Positions 1-51,974 of a DNA stretch of 51,974 nt are shown piece after piece. Each line of letters opens with the position of its first letter. Positions within the stretch are counted from its first letter, which is position 1. Made by a program: the position numbers and the translations under genes. The notes beneath the pieces are model-generated. The model was not told where the DNA came from, did no database searches, and was given only the letters and a program-made list of their open reading frames with translations. The stretch is from Corallococcus terminator. Its GTDB lineage: Bacteria > Myxococcota > Myxococcia > Myxococcales > Myxococcaceae. The DNA is taken from NCBI RefSeq assembly GCF_003611635.1, contig NZ_RAVZ01000018.1, positions 1 through 51,974 on the forward strand, written 5' to 3'.

Positions 1-33
1 TTCCAGCGTACAGTGGCTGGACGGGGAGAATGC

Positions 34-3000
34 ATGACAGTGCGTAACCATCGCAGGCGGTGGATGGCCGGGGGCCTGGGGCTGCTCGTCGTGGGGGGAA
101 GCCTGGCCTACATGGCGTCCGGTCGGTGTCTGTCCGCCTGGATCTTCCAGGGCGTGGAGGTCCCCCGGTGTCCGGACGGCGTGTTCCGCCAGACGGCCGG
201 GGTGTCCGCGCACGGGCTGGCGCGAGGCGCTTCCAGCCGCGTGTCGGTCTGGGCGGACGCGCACGCGGTGGACGAACGCGGCCACGCGCTCAAGGCCCGC
301 GTGGGCCGGGGCTCCACCGAGCTGTTCCTGGTGGATGCGGCCGGCAAGGAGACGCCCCTGCCGGTGGATGCGAAGTCCAACTGGAAGCGCGAGGGCGACG
401 GTCCGCTGAACGCGCCGGTGACGCTGCCGCAGGTGCCGGACGGGGACTACCGGCTGCGCGCGCGCATCACCACGCCGCTGGGCACCGACACGGTGGATGC
501 GCCCCTGCCGCTGTACGCGCCGGCGCGGGTGCGGGTGCTGACCGACCGGCCCCTCTACGAGCCCGGGCACCGGGTGCGCTTTCGCGCGGTGGCGCTCAGG
601 GCGAAGGATTTGTCGCCACTCGACGGGCGGCCGGGAACGTGGAGCGTGAAGGACCCCACCGGGGAGGTGGTGCTGGAGGAGCGCGCGCCCGCGGGCCCCT
701 GGGGCGTGGTGGCCGGGGATCTGCCGCTGGACCGGGGCGCGCCCACGGGTGACTGGACGGTGGCGTGGACGAGCGGCGGCGCTTCCGGCGAAGCCCACTT
801 CACGGTGGAGCCCTTCACGCTGCCGCGCATGCGGCTGGAGGCCCGGAGTCCGAAGCCCTTCTGGCGGGCCAACGAAACACCGGAGGTGACGGGCGAGGTG
901 GCGTACGCGTCCGGGGCGCCGGTGGCGAACACGGACGTGGCGCTGGAGTGGAGCCATGCCGGCGCGTGGCCGCCGCCTACGGAGTGGCTCAAGGGTGAGC
1001 TGCCGAAGACGGCGCGCACGGACGCCGCGGGCCGCTTCCGCGTGACGCTGCCGCGCGTGCCCGCGGACCTGCGCGGACAGTCCACGCTGAGCGCGCGCGT
1101 GGAGGCGCGGGACGCCACGGGGGAGCCGGTGCGCGGCGCGGTGTCGCTCCTCCTGTCCGAGGACGCGCTGGCCGTGTCGGCGGTGACGGAGCTGGAGGAC
1201 GGGCTGGTCGCGGGCTTCAACAACCGTGTCTACCTGCGCGCCACCACCGCCTCGGGCCGGGTGCTGCCGGGCGCGGAGGTGACGGTGACGCGCGCGTGGG
1301 ATCCCAAGGACCCGGGCGTGAGCGCGGTGGCGGACGAGGACGGCGTGGCCGCCTTCCAACTGGACCCGGGCCCCGCGGTGAACGTGGTGGTGCCGCCCCT
1401 GCCGGTCCGGCCCAAGCCGCGCCCGCCGCCGGTGTCGCTGGCGGCGTCGAGCGACCTGCTGAACGACCGGGGAGGTCAGCAGTTGGCGCTCGCGGATCAG
1501 CTCGCGCTGGAGCGCCTGCTGCCCGCCTTCCACCCCTGCGCCCGTTTCGTCTCCCCCAACACCGGGGCGGGCGGCCGGGTGCTGCTGTCGGCGCGGGTGG
1601 GCCCGTCGGGACAGGTGCTGGACGTGGCGGGCGCGGAGGAGGGCACGGGGACCTGCATGGCGTCGGTGCTGCGCTCGCGCGGCCTGACGTCCGGCGCGGA
1701 GCGGATGCTGGTGCTCCAGTTCCACGTCTCGGATCCGGGCCTGCCCACGTTGCAGTTCCAGGTCCAGGAGGCCTCTGGGGACACGAGCGCGATGGAAGCA
1801 GCCCTGGCCGGTCCCGCGCTGGATGCGCGCGCGTGCCTGCCCGCGGACCTGTCGTCCTCCTCCCTGCTGCCCGCCGTGCTGACGTGGCGGCAGGTGCGCG
1901 GGAAGCGGGACGTGGCGCTGTCCTGGCTGCCGCTGTCCTCGGGGAACTCCGGGGTCGCCGCGTCGGTGCTGCCGTGCCTGAAGGAGCGCATCTCCCGGCT
2001 GCGTCTGGCGGCGGAATCGGAGGAGCCGGTGGCGGACGGTTCGCCAGTCGGAGGCTCCATGGGGGTGGTGCGCTTCACCGCTCAGCCCGGATGGAGTGAA
2101 GGGCGCACCTTCCAGGCCCGGGCCACCACGTTCCTGGGTTACGAGCTGAAGGTGAAGGCGAAGTGGGACGGCCAGGACGTGGGCGACACGAAGCTGGTGC
2201 TGCGTCCCGCCAGGCTGCCCTCGCTGCGCCTGCGCGCGACGCCGGTGCTGGCGAAGGCGGGCGAGGCCGTGAAGGTGGAGCTGCTGCGCGGCCCGGGCTT
2301 CGTGGGCGAACTGCCCCGGACGCTGGAGCTGGTGGCGGGGGGGACGCGGCTGAAGGAGAAGGTGGACGCGCCCTCGCGTTCGGCGCGCTTCACGCTGCCC
2401 GCGGACTTCGAGGGATGGGCCCACGTGGAGGGCGTGGAAGCGCAGGCGCGCGTGTACGTGGCGCCGCGCGCGCAGCTTGCGGTGGAGGTGTCTCCGGACA
2501 AGCCCGCGTACGCGCCCGGGGAGCTGGCCCACCTCCAGGTGCACACGGTGGTCGACGGCAAGGAGGGGCCCGCGGCGGTGGGCCTCTTCGGCGTGGATGA
2601 GACGCTCTCGCAGCTCGCGCCGCTGCCGGGCGCGGATGCGCTGGAGGGCCTGCGGCCCGCGCCCACGGTGTCGGCGCCGGCCTTCGGGGTGCTGGACGGA
2701 CAGGCGCTGGCGATGGGCCGCATCCGGGGCGCGAACGCGGCGGCGGCGGCGCTGCTGCGCGTGACGGAGGTGCCGAAGCCGGAGGAGTTGGAGGCGCGCG
2801 TGACGGCGAACGCGACCAGTCCCTTCTCGCCGGACGCGGAGCTGACGGAGCCCTTCTACGCGGTGCTGACGGAGCTGCACGCCCGCACGCGCAAGTGGGA
2901 GGAGACGGCGCCCAAGGGCGAGACGTTGGATCCGGAGGGACTCGCCCGGCTGTGGAAGGAGTCGCTCGCCGCGTGCGAGCAGCGCGGCGAGAAAGTGACG

Positions 3001-3147
3001 GACGCGTTTGGACGCAGACTGCGGCTGTCGCGCCTGCCCGAGGACCTGCTGTCGTTGACGGATCCGCGCGCGGTGGTGGTGAGTGGAACCCGGTTGCCGG
3101 AAGACGTCGTGAACTGGGGCGCGTGGGTCGCCCAGGAGTCGCCATGA
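34..3147 (+). CDS. Membrane-anchored alpha-2-macroglobulin-like protein, N-terminal half (MG domains)
   Basis: About 1037 residues. I start at the ATG at 34, seven nucleotides after a GGGGAG ribosome site; an in-frame GTG lies at 13. An arginine-rich stretch followed by a hydrophobic segment near residues 11-30 is a signal anchor. Macroglobulin domains are recognisable by TDRPLYEPGH near residue 170 (MG2 type) and by YAPGEL...VDETLS near 826-862 (bait-region-type MG domain). Between them, about residues 470-690, sit two modules resembling TonB/AgmX C-terminal domains (VGPSGQVLDV followed by a Cys; VLPCLKERI). The A2M core and thioester-type domain are missing here and are in the next gene, which overlaps by ATGA. 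Family role (known): trapping proteases at the cell surface, often paired with a penicillin-binding protein; no such partner is visible. Confidence 0.85.
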   Translation: MTVRNHRRRWMAGGLGLLVVGGSLAYMASGRCLSAWIFQGVEVPRCPDGVFRQTAGVSAHGLARGASSRVSVWADAHAVDERGHALKARVGRGSTELFLVDAAGKETPLPVDAKSNWKREGDGPLNAPVTLPQVPDGDYRLRARITTPLGTDTVDAPLPLYAPARVRVLTDRPLYEPGHRVRFRAVALRAKDLSPLDGRPGTWSVKDPTGEVVLEERAPAGPWGVVAGDLPLDRGAPTGDWTVAWTSGGASGEAHFTVEPFTLPRMRLEARSPKPFWRANETPEVTGEVAYASGAPVANTDVALEWSHAGAWPPPTEWLKGELPKTARTDAAGRFRVTLPRVPADLRGQSTLSARVEARDATGEPVRGAVSLLLSEDALAVSAVTELEDGLVAGFNNRVYLRATTASGRVLPGAEVTVTRAWDPKDPGVSAVADEDGVAAFQLDPGPAVNVVVPPLPVRPKPRPPPVSLAASSDLLNDRGGQQLALADQLALERLLPAFHPCARFVSPNTGAGGRVLLSARVGPSGQVLDVAGAEEGTGTCMASVLRSRGLTSGAERMLVLQFHVSDPGLPTLQFQVQEASGDTSAMEAALAGPALDARACLPADLSSSSLLPAVLTWRQVRGKRDVALSWLPLSSGNSGVAASVLPCLKERISRLRLAAESEEPVADGSPVGGSMGVVRFTAQPGWSEGRTFQARATTFLGYELKVKAKWDGQDVGDTKLVLRPARLPSLRLRATPVLAKAGEAVKVELLRGPGFVGELPRTLELVAGGTRLKEKVDAPSRSARFTLPADFEGWAHVEGVEAQARVYVAPRAQLAVEVSPDKPAYAPGELAHLQVHTVVDGKEGPAAVGLFGVDETLSQLAPLPGADALEGLRPAPTVSAPAFGVLDGQALAMGRIRGANAAAAALLRVTEVPKPEELEARVTANATSPFSPDAELTEPFYAVLTELHARTRKWEETAPKGETLDPEGLARLWKESLAACEQRGEKVTDAFGRRLRLSRLPEDLLSLTDPRAVVVSGTRLPEDVVNWGAWVAQESP

Positions 3148-5513
3148 TTTCGCGCGGGATGAAGGGCGGAGCCGTGGGCTTCGTGTTGGGCGTGGGGGCC
3201 GTGGTGGTGCTGGGCATCGTGGGTGACAGCATGAGGGGACTCTTCGGGGCGTCCGCCGCCGCGCTCTCGGGAGATGCGGAGCCACCGATGATGGAGGTGG
3301 CTGCGCAGAGCCTCGCCAAGAAGAGCATGAAGTCCTTCGGCTCGGCGTCCTTCGACGAGGGCGGCCTGGGCTCGCGCGGAGCGGGACCGGGCGGCGGCGG
3401 CATGGCGCCGGCCCCGTCGGCCGCGGCCCCCGTCATGGCCGAGATGGACGACGCGGACGCGTTCGCCGAGCAGGAGAAGTCCGAACCCCCGGAGCCGGGG
3501 GCTGCCGCGCCCACCCGCGCGTGGTTCCCGGAGACGTTCCTCTTCGAGCCCCTGGTGGTGACGGACGCAAGCGGCCAGGCGACGGTGCCCGTGCGCGTGC
3601 CGGATCGGCTGACGCAGTGGCGGGTGCTGGCGCTCGCGCACTCGCGCTCCGGTGCCCAGGCCGGCGCGGTGACGTCCTTCGCGGGCACGCTGCCCACCTA
3701 CGTGGATCCGGTGCTGCCGCCCTTCCTGCGCGCGGGCGACACGGTGCGCCTGCCGGTGCAGGTGGTGAACACCACCGACAAGGAGGTGGTGGCGGCGCTG
3801 AAGGTGGACGTGCGGGGCGCGCAGGTGGAGGCCGGCTCGCGCACGGTGAAGGTGCCCGCGCGGGGCAGCGCTGTGGAGCTGGTGACGGTGCGCGCCCAGG
3901 GCGCGGGGCCGGTGACGGTGCGGGCCTCGCTGGGTGACGCCGACGCGGTGGTGCGCGACTTCGACGTGTGGGCCACCGGGCAGCCCGTGGTCCAGACGCG
4001 GGGCGGCTCGCTGGCGGCGCCGCGCACGCTGTCGCTGAGCATGCCGACGGACGCGCAGGCCGGCAGCGAACGGGTGCGGCTCCAGGTGTACCCGGGCGCG
4101 CTGGGCGTGGTGCGCGCGGAGCTGGCGGCGGTGGAGCGCAGGCCCGGGGATGTGACCGCGGATGCGTACGCGCTGCTGCTCGCGGGGCAGGCGCCCACGC
4201 TGCTCCAGGCGCTGGGCGAGACGCCGGACGCGGCTGTGCTGAAGGCCCTGGCCCAGGTGGCGGGGCAGCGGGTGCTGCGGGCAGCACGTGCTCCGTCGGT
4301 GGACGTGGCGACGCGGCTCGCGGAAGGGGCGCTGGCCCACCCGGACAACCCGGTGCTCGCGCGGCTGGGTGAGCGGCTCGTGGACCAGGTGGCGAAGGCG
4401 CAGCGGCCGGACGGCACCTGCCAGGGCGGTGAGGGCTGGCCGCTCCAGCGCCTGCTGGTGGCGACGGCGGACTGCGCGCGCACGGTGCGCGCGGCGGTGG
4501 GGACGGACGCGGGCAAGCAGCGGGCCTCGGCCTTCACCGCGCGCTCCGCCGGTGTCTTCGAGCGCTACCTGCCGCAGGTAAAGGATGGCTACACGGCGGC
4601 GGTGCTGCTGGCGGAGGGCGCGGTGACGGGCGGCGTGGCGGACGCGCTGCGCACCCGCGTGCGCGAAGCGGTGAAGCAGGGAGCTGACGGCACCGCGTCC
4701 CTGTCGGTGGAGCCGGGCACGGTGCGCGCGGACGGCCAGGAGCCCTCCGTCGTGGAGGCCACGGCGATGGCGGTGCTCGCCCTGCAGGGCGATGCGAAGG
4801 CGCCGCTGGCGGACCTGGGCGCCTTCCTGCTGGCGCGCTACTCGCCCGGCCAGGGCTGGGGGGATGGGCAGGCGAACCGCGTGGGCCTGCGCGCGGCGCT
4901 GGTGCTCTTCCGGGAGCCGCTGCCAGCCCAGGTGCGCGTGACGCTGGAGCGCGACGGGAAGACTGTCACCGAGGGCACCTACGACGCCAAGGCGCTGCGC
5001 GAGGTGCTGGCGCTGGAGGCCGCGGCCCCGGGTTCGGCGGGGACGCACGCGTGGACGGTGCGCGCGGAGCCCGCGGTGCCGGGGCTGGGCTTCTCGCTGG
5101 CGCTGGCCGCGACGGTGCCCTGGAAGAACGAGGCGAAGGGCGGCCTGGAGCTGACGGTGGATGGGCCGAAGGACGCCCGGGTGGGCCAGCTCGCGGAGGT
5201 GCGCGTGGTGCTGGGCGCGCCCTCGTTCATGCCGCTCGTGTTCCAGCAGGAGCTGCCGGCCGGCGTGCAGGTGGACACCGCCAGCCTGGACGCCCTGGTG
5301 TCGTCGGGCCGGATTGCTTCCTGGGAGGTGCAGGACGGGCTGCTGTCGCTGCGCATCGCCCCGCGGACGCAGGGCGCGGCGCCGGTGCAGGTGGCCTTCC
5401 GCGTGTTGCCCACGCTCGCCGGGACGTTGCAGGCGGGCGCCTCGCGGCTGGATGTGCCGGGGCAGCCGGGCGCCACCTCGTTGTTGCCGCCCACCACCTG
5501 GGCGGTGCGCTGA
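3144..5513 (+). CDS. Alpha-2-macroglobulin-like protein, C-terminal half, thioester motif absent
   Basis: About 789 residues from the ATG at 3144, which overlaps the previous stop (ATGA), so the two are translationally coupled. A transmembrane segment at about residues 8-28 is followed by a Gly/Ala/Pro-rich linker. The A2M core signature begins at about residue 127 (WFPETFLFEP, then TQWRVLALA). An alpha-helical region corresponding to the thioester domain follows, but no CxEQ motif is present where it would be expected: the local sequence reads RRPGDVTADAY. The protein ends with a beta-rich receptor-binding-like part. Known for the family: thioester-free macroglobulins trap proteases without covalent linkage. 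Inference: the two polypeptides assemble into one split macroglobulin on the outer face of the inner membrane. Confidence 0.85.
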   Translation: MISRGMKGGAVGFVLGVGAVVVLGIVGDSMRGLFGASAAALSGDAEPPMMEVAAQSLAKKSMKSFGSASFDEGGLGSRGAGPGGGGMAPAPSAAAPVMAEMDDADAFAEQEKSEPPEPGAAAPTRAWFPETFLFEPLVVTDASGQATVPVRVPDRLTQWRVLALAHSRSGAQAGAVTSFAGTLPTYVDPVLPPFLRAGDTVRLPVQVVNTTDKEVVAALKVDVRGAQVEAGSRTVKVPARGSAVELVTVRAQGAGPVTVRASLGDADAVVRDFDVWATGQPVVQTRGGSLAAPRTLSLSMPTDAQAGSERVRLQVYPGALGVVRAELAAVERRPGDVTADAYALLLAGQAPTLLQALGETPDAAVLKALAQVAGQRVLRAARAPSVDVATRLAEGALAHPDNPVLARLGERLVDQVAKAQRPDGTCQGGEGWPLQRLLVATADCARTVRAAVGTDAGKQRASAFTARSAGVFERYLPQVKDGYTAAVLLAEGAVTGGVADALRTRVREAVKQGADGTASLSVEPGTVRADGQEPSVVEATAMAVLALQGDAKAPLADLGAFLLARYSPGQGWGDGQANRVGLRAALVLFREPLPAQVRVTLERDGKTVTEGTYDAKALREVLALEAAAPGSAGTHAWTVRAEPAVPGLGFSLALAATVPWKNEAKGGLELTVDGPKDARVGQLAEVRVVLGAPSFMPLVFQQELPAGVQVDTASLDALVSSGRIASWEVQDGLLSLRIAPRTQGAAPVQVAFRVLPTLAGTLQAGASRLDVPGQPGATSLLPPTTWAVR

Positions 5514-5521
5514 ACCGGAGC

Positions 5522-5537
5522 GGGGTGCTCGCACCCC
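5522..5537 (+). terminator. Short hairpin just after the macroglobulin pair
   Basis: GGGGTG and CACCCC pair around a CTCG loop nine bases after the stop of the second macroglobulin gene. There is no T tract, so if it ends transcription it does so in a GC-rich, T-poor form. Confidence 0.35.
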
Positions 5538-5765
5538 TCCCCGAAGTCCCTGGGGCATCGGACCTGGGTCCAGCTCAGGGTCATTCCCCACTCCCGACCT
5601 GGGGGCCGCGCCGTCCGTCCGGCCGCGGGCGACGCGGGGTGGAGGGCGGAGGTGGCGCGGGGGCCCGGCCCGGCGAGCGCTCCGGTCGCAGTGCAATCGC
5701 GGCCCGCATGCGTACACTGCAAGTCACACGGCAGGCGTGAGCTGAGCGGCCGCGAGAGGACACGG

Positions 5766-6800
5766 ATGGAGCTTGAAGGCTCCGAGCGGGAGGAACTCAC
5801 CCACGCCCTCCTGGGCGCATTCGCCTCGGTGGAGGAGCTCCACCGGATGGTCACGGTGAAGTGCGGTCGGGAGCTCGCGCCCCTCGTGGAGCGCGAGAGC
5901 GCGGCCCGGGCCCGGACGCTCGTGCACACCGCGGAAGCGGAAGGGTGGACGGACGTGCTCGTGCGCGGCGCGCAGGCGGCGGCGCCGGGCCATCCGCGCA
6001 TCCGCCGCTTCCTCCAGTCGTATTTCTCCTCCGTGCAGCGCAGCGTGTCCGGCAGTGCGTTGGCGCGCATCGTCCAGGCGGCGAAGCAGCCCATGACGCC
6101 GGAGGCCTGGAGGGACCGGCTGGCCCTCCTGTCGCGGCGGGTGTGCCGGGTGGAACTGGACGGAGGCCGCGCGCTGGGCACGGGCTTCCTGGTGGCGCCG
6201 GACGTGGTGCTCACCAATTCGCACGTCATCGAGCACCGGTTGGTGGAGGCGCTGCGCGTGCGCTTCGACCTGAAGGTGCTGCCGGACCGCATCGCGGTGC
6301 ACCCCGGCCGCGTGTACGCGGTGACGGCGTGCCTGGCGCAGAGTCCGCACAGCCCGGCGGACCTGATGCACCCGCGTCCCCGGGAAGCCACGCGCGACGA
6401 ACTGGACTACGCCTTCTTGCAGATTGAGGACGCCCCCGGTGATGACCGGCTGGGCGACCGTCCGCGCGGCTTCATCCCGCTGCCCCCGTCGCCCACGCCC
6501 TTCACCACCGGCTCGCTGGCGCTCGTCATGCAGCACCCCAAGGGCCGGCCGATGCAGGTGGCGCTGGACACGTTCCAGGCGCTCAACCGTTCGCGGACGC
6601 GCATCACGTACTGCACCAACACGCACCCGGGTTCGTCCGGTTCGCCGTGCTTCACGCAGGACCTGGAGCTGGTCGCGCTGCACCACAGCGGAGACCCGCG
6701 CCCCGGCCACGAAGCCGCCGAGGACGACGAGGGCATCCCCCTGGAGACCATCCGCGCCAGCCTGCCGCCCGGCGTGTTGCGCCGCCTGGGCTGGGACTGA
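5766..6800 (+). CDS. EAD1-like effector-associated domain fused to trypsin-like serine protease
   Basis: 344 residues from the ATG at 5766, preceded by GAGAGGA at good spacing; the frame runs open further upstream but without similar support. Residues 8-90 match the pattern of effector-associated domain 1: ELTHALLGAF, then helices ending in HPRIRRFLQSY. EADs are small helical adaptors that recruit proteases, nucleases or NTPases in bacterial conflict and signalling systems (known for the family). Residues 120-335 are a trypsin-like peptidase fold with a complete triad: His153 (TNSHVI), Asp214 (ELDYAF), Ser291 (PGSSGSP). No signal peptide, so it should act in the cytoplasm. The next gene lies 54 bases downstream on the same strand and may be a partner. 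A matching EAD on another protein is not seen in this window. Confidence 0.8.
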   Translation: MELEGSEREELTHALLGAFASVEELHRMVTVKCGRELAPLVERESAARARTLVHTAEAEGWTDVLVRGAQAAAPGHPRIRRFLQSYFSSVQRSVSGSALARIVQAAKQPMTPEAWRDRLALLSRRVCRVELDGGRALGTGFLVAPDVVLTNSHVIEHRLVEALRVRFDLKVLPDRIAVHPGRVYAVTACLAQSPHSPADLMHPRPREATRDELDYAFLQIEDAPGDDRLGDRPRGFIPLPPSPTPFTTGSLALVMQHPKGRPMQVALDTFQALNRSRTRITYCTNTHPGSSGSPCFTQDLELVALHHSGDPRPGHEAAEDDEGIPLETIRASLPPGVLRRLGWD

Positions 6801-6854
6801 CGACACGCGCTGTTGGGATGCGGGGCCAGGGGAGGGGACTGCTATCGTCCACGC

Positions 6855-9236
6855 ATGGGCCTTCCCGCTCGAAGTCGCACGACCGTGACCGTCTTCCCGC
6901 GCGCAGCAGCGGGCCTGACGTGGGCGGTGCTCTGCCTGCTTCCGACGCTCGCGCTCGCGGCGCCGCGCTTCAGCGTCGCGGGGGTGAACGCCAACAACGA
7001 GGTGCGGCTGCGCACGTCCACCGGGCACGTGGAGACGGTGCTGCGCGTGGACCTGCTGACCGCGTCCGCGGAAGCAGGAGGCGAAGCACCGGCGGACACG
7101 CGGTTGACGGTGCTGGTGGATCCGCTGCTGTCCACGGACGGCACGCAGGTGCCGGTGACGGTGCGTGTGGGGACGGCGGCGGACGGCGCGATGGAGGCGC
7201 CCATCTCCGTGCGGCAGCCGGTGACGGTGGCGCTGACCGCGGAGCTGCCCTCGCCCGGTGAGTACAAAGGCCGCGTGGTGCTGTTGGGGGACGGCGTGCG
7301 GGAGGTGGCCACGCTCGTCATCCAGCGCGTGGCGGTGGCCCCGACGGTGCAGTTCTACCCGGTGTCGCCCGCGCGTGGCTGGACGCTGGGCCCCTTCTCC
7401 GGGAAGGCCACGGTGCGGCTGACCTTCAAGGAGACGGCGGGCGTGGGTGGCGAGGTGGGGCCCGCGGCGGTGGTGCAGTTGGACCGCAAGGAGGGCGGGG
7501 CGGGCAACGGCGCCGCGCCCGTGCAGGCGCAGGACGCGCACTGGTCCTTCCGGGGACAGGCCGCCTCGGGCGACGACGCCAGCGCGGAAGGCGGCGCGGG
7601 CAAGGGGGGCGTGTTCCAGGTGCCCGCGAACGGCACGGGCCTCTTGAGCCTGGATGTGGACGGCCTGCCGGAGTCCGGCGAGTACACCGGCACGGTGCGG
7701 CTGCTCGTGCCCCAGGGCGCGCCGGTGGAGCAGACCTTCACCGTCTGGGTGAAGACGCCGGCCCTGTGGGGCGCGTTCCTCATCTTCCTGGGCGTGGTGA
7801 CGTCCGCGGCGGTGCGCTTCTACGTGCAGCGCGTGCGCCCGCGCGTGACGCTGCGCGGCCGGGCGGAGGCGGCGCGCCACAAGTTGCAGGAGCTGGTGCC
7901 CGCCCGTCCGCTGGAGCGCGAGGCGGCGGTGGCCGCGTCGCTGCGGCGGCAGGTGGACGCGCTGTTGGAGAACATCCAGCGGCCCCTGAGCGGGCTGGTG
8001 GTGCAGGACTCGGTGCTGTCGCTCTTCGAAGCGCGTCTCCAGTTGTTCTCGCTCTGGTCCGTCCTCCTGCGCCAGTTGGAAGCGCTCAAGGGCATGGCCC
8101 TGCTGGACGCGGAGAAGAAGCTCAAGGCGGTGGAGACGCTGCTCCAGAACGACCAGGCCACGTCCGCGGACTTCACGGAGCAGGCGCAGTACCTGCGCAC
8201 GCTGGACCTGGAGGGCGTGGCCCGCGCGGTGCTGGCGTCGCGGCTGGAGGAGCTGGAGCAGCAATCCCAGACACTGGTCTCCCAGCGCGGAGACGACGCG
8301 GTGAGCCGCCGGCTCCAGGGGGAGCTTCCCCTGTACCTGTTGCGAGCGCGGCAGCAGCTTCCCGGCACCGACCTGGACACGTCGCGCCGGCTGGTGGACA
8401 CCGCGCGCGAGGCGTTCCTCGAAATCCTCCTGTCGGACCTGGAGGGCTCACTCTCCGGCCGGGAGTTGCCCGGGGGCTTCACGCCGGAGGAGTGGGCGGA
8501 GCTGCGCACGCGCGTGGCGGAGCAGCTTGCCCGGGCGCGGGCGCGCAAGTCGGCCAGCGTGGACGAGGCCTTCCTGTACTACCAGTCCGCGCAGGCGCTG
8601 TACCTGCGCGCGCTGGTGGACAACCTGGAGGAGGCGCTGACGGCCGCCCATGCGGAGGTGGGAGGCGACATGGGGGCCCTGTCGGAGTGGGAGTCGGAGG
8701 TGGATGAGCGGCTCAAGTCGGCGCGCGCGCACCTGGACCAGGGCGAGGCGAACCTGGCCACGCCCGACTACCGCGCCGCCCGCGAGTCCTTCGAGCGCCA
8801 CGCGACGCTGCGACAGAAGGCGGCGTCCATCGGCGGCCGGCAGTCGGTGATGGAGCCGTACCCGGACGTGACGCTGGACCCCTTCTCGCAGAAGCCCGCG
8901 GAGGCCCCGCCGCCGCTGCCCGGCGCGCCCGCGGGCGGCAGCATCACGCCCCTGCCTCCGCCGGGAACCACGAAGACGGGCACCGACGCGCTGGTGAACC
9001 TGGACTGGATTCCCCTTCCGCGCTCCAGCGACCTGTGGAAGGTGGAGCTCGCGGTGCTGGGGATGATGTCCATCATCGCGGTGCTGCTGGGGCTCCAGTT
9101 GCTGGATGTCTTCTCCCCCACGTGGGGCGGCTCCGGCGCGTGGATGTCCGCCTTCCTCTGGGGCTTCGGCCTGCACCAGGTGGGCAACGCCACCTTCGAC
9201 GGCCTGTGGGGCATGGTGTCGAAGCTGGAGAAGTAG
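6855..9236 (+). CDS. Large membrane protein: secreted beta domains, transmembrane segment, long cytoplasmic helical region
   Basis: 793 residues from the ATG at 6855. The nearest purine-rich run is about 20 bases upstream, so the start is weakly supported. A signal peptide (about residues 12-36, ending LALAAP) leads into a roughly 270-residue beta-rich ectodomain with two similar units, marked GEYKGRVVLL and GEYTGTVRLL. A transmembrane helix follows at about 302-325, then about 400 residues of charged helix and coiled coil, a Pro-rich linker, and two hydrophobic segments at about 729-752 and 763-788. I recognise no named family. It follows the EAD-protease with no obvious terminator between them, so co-transcription is plausible. 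The architecture suggests a link between envelope events and a cytoplasmic partner. Confidence 0.75.
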   Translation: MGLPARSRTTVTVFPRAAAGLTWAVLCLLPTLALAAPRFSVAGVNANNEVRLRTSTGHVETVLRVDLLTASAEAGGEAPADTRLTVLVDPLLSTDGTQVPVTVRVGTAADGAMEAPISVRQPVTVALTAELPSPGEYKGRVVLLGDGVREVATLVIQRVAVAPTVQFYPVSPARGWTLGPFSGKATVRLTFKETAGVGGEVGPAAVVQLDRKEGGAGNGAAPVQAQDAHWSFRGQAASGDDASAEGGAGKGGVFQVPANGTGLLSLDVDGLPESGEYTGTVRLLVPQGAPVEQTFTVWVKTPALWGAFLIFLGVVTSAAVRFYVQRVRPRVTLRGRAEAARHKLQELVPARPLEREAAVAASLRRQVDALLENIQRPLSGLVVQDSVLSLFEARLQLFSLWSVLLRQLEALKGMALLDAEKKLKAVETLLQNDQATSADFTEQAQYLRTLDLEGVARAVLASRLEELEQQSQTLVSQRGDDAVSRRLQGELPLYLLRARQQLPGTDLDTSRRLVDTAREAFLEILLSDLEGSLSGRELPGGFTPEEWAELRTRVAEQLARARARKSASVDEAFLYYQSAQALYLRALVDNLEEALTAAHAEVGGDMGALSEWESEVDERLKSARAHLDQGEANLATPDYRAARESFERHATLRQKAASIGGRQSVMEPYPDVTLDPFSQKPAEAPPPLPGAPAGGSITPLPPPGTTKTGTDALVNLDWIPLPRSSDLWKVELAVLGMMSIIAVLLGLQLLDVFSPTWGGSGAWMSAFLWGFGLHQVGNATFDGLWGMVSKLEK

Positions 9237-9246
9237 CCCGTCCTGC

Positions 9247-10053
9247 TCAGGCCTTCCTGCCCCGGATGGCGCGCGCGGCCAGCGTGTCGAGCAGCCCCGG
9301 GGCGACGAGCTTGAGCACCAGTCCCACGCGGGCGGTGAGCGTCATCACCACCTCGCGGTCGCGCCGCTCCATGGCGCGCAGGATGAGGCCCACGCAGGTG
9401 TCCACGTCCATGGTGGCGCCCTCCTCGTCGCGGGGGCTCTGTCCCAGGGGCCGGCCTTCGGCGCCCAGCGCGTTCGCGCGGATGCCCGTGGCCACGAAGC
9501 CCGGCGACACCACGAGCACGTCGGTGCCGGTGCCCAGCAGCTCGATGCGCAGCGAATCGAAGAAGCCCTGCATGGCGTGCTTGCTGGCGGCGTAGCCGGT
9601 GCGCGTGGGCACGCCCGTCTTGCCCGTGAGCGAGGAGATGGCGACGAGCAATCCCTTGCGCGCCTTGATGTGCGGCAGCGCGTGGAAGGTGCAGTGCACC
9701 GCGCCCAGGTAGTTGATGCGCATCAGCCGTTCGAAGAGGCTCAGGTCCTTCACGTCCTCGAACCGCGCGTGCATGGTGATGCCCGCGTTGTTGACGAGCA
9801 CGTCCACTCCGCCGAACTCAGCGACAGCGCGCTCCACGAGCCGCTGGCATGCCTCCGGCTCCCCCACGTCGGTGGGCACCGCGAGCGCCTTGCCACCGGC
9901 GGCCTCGCACCGGGCCTTCACCCGCTCCAGCGCGGCGCCATCGCGCGCGGCCAGCGTCACGTTTGCACCCCGGGCCGCCAGGGCCACCGCCAGCGCCTCT
10001 CCGATGCCCGACGAGGCACCGGTGACAATCACGGACTTTGCTTGCACTTGCAT
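9247..10053 (-). CDS. Classical short-chain dehydrogenase/reductase (SDR)
   Basis: 268 residues from the ATG at 10053. Rossmann cofactor motif TGASSGIG (residues 11-18), NNAG near 88-91, catalytic Ser at 140/141 and YAASK (Tyr154, Lys158) are all present, so it should be an active NAD(P)H-dependent oxidoreductase. Substrate cannot be told from sequence. The C-terminal 40 residues are longer than in minimal SDRs and hydrophobic, as in membrane-associated members acting on lipids or sterols. It is the last gene of a minus-strand operon after the ZIP transporter (14-base gap). Its stop lies 10 bases from the convergent stop at 9236. Confidence 0.9.
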   Translation of the reverse strand: MQVQAKSVIVTGASSGIGEALAVALAARGANVTLAARDGAALERVKARCEAAGGKALAVPTDVGEPEACQRLVERAVAEFGGVDVLVNNAGITMHARFEDVKDLSLFERLMRINYLGAVHCTFHALPHIKARKGLLVAISSLTGKTGVPTRTGYAASKHAMQGFFDSLRIELLGTGTDVLVVSPGFVATGIRANALGAEGRPLGQSPRDEEGATMDVDTCVGLILRAMERRDREVVMTLTARVGLVLKLVAPGLLDTLAARAIRGRKA

Positions 10054-10067
10054 GGCTGCATCCTCGC

Positions 10068-10856
10068 TCAGTGGTGGGCGCCGAGGAACCGCTCCACGAA
10101 ATGCAGGCCGCCAATGAGCAGCAGGCCGCACAGGAAGCCCACCACGCGCTGGCGCGAGTCTGGGCCCCGGCGCAGCTCCGGCAGCAGGTCCACCGCGCCG
10201 ATGTAGAGGAACGAGCCCCCGGCGATGGCCAGCACGGTGCCCTGGAGCGAGGGCAGATACCGGGTGCCCACCAGCACGGCCCCGGCGCCCACCGCGGCGG
10301 TGAGCTGCACCGCGCCCAGCGCGACGAGCGATTTGGCCCGGGACCAGCCCGCGGCGCGCAACAGCGCGTAGTCGCCCACCTCCTGCGGCAGCTCGTGGAT
10401 GATGACGGCGAACGCGGTGGCGAAGCCCGCGTTGGGGGACACGAGGAAGGCGGCCGCCACGGCCGCGCCATCGCCGATGTTGTGCAGCGCATCCGACGCC
10501 AGCAGCGCTGTCGGCAGGACGGGCGCGCCGTGCGCATGCGTGTGCCCATGGGCATGGCCATGCACGTGTCCCGCCGCGGCTTCGGCCTGATGGTGGTGAT
10601 GGCCCAACGCCCACTCCAGGAGGGCCAGTGCGACGAAGCTGCCAAAGGCCCACGTGAAGGCGGAGTCCCCGAGCGCGGACACCGCCTCCGGCAGCACCTC
10701 CAGGAAGACGGCGCACAGCAGGGTGCCGGCGGCGAAGGCCACCAGCGCGGGCAGCCGGCGCTGCAACCAGCGCTCGGACAGCACCCCGCCCGCGAGTCCC
10801 GCGACACCGTCCAGCCCGACGGCGATGAAGACGAGCAGGACGGTCTGGGAATCCAT
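10068..10856 (-). CDS. ZIP-family divalent metal transporter
   Basis: 262 residues. Hydrophobic segments fit the seven- to eight-helix ZIP topology. The two metal-path motifs are present: HNIGDG in the fourth helix and HELPQEVGD in the fifth. The loop between helices three and four is His-rich (HHHH, then HVHGHAHGHTHAHG), the usual position of the cytoplasmic metal-binding loop in ZIP proteins. Expected role: movement of Zn2+ or a similar ion into the cytoplasm. The ATG shares one base with the stop of the upstream hydrolase gene (TGATG), so translation is coupled. Function within the operon is unclear. Confidence 0.92.
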   Translation of the reverse strand: MDSQTVLLVFIAVGLDGVAGLAGGVLSERWLQRRLPALVAFAAGTLLCAVFLEVLPEAVSALGDSAFTWAFGSFVALALLEWALGHHHHQAEAAAGHVHGHAHGHTHAHGAPVLPTALLASDALHNIGDGAAVAAAFLVSPNAGFATAFAVIIHELPQEVGDYALLRAAGWSRAKSLVALGAVQLTAAVGAGAVLVGTRYLPSLQGTVLAIAGGSFLYIGAVDLLPELRRGPDSRQRVVGFLCGLLLIGGLHFVERFLGAHH

Positions 10857-11632
10857 CAGGCCATCAGCCAGGCCAGCAGGGCCTGGGCACTGTCCACGTG
10901 GACGAAGTGCCCTGCGTCCGGGAGCAGGGCCACGGGGCAGCCAGCGGCCTCCAGGCGTTCGGCGGCGGCGTCCGGCACGTACCGGCTGCGTCCGCCCCGG
11001 ATGCAGCGCAGGGGCGGGTGGACGGGGCGCTCCACGGCGGGCCAGAGGTCCTCGACGTTGACGCGCTTGTGCAGGCGCAAGAGGGCGTCGCGGTCGAAGC
11101 GCCAGCGCACGCCGTCACCGTCGGGCACCAGGTTCATGAGGAGCCAGTCGGACAGGCCTTCGGACAGGCCGCGTCCGGTGAGGTCCGCGCGCAGGACCCG
11201 GCGGTTGTCCGCGCGGGGTGGCGCCTGGAGGAGGATGTCCAGCACGTAGCCGCTCTCCGACAGGTCCAGGGGGACGGGCCCGGGGGCGATGTCCAGCAGG
11301 GTGACGCTGCCCACGCGGTCGGAGGCGTGGAGGCTCGCGGCCAGGGACACGCGGCCACCCAGCGAGTGGCCCACCCAGTCGATGGCGCCCGTGAAGCCCT
11401 GGGCGTCCAACGTGTCCACGACATCGCGGGCCAGCGTGGACAGGTCCGCGTCCGGAGGCAGGGCGGGGGATGCGCCATGGCCGGTGAGGTCGGGCAGGAG
11501 GATGCGGCGGCGCGGGTCGGCCTGCGTCCACGCGACCGCGAGCGAGCGCAGGTTGCGACCGCTGCCGAGGAAGCCATGCAGCAACACCGTGGGCACATCG
11601 CCCGTGCCGACCTGAAAACTTTCGAGCACCAC
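10856..11632 (-). CDS. Alpha/beta hydrolase (YbfF-like esterase)
   Basis: 258 residues from the GTG at 11632, after AAGGTGG at good spacing. A longer start at the ATG at 11686 is possible but would leave only 33 bases to the divergent gene. Hydrolase motifs: HGFLGSGRNL (oxyanion loop), GHSLGG with nucleophile Ser90, and a late DAGHFVH with the catalytic His (242 or 245). Size and motif spacing match the YbfF-type small esterase group. It has no signal peptide. It heads the hydrolase-ZIP-SDR operon. Confidence 0.85.
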   Translation of the reverse strand: MVLESFQVGTGDVPTVLLHGFLGSGRNLRSLAVAWTQADPRRRILLPDLTGHGASPALPPDADLSTLARDVVDTLDAQGFTGAIDWVGHSLGGRVSLAASLHASDRVGSVTLLDIAPGPVPLDLSESGYVLDILLQAPPRADNRRVLRADLTGRGLSEGLSDWLLMNLVPDGDGVRWRFDRDALLRLHKRVNVEDLWPAVERPVHPPLRCIRGGRSRYVPDAAAERLEAAGCPVALLPDAGHFVHVDSAQALLAWLMA

Positions 11633-11719
11633 GCCACCACCACCTTGTCCCGTGCCTTGACCCCGGGGCACGTCGTGCCGCTTCATACCGCGAACCCCCC
11701 TTCCGTCGAGGTGAACCCG

Positions 11720-12271
11720 GTGCCTTCCGTCTCCTTGTTGTTGCTGACGCTCGCCGCCAACCCCGCCGCGCCCGTCACCCCGGCCCCCGCCGACCCGAAG
11801 GTGGCGGTGGCCACGGTGCTGGACGACTGGCACCGCGCGGCGGCGGCGGCGAACGAGGCGCGCTACTTCGCGCTCTTCACGCCGGACGCGGTCTTCATGG
11901 GCACGGACGGGACGGAGCGCTGGACGGTGGACCAGTTCCGCGTGTGGTCGAAGCCGTTCTTCTCCAAGGGCAAGGCCTGGAGCTTCAAGTCGGTGTCTCG
12001 CAATGTCTTCCTGTCGAAGGACGGGCAGACGGCCTGGTTCGACGAAGCGTTGGACACGCCCAACCTGGGCCCGGCGCGCGGCAGCGGCGTGCTGGTGAAG
12101 GAGCCCGTCGGGTGGCGCATTGCCCAGTACAACCTCTCCGTCCCCATTCCCAATGACTTGATGGGCGAAGTCACCAACCGCGTCGCCACGTACACCAAGG
12201 CGAAGGCAGCCCAGGGCACCACCCCGGCGACGCCGCCCGCGCCGAAGGCGGCGCCCGCGCCGAAGCCCTGA
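11720..12271 (+). CDS. Exported NTF2/SnoaL-like protein
   Basis: 183 residues from the GTG at 11720, preceded by a strong GAGGTGA site five bases away; an in-frame GTG at 11711 is less well placed. A hydrophobic N-terminus (VSLLLLTLAANPAAP) suggests export. Residues about 30-145 have the look of a DUF4440/SnoaL-like cone fold: a helix with LDDWHRAAAAANEARYF, then FTPDAVFMGTDGTERW, and a late GWRIAQYNLSVPIPN. Such domains occur in small enzymes and ligand-binding proteins, and the sequence alone does not choose between them. The tail is Ala/Pro/Lys-rich. A small unknown gene begins 10 bases later. Confidence 0.82.
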   Translation: MPSVSLLLLTLAANPAAPVTPAPADPKVAVATVLDDWHRAAAAANEARYFALFTPDAVFMGTDGTERWTVDQFRVWSKPFFSKGKAWSFKSVSRNVFLSKDGQTAWFDEALDTPNLGPARGSGVLVKEPVGWRIAQYNLSVPIPNDLMGEVTNRVATYTKAKAAQGTTPATPPAPKAAPAPKP

Positions 12272-12280
12272 GGGCCGGGC

Positions 12281-12754
12281 ATGGATGCCATTGAATCCGT
12301 CGCGCAGGTCCATGCCCTCATCGCGGAGCGTGAAATCGCCGCGTCGATGCGGGCCTGTGCGCTCGCGCGGGCCTCGCTGGAGGGGGCGCGGGGCAATGCA
12401 TTGCTCGCGCTTCAGGAAGCCATCGCGGACTCGCTGGACGCGATGCTGACCGAACTGGGCGAGCACGGCCTCCAGAACCAGGCGCTGTGGGAAGAGGCCG
12501 TGCCGGGCAATGTCGGCAACCTCGACGTCGCCGGGATGACCCGGGACTGCGCTGCCGCATGGCAGGAGGTGAAGCGCCTGCGTGCGGCCGGCTGTGAAAG
12601 CCAGGCGCTGATTTCACCGCATGTCGGTGGGTGGATGGACCCCATCGGTTCGCGGGACTGGCAGAACAAGCTGCGGCTGGCGGTGGCGCATCGCGACGCG
12701 AAATGGATCGACCGGGTCACCCGAAGTCTTCGCGACGACGAAGCGCCGGAATGA
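12281..12754 (+). CDS. Small cytoplasmic protein of unknown function
   Basis: 157 residues, no signal peptide or transmembrane segment. It is predicted mostly helical, with Ala/Glu/Arg-rich stretches in residues 1-60 and a Trp-containing C-terminal half (GGWMDPIGSRDW). Codon bias matches its neighbours, which supports a real gene. It lies 10 bases after the NTF2-like gene and is probably co-transcribed. I recognise no family. Confidence 0.7.
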   Translation: MDAIESVAQVHALIAEREIAASMRACALARASLEGARGNALLALQEAIADSLDAMLTELGEHGLQNQALWEEAVPGNVGNLDVAGMTRDCAAAWQEVKRLRAAGCESQALISPHVGGWMDPIGSRDWQNKLRLAVAHRDAKWIDRVTRSLRDDEAPE

Positions 12755-12774
12755 CAGCGCGTCTGTCTGTCTTC

Positions 12775-13110
12775 ACGGCTCGGCGCCAGTGATACAGGAA
12801 GGACGCGTCGGGAACGAAGCTGGGCATGTCCTGTCTCTGCAATTGCGTTCCGGCGAGGACCCCCAGGACCACGGACCCCCGTGGACCCATGAACCGCGCG
12901 CCCGCCGTCGCGAAGGCGAACGCGTCGGCCCTGGCCCGCACCGGTGAGACGGCGACCTCTCCCGTGAGCCCCCAGTGCTCCCCCATGCGCAGGAAGCAGC
13001 ACCATCACGCCCCCCCATCTTGGTCAGAAGCCCAGGCGTAGAGGGGCTGGATCGTGAGGGAGAGGTTCGCGTCGGCCGTCCCATGGGTGTGGGTGCTGTA
13101 GGCGGCGCTA
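12775..13110 (-). pseudogene. Decayed 3' fragment of an outer-membrane-type protein, paralogue of the gene at 16945-17709
   Basis: The minus strand encodes pieces matching the C-terminal part of the intact gene 4 kb away. One frame gives HGTADANLSLTIQP and YAWASDQDG (intact: YGTGDAHVSLTVQP, FVAWGSF). A second frame gives VMVLLP, and a third gives MGEHWGLTGEV, FATAGARFMG and FLYHWR (intact: LGEHWGLAGEV, FATAGARFMG, FLFHWR). At least two frameshifts separate them, one at a run of seven C (13010-13016), and a few codons after VMVL are missing. The 5' half is absent or unrecognisable, and the reading frame runs past the normal HWR end. The rest of the 12755-13290 interval shows no supportable gene. 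Confidence 0.75.
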
Positions 13111-13294
13111 CGGGCTCCAGCCCCGTGAGCCGCTCAAGCGTCATCGCCCATGTGGATGGCGACGTGGCCCCGGCTGGCGATTTGATTTGCACGTAATTCT
13201 TGGAATGCATGTTCATGTTTCGCGGTGGGAGCGCTCCTGTAGCCACCCGACCCAGGGTGTGTCTGGACCCAAATCCTATCCTCTCGGTGTGTGT

Positions 13295-13324
13295 TTGACA
13301 TTTATCGATTCATCCCCGTATACG
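13295..13324 (+). promoter_or_regulatory. Sigma-70-type promoter of the HYR lipoprotein gene
   Basis: A perfect TTGACA (13295-13300) lies 18 bases from TATACG (13319-13324), inside an AT-rich island that stands out from the surrounding GC-rich DNA. The start codon is about 45 bases downstream. Confidence 0.65.
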
Positions 13325-13370
13325 CCGCTCCGCGTAAATAAACTCACTTCTATTGAAATCCAGGTGATCG

Positions 13371-16300
13371 GTGATTTTGAAACTCGGAAGACTTTCCGCG
13401 GCACTCCTATGTCTTGTGGGGCCCCTTGCCTGTGATGGTGACAGGGCTTTGGAAGCGGAGGCTGGCGACTTCCTCGCCCAGGCGGAGGCCGCCCTCGACG
13501 GGGGCGGCGCGGTGGAACTGGAGTCGAACGTGCTGAAGGGCACGGTGCGCCTCACCAACGCGAACCCGCAGGTGCTGGCGATGCTGGCGACGGACGCTTG
13601 GCGCAATGGCTCCGGCACTGTTTCCGCGACGAGCAGCACGCCCACGGGGTTCGGCGCGAGCACCGGCTCGCTCGTGTCCGTCAGTCCCTCGGAGTACCGC
13701 TTCGAGATGCTGGTCGAAGCAGGAGCCCGGGGCGACCTGGGCGTTGTCTACACCGTCAATGCCACTCGCGGAAACTACAGCTTTCCCGGCCTGTCCGGGG
13801 TGACGGTCCAGCCCGTGGCGGCGCAGCCCGCGCCCACGGAGGTCACCCTCCAGAGCTGCATTGGCGTGGTCGAGTACCAGCTCGGAACGGATGCGACCTG
13901 CCAGACCCCCGCGACGGTCGCCGGGGTCTCGGTCTCCAACCTGTCCCTCCACGTCCCTTCCACGGGCCTGTACAGAAGCTACATCACCCCCGTCGCCCGG
14001 AGCGCCACGCTCATCTACCGCATCAACACGCCCACGGGGCCGGTGTTGACCGAGATCCCCGTGCAGGTCGCGGCTGGCTGCGATGAGGTCGTCCGCACGT
14101 GCATCCCCGTGACGACCCCGGTTCCTCCCGTGGTCGGCCATGCGACCGGGGCATTCGAGATCCACGATGCACGGGTCCTCTACTCCAAGAGCATGTCCTT
14201 CTCCGGACCCGACAGTCGAAGCCTGTCCCTGCCCGGACCCTGGTCCCCGGTGAGCAGTCCGGCCACCTGGTGGACGGTGCCCAACCTGCCCGTGGGGGCC
14301 TATGCGGTGGATGCCGCAGCGTACCTGGGAACGGGCCGGAACTTCACCGTGTACAACGCGCCCAGCCTCCCCAGCACCCTGTCCATCACGGAGGGACAGA
14401 CGAGCTTGCTGACGCGGCAGGTGGGCGGGGTGACACGTCACGCTTATGACATGCACCCCGCGTATTTCTATGGCTCCGTCCAACTGGCGGATCCCTACAT
14501 GCGGCAGCATCCGGGCGCGTGGAGCTCCCTGCAGGCGCTCTTCTTCGAGGCGGACCAGGACACCAACGGTGATGGGGTGCCCAACAACATCAGCATTTCC
14601 GCGAAGGGGACCTACCTCTCGGCCGTCGCCAACGGGGGACTCAGCTACACCGCCTTTCCCGGCACCTTCAATCCGAGCCTTGGCGAGCTGGCTTCCACCA
14701 CGCCCTATGAGCAGGTGTTGCCGAGCCCCTACGATCTACCCACCACCTGGTCCCAGAACGGGCTCGTCTTGAACTTCTGGTCCGAACCGCTGATCAACAA
14801 CGCCTTCACCACCCGACCGGGCCTGTACGACCCGGCGCGCTTCCGCTATGGCCTGCTCACGACCCGCTCGTCGGCGGTCAGCGCCTACAGCGTCGTCCTG
14901 AATCCCGAGCAGCGTTTCCGCATCGACCACGAATACTGCTTCAACGAAGTGCAGGTGGCGTACTCCGCCACCCTGGGGCGCTTCTTCAATCCCAGGGCCG
15001 ATGTGTCCGGGAGTTTCAGCGGCATGGACTGGCGCAATCAGTCGGTGTCGTACGTGACGAGCGCCTTCTTCTATGGCACGCCCGCGGTCTGGAACTTCCC
15101 GAACCCCGCCACGTATGCGGAGACCAGCGGGCAGATCTCCCTGTCGCTCCCCCAGGGCACCTTCACCCTCAGGCCCAGTGCCTCCATGGTGAGTGATTCG
15201 GGCACGGTGAATACCGCCAGCTTCGCACCCATTGGCGTGACGCTGGGCTGCGGGCAGCGCATCAAGCTGGTGCCCCCGTTGGCGGTGAGCCTGGCCTCAC
15301 TGGAAGGCTGCGCCACCTCGGATTCCAAGCAGGTCTCCGGGCAGGTGAAGAGCCGGCCCGCGGAAGTGGATCGGATTTGGTACCGCCTCAACGACGGCCC
15401 GGAAGTCACGCTCTGCACCAACTGCGGCTTCGACCCGACCTTCGCCTTCACCGTGCCGTTGCAGACCTGCGACAACAGCATCCAGGTCTTCGCCTACACG
15501 GAAGGGATGAGCGAGCCGGCCAGCGCCGTCGAACAGCTCGTCTGGGACGATGCGGCGGACGGCCCGAGCTGCCCCGGCTCCTTCTGCGTCAACCGGCCGC
15601 CGGTGGCCCGCTGCCGCAACCTGACGGTGGCCGCGAATGGGACGTGCGGCGGGTGGGCGTCGGTGAATGACGGCTCCTACGACCCGGACACGGGCGACAC
15701 CGTGGAGTGTGTGCAGACTCCGGCCCCGCAGTACCCGCTGGGCTCGCACCCGGCGACGCTGACGTGCACGGACAGCACGGGCCTGAGCTCCTCGTGTGAA
15801 GGCACGGTGACGGTCCGGGATGAAACGCCGCCGCAGCTTGCATGTGCACCCGTTCCGGAGCAGGAGTGCAGCGCGGGCGGTGCGACGGTCAACCTCGCGA
15901 CGACGGCCACGGACACCTGCAGCACGGTGACGACCACCTGCACCCCGGTGTCCGGCGGCATCTTCCCTCCGGGGACCACCACCGCCACCTGCACCGCCAC
16001 CGACGGCGCCGGCAATGGCGTCAGTTGCACCGTGCCGGTGACGGTGCGTGACACGCACCCGCCCACCATCACGTGCCCGGCGCCCATCCGCATTGAGCGC
16101 ACGGGGCCGGATGGCGCCACGGTGACGCCGGGCGTGGCCACCGCGAGCGATACCTGTGCGCCGCCCCAGGTGACGGGCCCGGCCGCGGGCACGTACCCGG
16201 TGGGCACCACGACGGTGACGTACACGGCCACCGACGTCGGAGGACATCAGGCCAGCTGCACGTCCACCATCCAGGTGACGGACAGCCAGTTCACGGACCC

Positions 16301-16886
16301 GCCGAACGTGACGATGTGCAACCTGCCGCGCTACACGCGGGAGACGACGCTGATGGCGTGCGGCTGGACGACGCCCCAGCCCAATGCCGCGCCCGTCGCC
16401 TCCGCCTCCTTCCGGGTGGATGGAGGGGCGGCCATCCCGGTGACGCCGGACCTGAGCGGAGGCTTCGTCATCACCTGGCTGCCGCTGGCGGAAGGCACCC
16501 ACGTCATCGAACTGACCGCCATCGACACGCGAGGGGCCACCACCCACAAGCAAATGACGGTGACGGTGGACCTCACGCCGCCCGTGCTCACCCTCCTCTC
16601 GCCGCTGCCGGATGTGTCGCTCGCGAGCCCGGTGGTGACCGTGACGTCCTCCGTCCAGGACGTCTCCCCCACGACGGTGACGACCCAGTGGCTCCAGACG
16701 AGCACGGTGGACAGTGGCACGGGGCAGGTCAACCACACGGTGGATCTGTTCAACCGGGGCTTCGTGCCACTGATGGTGACGGCCACGGACGCCGCAGGCA
16801 ACACCACGCAGCTCCTGACGCAGGTCTTCATCGAGCCGGCTCCGCCTGCCGTGCTCGCGCAGGGGCCGTCCGCGAGCGCCCGGTAG
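13371..16886 (+). CDS. Large surface lipoprotein with HYR-like repeats
   Basis: 1171 residues from the GTG at 13371. AGGTGA lies only three bases upstream, so a TTG at 13377 with nine-base spacing is an alternative. The N-terminus (LSAALLCLVGPLAC) is a lipoprotein signal with the Cys at about residue 21. Residues 40-740 are beta-rich with two cysteine pairs and no family I can name. Residues about 741-975 hold three consecutive HYR-like modules, each with a TCTDSTG- or TATDVGG-type core, YPLG or YPVG turn and spaced cysteines. A last Ig-like part follows. HYR modules act in adhesion (known). The gene sits between a decayed and an intact copy of another gene family and has its own promoter. 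Confidence 0.85.
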   Translation: MILKLGRLSAALLCLVGPLACDGDRALEAEAGDFLAQAEAALDGGGAVELESNVLKGTVRLTNANPQVLAMLATDAWRNGSGTVSATSSTPTGFGASTGSLVSVSPSEYRFEMLVEAGARGDLGVVYTVNATRGNYSFPGLSGVTVQPVAAQPAPTEVTLQSCIGVVEYQLGTDATCQTPATVAGVSVSNLSLHVPSTGLYRSYITPVARSATLIYRINTPTGPVLTEIPVQVAAGCDEVVRTCIPVTTPVPPVVGHATGAFEIHDARVLYSKSMSFSGPDSRSLSLPGPWSPVSSPATWWTVPNLPVGAYAVDAAAYLGTGRNFTVYNAPSLPSTLSITEGQTSLLTRQVGGVTRHAYDMHPAYFYGSVQLADPYMRQHPGAWSSLQALFFEADQDTNGDGVPNNISISAKGTYLSAVANGGLSYTAFPGTFNPSLGELASTTPYEQVLPSPYDLPTTWSQNGLVLNFWSEPLINNAFTTRPGLYDPARFRYGLLTTRSSAVSAYSVVLNPEQRFRIDHEYCFNEVQVAYSATLGRFFNPRADVSGSFSGMDWRNQSVSYVTSAFFYGTPAVWNFPNPATYAETSGQISLSLPQGTFTLRPSASMVSDSGTVNTASFAPIGVTLGCGQRIKLVPPLAVSLASLEGCATSDSKQVSGQVKSRPAEVDRIWYRLNDGPEVTLCTNCGFDPTFAFTVPLQTCDNSIQVFAYTEGMSEPASAVEQLVWDDAADGPSCPGSFCVNRPPVARCRNLTVAANGTCGGWASVNDGSYDPDTGDTVECVQTPAPQYPLGSHPATLTCTDSTGLSSSCEGTVTVRDETPPQLACAPVPEQECSAGGATVNLATTATDTCSTVTTTCTPVSGGIFPPGTTTATCTATDGAGNGVSCTVPVTVRDTHPPTITCPAPIRIERTGPDGATVTPGVATASDTCAPPQVTGPAAGTYPVGTTTVTYTATDVGGHQASCTSTIQVTDSQFTDPPNVTMCNLPRYTRETTLMACGWTTPQPNAAPVASASFRVDGGAAIPVTPDLSGGFVITWLPLAEGTHVIELTAIDTRGATTHKQMTVTVDLTPPVLTLLSPLPDVSLASPVVTVTSSVQDVSPTTVTTQWLQTSTVDSGTGQVNHTVDLFNRGFVPLMVTATDAAGNTTQLLTQVFIEPAPPAVLAQGPSASAR

Positions 16887-16899
16887 TCTTCAGGGCAAC

Positions 16900-16936
16900 C
16901 CCGGGCGGAGCAGGGTGCACGTCTGCTCCGTCCGGG
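16900..16936. terminator. Bidirectional terminator hairpin between convergent genes
   Basis: Two 14-base arms (CCCGGGCGGAGCAG and CTGCTCCGTCCGGG) pair at 13 of 14 positions around a nine-base loop, between the stop of the HYR lipoprotein gene and the convergent stop at 16945. Confidence 0.65.
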
Positions 16937-16944
16937 CCTCCGGC

Positions 16945-17709
16945 TCAGCGCCAGTGAAACAGGAACGAGCCCCCGGGAAGCACGGAGGGCTTGTCCGTGT
17001 CCTTCCATTGCTGCTCGGCGAGGAGCCCCAGGTCCAGGGACCAATGCTGTCCCATGAACCGCGCCCCCGCCGTCGCGAAGCCGAACGCGCCGCTGATGCC
17101 ATTGATTGGTGAGAGGGCGACCTCCCCCGCGAGGCCCCAGTGCTCCCCCAGCCGGACGAAGCCCCCCAGCATGGGCAGCACCATCACGCTCCCCGAGTGG
17201 AAGCTTCCCCAGGCGACGAAGGGTTGGACCGTGAGCGACACGTGGGCGTCGCCCGTCCCATAGGTGAGGATGCCGTAGGCCCCGACGGCATTGATGGTGT
17301 CCAACAGGTAGAGGTCGGTGTCGAAGCTGCCGCCCTGCACCCCGAACGCCAGATGCAGCTTGTCGCTCAAGGGCCGCGAGACCTTGAGACCCGCCATCAG
17401 GCTGAAGGGGATGTCGCTGAAGAGCCGGGCCATCGCGTAGACGGGGAAGGCCGACGCCACGCTCAAGGACACGCGCTCGCTCAGGCCCACCTCCGCGACG
17501 GTGGCGAACACCGCCTGCTGTCCGAAGAGGCCCTCTCCCGCATGCAGCGGGAGCGCGGTCGAACCCAGCAAGCCGCGCGTGCGGGTGGGGTTCTCGAACC
17601 AGCCCCTGTCCGACGAGGTCTGGGGTGCGTCTTCGACCGGCTCCCCGGCGCCGGCCGATGCGCCGGGAAGGACCAGCCACAACAGCATCAGCCAACTGAA
17701 ACGCGGCAT
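16945..17709 (-). CDS. Outer-membrane beta-barrel-like protein of unknown function
   Basis: 254 residues from the ATG at 17709, chosen because it directly precedes a signal peptide (MPRFSWLMLLWLVLPGASAG) and follows a GAGGGGGAAG purine run. The frame is open 15 codons further up. After a short acidic linker the mature part alternates hydrophobic and polar residues with Gly turns (VSLSVASAFPVYA, AGLKVSRPLSDKLHLAFGV, HVSLTVQPFVAWGSF) and ends in an aromatic strand (GSFLFHWR), as expected for an 8- to 12-strand barrel. A broken paralogue lies at 12775-13110 in the same orientation. Function unknown. Confidence 0.8.
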   Translation of the reverse strand: MPRFSWLMLLWLVLPGASAGAGEPVEDAPQTSSDRGWFENPTRTRGLLGSTALPLHAGEGLFGQQAVFATVAEVGLSERVSLSVASAFPVYAMARLFSDIPFSLMAGLKVSRPLSDKLHLAFGVQGGSFDTDLYLLDTINAVGAYGILTYGTGDAHVSLTVQPFVAWGSFHSGSVMVLPMLGGFVRLGEHWGLAGEVALSPINGISGAFGFATAGARFMGQHWSLDLGLLAEQQWKDTDKPSVLPGGSFLFHWR

Positions 17710-17894
17710 CGTCACTTCCCCCTCATGGTGGCGCGCTCCATAGGCAACACCCATGCCAGAAGGGGCTCTCCGAGCTGAAGACGGAGCCTTCGCTCCGCCG
17801 CGCTCCCATGGCTCCGGACACGTGCGTCATGGCACCACGAATTCACGAGTGCCCTGTCGTATCCCCCGAACGCACGGAGGCGCCGGGGAAACGC

Positions 17895-18623
17895 TCAGAC
17901 CGCGGTCCAACCGCCGTCGATGTCGATGACCTGTCCGGTGGCGTAGGAGCACGTCGCGAGGAAGTAGGCCGCGTCCGCCATATCGCGCACGGTGCCCGGA
18001 CGCTTGAGCGGGATGTTGCTCACGAGCGAGTCCATGAACGCGCCCAGTTGCTCGGGCGGAACGCCCCAGTCGATGGCCGTGTCGCGTGTCAGTCCCGGAG
18101 ACAGGACGTTGACGCGGATGCCCTTGGGCGCGAGTTCGACCGAAAGCGAGCGGCCCATGGCGTTGACCGCGCCGCACAGGCCCGCGCCTCCGGAGTAGTT
18201 CACCAGGGCGGCGTGTCCGGCGATGCCGGAGCAGAGGATGATGGCGCTGCCCGCGGCCATCTTCGGCACCGCGTAATGGCAGGCGGAGAGCTGGCCGAAG
18301 AACCGGTCGCTGAAGAGGTCCCTCCACGCCTTCGAAGGCACGGTCTCCACCGCTCCGAACACGGCGCCCCCGGCGCACGTCACCAACAGGTCCACGCGCG
18401 GCACGGAATCAATGAGCCGCTTCACCTGCGCGTCGTCGCCCACGTCCGTGACCACCCCCCGGACGCCATGCCCCAACTGCGCCGCCGCGTCCTCCAGACG
18501 TTGCTGGCGGCGTCCGGCGATGACCACCTCCGCGCCTTCGTTCGCGAAGCGCTCCGCGATCGCCAGACCGATTCCCGTGCCACCGCCCGTGATGACCGCG
18601 ATCTTCCCGTCCAATGCTCCCAC
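17895..18623 (-). CDS. SDR-fold protein lacking the catalytic lysine
   Basis: 242 residues from the GTG at 18623, which follows ACAGGAGG at ideal spacing. The cofactor motif TGGGTGIG (residues 12-19) is intact, and NNAG is replaced by TCAG. The active-site region reads NYSGGAG: Tyr143 is present but the position of the YxxxK lysine (147) is Ala. Ser132 lies in CSGIAG. The C-terminus (GQVIDIDGGW) is typical of classical SDRs. In known members the lysine lowers the tyrosine pKa, so this protein is either catalytically weak, uses another residue, or binds a nucleotide without turnover. No operon partner is evident. Confidence 0.88.
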   Translation of the reverse strand: MGALDGKIAVITGGGTGIGLAIAERFANEGAEVVIAGRRQQRLEDAAAQLGHGVRGVVTDVGDDAQVKRLIDSVPRVDLLVTCAGGAVFGAVETVPSKAWRDLFSDRFFGQLSACHYAVPKMAAGSAIILCSGIAGHAALVNYSGGAGLCGAVNAMGRSLSVELAPKGIRVNVLSPGLTRDTAIDWGVPPEQLGAFMDSLVSNIPLKRPGTVRDMADAAYFLATCSYATGQVIDIDGGWTAV

Positions 18624-18723
18624 CGCTGCCTCCTGTGAAAGGAAAACACTGACAGCAAAGCACGACAGTCCCAGCGGACACAGCGGGTTTGCCTTCACCC
18701 CGGCGCAATCCCAGGCGTCGCAC

Positions 18724-18738
18724 GGCATGCGGGATGCA
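18724..18738 (+). promoter_or_regulatory. Weak sigma-54-like element upstream of the exported protein gene at 18783
   Basis: GGCATG and ATGCA are placed so that GG and GC are 12 bases apart, the spacing required for sigma-54, but both elements deviate from TGGCAC/TTGCA. It lies about 45 bases before the start codon. Confidence 0.25.
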
Positions 18739-18782
18739 ATCACTGTCCCATGCAGTGCCCCCCTCTCCACGGAGCAACGCTC

Positions 18783-19580
18783 ATGGCCATGCGATGGAAG
18801 AACCGCGGTTCAATCGTTCGTAACGCACTCGGACTCGGACTGGGAGTCGGAATCCTGCTCGCCGCGACGCCGGGCATCGCCAGCGACGCGAAGGGCGAGG
18901 GCTGCGCGTGGTTCTCCGGCATCGAGCACTGCCCGCTGGAGGCCTCGGAGCTGTACGCCACGGACAAGGGGCTCGTGGTCAAGAGCACGGATGGCAAGCA
19001 GAGTGGCGTGAGCATCGACCTGAAGGACGCCTCGGGTTGGGATGCCTGGCTGAGCCCGCTGGAGCCGGACTGGGACAGCCAGATGGTGCTGACCTTCACC
19101 GGGACCCAGCCGGACGGGGCCCCGGAGCTGCTCGAGCGGGTGATCGTCGCGCGCTCCAAGGAGGAGGACCTGGGCGCCCTCTACGTGGACCCCTCGGTCC
19201 ACGGTGCATCCACCTACACCGTGAGGGGCTACAACGGCGGGAAGCTGGCCTTCGAACGCTTCGGTGTGAAGCCCGTCCAGGAGAACCTCGCGGGTCCGGG
19301 CGGTAGCGCGCAGGCCTCCCGGCTGGTGGCCTTCCCCGGCAAGTTCAGCAGCGGCCACAGTGTCATCGAGGGCCCCAATGGGGAGACGTGCACGCCGGGC
19401 CTGGATTTTCCGAACCCCCGCCCCGTCCGCTTCCCCGACCGCACCTTCTCGGTCGCGGTGGACCTCGTCACCGTCCAGCCCGAGGGCGTCGCGCTCAAGT
19501 CCCGCACGCTGCGTGAAGTGACCCTCCAGGGTGTCGGCCTGGAGAGCTTCACCCTCCAGAAGGAAGTGCGCACGCCCTGA
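18783..19580 (+). CDS. Exported protein of unknown function
   Basis: 265 residues from the ATG at 18783 (GGAG nine bases upstream; a second ATG at 18789 is also possible). The N-terminus is basic then hydrophobic (ALGLGLGVGILLAATPGIASDA), a signal peptide with an ASDA-like cleavage site. The mature protein is beta-rich with three cysteines, including a close Cys pair near its start (GCAWFSGIEHCPLE). No catalytic motif or family is recognised. The following gene also encodes a small exported protein with a similar layout, but it has its own upstream region. Confidence 0.78.
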   Translation: MAMRWKNRGSIVRNALGLGLGVGILLAATPGIASDAKGEGCAWFSGIEHCPLEASELYATDKGLVVKSTDGKQSGVSIDLKDASGWDAWLSPLEPDWDSQMVLTFTGTQPDGAPELLERVIVARSKEEDLGALYVDPSVHGASTYTVRGYNGGKLAFERFGVKPVQENLAGPGGSAQASRLVAFPGKFSSGHSVIEGPNGETCTPGLDFPNPRPVRFPDRTFSVAVDLVTVQPEGVALKSRTLREVTLQGVGLESFTLQKEVRTP

Positions 19581-19718
19581 TGTCTGTCATGGTGCCGGAT
19601 TCAGGGCCTTCCGCATGTAGCGGGATGCGCTACGAATCCGGCGCTGTGTGTGGCCATTCCTGTCACAGCCTGCCGGCCCCGGAAGCGGCTTCGTCTGGGG
19701 CGGGCTCCTGAGCTGCGA

Positions 19719-19735
19719 TTGGCACCTGGGATGCA
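19719..19735 (+). promoter_or_regulatory. Sigma-54-type promoter of the exported protein gene at 19819
   Basis: TTGGCACC (19719-19726) followed by ATGCA (19731-19735) gives GG and GC exactly 12 bases apart. The -24 element is essentially consensus and the -12 differs from TTGCA by one base. It lies about 85 bases before the start codon, in a region with no gene. Confidence 0.55.
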
Positions 19736-19818
19736 CCGGTCACGAAACGACGAGTGGCGTTCCCGTGTCCCCCACGGGAACGCCTTTCCCTCCTCGTCAT
19801 TTCCCAGAAGGTGCCCCC

Positions 19819-20475
19819 ATGACTCGAAAGTTCGTCCAGGCTTTCTCCCTTGTCGCGGCGCTGGTCCTGACCTCCACCACGGCGGTCGCGGGTGAGCGAC
19901 TGGCGGCGTACCTGCCGCGCCTCGACGCCCCGAAGGCTCCCACGCTGGAGTGCACGGACCCCCGGGCCCAGTTGCATGAAGCGGCCAAGAAGGCCGGCGT
20001 GGACATCAACCCGGAAGAGACCGTCACCGTGTCGAAGGACGGCCTGACGTTCGCAGGCAGCAGCATCGCCGGCTTCGAGCAGGTCCCCGCCTCCGCGCTG
20101 CCCGAAGGCGTGGACTTCGGCTTCACCTTCCTGGACGCGCCGCAGGCGGGCATCCCCGCCGGCTACTACAAGCTGCGCGCGCGTGCGGCCGCCGAGGACA
20201 TCCAGGTGGGCGAGTACCGCGGCGAGGTGGACGTCATCGACGCGTCCGGCAAGGCCGTGGCCCGTCTGCCCGCGACGATGCAGACCTCCTCCGTGGAAGT
20301 GCCGAAGCCGCTGCCCTTCGCGCGCACCACGGTGGACGCGCAGTTCCGGCAGACGAACTTCATCGGTGGGCGGCCTGATCAGCTCTCCCGCTACCACCAC
20401 ACGCTGATCATCATCTACCACTGCCCCAACGGCACGACGTTCATCATCTTCCTCGACTACTGGGATTGGTACTGA
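19819..20475 (+). CDS. Exported protein with an aromatic, hydrophobic C-terminal tail
   Basis: 218 residues from the ATG at 19819, preceded by AAGGTG. A signal peptide (AFSLVAALVLTSTTAVAGE) is clear. The mature part has two cysteines and beta-rich segments (VDFGFTFLDAPQAGIPAGYYKLRARA). The last 30 residues are unusual: HHTLIIIYHC, then TTFIIFLDYWDWY, with His/Tyr/Trp-rich polar-aromatic alternation ending at the stop. No family is recognised. An aromatic terminal residue is typical of outer-membrane or autotransported proteins, but a barrel is not evident. A sigma-54-like promoter lies upstream and a terminator-like hairpin downstream. Confidence 0.78.
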   Translation: MTRKFVQAFSLVAALVLTSTTAVAGERLAAYLPRLDAPKAPTLECTDPRAQLHEAAKKAGVDINPEETVTVSKDGLTFAGSSIAGFEQVPASALPEGVDFGFTFLDAPQAGIPAGYYKLRARAAAEDIQVGEYRGEVDVIDASGKAVARLPATMQTSSVEVPKPLPFARTTVDAQFRQTNFIGGRPDQLSRYHHTLIIIYHCPNGTTFIIFLDYWDWY

Positions 20476-20510
20476 GCCGCCCGTCGTGGACCGTCTGAAT
20501 GAGTGAACCC

Positions 20511-20549
20511 CGGCCCCGGAAGCGCGAATCCCACGCGCCTTCGGGGCCG
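20511..20549. terminator. Hairpin between convergent genes
   Basis: CGGCCCCG (20511-20518) pairs with CGGGGCCG (20542-20549), with further GCGCG/CGCGC pairing inside, between the stop at 20475 and the convergent stop at 20572. No T tract. Confidence 0.55.
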
Positions 20550-20571
20550 AGGTGTTTCCAGTCCCGTCACA

Positions 20572-22269
20572 TCACGGCTCCGGTTTCAACAGCTCGCGCA
20601 GGCGCGCGGACTTGTCCGCGCTCCATCCCTCCGGCCGCAGCAGCGCGACCCAGCCATCCACGTGCTCGCCGGTGTACACGTGGCCGTAGCCCGGAGGCAC
20701 CTTCATGCCCAGGGGCAGGTCGGCCGTCACCTGCCAGAACGTGACGAAGGGGATCCACACCATCGCGCCCAGCACGTCCGGGCCCCGGGGCTCGCGCAGC
20801 CAGTCCGGCCGCTTCACCATGAGACCGGGGCTCCACCAGATGATGGGGTCGGAAGGGTGGAGGAGGTACAGCACCCGGGAGGGGCCCCACGGTGTGTCCG
20901 CCGGTGGGATGGCCTCGCCCGGCCGCCGGCTGAAGCGCACGGTGCGGCCGTCGCGGTAGACGGGCTCCACCTCCGGGCTGCCAGCGTCTCGGTGGTCGGT
21001 GAACTCGCGAAACAGCGTGTTGAAGTGGGGCGGTCCCACGAACAGCGCCCCGTCGGTGCGGTTGGCCAGGTCGCGCTCGCCGCTGAACGCCGTCTCCCCG
21101 CCGTAGGAGCCCAGGCTCTCGCCGAACACCCTCAGTTGTGGACGCTGGCCTTCGGGAAGCCTGGACCAGCGCTCGTACACCGCATCGAAGAGCGCGCGGC
21201 CCTCCTCGCGCGCCTTCTTCTGGTCCACCAGCACGGAGAGCCACGACCACAGGTGTGAGTACTGCGTGGCGACAATGGCGGAGTCACCCGCCGTCACATA
21301 CTCGAAGGCGCTCGCGGCCTCGGGCACCACCCAACCGCTGCCCGTGGTGGTGACGACCAGCAGGTGCGCGCGCTGGAAGCCGCCGGTTCGTTCCAGCTCC
21401 CGTACCGCCAGCTCGGCGCGGCCCTCCGCATCCTCCGCGGACGCATGGCCCGCGTACACGCGGATGGGCTCCTTCGCATCCGCGCCGCTGAACGCGGAGA
21501 GCTCGTCCACGGTGGGGCCGCGTCCCACGAAGTTGCGTCCCTCCCGTCCCAATGACTCCCACTCCACCAGCGAACCAGGACCGCCGGAGCGCAGCGCGGT
21601 GCGGGGAACGACGACGCCCTCGTCGGTCGTCGTGTCCTGCAAGGCCAGGGTGCGGTCCGCCATGGAGATGAGGCCGTCCTTCATCAGGCCGCTGGCCACC
21701 AGGAACGTGAGGGCCACCACCGCCAGGACACTCATCGCCTGGGCAGCGCGAGGCCCGATGTGGCGCGACAGTCGCGTGGCCAGCCCGCGATACCCCGCGC
21801 GCAGGCCCCGACCCACGAAGAGCAGCAGGAAGAACACGACCGCCGCGATGAGGGGCGCGAACAGGTAGCCCACGCCGCCTGGATGGGACATCCCCATGAG
21901 CTCCCGGAGGTGCCTTTGCCATTGCCAGCCCAGCAACAGCGCGGCAACCAGCGCCACGCCGCCCGCCACGAAGAAGCCCTGCCACGCGCGACGGCGCGGT
22001 GTCCTCGCGGGACGATCGGCGAACTCGCGCCACAGCCAGGCGCCCATCACCCCCAGCCCGTAACCGATGGCCGCGCTGACACCGCTGACGAAGCCCTGGA
22101 AGGGCCCGGTGCGCGGCAGCAGGGAAGGGGTAAAGGACAGACATGCGAAGAGGAGCGCGACCCATGCGCCCGGTAGCGTGCCGTGGAGCCACCGGGGCGC
22201 GGCGCGAGTGCCCTGCCAGACACCCCGTGCCGGTGCCATCCGCGCATCGCGGGTGAGAAGGCGCTCCAT
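20572..22269 (-). CDS. Membrane alpha/beta-hydrolase (Abhydrolase_9 type)
   Basis: 565 residues from the ATG at 22269. The N-terminal third has about five transmembrane helices (ALLFACLSFTPSLLP; VAALLLGWQW; PLIAAVVFFLLLFVGRG; SVLAVVALTFLVASG). The C-terminal domain carries FGESLGSYGGE, the nucleophile elbow of the Abhydrolase_9 family, and a late tail with HVDGW. RTGGFQR and VVTTTGSGWVVP lie in the connecting part. The substrate is unknown; such proteins are predicted inner-membrane lipases or esterases facing the cell exterior. An ATG at 22239 is an alternative start. Divergent from the PLD gene cluster, with 208 bases between the two start codons. Confidence 0.85.
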   Translation of the reverse strand: MERLLTRDARMAPARGVWQGTRAAPRWLHGTLPGAWVALLFACLSFTPSLLPRTGPFQGFVSGVSAAIGYGLGVMGAWLWREFADRPARTPRRRAWQGFFVAGGVALVAALLLGWQWQRHLRELMGMSHPGGVGYLFAPLIAAVVFFLLLFVGRGLRAGYRGLATRLSRHIGPRAAQAMSVLAVVALTFLVASGLMKDGLISMADRTLALQDTTTDEGVVVPRTALRSGGPGSLVEWESLGREGRNFVGRGPTVDELSAFSGADAKEPIRVYAGHASAEDAEGRAELAVRELERTGGFQRAHLLVVTTTGSGWVVPEAASAFEYVTAGDSAIVATQYSHLWSWLSVLVDQKKAREEGRALFDAVYERWSRLPEGQRPQLRVFGESLGSYGGETAFSGERDLANRTDGALFVGPPHFNTLFREFTDHRDAGSPEVEPVYRDGRTVRFSRRPGEAIPPADTPWGPSRVLYLLHPSDPIIWWSPGLMVKRPDWLREPRGPDVLGAMVWIPFVTFWQVTADLPLGMKVPPGYGHVYTGEHVDGWVALLRPEGWSADKSARLRELLKPEP

Positions 22270-22477
22270 GCGAACCCCCGAAGGAGAATCTCCGCGCCCG
22301 GGTGCCTGCTCCGCCCCCAAGGCGCACACCAGAGGGTAGGACCTCGGTCCACGCACGGCAGCGGACGCTCGGCACGCTCGCAGGCCGGTGCGGGCCTGGG
22401 TGCCCCGCGGGGCCGGGCAGGGAAGCCTCCTCCGGGCCGTCTCTTGAAGCCTCCTGAGCGCCTCCCAGATTCCCTTC

Positions 22478-22744
22478 ATGGAACTCCTGGTGGTCCCCCT
22501 CCAACCCCGCTTCGAACAGCTCCTCAGGGAACAGTTGCGTCGGCTGGCGACGACGATGACGCGCGAGCAGTTGGTCCAGCTCCGGTTGGAGCAACTGTAT
22601 GACTGGGAGAAGGTGGAGGACCCCGTCACGCGCCGCTTCTTCCGTGCTTCCACCCTGGTGTGGACCCCTGAGGAATTGAAGGCACTCGTCGAGGCCACCC
22701 TGAGTGCGTACCTGCCCGAAGACGGACGGGAGGGGGTCCACTGA
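22478..22744 (+). CDS. Small helical protein, first gene of the PLD cluster
   Basis: 88 residues, no signal peptide. Charged and helical (FEQLLREQLRRLATTM; EQLVQLRLEQLYDWEKV), with a C-terminal helix after TPEELKALVEATLSAYL. No family recognised. Its stop overlaps the next start (TGATG at 22742-22746), so the pair is coupled. Its small size and position as the leader of a nuclease-like cluster suggest an accessory or regulatory subunit, but this is inference. Confidence 0.7.
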   Translation: MELLVVPLQPRFEQLLREQLRRLATTMTREQLVQLRLEQLYDWEKVEDPVTRRFFRASTLVWTPEELKALVEATLSAYLPEDGREGVH

Positions 22745-22947
22745 TGGGCTATCCCAACCTCGGCAACTACGCGGACATGCTCCACCTGGACCCGGAGTTC
22801 GACCCCAACGCCCTGCCAGGCGACGGCACGTCCATCGACCTGTTCGACTTCGGCGACCCCTACGCGCCCACCAGCCCGGAGGACCAGGCACGGCTGGATT
22901 TCGAACGGATGCTCCAACTGCTGCTCGATGAAGCAGGCAGCATGTAG
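22744..22947 (+). CDS. Very acidic small protein, second gene of the PLD cluster
   Basis: 67 residues with roughly a fifth Asp/Glu and only two Arg, so strongly negative. The sequence has an extended acidic, Pro-containing first half (DPEFDPNALPGDGTSIDLFDFGDPY) and a C-terminal helix (LDFERMLQLLLDEAG). No family recognised. It is coupled to both neighbours. Acidic small proteins next to nucleases sometimes mimic DNA or act as inhibitors; nothing in the sequence proves that here. Confidence 0.65.
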   Translation: MGYPNLGNYADMLHLDPEFDPNALPGDGTSIDLFDFGDPYAPTSPEDQARLDFERMLQLLLDEAGSM

Positions 22948-22961
22948 CGAGGAAGTCCCCC

Positions 22962-23255
22962 ATGCCCATGCCCCCTGCATACGAACGGCTGGAAGCCATC
23001 GAGGACCTGCTGGAGGAGCACCGCCTGCTCATCCACGAACAGCTCGCGACGCTCTCCTGGCAGGAGGTGGCGCTGGTCTTCCAGGCCGAACAGGCCGCGA
23101 AGGCGAAGACCCCGTCGGAGAAGGAGGCGGCGCCACGGGTCTCCCTGGCGCTGGCGGCGTACCAGGACTTCACGCGCCGGTTGCTCCTCACCTACCGCCA
23201 CTATGAGCAGGGATTGCGGGAGCGGCTGGCGGCCCTGACCCCGGAGGCGCCATGA
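22962..23255 (+). CDS. Small helical protein, third gene of the PLD cluster
   Basis: 97 residues from the ATG at 22962 after GAGGAAG; an ATG six bases later is an alternative. It is almost entirely helical and charged (YERLEAIEDLLEEHRLLIHEQL; FQAEQAAKAKTPSEKEAA; DFTRRLLLTYRHYEQGLRERL), likely a coiled coil or helical bundle. Its stop overlaps the next start by ATGA. No family recognised. Confidence 0.68.
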   Translation: MPMPPAYERLEAIEDLLEEHRLLIHEQLATLSWQEVALVFQAEQAAKAKTPSEKEAAPRVSLALAAYQDFTRRLLLTYRHYEQGLRERLAALTPEAP

Positions 23256-23776
23256 ACTTCGAGGCCTTTCCCGTGTCTGAAGGCATGCTGCTCCACGACG
23301 GGGACTATGCGCCCTTCGCGGCGAGCTGGTTCGCGCTGGCGCGCAAGCGGCTCTGGGTGTCTGTCTTCATCATCGACACGCGGGTGTTGAAGGATCCGCT
23401 GCGGTCGGTGCGGGGCCTGGTGGAGCAACTGGCCCAGGCGCGGTGGCGCAACGTGGACGTGCGGGTGCTGGTGGGGGTGTCGGACACGCCGGAGGTCCAC
23501 ATCGCCAACACCACCTCCGCGCTCTACATGCGGGAGCTGGGCCTGCCGGTGCGGCTCTTCCACTCCGAACGTCACGTGAGCACCCACAGCAAGTTCGTCA
23601 TCGTGGATGACCGGGTGTTGCTGGGCAGTCACAACTGGACGCACTCCGCCTTCCACGTGAGCCATGAGGATTCCCTGGCGGTGAACTCGCCGCAGCTCGC
23701 GATGGGGCTGGGGCGGGACTTCGATCGGCTCTGGGCCGAGGGCGCGCGGAAATCGGAGGCAGCCCATGCGTCCTGA
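23252..23776 (+). CDS. Single-HKD phospholipase-D-like protein (short form)
   Basis: 174 residues, cytoplasmic. One HKD motif: His112, Lys114, Asp119 (THSKFVIVDD), followed by GSHNWT (Gly125, Ser126, Asn128), as in the phospholipase D superfamily. PLD-fold enzymes with a single HKD, such as Nuc and BfiI, work as dimers that bring two motifs together (known). Members cleave nucleic acids or phospholipids; the lack of a signal peptide and the DNA-binding partner next door favour a nucleic-acid substrate. It overlaps the upstream gene by ATGA and the downstream gene by 11 bases, so the levels of the two PLD proteins are probably matched. Confidence 0.85.
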   Translation: MNFEAFPVSEGMLLHDGDYAPFAASWFALARKRLWVSVFIIDTRVLKDPLRSVRGLVEQLAQARWRNVDVRVLVGVSDTPEVHIANTTSALYMRELGLPVRLFHSERHVSTHSKFVIVDDRVLLGSHNWTHSAFHVSHEDSLAVNSPQLAMGLGRDFDRLWAEGARKSEAAHAS

Positions 23777-25100
23777 GTGGTTCGTGCCAATGGTGCGTGG
23801 CTGGTCGGAGCAGGTGCGGTGGGAGCCGGGCGAGCTGGAGCGGGCCACCGGGCTGCTGGTGGAGCTCAGCCGCGCGCAGGGCGGGGAGCTTGTCTTGGAT
23901 GAGGCGCCCGGCGAGGACGTCGCGCGCCAGTTCGCCCTGCGCCGCGCCCGGGAGGTGCTGCAACGGCGGATGAACCGTTACGTCCGTGCGCTGGAGGCAG
24001 GTGCCGCGTCCGCCCGCTACAGCAGGCCCGTGCGCGAGGAGGCCGACACGCCGGCGCTGCCCTTCGTGACTCCGCATGAGTGGGTGGACGTCCTGGAGGT
24101 GAACGCGGCCAGCGCGGAGGAACTGGAAGGACTGCCGGGGCTCGGGCGGGTGCTGGCGGAGCGCATCGTGCGCTACCGCCGAGCGCATGGCCCCTTCCTC
24201 ACGCTGGAGTCCCTGCTGCGGGTGGAGGGCCTGGGCGTGAAGGGGCTGGAGCAGCTTCGCGGGCGGATCCTCCTGGAGGAGCGTCCGCCGGTGTTCCGGA
24301 GCGAGGCGCTGGAGGCGTTCATCCAGGAGCCCTCCTTCGCCCGGTACGTGCAATGGGTGGCCGCCAGCGGAGGCTCGTTCATGTGGCGCCACGCGCGGGG
24401 ACAGGGCCCGGTGGCGCAGGTGCTGATGGAGCTGGAAGAGGCCCTGCGGGATGCGCGGGAGCATCCCTATGGAGTGGCAAGGCGTCTGGGGGCCACGCGG
24501 GCGAGCGTGGCGCGGACCGAACAGGAGCGGCTGGAGCAGGCCCGCGTCCACGCCGAGGAAGCCTCCGGCGCGGTCCGGACGGGTGTGCTGTTGAGGCACG
24601 GCCAGTACCCGGAGTTCGTGGAGCAACTGCTCTCAGGGGCGGCGCGCTCCGTGCGGGTCGTCCTCTTCTTCTTCCGGTACGTGGATGCGAAATACCCCAC
24701 GCATGGCCTGTTGCAACAGCTCATCGCGGCGCATGAGCGCGGCGTGGACGTCAAGGTCATCCTGGACCAGGACGCGAAGGGGGATGTCTATCATTCCCGC
24801 ATCATCAACCAGCCGGCCTTCCAGGCACTGACGGCCCGGAAGGTGCCGGTGCGCTACGATACTGTGAGCCGGCTCACGCACTCCAAGCTGGTGCTGGTGG
24901 ATGACAGGCACCTGGTGATGGGCAGCCACAACTGGACGTTGAGCTCGTTCACCCGCTACGACGAGGCGAGCCTGTACCTGGACTCGGAGCCGCTGGGCGC
25001 GCGGCTCGAAGAGCGCTTCCGGGCGCTGTGGACGGAGAAGGCGGAGCGGGAAGCCGCTGTCTCCCCCATGGCCGCTGAGTCCGCGGTGGCTGAACCCTGA
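23766..25100 (+). CDS. PLD-like protein with ComEA-type helix-hairpin-helix domain
   Basis: 444 residues. Residues 110-170 form two helix-hairpin-helix motifs of the ComEA type (EVNAASAEELEGLPGLG, then FLTLESLLRVEGLGVKG), which bind DNA non-specifically in known proteins. The C-terminal domain, from about residue 275, has one HKD: His372, Lys374, Asp379 (THSKLVLVDD) and GSHNW (386-390). It resembles the 174-residue neighbour closely around this motif. Residues 1-100 and 175-265 are helical with no recognised family. No signal peptide, so unlike true ComEA it is not surface-exposed. Inference: a DNA-bound nuclease or end-processing enzyme that may pair with the short PLD protein. Confidence 0.85.
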   Translation: MRPEWFVPMVRGWSEQVRWEPGELERATGLLVELSRAQGGELVLDEAPGEDVARQFALRRAREVLQRRMNRYVRALEAGAASARYSRPVREEADTPALPFVTPHEWVDVLEVNAASAEELEGLPGLGRVLAERIVRYRRAHGPFLTLESLLRVEGLGVKGLEQLRGRILLEERPPVFRSEALEAFIQEPSFARYVQWVAASGGSFMWRHARGQGPVAQVLMELEEALRDAREHPYGVARRLGATRASVARTEQERLEQARVHAEEASGAVRTGVLLRHGQYPEFVEQLLSGAARSVRVVLFFFRYVDAKYPTHGLLQQLIAAHERGVDVKVILDQDAKGDVYHSRIINQPAFQALTARKVPVRYDTVSRLTHSKLVLVDDRHLVMGSHNWTLSSFTRYDEASLYLDSEPLGARLEERFRALWTEKAEREAAVSPMAAESAVAEP

Positions 25101-25267
25101 AGCCACTTCCGGCGCAAGGATGCCAGCGGTGTTTGAAATCGATTGCGTCCGCGTCTACGCGCTGCCCTGAGCGGCGGGTCGCCCACCCTTAGGCTCCGGC
25201 CGCCGCCGCGAGCGTTGGCAGGGCCCCTGGGATGCACGCAGGCCCTCCGCCGGAGTAGACACGGGGG

Positions 25268-27787
25268 ATGTCCGCCCTGCTCGACAGCGGCGTGCGCCGG
25301 GGCGCCGAGGTGCGCTGCCCCGGATGCACCCGCTTCATCCCGACCGACGTCGCCTGCCCGCACTGCCTCTGTGGCCCTGTCCCGCCGGAGCGCTACGGCG
25401 CCGCGCGGGAGCTGTTGAAGTCCGGGGTGGACCGCTTCGCCCTGGCCTCCCGCACCGCCGCGCTGGAGCCTTCCCAGGTGGAGGTCCTGGCGGCCCGCTA
25501 CGCGCGGCAGTGGGGCGTGGCGCTGTGGCTCATCGAGGACGCGCGGCGCATCGAGTCCCGGTTGCTGCAACGCGGCTTCGCGCGCGACATGGAGGACTCC
25601 TGGGCGGCCCAACTGCCCACGGACGAAGCCCTCCTCGCCGAACGCATCGCGCCCTTCAGCCCCCTGCCGGATTCGCTGGCGTACCTGTCGAGCAAGGCGC
25701 CGGACGCGGACCTGAGCAACATGGCGTCGCTCGCGTGGGTGCACGAAGGCACGTTCTCGGAGGACGCGCGCTCCACGGTGCGCTACCTGCTGCACCAGGA
25801 CGGACGCGTGGCGGTGGAGGCGATGCTGGCCCTGACGCGCTGGCGCAACGCCTTCCCCCTCCGGCTGACCCCCGAGGAGCGCGAGCGGATCCGCGTGCTG
25901 GCCCTGGGCGTGCTGGACGTGCCCGACATCGGCGCGCGCGCCGCGGTCGCCTGGACGCGCGTGTCCCGGGACGCGCCCCCCGCCGCCGTGTTGGCCGCGC
26001 TGCACCAGGGCCTGTACGGCAGCGACCTGGACGTGCGCTTCGAATGCGCGCTGAGCCTGCGGGACGAGGTGGAGGTGGCGCAGGCGCTGGACTCGCCCGA
26101 CGCGGACACCGTCACCTTCGTCCGGCGCATGCTGAGCGCGTGGGGCTCCGCGCTGCTCTTCCCCCGGCTGAAGCGCGAAGGCGATGAGCGCTTCGTGCAG
26201 GACGTGCTGAGAGACCTGCCCTTCCCTCCGCCCGAAGGGGCCCTGGAGGCGCTGCTCACCGTGTCCGTGCGCACCGTCGGCTCGCTCGCGGACGAGCTGC
26301 TGGGCTTCGCGAAGCGGCAGTCCTTCCACGCCTGGGGACTGGAGAACCAGCGGCGCTGGGCCCGCTGGGCGCGCTCGGTGCTGCGCGACCTGCCCGCGGA
26401 GACCGCGCTGCACTTCTTCGGCTGGGCCGCCACCCCGGGCGACAACGCCGAAGCTCCCGAGGAGGAGGAGACGGAGGCGATGTGGAGCTTCCTGGAGGAG
26501 ACGGTGCATGCGATTGACCGGGGCATGGAGAAGGACCGCATCGCCTGCTTCAAGGACTTCCTCTTCGTGCACTTCCTCCACCACGCGGGGGTGGACGAAC
26601 AGCGGCGGCTGAACGACTGGGCCCGCGACCCGCACAGCGGTGAGGCCCTGCTGGAAGCCCTGGTGATGTTCCCCTCGCGTCGCGAGCAGGCGCGCCTTCC
26701 CGCCTCCGGAGTCGAACACGCGGCCCGGCTGTTGATGGCGGTCTGGGAGGGCCCCGGCCAGCACCTGCTGGTGGCGCCCATGTCCCGTGTGGCGCGGCAG
26801 TGGAGCGCGTACTCCGGACGCGAGGTCCTGGTGGACGCCGTCTGGCAGCGCTTCCAATCCCATCCCTCCGAACGGAGCCTGCTGCTCGCCGCCTTCGCGA
26901 GCTGGCGCGACCGCCTGTGGGAGAAGCAGCGCGAGGCGGAGCCCGACGCCCTGGTGCGCTTCCAGATGTGGTGGCGCCTGGACCCCGTGGGCCTCTATCC
27001 CCACGCGGAGCCTCTGCTGGACGGTGCACCGCTGGAAGTCCTGCCCGCCAGGTTGCGAGCCCTCTGGGCGGCGGCGGAGGAGATCGTGGGCACGCGCCCG
27101 CGCACCGCGTCCCTCTCCGTCTCCAAGGGGGCCTGGGCGCTCTTGCGCGCGGTGGAGTCCGACGACCCCCGTTACATCCAGGAGATGGAGGCGGAACTGG
27201 CGTACTTCGAGTCGCGCCTGCCCGCCTTCGAGCAGCGCGTGCGCACCACGCCTTCGCCGCCGGAGGAGTCCAACATCCACCGCGACTTCCTGGACGACAC
27301 GCTCAATGCGCTGCGGATGATGCGCGAGCGCCGGGACCGCCGCCGCGCGCACGAGGAGCGCGAGCGCGAGCGTGAAATCGAACGGCAGGTGGCGGAGTCC
27401 CGCCGCCGCGACCAGCAGCGTCGGGCCGAGGAAGCCCGCGTCGCCGCCGAAGCGCTGGAGGCCGCCCGGCTCGTCGAACACGCACAGCAGCAGGCCCGGG
27501 CCCTGTCGGACGCCCGGCGCCTCATGACGGACCTCCAGCCCCAGGTGCCCGCGCGTCCCCTGGACCGGGAGGTGCTCTTCCCGGGCTCGGCGCTGCCCAC
27601 GCTCCTGCACTATGCGCGGATGCTCAAGGCGCTGCAGGGGGGCGCGGACGTGATGAAGCTCTTCGAGGTCGTGGGACTGACGCCCACCGCCTGGGCCACG
27701 CAGGCGAACGCGTGGGGCCAGATGATGGTGGGCCGGCCGGAGCTGGCCATCCGCTTCTCCGAACTGCTGCAGGCGCCCTGGGCGTGA
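25268..27787 (+). CDS. Large cytoplasmic protein: N-terminal zinc ribbon, helical repeats, coiled coil
   Basis: 839 residues, no signal peptide. Near the N-terminus CPGC (residues 18-21) and CPHC (35-38), with CxC nearby, form a treble-clef or zinc-ribbon-like site. Residues 60-640 are helical with a repeated look resembling HEAT/ARM scaffolds (LDVPDIGARAAVAWTRV; DLDVRFECALSLRDEVEVAQ), and Trp-rich helices continue. Residues about 690-750 are a highly charged Arg/Glu coiled coil (RRDRRRAHEEREREREIERQ). No catalytic motif or named family. It lies 167 bases downstream of the PLD cluster on the same strand; whether it belongs to it cannot be decided from sequence. Confidence 0.8.
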   Translation: MSALLDSGVRRGAEVRCPGCTRFIPTDVACPHCLCGPVPPERYGAARELLKSGVDRFALASRTAALEPSQVEVLAARYARQWGVALWLIEDARRIESRLLQRGFARDMEDSWAAQLPTDEALLAERIAPFSPLPDSLAYLSSKAPDADLSNMASLAWVHEGTFSEDARSTVRYLLHQDGRVAVEAMLALTRWRNAFPLRLTPEERERIRVLALGVLDVPDIGARAAVAWTRVSRDAPPAAVLAALHQGLYGSDLDVRFECALSLRDEVEVAQALDSPDADTVTFVRRMLSAWGSALLFPRLKREGDERFVQDVLRDLPFPPPEGALEALLTVSVRTVGSLADELLGFAKRQSFHAWGLENQRRWARWARSVLRDLPAETALHFFGWAATPGDNAEAPEEEETEAMWSFLEETVHAIDRGMEKDRIACFKDFLFVHFLHHAGVDEQRRLNDWARDPHSGEALLEALVMFPSRREQARLPASGVEHAARLLMAVWEGPGQHLLVAPMSRVARQWSAYSGREVLVDAVWQRFQSHPSERSLLLAAFASWRDRLWEKQREAEPDALVRFQMWWRLDPVGLYPHAEPLLDGAPLEVLPARLRALWAAAEEIVGTRPRTASLSVSKGAWALLRAVESDDPRYIQEMEAELAYFESRLPAFEQRVRTTPSPPEESNIHRDFLDDTLNALRMMRERRDRRRAHEEREREREIERQVAESRRRDQQRRAEEARVAAEALEAARLVEHAQQQARALSDARRLMTDLQPQVPARPLDREVLFPGSALPTLLHYARMLKALQGGADVMKLFEVVGLTPTAWATQANAWGQMMVGRPELAIRFSELLQAPWA

Positions 27788-27818
27788 GCCGGGCGCCCGT
27801 GGAAGTCCGTGCCCCGCG

Positions 27819-28583
27819 TTACTGCGCGGTGGCGCCGCCGTCGAGGATGACCTCGGCGCCGGTCATCAGCTTGGACTCATCCGACGCGAGGTAGAGCACC
27901 GCGTTCGCCACGTCGTCGGGCTCACCGAAGCTGCCCAGGGGGATGCCCTTGAGCATGCGCGCGCGCGTCTTCTCCGCCTGTCCTCCGGCCTGGGCCAGCG
28001 CCTCCACCATGGCGGTCTCCACATAGCCCGGGTGCACGGAGTTGCACCGGATGCCGTAGCCCTTGGCCGCGCAGTGCAGCGCCACGGACTTGGACAACAG
28101 GCGCACGCCGCCCTTGCTGGAGCTGTACGCGGGGAACTGCCCCACGCCCACGATGCCGGCGATGGAGGAGATGTTGATGATGGAGCCCTTCGCGTTGCTC
28201 TTGCGCATCGCGGCGATGCCGTGCTTGCAGCCCAGGAAGACGCCGTCCAGGTTGACCGCGTGCACCAGCCGCCACTCGTCCAGCGACATGGTCTCGATGT
28301 CCTTCACGATGCCCATGCCCGCGTTGTTCACCAGCACGTCCAGCCGGCCGAACTTCTCCAGCGTGCGCGCCATCGCGTTCTCCCACTGGGACTCCTGGGT
28401 GACGTCCAGCGCGACGAAGAATCCCGCGTCGCCCAGCTCCTGGGCCACCGCGCGCGCTTCGTCTTCGCGCCGGTCGGTCACCACCACCTTCGCGCCCTCG
28501 CGCGCGAGCATCCGCGCGGACGCGGCGCCCAGGCCTCCCGCGCCGCCGGTCACCAGTACCACCTTGCCTTCGACTCGCTTCAT
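27819..28583 (-). CDS. Classical SDR dehydrogenase
   Basis: 254 residues from the ATG at 28583. TGGAGGLG (12-19), NNAG (86-89), Ser140 and YSSSK (Tyr153, Lys157) give a complete NAD(P)-dependent active site. DGG near the C-terminus is typical of the family. It resembles bacterial hydroxysteroid/3-hydroxyacyl dehydrogenases, though the substrate cannot be fixed. It follows the enoyl-reductase-like gene by 43 bases on the minus strand, so the two may act on one alkyl or acyl substrate. Its stop lies 31 bases from the convergent gene end at 27787. Confidence 0.9.
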   Translation of the reverse strand: MKRVEGKVVLVTGGAGGLGAASARMLAREGAKVVVTDRREDEARAVAQELGDAGFFVALDVTQESQWENAMARTLEKFGRLDVLVNNAGMGIVKDIETMSLDEWRLVHAVNLDGVFLGCKHGIAAMRKSNAKGSIINISSIAGIVGVGQFPAYSSSKGGVRLLSKSVALHCAAKGYGIRCNSVHPGYVETAMVEALAQAGGQAEKTRARMLKGIPLGSFGEPDDVANAVLYLASDESKLMTGAEVILDGGATAQ

Positions 28584-28626
28584 GGTCGTTGCTCCTTCAA
28601 TGCCGTGGGGGCGGCCCTGCGAGACT

Positions 28627-29613
28627 TCAAGCCGCGGGGTTGGGGGTGAGGATGATCTTCCCGTTGCGGCCCGGCTCCTGGGCGCGCTTCACCGCGTCGT
28701 GGATGCGCTCCAGCGGGAAGGTGCCATCCACGGGCGCCTGCAACGTGCCCACGGACATCAGCTCCGCGAGCCGCGCGAAGGTGGCGTTCTGCTCCTCGCG
28801 CGGGGCGTTGCGCATCCAGCGCACCAGCCAGAAGCCGCGCAGGGTGACGTCCTTGAAGATGGTGGCCGCAGCGGACAGCTTGGGGCCCTTGCCGCTCATC
28901 GCGCCGTAGTTCACCAGCACGCCGCCGGTGGAAAGACAGTCGCCCAGCCGTCGGGACGACTCCCCACCCACCGCGTCGATGCCCAGTCGCACCTTCGCGC
29001 CGCCCGTCGCGTCGCGCACCTGCTTGGGCAGCTCATCCGTGTCCAGCAGCACCACGTCCGCGCCCTGGCCCTTGAGCTCGTCGGCCAGGTCCTGGCGGCG
29101 CACCACGTTGACGGTCTTCAATCCCATCACCTGCGCCAGGGTGATGAGGTAGCGGCCCACGGCGGAGTTGGCGGCGTTCTGCACCACCCACTCCCCGGGC
29201 TGGAGCGTCACGAACTGGCGCAGCATCAGGTACGCGGTGGGCGGATTGACCATCAGCATGCTCGCCTGGAGCAGGTCCAAACCCGGCGGCACGGGCAACA
29301 GTTGCGCTGCGGGCGCGGTGAGGTGGGTGCGCCAGGTGCCCGCGCCCAGCGGCAGGAACACCAGGTCCCCCACCGCCACGGCGTCGGAGCCCACCACCTC
29401 CACCACGCGGCCCACGCCTTCGTTGCCCGGGGTGGCGGGCAGCTTGGGCAGCACGCCGTATTCACCGGAGAGGGTGAGCAGGTCAGAGGGGTTGATGGGC
29501 GTGGCCAGGACGGCCAGCCGCGCCTCGCCGGGTTGGAGCGGCGCGGGGGATTCCTCCACCACCTGGGCGACGTCCGTGGGCGGACCGAAGGCCGAGAAGC
29601 GCACTGCTTTCAT
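28627..29613 (-). CDS. Medium-chain reductase, trans-2-enoyl-CoA (MECR/ETR)-like
   Basis: 328 residues from the ATG at 29613, six bases after GGGAG. The N-terminal GroES-like domain has INPSDLLTLSGEYG and GNEGVGRVVEVVG, the signature of the MECR/ETR branch of the medium-chain dehydrogenase superfamily. There are no zinc-ligand cysteines of the alcohol dehydrogenase type. The Rossmann part has NAANSAVGRYLITLAQVMG. Expected reaction: NADPH-dependent reduction of an enoyl thioester or a related unsaturated carbonyl. It is followed by an SDR gene, and the two are probably one operon. Confidence 0.87.
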   Translation of the reverse strand: MKAVRFSAFGPPTDVAQVVEESPAPLQPGEARLAVLATPINPSDLLTLSGEYGVLPKLPATPGNEGVGRVVEVVGSDAVAVGDLVFLPLGAGTWRTHLTAPAAQLLPVPPGLDLLQASMLMVNPPTAYLMLRQFVTLQPGEWVVQNAANSAVGRYLITLAQVMGLKTVNVVRRQDLADELKGQGADVVLLDTDELPKQVRDATGGAKVRLGIDAVGGESSRRLGDCLSTGGVLVNYGAMSGKGPKLSAAATIFKDVTLRGFWLVRWMRNAPREEQNATFARLAELMSVGTLQAPVDGTFPLERIHDAVKRAQEPGRNGKIILTPNPAA

Positions 29614-29901
29614 TGCATGCTCCCGCGTGAGGCCTGACTGAAGGCGGCGCCACCCTAACCGCCTTCGGTCCTGCTGCCGAGCGTGCAAAGCAGGCCCACT
29701 CGCGGTGCGCGCCGGCCGTTGCATTGATCCACCGAGGCTTCATTCCGGCCCCGCGGGGGCGCGGGTCTGTCTACCCCCGAACGCGGGCTGGGGGAGGCTG
29801 GCGACCGTCGACAGTTGGCCCTCGCCACGGCGGCAGGGGCTGCACAGCTTCAGAAATGGACCCCTCGGTGGGGCGCGTGGGGATGGGCGAGGAGGGCGAG
29901 T

Positions 29902-30966
29902 GTGAACAACGTGCACCACGAAGGGGCCCTGGCCGGGCCGTTGGCGGCGGTCCCCGGAGGGCGGGCAACCGAACCGGGCGTCTGGAAGCGCAGGCTGCTG
30001 ACGGTGCTCAAGCCCGTCTTCGCGCTCGGCGGCCTGGGCATGCTGACGGCGATGGTGAACAAGGCGGGCGCCCACGAGCTGAAGGCGACGCTCCTGGCCG
30101 CGCTTCCGCTGCTCCCCTGGGTGGTGCTCATCGAACTGGGACGGCAGGGCTGTGACGCGACGGCGACGCGTCTGTCCTACGGTGCCCGCGCGGGCCAGGT
30201 GCCGCTGTCGGTGTTGGTGCGAGCGCAACTGATTGGCACGGCGGTGTCGAGCATGGCGCCCGCGGGCCGCGCGGCGGCGGAGGCGACGAAGGCGACGCTG
30301 CTCACGCCGTACGCGGGGGCGGCGGCGGCGACGGCGGCGGCGGCCACGTCCCAGTCCGCGTCGCTGGGGGCCGGAGGGCTCATCTCCTTTCCGTGCGCGG
30401 TGGCGTCCTACCTGATGACGGGCTGGTCCGCGTTCACGGTGGCGATGGTGGTGCACGGCTTCGTGCTGCTGCTGGCGTCCCTGGGTGTGCGTGCGGGCCT
30501 GCGCGCGAAGCGGCTGGGTGCGTGGATGCGGCGCCGGTGCGGGAAGTGGGGCGAGCACGCGGAGTCGTTCCAGGCGTCGCTGTGCGCCGGAGGGCTGTGC
30601 CCGTGGCGGCCGATGCTGGCGTTCCTGGGCAGCCGCGTGTTGCAGGTGATGCAGTACGCGGTGCTGGCGCACGCGGTGGGCATCGACGCGACGGTGTTGC
30701 AGGCGCTCTTCACCCAGGGGCTCTACCTGGTGGCGCTGGCGATGGGCTCGCTGGTGCCGGGGCAGGTGGGCGTGACGGACAGCGTGTTCTCACTGGCGGC
30801 GGGCGCGATGGGGACCTCCGCGGCGAAGGCGATGTCCATCGCGGTGCTCGCGCACACGGTGCAGGCGGTGTTCGTGCTGGTGGGGGCCCTCACGCCGCTG
30901 GTGTGGCGGACCCGCAAGGTGACGGCGGCGCAGGGGGTAGCGCCGGCCGTCCCCGCGCCGGCGTGA
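29902..30966 (+). CDS. Lysylphosphatidylglycerol synthase TM-region-like (UPF0104/flippase-like) membrane protein
   Basis: 354 residues from the GTG at 29902, six bases after GAGGAGG. Hydrophobic segments throughout predict about eight helices (LLPWVVLIELG; FTVAMVVHGFVLLLASLG; LYLVALAMGSLVPGQVGVTDSVFSL). The Gly-rich AMGSLVPGQVGVTDSVFSLAAGAMG motif fits the AglD/UPF0104/LPG-synthase transmembrane family. Only the membrane part is present, with no cytoplasmic aminoacyl-transferase domain. Members act on glycerophospholipid or polyprenyl-linked substrates; the substrate here is unknown. The N-terminus upstream of residue 20 has a Gly/Ala-rich linker. Confidence 0.75.
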   Translation: MNNVHHEGALAGPLAAVPGGRATEPGVWKRRLLTVLKPVFALGGLGMLTAMVNKAGAHELKATLLAALPLLPWVVLIELGRQGCDATATRLSYGARAGQVPLSVLVRAQLIGTAVSSMAPAGRAAAEATKATLLTPYAGAAAATAAAATSQSASLGAGGLISFPCAVASYLMTGWSAFTVAMVVHGFVLLLASLGVRAGLRAKRLGAWMRRRCGKWGEHAESFQASLCAGGLCPWRPMLAFLGSRVLQVMQYAVLAHAVGIDATVLQALFTQGLYLVALAMGSLVPGQVGVTDSVFSLAAGAMGTSAAKAMSIAVLAHTVQAVFVLVGALTPLVWRTRKVTAAQGVAPAVPAPA

Positions 30967-30971
30967 CCCTT

Positions 30972-31007
30972 GGAGCCCCGCACCTCGTGCTTCGAATCCC
31001 AGGCTCC
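30972..31007. terminator. Nested hairpin between convergent genes
   Basis: GGAGCC (30972-30977) pairs with GGCTCC (31002-31007), enclosing GCAC-CTC-GTGC. It lies right after the stop at 30966 and before the convergent stop at 31009. Confidence 0.4.
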
Positions 31008-31008
31008 G

Positions 31009-32349
31009 TCAGGGACCCGTGAAGAGAGTCGAGCCGTGCATGAAGTTGAAACGTCTCTCGAAGTTCGCCGCGGCGTTCACCGTCCCAGGAGCGGAGTTCT
31101 CGTTGTAGACAATCGTGCCGGGGGAGCCGTCCGCCGGCCGCCTGACGATGACGTCGACGAACAGCTCATCCGTCAGGCTGGACCTGGCGTAGAGGTTTCC
31201 TGCCGCATCCAGGACACCTCCCCCATTCTGGCTGACGTTCTCCGGGTGCGCGCCGTAGGTCCCCACGCGCTCTGAAACGCCGGCATTGTCGACATGCCAC
31301 AGCTCCTGGACGCCAGAGGTCGGGCGCATGGCCAACAGGAAGCCCGTCGGGTGTGCGCGCGTATCGATGGTGTCCAACTGGTTGCCCGGCAGCCCCGTGA
31401 TGCGGATGGCTGTCTGATCGGGAGTGAGCACGATCAGGTCGTAGCCGCTTCCGACGGCGAGCATGTGGCCCGAGGCGTTCCACGAGAGCACCTGATGCCC
31501 GGTCGCCACGACCCCTCCCTCGAGTCTGTGATACGTGAGGCCGTCTCCGCTACACGAATAGGCAATGGCGCCGGTGCCCGCCTGCATGATGAAATTCCAG
31601 ACGTCCTGGGTGGCGCCGCATTCCGGCGCCGGTAGCCGGGTATCGTTCTTGGGGCCGTCCGAGGGATACGAGCGGGTCTTGTCCTTGAGCGGGAAGGTGT
31701 CCGGAACGAAGATCTTCACCCGAGCCGGGTTTCCGTCCCCTTCGCGGTAGTAGACGCGCCCGCTGGGTGAGACGAACGCGTTGCTATCCCCGTGGGTGTA
31801 GCACCCGAAGCCTGCCTGCACGCGCGTGGGCGTCATGACGCTGGAGATCGCGTCAGCGCCACAGAAGCCCTCGTCGAGCGTGCCCCAGAGGAGCACGTCG
31901 TTCCCGCCCACCGACGTGCTGCCGCACCGGTTGTCCTGCCCGCACGTCGGTGTCCAGAGCTCCCCGTCGCCACAGTCGTCGGAGGTGGTGCACCGGCTCG
32001 CCTGGAGGACGCACTTCCTCGTCGCGCCATCGCAGTCCTCGTAGTCCTTGCAGTTCGCCGCCGACTGGCAGGAGCCCGCCGCGAGCTGGCAGGTGTGGCC
32101 GGCACCGCACTCCTCCCACGCCTTGCACTGCTTTTGCGTCGCGCACATCCCCGCGCGCAGCTCGCACCGCCGGTCCGCCGTGCAGTCCTCCCAGGCCTGG
32201 CACCCGTCATTGTCGGCGCACCCGATGCAGACGCCCTCTTCGCAGCGCAGGCCCGGCAGACAGCCCGAGTCATCGTCGCACAGCCCCTCGGAGGTGCTCG
32301 TGCACGCGAGGAACAGCACCGAAAAACAGACAGCGAACGAACGAATCAC
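31009..32349 (-). CDS. Cysteine-rich surface lipoprotein with a beta-propeller-like C-terminal half
   Basis: 446 residues from the GTG at 32349, which overlaps the upstream stop (GTGA). The signal (MIRSFAVCFSVLFLAC) has the lipid Cys at 16. Residues about 25-165 contain about 25 cysteines in repeated units with a Cys-Lys/Asp-Trp-Glu-Asp/Glu-Cys pattern (GCQAWEDC; QCKAWEEC; NCKDYEDC), a myxobacterial-type disulfide-rich module. The C-terminal part has repeated aromatic/Gly strands (GSGYDLIVLTP; GFLLAMRPTSG; GGGVLDAAGNLYARSS), suggesting a propeller-like fold. It is coupled to the upstream membrane protein, which may be its partner. Confidence 0.82.
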   Translation of the reverse strand: MIRSFAVCFSVLFLACTSTSEGLCDDDSGCLPGLRCEEGVCIGCADNDGCQAWEDCTADRRCELRAGMCATQKQCKAWEECGAGHTCQLAAGSCQSAANCKDYEDCDGATRKCVLQASRCTTSDDCGDGELWTPTCGQDNRCGSTSVGGNDVLLWGTLDEGFCGADAISSVMTPTRVQAGFGCYTHGDSNAFVSPSGRVYYREGDGNPARVKIFVPDTFPLKDKTRSYPSDGPKNDTRLPAPECGATQDVWNFIMQAGTGAIAYSCSGDGLTYHRLEGGVVATGHQVLSWNASGHMLAVGSGYDLIVLTPDQTAIRITGLPGNQLDTIDTRAHPTGFLLAMRPTSGVQELWHVDNAGVSERVGTYGAHPENVSQNGGGVLDAAGNLYARSSLTDELFVDVIVRRPADGSPGTIVYNENSAPGTVNAAANFERRFNFMHGSTLFTGP

Positions 32350-33296
32350 CAACGGCCTCTCAGGTAGATGTTTCCGCCGCCGTCGCCATCGGAGTCGAAG
32401 GACACGGCCGACAAGCCCCACAAGGTCAGCCCCGTGAGCGCGACGACGCCACCGCCGATCATCAGGGTGTTCGCGAGCATGCTGGACGTCTTCGCCTGGT
32501 CGTACTTCGCGCGGTCCGCAGGGACCAGCCGGCCCTCGTTGTAGCGTCGCGACAGGTCGTTGTTCAGGCTGCTGCTGCGCAGCCCGAAGACTCCTCCGGT
32601 GCCGACCAGGACCGCGCCGCCAATCGACGCGTAGATGCCCGTCTTGCGCATCCATCCGGACGACTTCGGACTGCTCTTATCCTGGAGCGACAGCGGGTCC
32701 CTCGCCTCCGGCGGATCGACTTCCACGGGGGCTGGCGGCGCGGACGCGACGGGCCGTGGCTCGGGCAGGACTTCGGGACGGACAACGGGGGCGGGCGCCG
32801 AGGAGGCAACCTCCGGCACCGGGACGTCCGCGAGCGACGGGAGGGTCAGGTGGGTGAGGGCCTTCTCGAGCTGCTCGACGGCATAGTGCGCCGGTCGCAG
32901 GTCCAGGAGGCCGGGGACGAAGCGGAACGTGACCGGAGCGGTCCGCTGTTGCTGGTCGGTGATGGCCGACATCGTGACGGAGGCCACCCCGTCCACCACC
33001 GTCGCTTCGGCGTAGATGATGGCGCCCTTGCGCGAAAGCCCTGCCAGGCACTCCGTCGTGGCCTTGGGCTCACACGTGGCCTTCAGGGGCACGGGGCCGC
33101 GCAGGACGAGCAGCCCCTGCCGCCGGTTGCTGGCGCGGACCCCCGAAGCGATGAGCCCTTCCGCATCCGTGCGGACCCCTGGCTCGATGTTTCCCTGGAC
33201 TGGATAGAGGCCGACCACGATCTGCGCGCGGGCAATTCCAGGCAACGCGAGGATCGCCGCCAGCACGAACAAACGAACGACTCGCGCACGCAGCAT
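32346..33296 (-). CDS. Exported/membrane protein with a C-terminal helical hairpin
   Basis: 316 residues from the ATG at 33296, with no good ribosome site. A signal peptide (VVRLFVLAAILALPGIARAQ) precedes an alpha/beta domain (residues 25-150) with QIVVGLYPVQGNIEPGVRTDAEGLIASG, which resembles TolB/FlgO-type nucleotide- or peptidoglycan-associated folds but is not assignable. A Pro-rich linker (residues about 165-210) spans the periplasm. Two hydrophobic stretches (IGGAVLVGTGGVFGL; LMIGGGVVALTGLTLWGL) near the C-terminus form a hairpin. The stop overlaps the start of the Cys-rich lipoprotein (GTGA). Confidence 0.78.
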   Translation of the reverse strand: MLRARVVRLFVLAAILALPGIARAQIVVGLYPVQGNIEPGVRTDAEGLIASGVRASNRRQGLLVLRGPVPLKATCEPKATTECLAGLSRKGAIIYAEATVVDGVASVTMSAITDQQQRTAPVTFRFVPGLLDLRPAHYAVEQLEKALTHLTLPSLADVPVPEVASSAPAPVVRPEVLPEPRPVASAPPAPVEVDPPEARDPLSLQDKSSPKSSGWMRKTGIYASIGGAVLVGTGGVFGLRSSSLNNDLSRRYNEGRLVPADRAKYDQAKTSSMLANTLMIGGGVVALTGLTLWGLSAVSFDSDGDGGGNIYLRGRW

Positions 33297-33463
33297 TTCG
33301 CGGGAAGCTAAATCAGGTTCTGTTCCCTTGTAAACAGTCCGCCAGGGCATTGGGTTCGGGTGAACCCTCTCAGGGAGCACCGCCATGCTCCGGGATGTCT
33401 GCCGACGAGTCGCGGCGTACCCCAGGCTGCGGGAATCCCGGTGGGACGCCGAGTGCGGCCAGT

Positions 33464-33510
33464 CTCCAGGAAAATCCTGATGACAATGATTTGTAGGCTT
33501 TGTCCTGGAG
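33464..33510. repeat. Inverted repeat in the gap before the oxidoreductase gene
   Basis: CTCCAGGA (33464-33471) and TCCTGGAG (33503-33510), perfect eight-base arms separated by 31 bases, in a 282-base stretch without any supportable gene (33297-33578). It may be an operator or the end of the minus-strand oxidoreductase transcript. Confidence 0.4.
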
Positions 33511-33578
33511 CAATGGACATGCTTCAGGGTTCAACGAGATGCGTCAGCAACCCATGAAGCGGGGCCCGTTGGGAGTGA

Positions 33579-35792
33579 TTACACCGCCGGTGTGGCGGAG
33601 TCGGACGGTAGGGGTAGTGCCGGAGTGACGCGCACCGGTGTGCCGCTGAAGGCGGCGTTGCCGCTGACGGCGTCCAGGGCCTGCTCATCCGTGAGGTCGT
33701 TGATGCTGGCGCCCGCGTGCGCGCCCGCCACCTGCATGCGGATGCCCGAGCGCTGATGGCCGTAGCCATGCGGCAGGCTGACGACGCCGGGCATGACATC
33801 CGCGGTGATGGCCACGGGGACGGTGACTTCACCCACGCGTGAGCGGATGGTGGCCTCCACGCCGTCGGTGAGGCCCAGGCGCGAAGCATCGTCCGGATGC
33901 ACCATCAGGGTGCAGCGGGGGCGGCCCTTCACGAGTCCCGGCACGTTGTGCATCCAGGAATTGTTGTCGCGAAGGTGTCGCCGGCCAATGAGCAGCAATT
34001 CGTCTCCGCGAGGCGCCGCGTCGTCGGGGAAGGCCGCACGGAGCCGGGCCACATCCGCGACGAGCAGCTCCGGAGCCAGTTGGATGCGTTTGGAGCGGTT
34101 GCGGAGGCGGCCAGGGAGGGAGGGCTTCAAGGGGCCCAGGTCGATGCCATGGGGCGAGGCGCGAAGCTTCGCGAGCGACAGGCCGTCCTTCTTGAGCGGA
34201 TGGAAGCGCGAGCCATACGGTCCCATGCGCAGGCCCAGGTCGAGCAGGCGCTCCGGCCCCAGGCGCTTGAGTGCCTGGTATTGGAGGGTGGCGCGCGCGG
34301 TGCGGCCGTGGCGCAGGGTCTCCAGGCGGTGCTGGAGCTCCAGGAGGATCTCCCAGTCCTGGCGGGAGTCGGGGGCCGGAGCGAACACGGGCGGTGAGTA
34401 CTTGGCCGTGTTGCGCACGGCGAGCACATGGAAGACGAGGTCGTAGTGCCCGCGCTCCAGCAGGGACGCGGGAGGCAGGATGTAGTGGGCGTGCCGGGTG
34501 GTCTCGTTGAGGTACGGATCCACGCTCACCATGAGGTCCAACCGTGACAGCGCGGTGTCCAGTTGGGTGCCATTGGGCGTGGACAGCACGGGGTTGCCGG
34601 CCACGGTGAAGAGGGCGCGGATGCGACCGTCGCCGGGGGTGAGGATCTCCTCCGCGAGCACGGCCACGGGCAGCTCCCCGGAGGACTCTGGCAGCCCTCG
34701 CACGCGGCTCTTCCAGCGGCCGTGGCTGCCAGGGCTGACGCCCAGCGCGCGAGGCCCCCCGATGAGGTCGAACGCGGGCTGCGTGAAGAGCGCGCCGCCT
34801 TCGCGATCCAGGTTGCCGGTGACGATGTTGAGGACGTTGATGAGCCATTGGCAGAGCGAGCCAAAGGGCTGCGTGGACACACCGACGCGGCCGTAGCAGA
34901 CAGCGCCCTCCGCCGCGAGGAAGTCCCGGGCGATGCCGCGCAGCACCTCCGGAGCGATGCCGGTATGTGGGGCCGTGCGTTCCGCGGGGAAGTCGCGGAC
35001 GAGGGGCGCGATGGTGTCCAGGCCGTCCACGAACGCGGCGAGCCGCCCCATGCGGTGGGCATTGCCTTCCAGCACGACGTTCAGCAGGGAGAAGAGGGCG
35101 AGCGCATCGGTGCCCGGGCGGACGAAGACATGCTGGTCGGCGATGCCAGCGGTCTCCGTGCGGCGCGGGTCGATGACGACGACCTTGCCGCCGCGCTCCT
35201 GGATGGAGCGGAGGCGGGCTCGGACATCGGGCGTGGTCATCAGGCTGCCATTGGACGCGAGAGGATTGGCGCCCAGCATGAGCATGTACCGGGTGCGGTC
35301 GATGTCTGGGATGGGGACGAGCAACTGGTGGCCGAACATGAAGTGGGCCACGAGCTGGTGGGGGAGCTGGTCGACGGAGGTGGCGGAGAACCGGTTGCGC
35401 GAGCGCAGCGCGCGAAGCAGGCCGGGGCCGAACATCATCGCGCCCAGGTTGTGGACGTTGGGGTTGCCCAGGTAGGCGCCCACGGTGTGGGGGCCGTGCT
35501 CCTGCTGGAGGGCATGGAGGCGCCGGGTGATGTCGCTGAATGCGTCCTCCCAGGACACGCGCTCCCAGCCGGAAGCGGTGCGCTTCATGGGGTGGCGCAG
35601 GCGGTCCGGATCCTCGTGCAGGTCGCGCAGCGCCACGGCCTTGGGACAGATGTGGCCCCGGCTGAACGGGTCCGCGTCATCGCCCTTGATGGACGTGATG
35701 CGTCCGTCGGCCACTTCGATGCGCACCCCGCACATCGCTTCGCAGAGGTTGCAGGTGCGGAAGTGGACCTGGGGCGGGGCGGAGGCGCTCAT
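33579..35792 (-). CDS. Molybdopterin-dependent oxidoreductase (formate-dehydrogenase-like)
   Basis: 737 residues from the ATG at 35792. Cys14, Cys17, Cys21 and Cys49 form the N-terminal Fe4S4 motif (CNLCEAMC, then HICPK). The Moco-binding domains follow, with GANPLASNGSLM, VVVIDPRRTETA and the C-terminal molydopterin dinucleotide domain (SLPHGYGHQR). At the usual Mo-ligand region the sequence is SATSVDQLPHQ, with no Cys or clear selenocysteine codon. The enzyme should be cytoplasmic: no Tat signal is present. No electron-transfer subunit or maturation gene lies next to it, so partner and substrate are unknown. Confidence 0.88.
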   Translation of the reverse strand: MSASAPPQVHFRTCNLCEAMCGVRIEVADGRITSIKGDDADPFSRGHICPKAVALRDLHEDPDRLRHPMKRTASGWERVSWEDAFSDITRRLHALQQEHGPHTVGAYLGNPNVHNLGAMMFGPGLLRALRSRNRFSATSVDQLPHQLVAHFMFGHQLLVPIPDIDRTRYMLMLGANPLASNGSLMTTPDVRARLRSIQERGGKVVVIDPRRTETAGIADQHVFVRPGTDALALFSLLNVVLEGNAHRMGRLAAFVDGLDTIAPLVRDFPAERTAPHTGIAPEVLRGIARDFLAAEGAVCYGRVGVSTQPFGSLCQWLINVLNIVTGNLDREGGALFTQPAFDLIGGPRALGVSPGSHGRWKSRVRGLPESSGELPVAVLAEEILTPGDGRIRALFTVAGNPVLSTPNGTQLDTALSRLDLMVSVDPYLNETTRHAHYILPPASLLERGHYDLVFHVLAVRNTAKYSPPVFAPAPDSRQDWEILLELQHRLETLRHGRTARATLQYQALKRLGPERLLDLGLRMGPYGSRFHPLKKDGLSLAKLRASPHGIDLGPLKPSLPGRLRNRSKRIQLAPELLVADVARLRAAFPDDAAPRGDELLLIGRRHLRDNNSWMHNVPGLVKGRPRCTLMVHPDDASRLGLTDGVEATIRSRVGEVTVPVAITADVMPGVVSLPHGYGHQRSGIRMQVAGAHAGASINDLTDEQALDAVSGNAAFSGTPVRVTPALPLPSDSATPAV

Positions 35793-36016
35793 GGGCGGAG
35801 AGTCTACGCCTCCTCTCGCGGACCTCTCGGAGTTGAATTCCGCACCTGGAATCGATGTTCAGGTCGTCATCTTCAAGGCAACCCGTGCCGGAAGTGCGGG
35901 TGGGTTACCGGAGTGCCTGGCTGGCTTCCTGACGGCCTGATGGCGCCATGCTCCTCCTCGAAGGTACGAGGGTTTACTGGGCGACAGCGCAAGCTCGTGC
36001 CGTTGCGTCGTCAGCC

Positions 36017-36045
36017 TTGTTGGCGCGCACCCGGGTACGTATACA
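36017..36045 (+). promoter_or_regulatory. Sigma-70-type promoter of the hybrid kinase gene
   Basis: TTGTTG (36017-36022), 17 bases, TATACA (36040-36045). The start codon is at 36055, so transcription would begin within a few bases of the ATG and the mRNA would be nearly leaderless. No ribosome site is present (tttccctca precedes the ATG). Confidence 0.5.
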
Positions 36046-36054
36046 TTTCCCTCA

Positions 36055-39000
36055 ATGAGCACGCCTCCCAGGATGCTCGAGTGGCTTGCCGGTGGGGGCG
36101 AGATGGCCGCGCTCATCTCATCACTCGACTGGTCGAAATCCCCGCTGGGCCCCATCGAGTCGTGGCCGCAGAGCCTGCGCACGACCGTGAGCCTCTGCCT
36201 CGCGTCGAACTTCCCCATCAACATCATCTGGGGGGATGGCCACAATCAGATCTACAACGATGGCTACCGGCTGGTCTGCGGCGCCGTGCACCCTCGCGCC
36301 ATGGGGGAGAACTACCGCGTGACGTGGGCCTCCGCGTGGCCCGCCATTGGTGAACCCTTCGAGCGAGCGCTCGCGGGTGAGACGTCCTACCTCGAGAACC
36401 AGCGGATGTTCCTCGAGCGCAATGGCTACCCCGAGGAGACGTTCTTCACCTTCTCCTCCAGCCCCATCCGCGACGAGCGCGGCAAGGTGGTGGGCATCTT
36501 CCACCCGGTGACGGAGACCACCGCAACGATGCTCGCCCAGCGGCGGACGCGGGCGCTGCGCGACGTGGCCGACCGCGCGGGGCAGGCCCTGGTGTTCGAC
36601 GAGGCGTGCGACCTGCTCCTCAAGACGCTGGGTGATTACGCCTTCGACCTGCCCCTGACGCTCCTCTATGTGACGACGCCCGACGGGACCCAGGCACGGC
36701 TGCGCGGAAGGTGTGGAACCGAGGCGGGAGGGCCGCTCGCACCCGAAGTCCTCTCCCTCGCGGAAGAGGCCACGGAGGGAGGCTGGCCGCTCGCACATGC
36801 TGCTCGCAGCGGACGGGTGGAGCAGGTGACGGACCTGGAGGCGCGGTTTGGTCGCGTCTCCGCGGGCCCGTACCCTGAACCGCTGGGGACGGCGTTCGTG
36901 CTGCCGGTCCGCGTGGCCGGTGTCGCCGCGCCGCTGGGCTTCGTCGTCGTCGGGGCGAGCCAGCGGCTTCCGCTGGATGAGGCCTACCGGACCTTCGTGG
37001 AGATGCTGGGCGGGGCCGCGAGCGCGGCCCTCGGCAACGCGCGAGCCTACGAGGCGGAGCGACGCCGGGCCGAGGCCCTGGCCGAAATCGATCTGGCGAA
37101 GACCGCCTTCTTCAGCAACGTGAGCCACGAGTTCCGCACGCCGCTCACGCTGTTGCTCGGGCCTGTGGAGGACCTGTTGGCCGGGCGTCAGGGTGCGCTG
37201 CCGGAGGAGGTGCGGGGTGAGCTGGCGGTGGTGCACCGCAACGCGCTGCGGCTGCTCAAGCTGGTGAATGCGCTGCTGGATTTCTCCCGCATCGAAGCCG
37301 GCCGCGCCCAGGCCACCGTGGAGCCCACCGACCTGTCCTCGCTCACCCGCGACATCGCGAGCGCGTACCGGTCCGCCGTGGAGCGCGCGGGCATGCGCCT
37401 GGTGGTGGACGCGGAGCCGCTCGGGGAGCCGGTGCTCGTCGACCGTGAGATGTGGGAGAAGATCGTCCTCAACCTCGTGTCGAATGCCTTCAAGTTCACC
37501 CATGCGGGGGAGATCCGCGTGGAGCTGAAGCGCGAGGGCGGCTTCGCGCGGCTGTCGGTGCAGGACACGGGCATTGGCATCCCGAAGAGCGAGCTGGGCC
37601 GCGTGTTCCAGCGCTTCCACCGGGTCCACGAGGCGAAGGGGCGCACCCACGAGGGCAGCGGCATCGGGCTCGCGCTCGTGCAGGACCTGGCGAAGCTGCA
37701 TGGCGGTTCGGTGGAGGTGCGCAGCGTCGTTGGAGGGGGCTCCACCTTCTTCGTGCGCGTGCCGCTCGGGAACGCCTTCTGGAGGGGGAAGCAGACGCCG
37801 ACCGAGGGCGAACAGCCCCCCGCGAACCCGATGCGCGCGGAGGCGTTCGTGGAGGAGTCGCTCCGGTGGCTGGTGGACCCCGCCCCGGAAACCCTCCCCC
37901 TGGACGACGGGGGACCGCGGTCTCCTGCCTCGGCGCCATCGCGACAGCCGGAGGAACCGGTTGCCCGTCCGCGCGTCCTGCTCGCCGACGACAACGCCGA
38001 CATGCGCGACTATGTCCGCCGCCTCCTGGAGCGGCGCTATCAGGTGACGGCGGTCCCGAATGGGGCGGAGGCGCTGCGTTCGGCGCGCGAGTCGAGGCCG
38101 GACCTCGTGCTCTCCGACGTGATGATGCCGGTGATGGACGGCATCGAGCTGGTGCGCCAGCTCCGGGCGGACGAAGACCTGCACACGCTGCCCATCATCC
38201 TGCTGTCCGCTCGCGCGGGGGAGGAGGCCACGGCGAGCGGGCTGGAGTTGGGGGCGGACGACTACCTGACGAAGCCGTTCGCGGCGAGGGAGCTGCTGGC
38301 CCGGGTGCAGGCGCAGCTCACCATGGCGGCCATGCGGCTGCGCGCGGCGGAGCAGGAGGCGCACGCGGAGCAGCTCGAACAACAACAGCACTGGCTGGAG
38401 GCGGTGTTGGATCGCCTTCCTACGCCCACGCTGCTCGTCGATCCGGACTCACGCCGGTTCACCTTCGCGAACCGCGCCGCCCAGCGGCTCGCGGACGGGC
38501 GCTTTCCCACCGACCTCCAGTCCGCGGAGCATGGCCGCGCCTTCCGCCTCGTCAATGAGGACGGAGGACCGCTGGAGTTGGAGCGCGCGCTGGACACCCC
38601 GGTCCGAGACCTGGAGGCCATCGGGCATTCCGCGTCGGGACGGGTGCACCTGGTGGTCGACTCCGACGTCGTCCCGGCCATCGGGCCGCAGCCGGCACAG
38701 AGCATCCTCACGCTTCGGGACATCTCGCGCATCAAGCAGGCGGAGCGGGAGCTGAAGATGCTGCTGGGTGCGCGCGATGAATTCCTCTCCATCGCCTCGC
38801 ATGAGCTGAAGACACCCATCACCTCCCTTCGCATGCAATTGCAGATGACCGAGCGGAACGTGAAGCCTGAAGAGGGCCGCAGCCCGAGCCCGGAGAAGCT
38901 GGCGAAGGTGCTGCGCGTCTCGTTGATCCAGGTGGATCGGCTGACGAGCCTCGTCGACGACCTGCTCGACGTGGCGCGCATCCGGACGGGGACGCTCGAC

Positions 39001-39507
39001 CTTGGCTTCCGGGAGATGGACCTGGCGGAGCTCACCTCCGACCTCCTGGAGCGGCTTGCCGAGCAACTGGCGCAGGCCGGCAGTCAGGTGCGGCTGGATG
39101 CTCCGCCCGTGCTCGTGGGGGTCTGGGATGGGCGCCGCCTGGAGCAGGTGCTGACGAACCTCCTCACCAACGCGCTGAAGTACGCGCCCGGTACGCTGCT
39201 GGAAGTGCGTCTGGAAGAGCAGGGGGACCACGTCCGCCTGGAGGTGCGCGACCAGGGGCCCGGGGTTCCGGAGGCGCAGCGCGCGAGCATCTTCGACCGC
39301 TTCGACCGGGGAATCGCGTCGCGCAACGCGGGAGGGCTGGGGCTGGGGCTCTTCATCTCCAAGCAGATCGTCGCGGCGCACGGCGGGACGATTTCGGTGG
39401 AGGGCGGCCCTGACGGGGGCGCGTGTTTCGTGGTCCTGTTGCCTCGGGACGCAGCGCGGACGCGAGCCCATGAGCAGATCACCACGCGGGAAGAGGGGCG
39501 GGCATGA
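36055..39507 (+). CDS. Hybrid sensor kinase with two histidine-kinase modules and an internal receiver
   Basis: 1150 residues, no transmembrane segment. Order: PAS-like domain (about 20-160; SKSPLGPIESWPQSLR, then NIIWGDGHNQIYNDG), GAF-like domain (about 185-345), HisKA with His358 (NVSHEFRTP), HATPase (NLVSNAFKFT and DTGIGI), receiver with Asp688 (LVLSDVMMP) and a GADDYLTKPF end, a second PAS-like part (about 785-890), a second HisKA with His916 (IASHELKTP), and a second HATPase (LLTNALKYAP, GLGLGLFISK). Two complete kinase cores in one chain are unusual. It should be cytoplasmic. The coupled response regulator overlaps by ATGA. Typical of myxobacterial signalling, with an unknown input. Confidence 0.93.
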   Translation: MSTPPRMLEWLAGGGEMAALISSLDWSKSPLGPIESWPQSLRTTVSLCLASNFPINIIWGDGHNQIYNDGYRLVCGAVHPRAMGENYRVTWASAWPAIGEPFERALAGETSYLENQRMFLERNGYPEETFFTFSSSPIRDERGKVVGIFHPVTETTATMLAQRRTRALRDVADRAGQALVFDEACDLLLKTLGDYAFDLPLTLLYVTTPDGTQARLRGRCGTEAGGPLAPEVLSLAEEATEGGWPLAHAARSGRVEQVTDLEARFGRVSAGPYPEPLGTAFVLPVRVAGVAAPLGFVVVGASQRLPLDEAYRTFVEMLGGAASAALGNARAYEAERRRAEALAEIDLAKTAFFSNVSHEFRTPLTLLLGPVEDLLAGRQGALPEEVRGELAVVHRNALRLLKLVNALLDFSRIEAGRAQATVEPTDLSSLTRDIASAYRSAVERAGMRLVVDAEPLGEPVLVDREMWEKIVLNLVSNAFKFTHAGEIRVELKREGGFARLSVQDTGIGIPKSELGRVFQRFHRVHEAKGRTHEGSGIGLALVQDLAKLHGGSVEVRSVVGGGSTFFVRVPLGNAFWRGKQTPTEGEQPPANPMRAEAFVEESLRWLVDPAPETLPLDDGGPRSPASAPSRQPEEPVARPRVLLADDNADMRDYVRRLLERRYQVTAVPNGAEALRSARESRPDLVLSDVMMPVMDGIELVRQLRADEDLHTLPIILLSARAGEEATASGLELGADDYLTKPFAARELLARVQAQLTMAAMRLRAAEQEAHAEQLEQQQHWLEAVLDRLPTPTLLVDPDSRRFTFANRAAQRLADGRFPTDLQSAEHGRAFRLVNEDGGPLELERALDTPVRDLEAIGHSASGRVHLVVDSDVVPAIGPQPAQSILTLRDISRIKQAERELKMLLGARDEFLSIASHELKTPITSLRMQLQMTERNVKPEEGRSPSPEKLAKVLRVSLIQVDRLTSLVDDLLDVARIRTGTLDLGFREMDLAELTSDLLERLAEQLAQAGSQVRLDAPPVLVGVWDGRRLEQVLTNLLTNALKYAPGTLLEVRLEEQGDHVRLEVRDQGPGVPEAQRASIFDRFDRGIASRNAGGLGLGLFISKQIVAAHGGTISVEGGPDGGACFVVLLPRDAARTRAHEQITTREEGRA

Positions 39508-39857
39508 AGCATTGCATCCTGGTGGTGGAGGATGACTTCTACATCCGCGAGTCCCTGCGTGAGCTGTTGGAAGACGAAGGGCACACGGTGGTGTGCGCGG
39601 AGCATGGGGCGCAGGCGCTCGCCCTGCTGGAGACGCTGCGGCCTTCGCCCGACCTCATCCTCCTGGACCTGATGATGCCGGTGAAGGATGGCTTCCAGTT
39701 TCGCGCCGAGCAGCGCGCCGACACACGCTTCGCCCACATCCCAGTGGTGGTGATGAGCGCCGACCCGCAGCTCGACAGCCGTCGGGAGGTTCTCGCGGCC
39801 CGCTCCTACCTGCGCAAGCCCGTGGACATCGACCAGTTGCTCGCCGCCGCCGCGTAG
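39504..39857 (+). CDS. Single-domain response regulator
   Basis: 117 residues, one receiver domain only: acidic pair VVEDD (residues 7-11), phospho-acceptor Asp55 (LILLDLMMP) and Lys105 (LRKP). It is translationally coupled to the hybrid kinase (ATGA), so it is the probable cognate phosphate acceptor. With no output domain it acts by protein contact or as a phosphate relay or sink. Confidence 0.92.
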   Translation: MKHCILVVEDDFYIRESLRELLEDEGHTVVCAEHGAQALALLETLRPSPDLILLDLMMPVKDGFQFRAEQRADTRFAHIPVVVMSADPQLDSRREVLAARSYLRKPVDIDQLLAAAA

Positions 39858-39872
39858 CAGTCTTGCTTCACC

Positions 39873-39903
39873 GAGTTTAAATTGTAAAACAGGTAATACA
39901 TGA
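39873..39903 (+). promoter_or_regulatory. AT-rich promoter-like island before the esterase lipoprotein
   Basis: This stretch is strongly AT-rich against the local background (GAGTTTAAATTGTAAAACAG, then TAATAC). TAATAC fits a -10 element about 35 bases before the ATG at 39934. The spacing to a convincing -35 is unclear. Confidence 0.35.
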
Positions 39904-39933
39904 TGGGGCTTTCGTTTTCTTCAGGGAGGCACC

Positions 39934-41901
39934 ATGCAACGGCTTCAATCGCTCCTGGGCGCACTGGTGACGGTGGCGCTCGTCGGATGTGGCGCGCCAG
40001 ACGGCACTGAGTTCACGGGGCAGCACGCGGGCCTCGACACCGCGCCGTTCAACGTCACGCTCAACAAGCCGGCCACGGCCAGCGCCTCCCAGTCTCCGTT
40101 CCAGCCCGCGTACGCGGTGGATGGGAACATCACCGACGATGCTTCGCGCTGGTGCCCGGGCATCTACAACTCGACGCGGCAGCTTGACATCGACCTCCAG
40201 GGCACGTTCGACCTGATCCGGATGGAGCTCTACACCGGCTTCCGGGACACCAAACCCATCCAGCACTACGAGGTCTCCTACGACGATGGAACAGGATGGA
40301 AGCTCATCCCTGGCGCCAGCCAGAGCGCCAACACGAGCATCGCGGTGTCCACGACCTTCACCCAGACGGTGACGGCGAAGAAGGTGCGGCTCACCTGTCT
40401 GGATCCGCTGGCGGACAACTGCCGGGTGAAGGAGTTCTGGGTTTTCGGCTCGCCTAGTGGTGGCACCGCGAACCTTCCTCCGGTGGCCAACGCCGGACCG
40501 GATGCGTCGCTCACCCTGCCCGCGAACAGCCTCACCTTGAGCGGGAGCGCGACCGACGCGGACGGGACCATCGCCTCGCTGGCCTGGACGCAGGTGAGCG
40601 GCCCCACGGCGACGCTGAGCGGCGCGAACACCGCGACGCTGAGCGTGAGCGGTCTGTCCGCCGGGGTCTCCACCTTCCGGCTCACCGCCACCGACAACAC
40701 CGGGGCCACGGCTTCCGACACCGTGAGCGTGACGGTGACGGCCCCGGCCGTGGTGACCAACATCGCGCTCAACAAGCCCGTCTCCGCCGGCAGCAGCAGC
40801 ACCACCTACGTGCCGGCGTTCGCGGTGGATGGCTCACTGACCACCCGCTGGGAGTCGGCCTACAGCTTCCTGACGCACAACTATTTCGACGTGGACCTCC
40901 AGGGGCCGCACACGGTGCAGAGCGCGGAGCTGCACCTGTCCACCAGCACGACCGCGTCGTACGCGATGACGGCCTTCGAGCTGCAAGCGTGGGACGGGGG
41001 CTGCTGGAAGACCCTCCCTGGCACGGTGGTGGAGGGCAATCCGCTCAACAGCACGTTGAAGACGCTGACGTTCACCACCCCGGTCATCACCACGAAGGTC
41101 CGGCTGGTGTGCAAGGACGCGCCGTACTGCCGGCTGCGGGAGCTCAAGCTGATGGGGACGCCGAACGCCGTGCTGCCCACGGGCCCCACCACCTGCGCCG
41201 CCGGACAGCAGACCGTGGCGCGCGGCCCCCGCTATGACGCCGCCGTGTTCCTCCCCGAGGCCTACAACGACGACCGCACCACGCAGTGGCCGCTCATCAT
41301 CGCGCTCCACGGCATTGGCGGCTCGACGCTCACCGTGGACCACACCGCGGTGCTGGCCAATCCGGAGGGGCTGGCGAAGCAGTTCAATTCCGCCAGCTTC
41401 CGCGCGCAGATGCAGGCCATCGTCATCTCCCCCAACCAGCGCATGCCGGTGACCAACAGCGGCAATGGTTGGTTCAACATCCCCACGTTGATGGGGATGC
41501 TGGAGGACGTGAAGAAGAACTACCGCGTGGACGCGGACCGCATCTACTTCACGGGCCTGAGCGGCGGGGCCAATACCAGCATCGACCTGGCCATGCTCCA
41601 CACGGACACGCTGGCGGCCATCGTCCCCATCGCGCTGACCTCCACGCCCACCAACAGCCCGGACGTCTGTGACCTGAAGCCGCAGCCCATCTGGGCCTTC
41701 CATGGCGCGCTGGACACGCCGTCGCGCTCCACCAGCATCAAGGTCTGGCTGGACACGAAGTGCGGCGCGGGCTTGAGCGCGATGCGCGCGGTCACCGTCT
41801 ATCCCAACGGCGGACACAACGGCGCGACGTGGGACACCGCCTACGCGGACCTGGCCCTCTACGACTGGCTGTTGCAGCAGCGGCTCAGCGACCGGCAGTA
41901 G
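39934..41901 (+). CDS. Lipoprotein with discoidin-like and PKD domains and a C-terminal esterase
   Basis: 655 residues. The signal peptide ends LVGC (Cys at 19). Two discoidin/F5-8-type domains, at about residues 40-175 and 270-410, share NKPATASASQS/NKPVSAGSSST starts and FAVDGSLTTRWES/YAVDGNITDDASRW cores. A PKD-like domain lies between (about 180-268; NAGPDASLTLPANSLTLSG). The C-terminal about 240 residues are an alpha/beta-hydrolase of the feruloyl esterase/PHB depolymerase kind, with Ser543 in GLSGGAN, ALHGIGG and late GGHNG. Expected role: a surface enzyme binding and cleaving ester-linked carbohydrate or polymer; the exact substrate is unknown. Confidence 0.88.
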   Translation: MQRLQSLLGALVTVALVGCGAPDGTEFTGQHAGLDTAPFNVTLNKPATASASQSPFQPAYAVDGNITDDASRWCPGIYNSTRQLDIDLQGTFDLIRMELYTGFRDTKPIQHYEVSYDDGTGWKLIPGASQSANTSIAVSTTFTQTVTAKKVRLTCLDPLADNCRVKEFWVFGSPSGGTANLPPVANAGPDASLTLPANSLTLSGSATDADGTIASLAWTQVSGPTATLSGANTATLSVSGLSAGVSTFRLTATDNTGATASDTVSVTVTAPAVVTNIALNKPVSAGSSSTTYVPAFAVDGSLTTRWESAYSFLTHNYFDVDLQGPHTVQSAELHLSTSTTASYAMTAFELQAWDGGCWKTLPGTVVEGNPLNSTLKTLTFTTPVITTKVRLVCKDAPYCRLRELKLMGTPNAVLPTGPTTCAAGQQTVARGPRYDAAVFLPEAYNDDRTTQWPLIIALHGIGGSTLTVDHTAVLANPEGLAKQFNSASFRAQMQAIVISPNQRMPVTNSGNGWFNIPTLMGMLEDVKKNYRVDADRIYFTGLSGGANTSIDLAMLHTDTLAAIVPIALTSTPTNSPDVCDLKPQPIWAFHGALDTPSRSTSIKVWLDTKCGAGLSAMRAVTVYPNGGHNGATWDTAYADLALYDWLLQQRLSDRQ

Positions 41902-42138
41902 CCGGGCCCCAGCCACGCAGCGGGAAACATCGAGGCGGGGCGACCGGATGTAGGACGCCCCGTGCCACCACCCCGTTTACCTCCCAACCAGGGAGTCACT
42001 TGCGCCCCCAACGTCCTTGCCAGAAGGTCCGGCTTGCCGTCCAATGGTGCACAAACCAATGATCGGCGCGGGTAGCGGTTTCTTGGAGAGTGCACACCGT
42101 TGCGATCACCGGCTCGGTAGAGGGTGAAGGGGAAGGCG

Positions 42139-42690
42139 ATGAAGGGGACGGCGTTGAAAATGGGGGCGCGAGGGTTCGCGCTGGGGATGCTCCTGCTGGT
42201 GGGCGGTGTCGCCCATGCGGGACAGGCGGGCGGGGTCAACATGCCGGATTCCCTCCAGGTGGAAGGGCGCACACTCGCGCTCACCCACATGGAGCTGAAG
42301 AAGAAGCTCTTCTTCAACATCTACGTGTGGAGCCTCTACATGGAGGAGGAGCCCACCTGCTTCAAGCAGGCCGTGGCCTCCAACAGCCTGAAACGACTGC
42401 ACTTCCGGTTCCTGCGCACCATCACCAAGGACCAGCTCGTGGGCAGCTTCCGCGAAGGCCTGCGCCAGAACCCCGCCATGCGCGAGGACGCCCTCAACCA
42501 GTCCCTGGAGAAGCTCCTCTCGTCGCTCCACGATGTGCGCAAGGGGGATGACCTCGTCCTCACCTACCTGCCCGGCTCCGGACTCCACGTCTCCGGCGGC
42601 GCGTCCGGCGGCGTCCACATCCCCGGCAAGCCCTTCGCGGATGCCCTCTTCAGCTCCTGGCTGAACACCCACCCCATCTTCCCCCAGTAG
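42139..42690 (+). CDS. Exported chalcone-isomerase-like protein
   Basis: 183 residues from the ATG at 42139, after AAGGGGAAGG; a GTG at 42124 gives five more residues. A signal peptide ends at AHA|GQ. The mature part begins LQVEGRTLALTHMELKKKLFFNIYVWSLY, the characteristic start of the bacterial chalcone-isomerase-like family (PF16036 type). These are exported proteins without the plant enzyme's catalytic residues; their role is unknown. No operon partner. The long gap behind it (42691-42802) holds a hairpin. Confidence 0.78.
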   Translation: MKGTALKMGARGFALGMLLLVGGVAHAGQAGGVNMPDSLQVEGRTLALTHMELKKKLFFNIYVWSLYMEEEPTCFKQAVASNSLKRLHFRFLRTITKDQLVGSFREGLRQNPAMREDALNQSLEKLLSSLHDVRKGDDLVLTYLPGSGLHVSGGASGGVHIPGKPFADALFSSWLNTHPIFPQ

Positions 42691-42745
42691 GCCTCCAGGC
42701 CAGGAAGTTGGTTCCCAAAGTAGATGCGCGTTTCTCCTAGGTTCT

Positions 42746-42772
42746 GGGCCCGAGAGCGGTAGTCTCGGACCC
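42746..42772 (+). terminator. Hairpin between chalcone-isomerase-like and OmpA-family genes
   Basis: GGGCCCGAGA (42746-42755) pairs with TCTCGGACCC (42763-42772) at nine of ten positions around a seven-base loop. It lies 55 bases past the upstream stop and just before the OmpA-gene ribosome site, so it is either a terminator or a 5'-leader structure. Confidence 0.45.
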
Positions 42773-42802
42773 ACCAACATCTTGTCAGGAGGAATCGCAC
42801 AT

Positions 42803-43615
42803 ATGCGGACACGTCTGGTTCTGGCTGCCCTGGTTGCCCTTTCCACGGGTTGCGTCTCGCAGGGCAAGTTCAACGAGAAGGCCCTGGAAGCCGAAGGGCT
42901 GACGAAGAACCTCACGGACGAGAAGGCGGCGCGCACGGCCGCCGAGGCGAAGATCAAGGCGCTGGAGGAGCAGCAGGCCGCCCTGAACCAGGAGAAGGTC
43001 GCGCTGGAGACGCGCCTCAACGCCTCCGAGAACCGCCTCACCAGCGCCGCGGCCGAGCGCCGCGCCCTGGAGGAGAAGAACGCGCAGTTGGCCGCGCTCA
43101 ACGACGAGCTGGCGCGCAACACGAAGAAGCTGGCGCAGGCCAAGGAGGAGCTGGAGAAGAAGAGCTCCGAGTACGAGAACCTGGCCCAGAGCCTCAAGCA
43201 GGAGATCTCCGACGGGAAGATTGAGCTGTCGGAGATGAAGGGCCGGATGACGGTGCAGTTGAAGGACAAGATCCTCTTCGCGTCCGGCTCCGCGCGCGTG
43301 GGCAAGGAAGGGCAGGAGGCGCTGGTGAAGATCGCCGACGCGCTCAAGACGGTGCGGGGCCGCATCATCCGCGTGGAAGGCCACACGGACGACGTGCCCA
43401 CCGGCGGCGGTCAGTTCGCCTCCAACTGGGAGCTGAGCCTGGCGCGCGCGATGGCGGTGGTGCACTCGCTGCAGGATTCGGGTGTGGACCCGACGTCGCT
43501 GTCGGCGGCGGGCTACGGGCAGTACCAGCCCATCGTGGCCAACGACACGCCGGAGCATAAGAGCCAGAACCGGCGCATCGAAATCGTGCTCGCCCCCAGC
43601 CTCGGAGGGCGCTAG
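42803..43615 (+). CDS. OmpA-family peptidoglycan-binding lipoprotein with coiled coil
   Basis: 270 residues from the ATG at 42803, which follows AGGAGGA. Signal ends LSTGC with lipid Cys at 17. Residues 20-135 are a long coiled coil (ALEEQQAALNQEKVALETRL and similar). The OmpA C-terminal domain (about 150-265) has GHTDDVP and NWELSLARA, with QNRRIEIVL at the end: the residues that bind diaminopimelate in this family. Role: an outer-membrane tether to peptidoglycan. A 30-base gap with a strong hairpin separates it from the TonB receptor. Confidence 0.92.
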   Translation: MRTRLVLAALVALSTGCVSQGKFNEKALEAEGLTKNLTDEKAARTAAEAKIKALEEQQAALNQEKVALETRLNASENRLTSAAAERRALEEKNAQLAALNDELARNTKKLAQAKEELEKKSSEYENLAQSLKQEISDGKIELSEMKGRMTVQLKDKILFASGSARVGKEGQEALVKIADALKTVRGRIIRVEGHTDDVPTGGGQFASNWELSLARAMAVVHSLQDSGVDPTSLSAAGYGQYQPIVANDTPEHKSQNRRIEIVLAPSLGGR

Positions 43616-43617
43616 GA

Positions 43618-43642
43618 GGGTGCGCGGGAGACCCGCGCACCC
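43618..43642 (+). promoter_or_regulatory. Perfect 11-bp hairpin filling the gap before the TonB receptor gene
   Basis: GGGTGCGCGGG (43618-43628), loop AGA, CCCGCGCACCC (43632-43642). AGGAGG starts at 43614 and runs into the first arm, while the start codon at 43646 has no other ribosome site. The hairpin may bridge or mask the ribosome site, or end part of the OmpA transcript. Confidence 0.6.
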
Positions 43643-43645
43643 TTC

Positions 43646-46264
43646 ATGAAAACGCTCGCTTGCGTCGTCTGTCTATTGCTTGCGACCGGGGCTGCCGCAC
43701 AGGCCCCGGACGCAGGTATTCCCGCTGGCGATGCTGGCGCTCCCACCGGCGTGCTGACGAAGCCGCCCGCGCTCTTGCGCCAGGTCGAAGCGACCTACCC
43801 GCCGGAGGCCGCCGCCCAGCAGTTGGAGGGCACGGTGGTGATGTTCATCGACATCTCGGAGACGGGCACCGTCACGAATGTCGAAATCACCCAGCCCGCT
43901 GGCAACGGCTTCGACGAAGCGGCCACCGCCGCGGTGAAGCAGTTCCAGTTCGAGCCCGCGGAGGTGGACAACGTCCCTTCTCCGGTGCGCATCCAGTACG
44001 CCTACCAGTTCGTCTTCCGCGCGCCGGAGCCGCCTCCGGAGGCCACCACCGACGGCGGCATCGCGGAGCCGCAGGGTCCGGTGAACTTCAGCGGCAAGGC
44101 GCTGGAGCGCGGCACGCGCAAGCCGCTGGTCGGCGCGGAGGTGGTGCTGACGGAGTTGGATCGCGCCACCGTGACGGACAGCGAGGGCCGCTTCTCCTTC
44201 CGGGGCGTCCCGGTGGGCACGCACCCGGTGGTGGTGGTGATGGGCAGCTACGACCGCTTCCGCACGCAGGAGACCATCGCGCAAGGGCAGGAGACGCAGG
44301 CCACCTACTACGTGCAGCGGCGCATCTTCAGCGCGTACGAGACGGTGGTGAGAAGCGACCGTGAGCGCAAGGAGGTGACGCGCACCACCATCCAGGTGGC
44401 GGAGGTGCAGCGCATCCCGGGCACGCAGGGTGACACGCTCAAGGTGGTGCAGAACCTGCCGGGCGTCGCGCGGCCCGCGTTCAACGGCGGCGCGCTGGTC
44501 ATCCGTGGCACCAGCCCCCAGGAGTCCGGCGTCTTCCTGGACGGCCTGCGCATCCCCATCCTGTATCACTTTGGTGGACTCACCTCCGTGTACAACTCGG
44601 AGCTGCTGGAGGCGGTGGACTACCTGCCCGGCAACTTCTCCGCGTACTACGGCGACATCACCGGCGGCGTCATCAACGTGCGCAGCCGCGATCCGCGCAC
44701 GGACCGGCTGCACGCCACGGTGGGCATCAGCCTGATTGAATCCAATGCGGTGGTGGAGGGCCCCATCACGGACACGCTGAGCTTCGCGATTGGCGGCCGG
44801 CGTTCGTACATCGACGTGGTGCTCAAGGCGGTGCCGTTCGACGACGACAGCCTCCAGGTGGCGCCGCGCTACTACGACGCGCAGGCGAAGCTGGTGTGGA
44901 AGCCGAACAAGCGCCACACCTTCACGTTGCAGGGGCTCACGTCGCGCGACCGGCTGGCGCTGCTCCTGGACCAGCCGGCGGATGGGGACCCTTCCGTCAA
45001 CGGCGGCCTGGACGTGACGACGGGGTTCAACCAGTTGCGCCTGCGGCACCAGTACCGCGAGGGCAAGCTGACGTTGGACACGCACGCGCTCATCGGCAAC
45101 ACGCTCTTGGACTTCGCCATTGGCGAGCGCGGCCTGCGCATCGCGTCCACGGACCTGTTCCTGCGGCCCACGATTGAGTACGCGTTCAACGACGCGGTGT
45201 CGGTGGCCGGCGGTCTGGACGTGGTGACGAACCTGGCGAAGGTGCGCGCGAGCATCCAGCAGCCGCCGCGCGAGGGCGAGCCGCCGACTCCGCTGGTGGC
45301 GGAGGAGCTCATCAACATCGACGGCAACTTCACCCAGTACTACCCGTCCGCGTGGGCGGAGGTGCGGTGGCGGCCGGTGAAGGAGCTGCTGGTGGTGCCG
45401 GGCATCCGCACGGAGAGCTACATCTTCACGGATCAGCAGGAGGTGAAGCGCACGGTGAACCCTCGGCTGGCGGTGCGCTACGCGCTCACGGAGACGCTGA
45501 CGTTGAAGGGCGGCGCGGGCGTCTACCACAGCCCGCCGGTGCAGGATGAGCCGTCGCCGGGGTTCGGCAATCCGGACCTGGGGGCGAAGCGGTCGCTCCA
45601 GTACAGCGTGGGCGCGGAGTGGCAGGCGCGGCCCGAGTGGTTCGTGGGCAGCGAGGTCTTCTACAACGACCTGGACGACCTCATCGTGCGCTCCAACGCG
45701 CGCATCATCCGCGACGGCGAATCGGTGCCGGAGGTGCTGAAGAACGGCGGCGTGGGGCGCATCTATGGCTTCGAATTGCTGATCCGCCGGGCGCTGACGG
45801 ACCGGCTGTTCGGCTGGATTTCGTACACGCTCAGCCGCAGCGAGCGCCGGGACGCGCCGGATGCGCGCTGGCGCCTGTTCGACAACGACCAGACGCACGT
45901 GCTGACGGCCATCGCCAGCTACAAGCTGCCGAAGGGCTGGGAGGTGGGCGCGCGCTTCCGCCTGGCGTCTGGCAACCCGACGACGCCGGTGGAGGGGGCG
46001 CGGCGTGACGACACGACGGACGTGTTCATCCCGTACTACGGCGCGGTCAATTCGCAGCGGCTGCCGTCGTTCAACCAGTTGGACATCCGCGTGGACAAGA
46101 ACATCATCTTCGACACGTGGAACCTGGACATCTACCTGGACCTGACGAACGCCTACAACAACCAGTCCGTCGAAGGCGTGGCCTACAACTACAATTACTC
46201 TCAGCGCGAGTTCTTCAAGGGCCTGCCCATCCTGCCCATCCTCGGCGCCAAGGGGAGCTTCTGA
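43646..46264 (+). CDS. TonB-dependent receptor with N-terminal TonB C-terminal-like domain
   Basis: 872 residues, signal peptide (CVVCLLLATGAAAQA). Residues 42-125 form a TonB C-terminal-type domain (ATYPPEAAAQQLEGTVVMFI, then FDEAATAAVKQFQFEPA). Residues about 147-230 are a carboxypeptidase-regulatory-like beta domain (GTRKPLVGAEVVLTE). The Plug is at about 238-355 (GVFLDGLRIPILYHFGG; YYGDITGGVINVRSRDP). A 22-strand-type barrel follows to the terminal Phe. Known for the family: TonB-driven uptake of metal complexes or other ligands. The N-terminal domain is unusual because it copies the energising partner's own domain. The ligand is unknown. The following lipoprotein gene starts four bases after its stop. 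Confidence 0.9.
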   Translation: MKTLACVVCLLLATGAAAQAPDAGIPAGDAGAPTGVLTKPPALLRQVEATYPPEAAAQQLEGTVVMFIDISETGTVTNVEITQPAGNGFDEAATAAVKQFQFEPAEVDNVPSPVRIQYAYQFVFRAPEPPPEATTDGGIAEPQGPVNFSGKALERGTRKPLVGAEVVLTELDRATVTDSEGRFSFRGVPVGTHPVVVVMGSYDRFRTQETIAQGQETQATYYVQRRIFSAYETVVRSDRERKEVTRTTIQVAEVQRIPGTQGDTLKVVQNLPGVARPAFNGGALVIRGTSPQESGVFLDGLRIPILYHFGGLTSVYNSELLEAVDYLPGNFSAYYGDITGGVINVRSRDPRTDRLHATVGISLIESNAVVEGPITDTLSFAIGGRRSYIDVVLKAVPFDDDSLQVAPRYYDAQAKLVWKPNKRHTFTLQGLTSRDRLALLLDQPADGDPSVNGGLDVTTGFNQLRLRHQYREGKLTLDTHALIGNTLLDFAIGERGLRIASTDLFLRPTIEYAFNDAVSVAGGLDVVTNLAKVRASIQQPPREGEPPTPLVAEELINIDGNFTQYYPSAWAEVRWRPVKELLVVPGIRTESYIFTDQQEVKRTVNPRLAVRYALTETLTLKGGAGVYHSPPVQDEPSPGFGNPDLGAKRSLQYSVGAEWQARPEWFVGSEVFYNDLDDLIVRSNARIIRDGESVPEVLKNGGVGRIYGFELLIRRALTDRLFGWISYTLSRSERRDAPDARWRLFDNDQTHVLTAIASYKLPKGWEVGARFRLASGNPTTPVEGARRDDTTDVFIPYYGAVNSQRLPSFNQLDIRVDKNIIFDTWNLDIYLDLTNAYNNQSVEGVAYNYNYSQREFFKGLPILPILGAKGSF

Positions 46265-46268
46265 CGCC

Positions 46269-47156
46269 ATGCGCACTCCCGTCCTGTTGTGTGCCGCCCT
46301 GCTGGTGTTGAGCGCGTGCGGTCCCGACTTCGAATTGCAGAGTGAGATTCGCCGCGTGCGCGTGCTGGCCATCAAGGCGGAGCCCGCGGAGCTGGCGTTG
46401 GATCCGAACGCGTCCACCCTGCCGCCGCCGGTGACGTTCAACGCGCTGGCGGTGACGCCGGACGGACGTCCGGTGACGGTGACGTACGCGCTGTGCCGGC
46501 CGGATGTGAATCCCTACGGGGACACGGGCTGTCCGGGCGCGAACGGTGTCGCGTTGCAGGACGGGGTGTTGTCATTGAGCGACCCGGCGGTGCAGGCGCT
46601 GCTCATCGCGGCGTTCCAGGCGGCGACGGGCAGCACGGGCGGAGGGAGCGGGGGCGGGTTCGACTTCAACGACCCGACGGTGCGCGCGGTGCTGGAGACG
46701 GGGTTGCCGCTGTTCGTGGGGTACGAGGCGACGGACGGCAGCGGGACGCCGGAGGGCGTGGAGCGAGGGGTGCGGCGCATCACGCTGCGCTCGACCGGGA
46801 CGCCGAACCTGAACCCGGTGATGCAGGACGTGCTGTGGGCCGAGGAGCCGCTGGTGGGGCCGCTGCCGCTGGACTCGGAGGTGACGTTCAGGCCGGTGTT
46901 GGCGGAGGGCAGCGAGGAGGCCTACTCCACGGCGGACGGGACGAAGACGGAGCAGGTCTTCTACAGTTGGTTCGCGACGGGGGATGGCGAGGTGAACTCG
47001 TTCCGTTCGTTGGAGCCGGTGGATGGCAAGCCCGGCGACCCGACGACGACCTACCAGACGTCCATGACGCCGGAGCGAATCACCCTCTGGGTGGTGGCGC
47101 GAGACGGACGGGGCGGCGTGGACTGGGCCATCCGCACGGTGGATGTGGGGCCCTGA
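46269..47156 (+). CDS. Lipoprotein coupled to the TonB receptor
   Basis: 295 residues. Signal ends LSACG, lipid Cys at about 17. The mature part is beta-rich (VRVLAIKAEPAELALD; PVTFNALAVTPDGRPVTVTYALC) with a Gly/Ser-rich linker (STGGGSGGGFDFND) and a late PERITLWVVARDGRGG. No family recognised. It follows the receptor gene by four bases, so it probably works with it at the outer membrane, for example as a ligand-capture or plug-associated protein. Confidence 0.82.
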   Translation: MRTPVLLCAALLVLSACGPDFELQSEIRRVRVLAIKAEPAELALDPNASTLPPPVTFNALAVTPDGRPVTVTYALCRPDVNPYGDTGCPGANGVALQDGVLSLSDPAVQALLIAAFQAATGSTGGGSGGGFDFNDPTVRAVLETGLPLFVGYEATDGSGTPEGVERGVRRITLRSTGTPNLNPVMQDVLWAEEPLVGPLPLDSEVTFRPVLAEGSEEAYSTADGTKTEQVFYSWFATGDGEVNSFRSLEPVDGKPGDPTTTYQTSMTPERITLWVVARDGRGGVDWAIRTVDVGP

Positions 47157-47175
47157 GGTCCGAAGGTCCCCCCCG

Positions 47176-47745
47176 TCACAGGACGTTGTCGGGCTCGCTG
47201 GTGAAGAGCGCGTCGAACAAAGTCGTATGGGGCGGCTTCTTCCCCTCCACGACGACGGGCGCGGGGGTTGCCGCCACTTCCTCGGGCAGAGCGCGAACCT
47301 TGAAGCGTGCTTCCAGTTCCTGGGCGACACGGGCTGCTGTTTCGGCCATCGCATCAGGCATGGGACCCACGTGGATTCGCGCTTCGCTGCGCTTGCTACC
47401 CTCATATGCGAACGTGATGCCGTACACGGTGAAGACAGGCGCCAGGATGCTCATGCTTCCCACGACAGCCCAGGGCACGGGCGGGATGGGATATCCCTTC
47501 GCGGGAAAGAGGACGCACGTGAAGCACGCCTGTGACGTCGAGGTGCCGTCTCCCACGCTGAAGCCTGGGAACAAGCCTCGGAGGTCCTTGAGGAAGTCGT
47601 TCCACCGTTCGTTGTCGCGGAGGGCCTCGTTCCAGCGCAGGGCACGACGTGCGTGTTCAGGGCCGTTCTCCTCGGAGGCTTCTGTTCCTGGCGCCGGCCA
47701 ATACTGTCTGGCGATGACCAGCAGTTCTTCCGGACTGAGGGACAT
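47176..47745 (-). CDS. Protein of unknown function, third gene of the Hsp70 operon
   Basis: 189 residues. The N-terminal half is helical and charged with several Trp (NEALRDNERWNDFLKDLRGLF). The middle has FTCVLFPAKGYPIPPVPWAVVGSMSILAPVFTVYGITF, one hydrophobic beta or membrane-proximal stretch. No signal peptide. No family recognised. It lies 18 bases after the lipoprotein gene on the minus strand and converges with the TonB-receptor lipoprotein gene. Confidence 0.7.
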   Translation of the reverse strand: MSLSPEELLVIARQYWPAPGTEASEENGPEHARRALRWNEALRDNERWNDFLKDLRGLFPGFSVGDGTSTSQACFTCVLFPAKGYPIPPVPWAVVGSMSILAPVFTVYGITFAYEGSKRSEARIHVGPMPDAMAETAARVAQELEARFKVRALPEEVAATPAPVVVEGKKPPHTTLFDALFTSEPDNVL

Positions 47746-47763
47746 GGCTTGAAGGCTCCGGCG

Positions 47764-48258
47764 TCAGAGGGTGTAGTCGCCAAATTGCACGGGAGTGGTC
47801 TTCTCGTGACACTGGCTCGTGAACAATGCTCCCGCGATGGACGCCTTGAACGTAGGTCGCAGGGCTGCCTTCAATGACTCGCAAAGCATTCCGAGCGGGG
47901 ACTCCATCGTGGCGACGCCGAAGATGGAATACGTAGCCTCGTTGATGCGCTCCGCCGTGATGCGTTGGGCCAGCGCGGTGGAGACGGGGCCCTCGTGGTT
48001 GTGAAGAGGCGTCTCGACCCCGAACCTGCACAGGATGGCTTCGCCGGTGTTCTCGCGCGAAATCCGGATGTGGATGCAGGCCGCTCGCCGGCCTCCTGCT
48101 TCACCCGGGGTCGTCTCGCGGATCGTCACGAAGCGGATCTGCCGGGGCCTGATCTGCCCCGTGACGAAGGTCCTGCTCGCAGGCCCGACACACGCTGTCA
48201 TCAACGTCAGCGCGGCGCCCGCCGCGAGCCAGCGCCGCCGTGCTGTGAGCCCACCCAT
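47764..48258 (-). CDS. Small lipoprotein, second gene of the Hsp70 operon
   Basis: 164 residues from the ATG at 48258, after GGGGTGAAG, three bases past the Hsp70-like stop. Signal ends LMTACV, lipid Cys at about 23. The mature protein has basic first strands (FVTGQIRPRQIRFVTIRE) and three further cysteines. No family recognised. The coupling to a cytoplasmic Hsp70-like ATPase and to another unknown protein is the main clue to function, and it is not enough to name one. Confidence 0.74.
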   Translation of the reverse strand: MGGLTARRRWLAAGAALTLMTACVGPASRTFVTGQIRPRQIRFVTIRETTPGEAGGRRAACIHIRISRENTGEAILCRFGVETPLHNHEGPVSTALAQRITAERINEATYSIFGVATMESPLGMLCESLKAALRPTFKASIAGALFTSQCHEKTTPVQFGDYTL

Positions 48259-48261
48259 GCT

Positions 48262-49518
48262 TCACCCCGCGAGCCACGAGGACGCGCGTCCCAGACCCTC
48301 CGCCACGGAGGTGAATGCATCCGCGGTGCGCACGCGCTCCTCACCGAAGCGCTTCACGTACAGCTCCCGCACCGCGGGAATCTGGGACGAACCGCCCGTC
48401 AGGAACACGGCGTCAATGTCCCTGGCCTCCGAATGCTTCGCCAACAGCCCTTCGGTGCACTGCGAGAGTTCATCCAGCAACGTGGCGCTCGCCGTGTCGA
48501 ACTCGGCGCGGGTGATGGGCTCGTGCAGGCGGATGCGCGCCTCGTCGAAGTCGATGGTCGCCACGTCCTCGCTGGACAGCCGCACCTTCGCCGCTTCAAT
48601 CGACCGGAACAGCCGGTAGCCCAGGTTGTCCATCACCAGGTCGTAGAGCGCTTCGATCTCCGCCGGCCGGTCGCTCGTGTCGAGCATCACCTCCAGCAGC
48701 TCCTGCGTGGACTTCTCCCGGATGAACGACATCTCATGCCAGTTCAGCAGCTTCGCCATCACGTGCTGCGGAATGGGCATCCGCTTCTCGCTGAAGCCCT
48801 TCACCTTGTACGTGGACCCCGCCCCGAAGCGCGGCAACAGCTTGTGTCGCATGATCTCCGCGTCGAACCGGTCACCACCGATGCGCACACCCGTGGACCC
48901 CACCACGTCCGGCCTGCGGTCCAGGTTCCCTCGGCGTGACGGCCCCAGCTTCATCAGCGTCAGGTCCGTGGTGCCGGCGCCGAAGTCCGCCACCAACACC
49001 AGCTCGTCGCGCGTCAGCCGCGCCTCGTATGCGAGCGCCGCCGCGATGGGCTCGATGAGGAACTGCACGTGCGTGAAGCCCGCAAGCTCCGCCGCCTTGC
49101 GCAGCCGCTTCTCCGCCAGTGCGTCCGCGTCCGGATCCGGCGTGAACACCGCGGGCCGCCCCATCACCACCGCGTCCGGCAGCTCGCCCAGGTGCGCCCC
49201 GGCCGACTCGCGCACGCGGCGCAGCAGGATGGCCACCAGGTCCTCGATGGTGAACGTGCGCCCCTTCACCTGCGTCGCCCGGAAGGACGAGCTGTGCAGG
49301 AAGGACTTCACGGACTGGATGAACCGCCCGTTGTTGTCCTCCAGGTAGCGCTGGATGGCGTCCGCGCCCGCGAAGATCTCCTTCTCTTCCTCCGCGAAGA
49401 ACAACACGGAGCGGAACAGACGCGGCTCCGGCGTGTGGGGTTGCAGGGGCAACACGGTGCCATCCGGCAGGGCCAGGGCGGTGTTGCTGGTTCCGAAGTC
49501 GAGTCCGCAGGCGCGCAT
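48262..49518 (-). CDS. Hsp70-family (YegD-like) ATPase without substrate-binding domain
   Basis: 418 residues from the ATG at 49518; the frame is open 26 codons further up but the Hsp70 N-terminus begins here. Phosphate 1 LDFGTSNTALAL (residues about 5-16), phosphate 2 VADFGAGTTDLTL, and adenosine motif LTGGSSQIPAVREL are all present. The length matches YegD rather than DnaK: there is no C-terminal substrate-binding region. The role of this branch is unclear. It heads a minus-strand operon with a lipoprotein and an unknown protein. Confidence 0.85.
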   Translation of the reverse strand: MRACGLDFGTSNTALALPDGTVLPLQPHTPEPRLFRSVLFFAEEEKEIFAGADAIQRYLEDNNGRFIQSVKSFLHSSSFRATQVKGRTFTIEDLVAILLRRVRESAGAHLGELPDAVVMGRPAVFTPDPDADALAEKRLRKAAELAGFTHVQFLIEPIAAALAYEARLTRDELVLVADFGAGTTDLTLMKLGPSRRGNLDRRPDVVGSTGVRIGGDRFDAEIMRHKLLPRFGAGSTYKVKGFSEKRMPIPQHVMAKLLNWHEMSFIREKSTQELLEVMLDTSDRPAEIEALYDLVMDNLGYRLFRSIEAAKVRLSSEDVATIDFDEARIRLHEPITRAEFDTASATLLDELSQCTEGLLAKHSEARDIDAVFLTGGSSQIPAVRELYVKRFGEERVRTADAFTSVAEGLGRASSWLAG

Positions 49519-49677
49519 GGGGGGGCGCCCCTTATCGCCATTCCTCCGGTCGCGGTAGCCCCAAAGTGAGTGCCTGCCGTGGAGCGGGCAGGGCATCGGG
49601 CGCTCGCGGACCCATGGCTTGGTTCCCCGCGCGCCCTCGCCATCTTTGCCCTGTCATCCCTTCGACAGGAGAACCCC

Positions 49678-50445
49678 ATGAAATCGCGCACGACATGGCT
49701 CACGGCGGGAGTCGCGGCACTGGTGGTGGGCACCGCCTGCCAGGACGGCGATCGCACCCGACAGGAAGGCACCCGGGCCGCGCCAGGGCAGGAGGTCGAG
49801 CAGGCCCAGGCCCGCTCGGAGGAGGCCTTCGACAGCGCCCGGGACGCGCAGAAGGAGGCCTCCCGGCAACAGCGCGAGGCCGCTCGGGCCCAGGAGGACC
49901 TCCAGCACAAGCAGCAGGAGCTCCAGGAGGCCCAGGCCACCGCCCAGAAGGAATCGCAGGAGGCCCAGGCCAGCCAGCAGCAGGCGCAGGCGCGCACCCA
50001 GCAGGCCCAGTCCGAGGCCCAGCAGGCCCAGGCGAGCGCCCTGGACGCCCAACGCCGGCTCCAGCAGGGGCTGACGCCGTCACGCGAGGTCGTGGGCCAG
50101 AACGCCCCCGTGGCGGCCCCGGTGGCCAACGCGCAGCCGTCCGCGCAGGACCAGCAGATCTCCGGCGAGGTGCTGAGCGCGAGCTCCCGCGAGGTGCTGC
50201 TCAGCCAGGGCGGAGAGCCCCAACTGCGGCTCCAGGTGGGGCCCACCACGCAGGTGCGGGTGGATGGCCGGGCCGCGAGCGCCGCGGACATCCAGGAAGG
50301 CGCGCAGGTGCGGGCCTCGTACCGCACGGATGCGAACAGCGGTGAGCCGCGGGCGCTGCGCATCGACGCCACGTCTCGCACGCAGCCAGCGGCGCCCGCC
50401 GCTCCGGAGAGTGGCGAGTCCTCGCCGGGTGTCGTACCCCGGTAG
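49678..50445 (+). CDS. Coiled-coil lipoprotein, Gln/Ala-rich
   Basis: 255 residues from the ATG at 49678, preceded by CAGGAGA. Signal ends VGTACQD, lipid Cys at about 21. Residues about 40-130 are a long Gln/Ala/Glu coiled coil (QQREAARAQEDLQHKQQELQ and similar). The C-terminal part (about 155-235) is a compact beta domain (ISGEVLSASSREVLLSQGGEP; LQVGPTTQVRVDGRAASAADIQEG). No family recognised. It faces the RpoH-like sigma gene across two tandem hairpins. Confidence 0.82.
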   Translation: MKSRTTWLTAGVAALVVGTACQDGDRTRQEGTRAAPGQEVEQAQARSEEAFDSARDAQKEASRQQREAARAQEDLQHKQQELQEAQATAQKESQEAQASQQQAQARTQQAQSEAQQAQASALDAQRRLQQGLTPSREVVGQNAPVAAPVANAQPSAQDQQISGEVLSASSREVLLSQGGEPQLRLQVGPTTQVRVDGRAASAADIQEGAQVRASYRTDANSGEPRALRIDATSRTQPAAPAAPESGESSPGVVPR

Positions 50446-50454
50446 CCCGGACTG

Positions 50455-50502
50455 ACTCGGCCCCGTTCCCTCGTGCCTTCCGCGAGGGTCCGGGGCCGGA
50501 GT
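50455..50502. terminator. Terminator hairpin 1 of a tandem pair
   Basis: ACTCGGCCCCG pairs with CGGGGCCGGAGT (one bulge), with CCCTCG/CGAGGG pairing inside. It lies 10 bases after the coiled-coil lipoprotein stop. Confidence 0.6.
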
Positions 50503-50528
50503 GCCGCCGCACGAGCACCGGACATGAC

Positions 50529-50573
50529 TCGGCCCCGTTCCTTCGCGCTTCCCACGCGAGGGTCCGGGGCCGA
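50529..50573. terminator. Terminator hairpin 2 of a tandem pair
   Basis: TCGGCCCCG (50529-50537) pairs perfectly with CGGGGCCGA (50565-50573), with CCTTCGCG/CGCGAGGG inside. The sequence is a diverged copy of hairpin 1, 74 bases along, and ends 31 bases before the sigma factor stop. Confidence 0.6.
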
Positions 50574-50603
50574 ATCGCTGTCGCAGGTGTTGCGCCTCGC
50601 GCG

Positions 50604-51491
50604 TTACGCGGCGAGTTCCGCCTGGTCCAGGCCGGCCTCGGCCATCAGGTTCGCCAGCTCCGCCTTCAGCTTGTCCTTGGCGCGGATCTCCAACTGACGG
50701 GCGCGCTCGCGGGAGAACCCGAAGTGCTCGCCCAGCTCGCTCAACGTCATCTCCGAATCGCTCATCACGCGCTGCTCGATGATGAAGCGCTCGCGCGGGT
50801 CCAGGCGCGTCAGGGCGCGCTGCACCAGCGTGCGGGTGAGGCCCGCCTGCTGCCGGTCCGCGACTTCATCCGCGTGGGAGGCCGCCTCGGACTCCACGAA
50901 GTCCAGGTGCGTGGCGTCCCCGTCCTCACCCACCGGCGCGTCCAGGGACAGGTCCCGGCCGCCCATGCGCTGCTCCATCTCACGCACTTCCGTGGGCTTC
51001 ACGTTCAGCTTGCGGGCGATCTCCTCCGCGTTGACGATGTGGCCGTCGCCGGCGCCCTGCTTCTCCAGCTCGCGGCGGGTGCGGGCCAGGCTGAAGAACA
51101 ACCGGCGCTGCGCCTGCGTCGTGCCCAGCTTCACCAGGCTCCAGTTGCGCAGCACGTAGTTCTGGATGTACGCGCGGATCCACCACACCGCGTAGGAGAT
51201 GAGGCGGATGCCCTTCTCCGGGTCGAACTTCTGCACGGCCTTCATCAGGCCGATGTTCGCCTCCTGGATGAGGTCCGACATCTTCAGGCCGTAGGAGCGG
51301 TACTCGTACGCCACCTTCACCACGAAGCGCAGGTTGCTCGTCACCAGGTGGTGGCCCGCGGACAGGTCACCGGCGCGGAAGCTGCGGGAGAGCGCCTGCT
51401 CCTCCTGCGGGCTCAGCAGCGGGTACTGGTTGATCTCCGAGAGGTACGTGGAGAGCGAGTCAGCAGAAGAGAAGGAGTTGGAAGCCTGCAT
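50604..51491 (-). CDS. rpoH: RpoH-type (sigma-32-like) RNA polymerase sigma factor
   Basis: 295 residues. Region 2 motifs: [19 protein letters not shown] and [16 protein letters not shown] (residues about 73-110). The RpoH box, QRRLFFSLA, lies at 128-136, which places it in the heat-shock sigma family rather than the housekeeping or extracytoplasmic ones. Region 4 helix-turn-helix: [20 protein letters not shown] (about 250-270). The length and type fit the Myxococcus xanthus sigma factor SigC, which I recall as a 295-residue RpoH-like protein; I cannot confirm identity by alignment. A sigma-54-type promoter lies upstream. Confidence 0.9.
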
Positions 51492-51554
51492 GGGGGTCTC
51501 TCGGGGAAGAGGGCGGGATGTGTTCCGCTCGTTTGCTGCGACGGGAGAACCTTT

Positions 51555-51571
51555 AGCAATGCAGGTGCCAA
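51555..51571 (-). promoter_or_regulatory. Sigma-54-type promoter of the RpoH-like sigma gene
   Basis: On the minus strand, TTGGCACC-TGCA-TTGCT: the -24 and -12 elements match the TGGCAC/TTGC consensus, and GG and GC are 12 bases apart. The predicted start is about 50 bases before the ATG at 51491. The rest of 51492-51821 holds no gene that I can support. Confidence 0.75.
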
Positions 51572-51734
51572 TGCCAGGTAACGACCAACCTCAATGATTC
51601 TGGTGGGTTGCGCGAAGGCGCTTCGATGCTTAGGGCGGAAACCGGCAGTTTTTACCGGGCCCTGATCCGAAGGTTCTTCCGGATGCCCCCCAGGGAGGGT
51701 TGCCTGCCCTCCGACCTGTGCGCAGGGGAGATCA

Positions 51735-51749
51735 CATCCCACAGGGATG
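51735..51749 (-). terminator. Small hairpin downstream of the right-edge partial gene
   Basis: CATCCC-ACA-GGGATG, perfect six-base arms, about 75 bases past the partial gene's stop. Confidence 0.3.
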
Positions 51750-51766
51750 TAGGGACGGCTCGACTC

Positions 51767-51788
51767 CCCCACCAGGGGCCCGGTGGGG
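51767..51788 (-). terminator. Hairpin downstream of the right-edge partial gene
   Basis: CCCCACC (51767-51773) pairs with GGTGGGG (51782-51788) around AGGGGCCC, 34 bases past the stop of the partial gene. Confidence 0.45.
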
Positions 51789-51821
51789 CGAGTGTCCTCC
51801 ATGCGGCGTGCCTGCTTGCCC

Positions 51822-51974
51822 TCAGGGCCCGAAGGGGGCGAATTCGTAGCCCACGTCCACGCTCCCGATGCTGGGGGTGCAGCGACCACTCACGCCAGGA
51901 AGCTCCGCCTTCCAGCAGAGGTGGGTGCCGGGCGTGTCGGAGACGTCCACGAGGGTTTCGGCGGGGCCCGGGGG
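51822..51974 (-). CDS. C-terminal end of an unidentified protein, cut by the window edge
   Basis: The last 50 codons of a minus-strand frame ending in TGA at 51822-51824. The residues (ETLVDVSDTPGTHLCWKAEL, then CTPSIGSVDVGYEFAPFGP) contain two cysteines and read as ordinary coding sequence, with a terminator-like hairpin beyond the stop. Nothing identifies the protein; the two cysteines hint at an exported one. Confidence 0.55.
   Translation of the reverse strand, partial: PPGPAETLVDVSDTPGTHLCWKAELPGVSGRCTPSIGSVDVGYEFAPFGP

Follow-up and report, generated by a model that had tools for sequence, protein, structure and literature searches.

Among the members of the phospholipase D (PLD) superfamily are lipases and cardiolipin synthases, and those of its nucleases that carry a single HKD motif are normally homodimers; most PLD-nuclease defence systems have, in addition, a motor or modification partner. 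HKD nucleases are recurrent effectors of defence systems (PMC12839542, PMC10853773), and AgaP, a toxic PLD protein held back by its operon partner, is used in immunity with pAgo (PMC11442185). Fusion of a ComEA-type helix-hairpin-helix (HHH, or HhH) region to DNase I confers better salt tolerance through affinity for DNA, and the known fusion partners of ComEA-type HhH include PLDc (PMC4777378).

The window, the whole 51,974-nt stretch of Corallococcus terminator DNA that was analysed, contains at positions 22478-25100 five open reading frames, all on the plus strand, which encode proteins of 88, 67, 97, 174 and 444 amino acids. These are g1 (22478-22744), g2 (22744-22947), g3 (22962-23255), g4 or PLD1 (23252-23776) and g5 or PLD2 (23766-25100). 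The four tight junctions described by the first-pass annotation were all confirmed, namely TGATG (1-nt overlap), a 14-nt gap, ATGA (4-nt overlap) and an 11-nt overlap, and the three overlaps were retained in relatives at a protein identity of about 67-72%. Of the 24 pairs of adjacent same-strand genes in the window, about nine overlap or lie within 14 nt of one another; tight junctions are thus ordinary here and show an operon, nothing more. It is the co-inheritance of all five genes that sets this operon apart from an ordinary one.

The three small open reading frames are real genes, being both called by a codon model and conserved under purifying selection. An independent codon-usage gene caller selected all five frames (scores of 19, 29, 35, 53 and 117 for g1 to g5) with no overlapping alternative, and pairwise dN/dS against relatives was 0.08-0.56, the single outlier of 0.9 coming from the 67-residue g2. 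Minus-strand frames overlapping the five genes were dismissed on codon score and on conservation of the plus frame. Upstream, DNA homology to two of the relatives (G024 and G026) starts at position 22408, and alignment of the regions preceding the five known copies of the operon revealed 70 nt of strong conservation at 22408-22477 on the plus strand (GGCCGGGCAGGGAAGCC...GTCTCTTGAAG...; core GGCCGGGCAGGG), a candidate promoter or 5' UTR. Cysteine is absent from all five protein sequences, and no signal sequence or hydrophobic segment was apparent on inspection of them.

Both larger proteins belong to the phospholipase D (HKD) superfamily. Each chain contains one PLDc_2 stretch matching PF13091 above the gathering score (3e-18 for PLD1 and 2.4e-23 for PLD2), and both share the pattern HSKxxxxD, GSHN and a downstream glutamate: in PLD1, a 174-residue single-HKD protein, these are H112-x-K114-x4-D119, GSHN at 125-128 and E139, and in PLD2 they are H372, K374, D379, GSHN at 386-389 and E400, within a PLD domain spanning residues 287-422. 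PLD2 begins with a region of unknown fold, followed by an HHH domain at residues 111-168 (HHH_3, PF12836, 3.4e-18), a linker region and the PLD domain; an AlphaFold model built from four sequences reached a pLDDT of only 43 and was not used. That the two proteins are paralogous, as previously proposed, was borne out by 34.7% identity over 167 residues between PLD1 and the C-terminal domain of PLD2 (1.7e-17) and by a profile-profile probability of 98.9%. They are also each other's best match among the sampled PLD proteins of the genome, a comparison that covers sampled loci only. Loss of the HKD residues, which would have counted against the first-pass annotation, was not seen: both motifs are intact in every copy from the five carriers, HxKx4Dx6GSxN is invariant throughout, and in every carrier both PLDs keep GSxN and the downstream glutamate. 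Most of the solved structures related to the PLD domains are nucleases (Nuc, MitoPLD, PLD3/PLD4 and NucT), and the best relatives of the HHH domain are EEPD1 and ComEA. An HHH domain joined to a PLD domain with intact catalytic residues, on a chain in which neither a membrane nor a signal segment is apparent, is indicative of cytoplasmic DNA cleavage.

The small proteins were said to have no recognisable family, and searches agreed, with no credible Pfam, NCBIfam, PADLOC or PHROG match to g1, g2 or g3. g1 (pI 5.2) is 71-93% identical in four relatives; its match to ybiA (2.3e-3) spans 70 residues of ybiA, contains no known motif and was taken as chance. g2 is very acidic (pI 4.05; 14 D/E versus 2 K/R) and has an invariant IDLFDFG motif. 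g3 is predicted by AF2 to form a two-helix antiparallel hairpin (pLDDT 89.7), a predicted fold too common to be diagnostic; structure searches with it returned generic helical hairpins only, none with a Foldseek E below 0.001. An assignment of g3 to HEPN on the strength of an invariant R73-x6-H80 was dropped, as only two helices are predicted and no Pfam match was found, and weak matches to g3 in two other genomes (E of 0.006 and 0.008) adjoin unrelated genes.

Of 16 Corallococcus species genomes, exactly five carry the complete set of five genes, with gene order preserved, and every genome having such a PLD gene (5/5) also has the small genes, so that the expected co-occurrence holds. Searches with PLD2 and g3 in all 96 Myxococcaceae genomes (80 of them outside Corallococcus) yielded no further carrier, nor did g1, g3, PLD1 and PLD2 profiles against 195 Myxococcota genomes. 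A scan of genome contigs with two N-terminal peptide patterns, which detects close relatives only, identified C. praedator CA031B, C. sicarius CA040B and C. sp. CA053C as close relatives; in the Corallococcus pan-genome study (PMC6306037), these three named carriers belong to Group B. The operon is known from one genus only, which makes its conservation shallow. It was not found on plasmids or phages: a phage collection held no homologue, none was confirmed on viral contigs, and plasmid matches cover the PLD domain only, at about 25-33% identity.

Conserved anchors flank the site on both sides in each of the 16 Corallococcus genomes; they enclose 15-29 kb that varies from clade to clade. Seven genomes group together in the anchor tree (G000, G023, G025, G027, G021, G024 and G026), five of which carry the operon. 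G027, nested among the carriers, aligns as far as position 22382 and then has a fragment of another gene at the operon site; G021, the sister of carrier G026, has other genes there on an unbroken contig. The absence of the operon from two close relatives on contiguous sequence makes it a dispensable presence/absence unit, and since the operon tree matches the anchor tree for the carriers, at least two losses is the simplest reading. Between the two carrier subclades, DNA identity is 77% in the operon versus 88-91% in the anchors, and the operon neighbours differ; either the operon has evolved fast or one subclade has acquired a diverged version. Protein divergence in the operon exceeds that of neighbouring enzymes, and amino-acid change is high but constrained (omega mostly 0.1-0.55).

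The chromosomal region as a whole (window 12200-33700) is a gene-content hotspot of clade-specific accessory genes between conserved anchors. In the G027 hotspot a PAAR-like toxin-type gene adjoins a SUKH (SMI1/KNR4) immunity-type gene (L034:7722-9477). An HYR-domain secreted protein is present in one copy in the window (13449-16886), and G027 adds a broken second copy at the operon site (L033/L034). Related stretches at 16945-17759 and 12777-13107 surround a 254-residue protein family without a Pfam match, which is duplicated in the hotspot and has two tandem copies in G023. The first gene after the operon (25268-27787) encodes an 839-residue protein with no Pfam family, a possible N-terminal zinc-ribbon (CPGC/CPHC) and a charged, coiled-coil-like tail, and is present in all Corallococcus regions examined whose contig reaches that far.

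The genes neighbouring the operon encode an alpha/beta hydrolase, short-chain dehydrogenases, and HYR-domain and other secreted proteins, and in relatives they are transport or phosphatase genes. The first-pass annotation was right that no mobile or restriction gene lies beside the operon, there being no defence or mobile genes among the neighbours, and a mobile element was rejected for want of a tRNA, terminal repeats or an integrase. The defence-island setting that had been looked to for support did not materialise: the neighbours are metabolic or secreted, and PADLOC detected nothing convincing among twenty window proteins around the operon. No methylase, helicase, ATPase or defence gene was found in the operon or the surroundings tested.

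We tentatively favour a regulated PLD DNase module of the Nuc type that works inside the cell and is directed against foreign DNA. On this reading the five genes, inherited together as one operon, would encode a cytoplasmic machine for cleaving DNA, in which PLD1 and the HHH-armed PLD2 would assemble dimeric, Nuc-like phosphodiesterase active sites, probably metal-independent, while the ComEA-like HHH of PLD2 would hold on to the backbone of DNA whatever its sequence. Helical g3 and g1, along with the acidic g2, may act as structural or regulatory partners, such that host DNA would be spared until the nuclease is needed; foreign DNA, from phage or plasmid, would be the most likely target. Homology gives good support to the predicted DNase chemistry, and DNase activity, dimerisation and DNA binding by the HHH would be expected from family membership; that PLD1 and PLD2 might pair as a heterodimer, that the small proteins might be inhibitory and that the module might serve in defence are each proposals. 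Precedents in HhH-nuclease fusions, HKD defence effectors and a partner-restrained PLD favour this regulated DNase, as do the presence of all five genes together in each of the five carriers and the accessory pattern of two losses and divergence above that of neighbouring enzymes. It is weakened by the lack of a defence gene, methylase, helicase or ATPase nearby, by the lack of a phage-collection homologue and by confinement to one genus. Of the earlier proposal, which named a DNA-processing or defence function and left a lipid role open, the nuclease part is favoured over the lipase by homology, and the defence island was not found.

A less likely but serious rival is housekeeping-type DNA processing by a repair or recombination nuclease particular to this lineage, whose HHH arm would bring the PLD pair onto branched or damaged DNA, with the small proteins as subunits of the complex. 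PLD2 would then be functionally akin to HHH nucleases such as EEPD1; the HHH-plus-nuclease architecture, the ranking of EEPD1 and ComEA as best HHH relatives, the stable gene order and junctions and the missing defence-island context all suit this explanation. A core repair function would, however, be unusual for an operon that other members of the genus and family lack, that was lost at least twice and whose proteins evolve faster than neighbouring enzymes. Less probable still, though also a serious rival, is a toxin-antitoxin-like or inter-strain conflict locus, selfish or engaged in kin competition, in which toxic PLD nucleases are neutralised by at least one small upstream protein. The small genes do lie upstream of the nucleases and are translationally coupled to them, g2 is acidic enough that it could mimic DNA, the presence/absence pattern is compatible, and the PAAR-toxin/SUKH pair occupies the same region in G027; but three small proteins and two nucleases exceed a typical toxin-antitoxin pair, the proteins are without a secretion signal, PAAR, Rhs or other delivery domain, and plasmid or phage copies were not found. 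Hydrolysis or transfer of phospholipid head groups by the PLDs is highly improbable, for although the superfamily has its lipases and cardiolipin synthases and the top solved matches of the PLD domains include one bacterial phospholipase (7e0m), a DNA-binding HHH domain sits on the same chain, the short single-HKD form is that of Nuc and MitoPLD, models of cardiolipin synthase score far under cut-off and no membrane segments are apparent.

The operon has the look of an optional module for DNA processing or defence in a few related Corallococcus, which are predatory soil bacteria. Two diverged PLD copies that always occur together, one with a DNA arm, would constitute a natural split, asymmetric PLD nuclease, and the three co-inherited small proteins would be a source of new nuclease regulators. 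Were the regulated DNase that we favour indeed to restrict foreign DNA, these predatory bacteria would possess a defence module that has no motor. The more elaborate proposal of a five-component defence or conflict system, with an asymmetric PLD heterodimer bearing one HHH arm, three small controllers and no ATPase or modification enzyme, is for now doubtful.

Among described systems, the DrmC model of DISARM (NF038319) was the top-scoring named nuclease model for both PLDs, although its scores of 45.7 and 47.3 bits fall below the cut-off of 133 and do not identify either protein as DrmC. DrmC is, moreover, a single gene without an HHH, unlike the operon with its PLD2, and no DrmA helicase, DrmB or methyltransferase was present among PADLOC and Pfam matches of the window proteins tested. 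Matches to Mokosh (MkoB/MkoC) were limited to the PLD stretch of the 610- and 1136-position models, and assignment of the operon to any PADLOC system was rejected. PLD2 is not a ComEA: it matches HHH_3, but scores 52.1 against a cut-off of 53.1 for TIGR00426 and 48.5 against 152.35 for TIGR01259, and no SLBB domain or membrane anchor was seen in it. In DNaseTA of Thioalkalivibrio and in EEPD1, as in PLD2, a ComEA-like HhH is the DNA-binding arm of a nuclease, but their catalytic domain is of the EEP/DNase I type, whereas that of PLD2 is PLD; the HHH-PLD fusion itself has precedent, and no description of the block of two PLD and three unknown genes was found in the literature searched. AgaP-pAgo (APAP) resembles the operon in encoding a PLD-family protein in an operon, AgaP owing its toxicity to its catalytic residues and being held in check by its partner; no Argonaute is present here, where the partners are three small proteins without a known family. 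The closest likeness in the catalytic domain is to Nuc of pKM101 (PDB 1byr) and NucT: there is one HKD per chain, the HKD, GSxN and downstream glutamate are in register with Nuc (1byr alignment, 8.5e-9), and PLD1 is a short stand-alone PLD as they are. Neither protein is a NucT equivalog (PRK13912; 12-30 bits versus cut-offs of 211-351). Nuc and NucT are secreted, whereas the operon PLDs, with no apparent signal segment, are predicted to be cytoplasmic, and here two paralogues, one of them HHH-armed, share one operon with three small proteins.

Follow-up and report, generated by a model that had tools for sequence, protein, structure and literature searches.

A window of 51,974 nt of Corallococcus terminator DNA (the whole stretch analysed) carries, ahead of a SigC-type RpoH-like sigma gene, a -24/-12 element which, judged from its sequence and that of its relatives, is very probably a working sigma-54 (RpoN) promoter, opened by an enhancer-binding protein (EBP) and feeding a second gene set through the sigma factor. 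The element is conserved across the sampled order and is mostly accompanied, at near-fixed distances, by a palindrome and by a second conserved box. The same arrangement precedes a close duplicate of the gene, suggesting that the two copies are under common control.

The probable promoter and its gene

The promoter core, recognised by its sequence and its conservation, is the 17-mer TTGGCACCTGCATTGCT, which runs from 51571 to 51555 on the minus strand and begins 80 bp 5' of the ATG at 51491. It fits the arrangement of GG at -24 and GC at -12, ten bases apart and in the context TGGCAC-N5-TTGCW, the sigma-54 consensus used for comparison being the one quoted in PMC2725144; the original description of a near-perfect element with correct spacing thus holds. 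Promoter geometry puts the predicted +1 at about 51544, within the interval 51540-51550 where the transcript start had been proposed to be mapped, and leaves about 53 nt as a predicted 5' untranslated leader (51492-51544, minus strand), containing a Shine-Dalgarno-like GAGAGA stretch at 51497-51502. In several sigC-type copies, not all, a leader hairpin CUCU...AGAG could form over this stretch, and an RNA thermometer in the window leader (51492-51544) is conceivable. A single match is by itself no proof of a promoter, since TGGCACNNNNNTTGCT is found 8 times in the 10.35-Mb genome and its reversed pattern twice, these genome-wide scans being pattern searches.

The gene (50604-51491, minus strand) codes for a 295-aa RpoH-like factor of the sigma-32 family, in which Pfam recognises sigma-70 regions 1.2, 2, 3 and 4, as in a full-length RpoH-type protein. 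With the NCBIfam models it scores 321.5 bits for the sigma-32 subfamily NF005143 (cut-off 241) and 322.0 for the RpoH model TIGR02392, just below the cut-off of 323.1. Three genes of the same genome exceed the NF005143 cut-off: the window gene, a sigB-type duplicate (C859; copy B) with 76-77% identity to the window protein, and a more distant relative (C172) with 43%. Both kinds are also found in M. xanthus (L047, L082), copy A being the window's kind, as well as in G062, a 9.0-Mb genome of genus g19, where copy A, with a divergent ORF on its upstream side, is at 7.43 Mb and copy B at 3.94 Mb. The latter position is compatible with sigB, numbered Mxan_3357 in PMC2875238. The position of copy A and its divergent ORF agree with the arrangement of sigC and MXAN_6208 given in PMC4320627, where a divergent gene lies upstream of sigC; on these grounds the window gene is taken as the probable ortholog of sigC (Mxan_6209).

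Near the sigma gene, past a gene on the opposite strand, the window also codes for an Hsp70-like protein (48262-49596, minus strand), YegD-like by eye. SigB, SigC and SigE are reportedly not required for the heat-shock response, going by the title of a 2001 study by Ueki and Inouye. Copies A (87%) and B (74%) of Myxococcus type are further found in a record titled Comamonas sp. KCTC 72670 (L044, L079), whose label or assembly is probably wrong.

Conservation across the order

Of 200 loci, 10 were set aside beforehand (L001-L004, L118-L123); the 190 located records were reduced to 97 by removing those with less than 150 bp of upstream sequence or with an upstream region more than 80% alike to a kept one. 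The 97 rows were split at 55% identity to the window protein, 66 reaching this value and 31 staying below it. Every 16-mer within 150 bp of the start was scored against a weighted consensus, with a maximum of 18.4 and a threshold of 16.4, both set by us; start codons were placed by homology, and some are wrong.

A -24/-12 element is present within 150 bp of the start in 61 of the 66 dereplicated upstream regions, sampled across the order, and in none of the 66 on the antisense strand, dinucleotide shuffles predicting about 1.2. Loss of the GG/GC pair in orthologues had been named as a finding that would speak against the promoter, and the pair is kept in these 61 rows; however, the threshold of 16.4 drops sites that have lost one GG or GC base, so that invariance within the 61 is not evidence. 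For this reason a second test ranked the sites of each upstream region on the seven remaining positions and took the best one; both GG and GC were then present in 58.0 of the 66 rows on the sense strand and in 0 of 66 on the antisense strand, ties being counted as fractions; outside the clade the figure, counted in the same way, is 1.3 of 31.

The 66 rows form one clade in the maximum-likelihood tree, with support of 100/99, and this clade takes in the sigB-type duplicate and Anaeromyxobacter. Presence of the element requires 7 changes on the tree against a shuffled mean of 28.2, and none of 500 shuffles is as low. The sigC-type rows (at least 80% identity) have the element in 14 of 15 cases, 73-84 bp before the start. 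Across the clade the spacer drifts, as in TGGCACCTGCATTGCT and TGGCCCGTGCGTTGCT from Corallococcus, TGGCACGTGGGTCGCA from M. xanthus and CGGCACACCGGTTGCT from Anaeromyxobacter. Five clade rows are without an element within 150 bp: the sisters L094 and L106, together with L100, look like true absences or wrong starts, L095 has a site scoring 17.4 at -151, and in L049 the start is misassigned. Ahead of neighbouring ORFs of the same loci, picked by composition, the element occurs in 3 of 101 upstream regions, two of these matches lying in one kinase operon that two related genomes share.

Most of the RpoH-like genes sampled from other parts of the phylum are without the element: it is found in 2 of the 31 rows outside the clade (weak in L126, perfect in L197), with 0.54 expected, and in 3 of 31, with L117 added, when the search is widened to 300 bp, a soft count because some starts are misassigned there, that of L117 truly lying about 237 bp further up. 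The L197 gene, a 44% RpoH relative in a different family (G102, family f17), carries TGGCACACTCCTTGCT 71 bp ahead of its start and may be a case of separate or earlier origin. The third RpoH-like paralog, represented in the own genome by the C172 gene (L117/L249; also L252-L254), has GGGCATARCCCCTGCA, which may or may not be a sigma-54 promoter, 61 bp before the likely start in 4 of 12 loci, and in the other 8 nothing reaches 16.4.

Altogether, conservation, the flank-chosen test and the single well-supported clade strongly support the original prediction of a sigma-54 promoter ahead of an RpoH-like sigma gene.

The upstream palindrome, the second box and candidate activators

An EM search on the 197 bp ahead of the element, with no symmetry imposed, returned the motif CCTGTAA...tTACcGg, whose start lies 86-93 bp ahead of the T of TGG in 42 of the 61 rows; it reaches a likelihood of 354, where four mononucleotide shuffles give 48-59, a difference inflated by related sequences. 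The motif is a palindrome of the family CTGTAA-N3-TTAC(C/A)G, usually about 90 bp ahead of the -24 box, and its window copy CCGGTAAAAACTGCCGG, with a degenerate right half, lies at 51642-51658 on the minus strand as a candidate EBP site. Upstream activator sites had been described as not identifiable by eye; candidate sites become visible once relatives are compared. Scored over 350 bp against a 12-position consensus, the palindrome reaches at least 10 matches in 48 of the 66 rows of the clade (11 with the reversed control) and in 3 of the 31 rows outside it (3 with the reversed control); at least 11 matches are reached in 25 clade rows (control 1) and in 0 outside (control 1). At least 10 of 12 positions match between -160 and -60 in 46 of the 61 promoter-bearing rows, and further copies are found farther upstream in L173, L132, L102, L105 and L134. 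The exact form CTGTAANNNTTACMG has no match in the own genome. In C. praedator (L035) and in M. xanthus copy B (L082) the next upstream gene is co-directional, and thus the upstream sites there serve no divergent gene; besides G062 copy A, a divergent ORF is apparently found upstream in Anaeromyxobacter L102. The spacing of the palindrome is presumably unlike that of the MrpC consensus, and MrpC was set aside as its owner; an MrpC site near sigC is discussed in PMC4320627.

Between the palindrome and the promoter there is a second conserved box, CAACCCACCAGAATCATTGAGG in the window (51589-51610, minus strand), with the consensus CAA.CCCCcG.A.tCACtgGGg. In 42 of the 61 rows it could be placed with confidence, and in 39 of these it begins 39-43 bp before the T of TGG; its likelihood of 299 against 68-77 in shuffles is again inflated by related sequences. 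The sigB-type duplicate has the same cassette of palindrome, second box and -24/-12 element, and since both duplicates have it, one activator could serve the sigB and the sigC types.

The combination of palindrome and promoter was searched in 92 family genomes with the exact pattern GTAANNNTTACN{60,90}TGGCAYNNNNNTTGC, which has 52 matches spread over 51 genomes; its reversal has none. A sigma gene follows within 250 bp in 30 of the 30 loci fetched, and the other 22 matches were assigned to sigma-gene coordinates by eye; by identities and coordinates, 50 are sigB-type and 2 sigC-type (G007, G073). As the pattern was written from the motif, its informative part is that nothing else matched, and as it is exact, degenerate copies, the window's own site included, and variants before other genes are missed. 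A wider regulon for the palindrome was set aside, the exact composite finding RpoH-like genes only in the 92 genomes.

Two candidate activators were considered and rejected. An NtrC-type EBP gene with GAFTDA in place of GAFTGA (GSFTDA in L109) is convergent to the RpoH-like gene in 18 loci of Anaeromyxobacteraceae and allied families, some from one genome counted twice; in L102 this EBP locus (4993-7877, minus strand) has as its neighbour a histidine kinase bearing a CxxCH motif. The best Corallococcus matches of this EBP reach only 44-45%, and no palindrome above 9/12 was found upstream of the neighbouring kinase in the 6 loci with a start found. A sigma-54-like site scoring 16.7 lies upstream of the kinase gene in L108, L113 and L114. 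HsfA, acting through a site common with lonD, was the other candidate; the two lon genes of the own genome are without the palindrome (best 9/12), and no strong -24/-12 element was found near their starts, the best being 15.4 in L201, with a site of 16.4 in L202 at 313 bp before the open frame. Among the candidates examined, no EBP was assigned to the palindrome.

A proposed circuit, its alternatives and known systems

In the proposed mechanism, the RpoN holoenzyme would sit as a closed complex on the -24/-12 element at 51555-51571, while a starvation- or stress-responsive EBP, probably a dimer or higher oligomer, would bind the palindrome near 51650. From there, about 106 bp before the predicted start, the EBP would contact the RpoN complex by looping and open it, and the newly made SigB/SigC-type factor would redirect polymerase, thereby switching on the second gene set. 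Use of the site by RpoN polymerase, the role of the palindrome as EBP site and the nature of the signal are what we infer from the arrangement of the elements.

Published expression data agree in part with the sigma cascade in starvation or development to which the promoter was originally assigned. During glycerol-induced sporulation of M. xanthus rpoN belongs to an early class, and sigB and sigC are upregulated in a later class, with table values of 50.5 and 140.5 (PMC2875238). In the starvation transcriptome of PMC6791715 rpoN rises throughout development and sigC is developmentally regulated (developmental group 7), while sigB is not named in the portions of that text available; moreover, SigC negatively regulates development (PMC4320627). 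Thus, as far as these sources go, support for a joint rise of sigB and sigC comes from a single condition, glycerol-induced sporulation, and the developmental reading is supported indirectly; the original description was right about the element and about the cascade to which it points. Sigma-54 itself is reportedly vital for M. xanthus, going by the title of a 1997 study by Keseler and Kaiser.

Resemblance by chance in a high-GC intergenic region is a negligible prospect: isolated matches do happen, as the eight genomic copies of TGGCACNNNNNTTGCT attest, but the element is in 61 of 66 rows, with none on the antisense strand and about 1.2 predicted by shuffles, and sites picked by their flanks give 58.0 rows on the sense and none on the antisense strand. 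The controls with the opposite strand, shuffles, neighbouring genes, genes outside the clade and flank-chosen sites together rule chance out. A different reading accepts the element as real and bound by RpoN, but with a minor or repressive role, the main driver being another, unrecognised promoter of RpoD or ECF type, much as E. coli rpoH has several promoters. The Salmonella rpoH gene offers a precedent: it has a sigma-54 site, TGGCACGGTTGTTGCTCG, and yet its reporter is as high or higher in an rpoN mutant, likely owing to other promoters (PMC3844500); repressive RpoN promoters also exist as a class (PMC8743547), and the second conserved box, which has no assigned role, counts for this reading as well. 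Conversely, an activated promoter needs a near-fixed element and a palindrome at activator distance, and both are seen; the rise of sigB and sigC after rpoN in glycerol-induced M. xanthus (PMC2875238) also speaks against this reading, which we regard as improbable.

Rather less improbable, though still unlikely, is that a different regulator, such as a repressor or one-component factor, binds the palindrome, with the EBP working from another place or from solution. The lack of an EBP assigned to the palindrome speaks for this, as does the finding of the exact composite only before RpoH-like genes, a restriction not usually seen when an EBP has a broad regulon. On the other hand, the centre of the palindrome, about 106 bp before the predicted start, is at the usual place for EBP sites, extra copies occur farther upstream in some loci, and its GT-N7-AC geometry presumably resembles that of NorR.

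Returning to an EBP-activated sigma-54 promoter, a bolder version stands, in our estimate, at even chances: one dedicated EBP would run the whole SigB/SigC branch through the GTAA-N3-TTAC palindrome, in a circuit dating from near the base of the order, before fruiting, copied with the gene duplications and later used in sporulation. Anaeromyxobacter is not known to form fruiting bodies, and the presence of the circuit there would make it older than fruiting-body development. If true, such a circuit would link the developmental cascade of sigma-54 to one of sigma-32 type. In Myxococcus, sigB and sigC are established developmental sigma genes. A sigma-54 promoter and an upstream site common to sigB and sigC would give a direct, testable reason for their rise in a later class than rpoN, and the palindrome can serve as bait for finding the activator. 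Sigma-54 above sigB and sigC would also be relevant to a suggestion, quoted in PMC2875238, by which development in myxobacteria depends on cascades of regulators other than sigma factors.

No earlier report of these promoters was recognised in the literature searched, although they may have been predicted before; as far as that literature shows, what is new is the order-wide conservation, the palindrome and the second box that the sigB and sigC types have in common, and their likely joint control. For M. xanthus sigC (Mxan_6209) and sigB (Mxan_3357), the probable orthologs of the window gene and of its 76-77% duplicate, no sigma-54 promoter is named in the available portions of PMC2875238, PMC4320627 and PMC6791715. 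In the HsfBA phosphorelay and lonD of M. xanthus (PMC9109919) a myxobacterial heat-shock gene is again under an NtrC-like activator, but the two lon genes of the Corallococcus genome have neither the palindrome nor a strong -24/-12 element near their start. A cascade from sigma-54 to a sigma-70-family factor is also found in the fliA operon of Geobacter sulfurreducens, which, unlike the RpoH-like gene here, encodes a flagellar sigma factor (PMC2725144).

A close parallel is rpoH of E. coli and Salmonella, in which a -24/-12 element likewise lies ahead of an RpoH-family sigma gene. A sigma-54 promoter of rpoH was reportedly the subject of work by Janaszak et al. in 2007. Such a promoter is already known in E. 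coli and Salmonella (PMC3844500), where the heat-shock gene has several promoters, this one among them. In myxobacteria, by contrast, the element, usually together with the palindrome, is found across the sampled order before RpoH paralogs reported to be dispensable for heat shock, and the placing of an RpoH-type sigma factor under sigma-54 would there be deeply conserved. The surprise lies in the likely dedication and age of the arrangement more than in the element itself.
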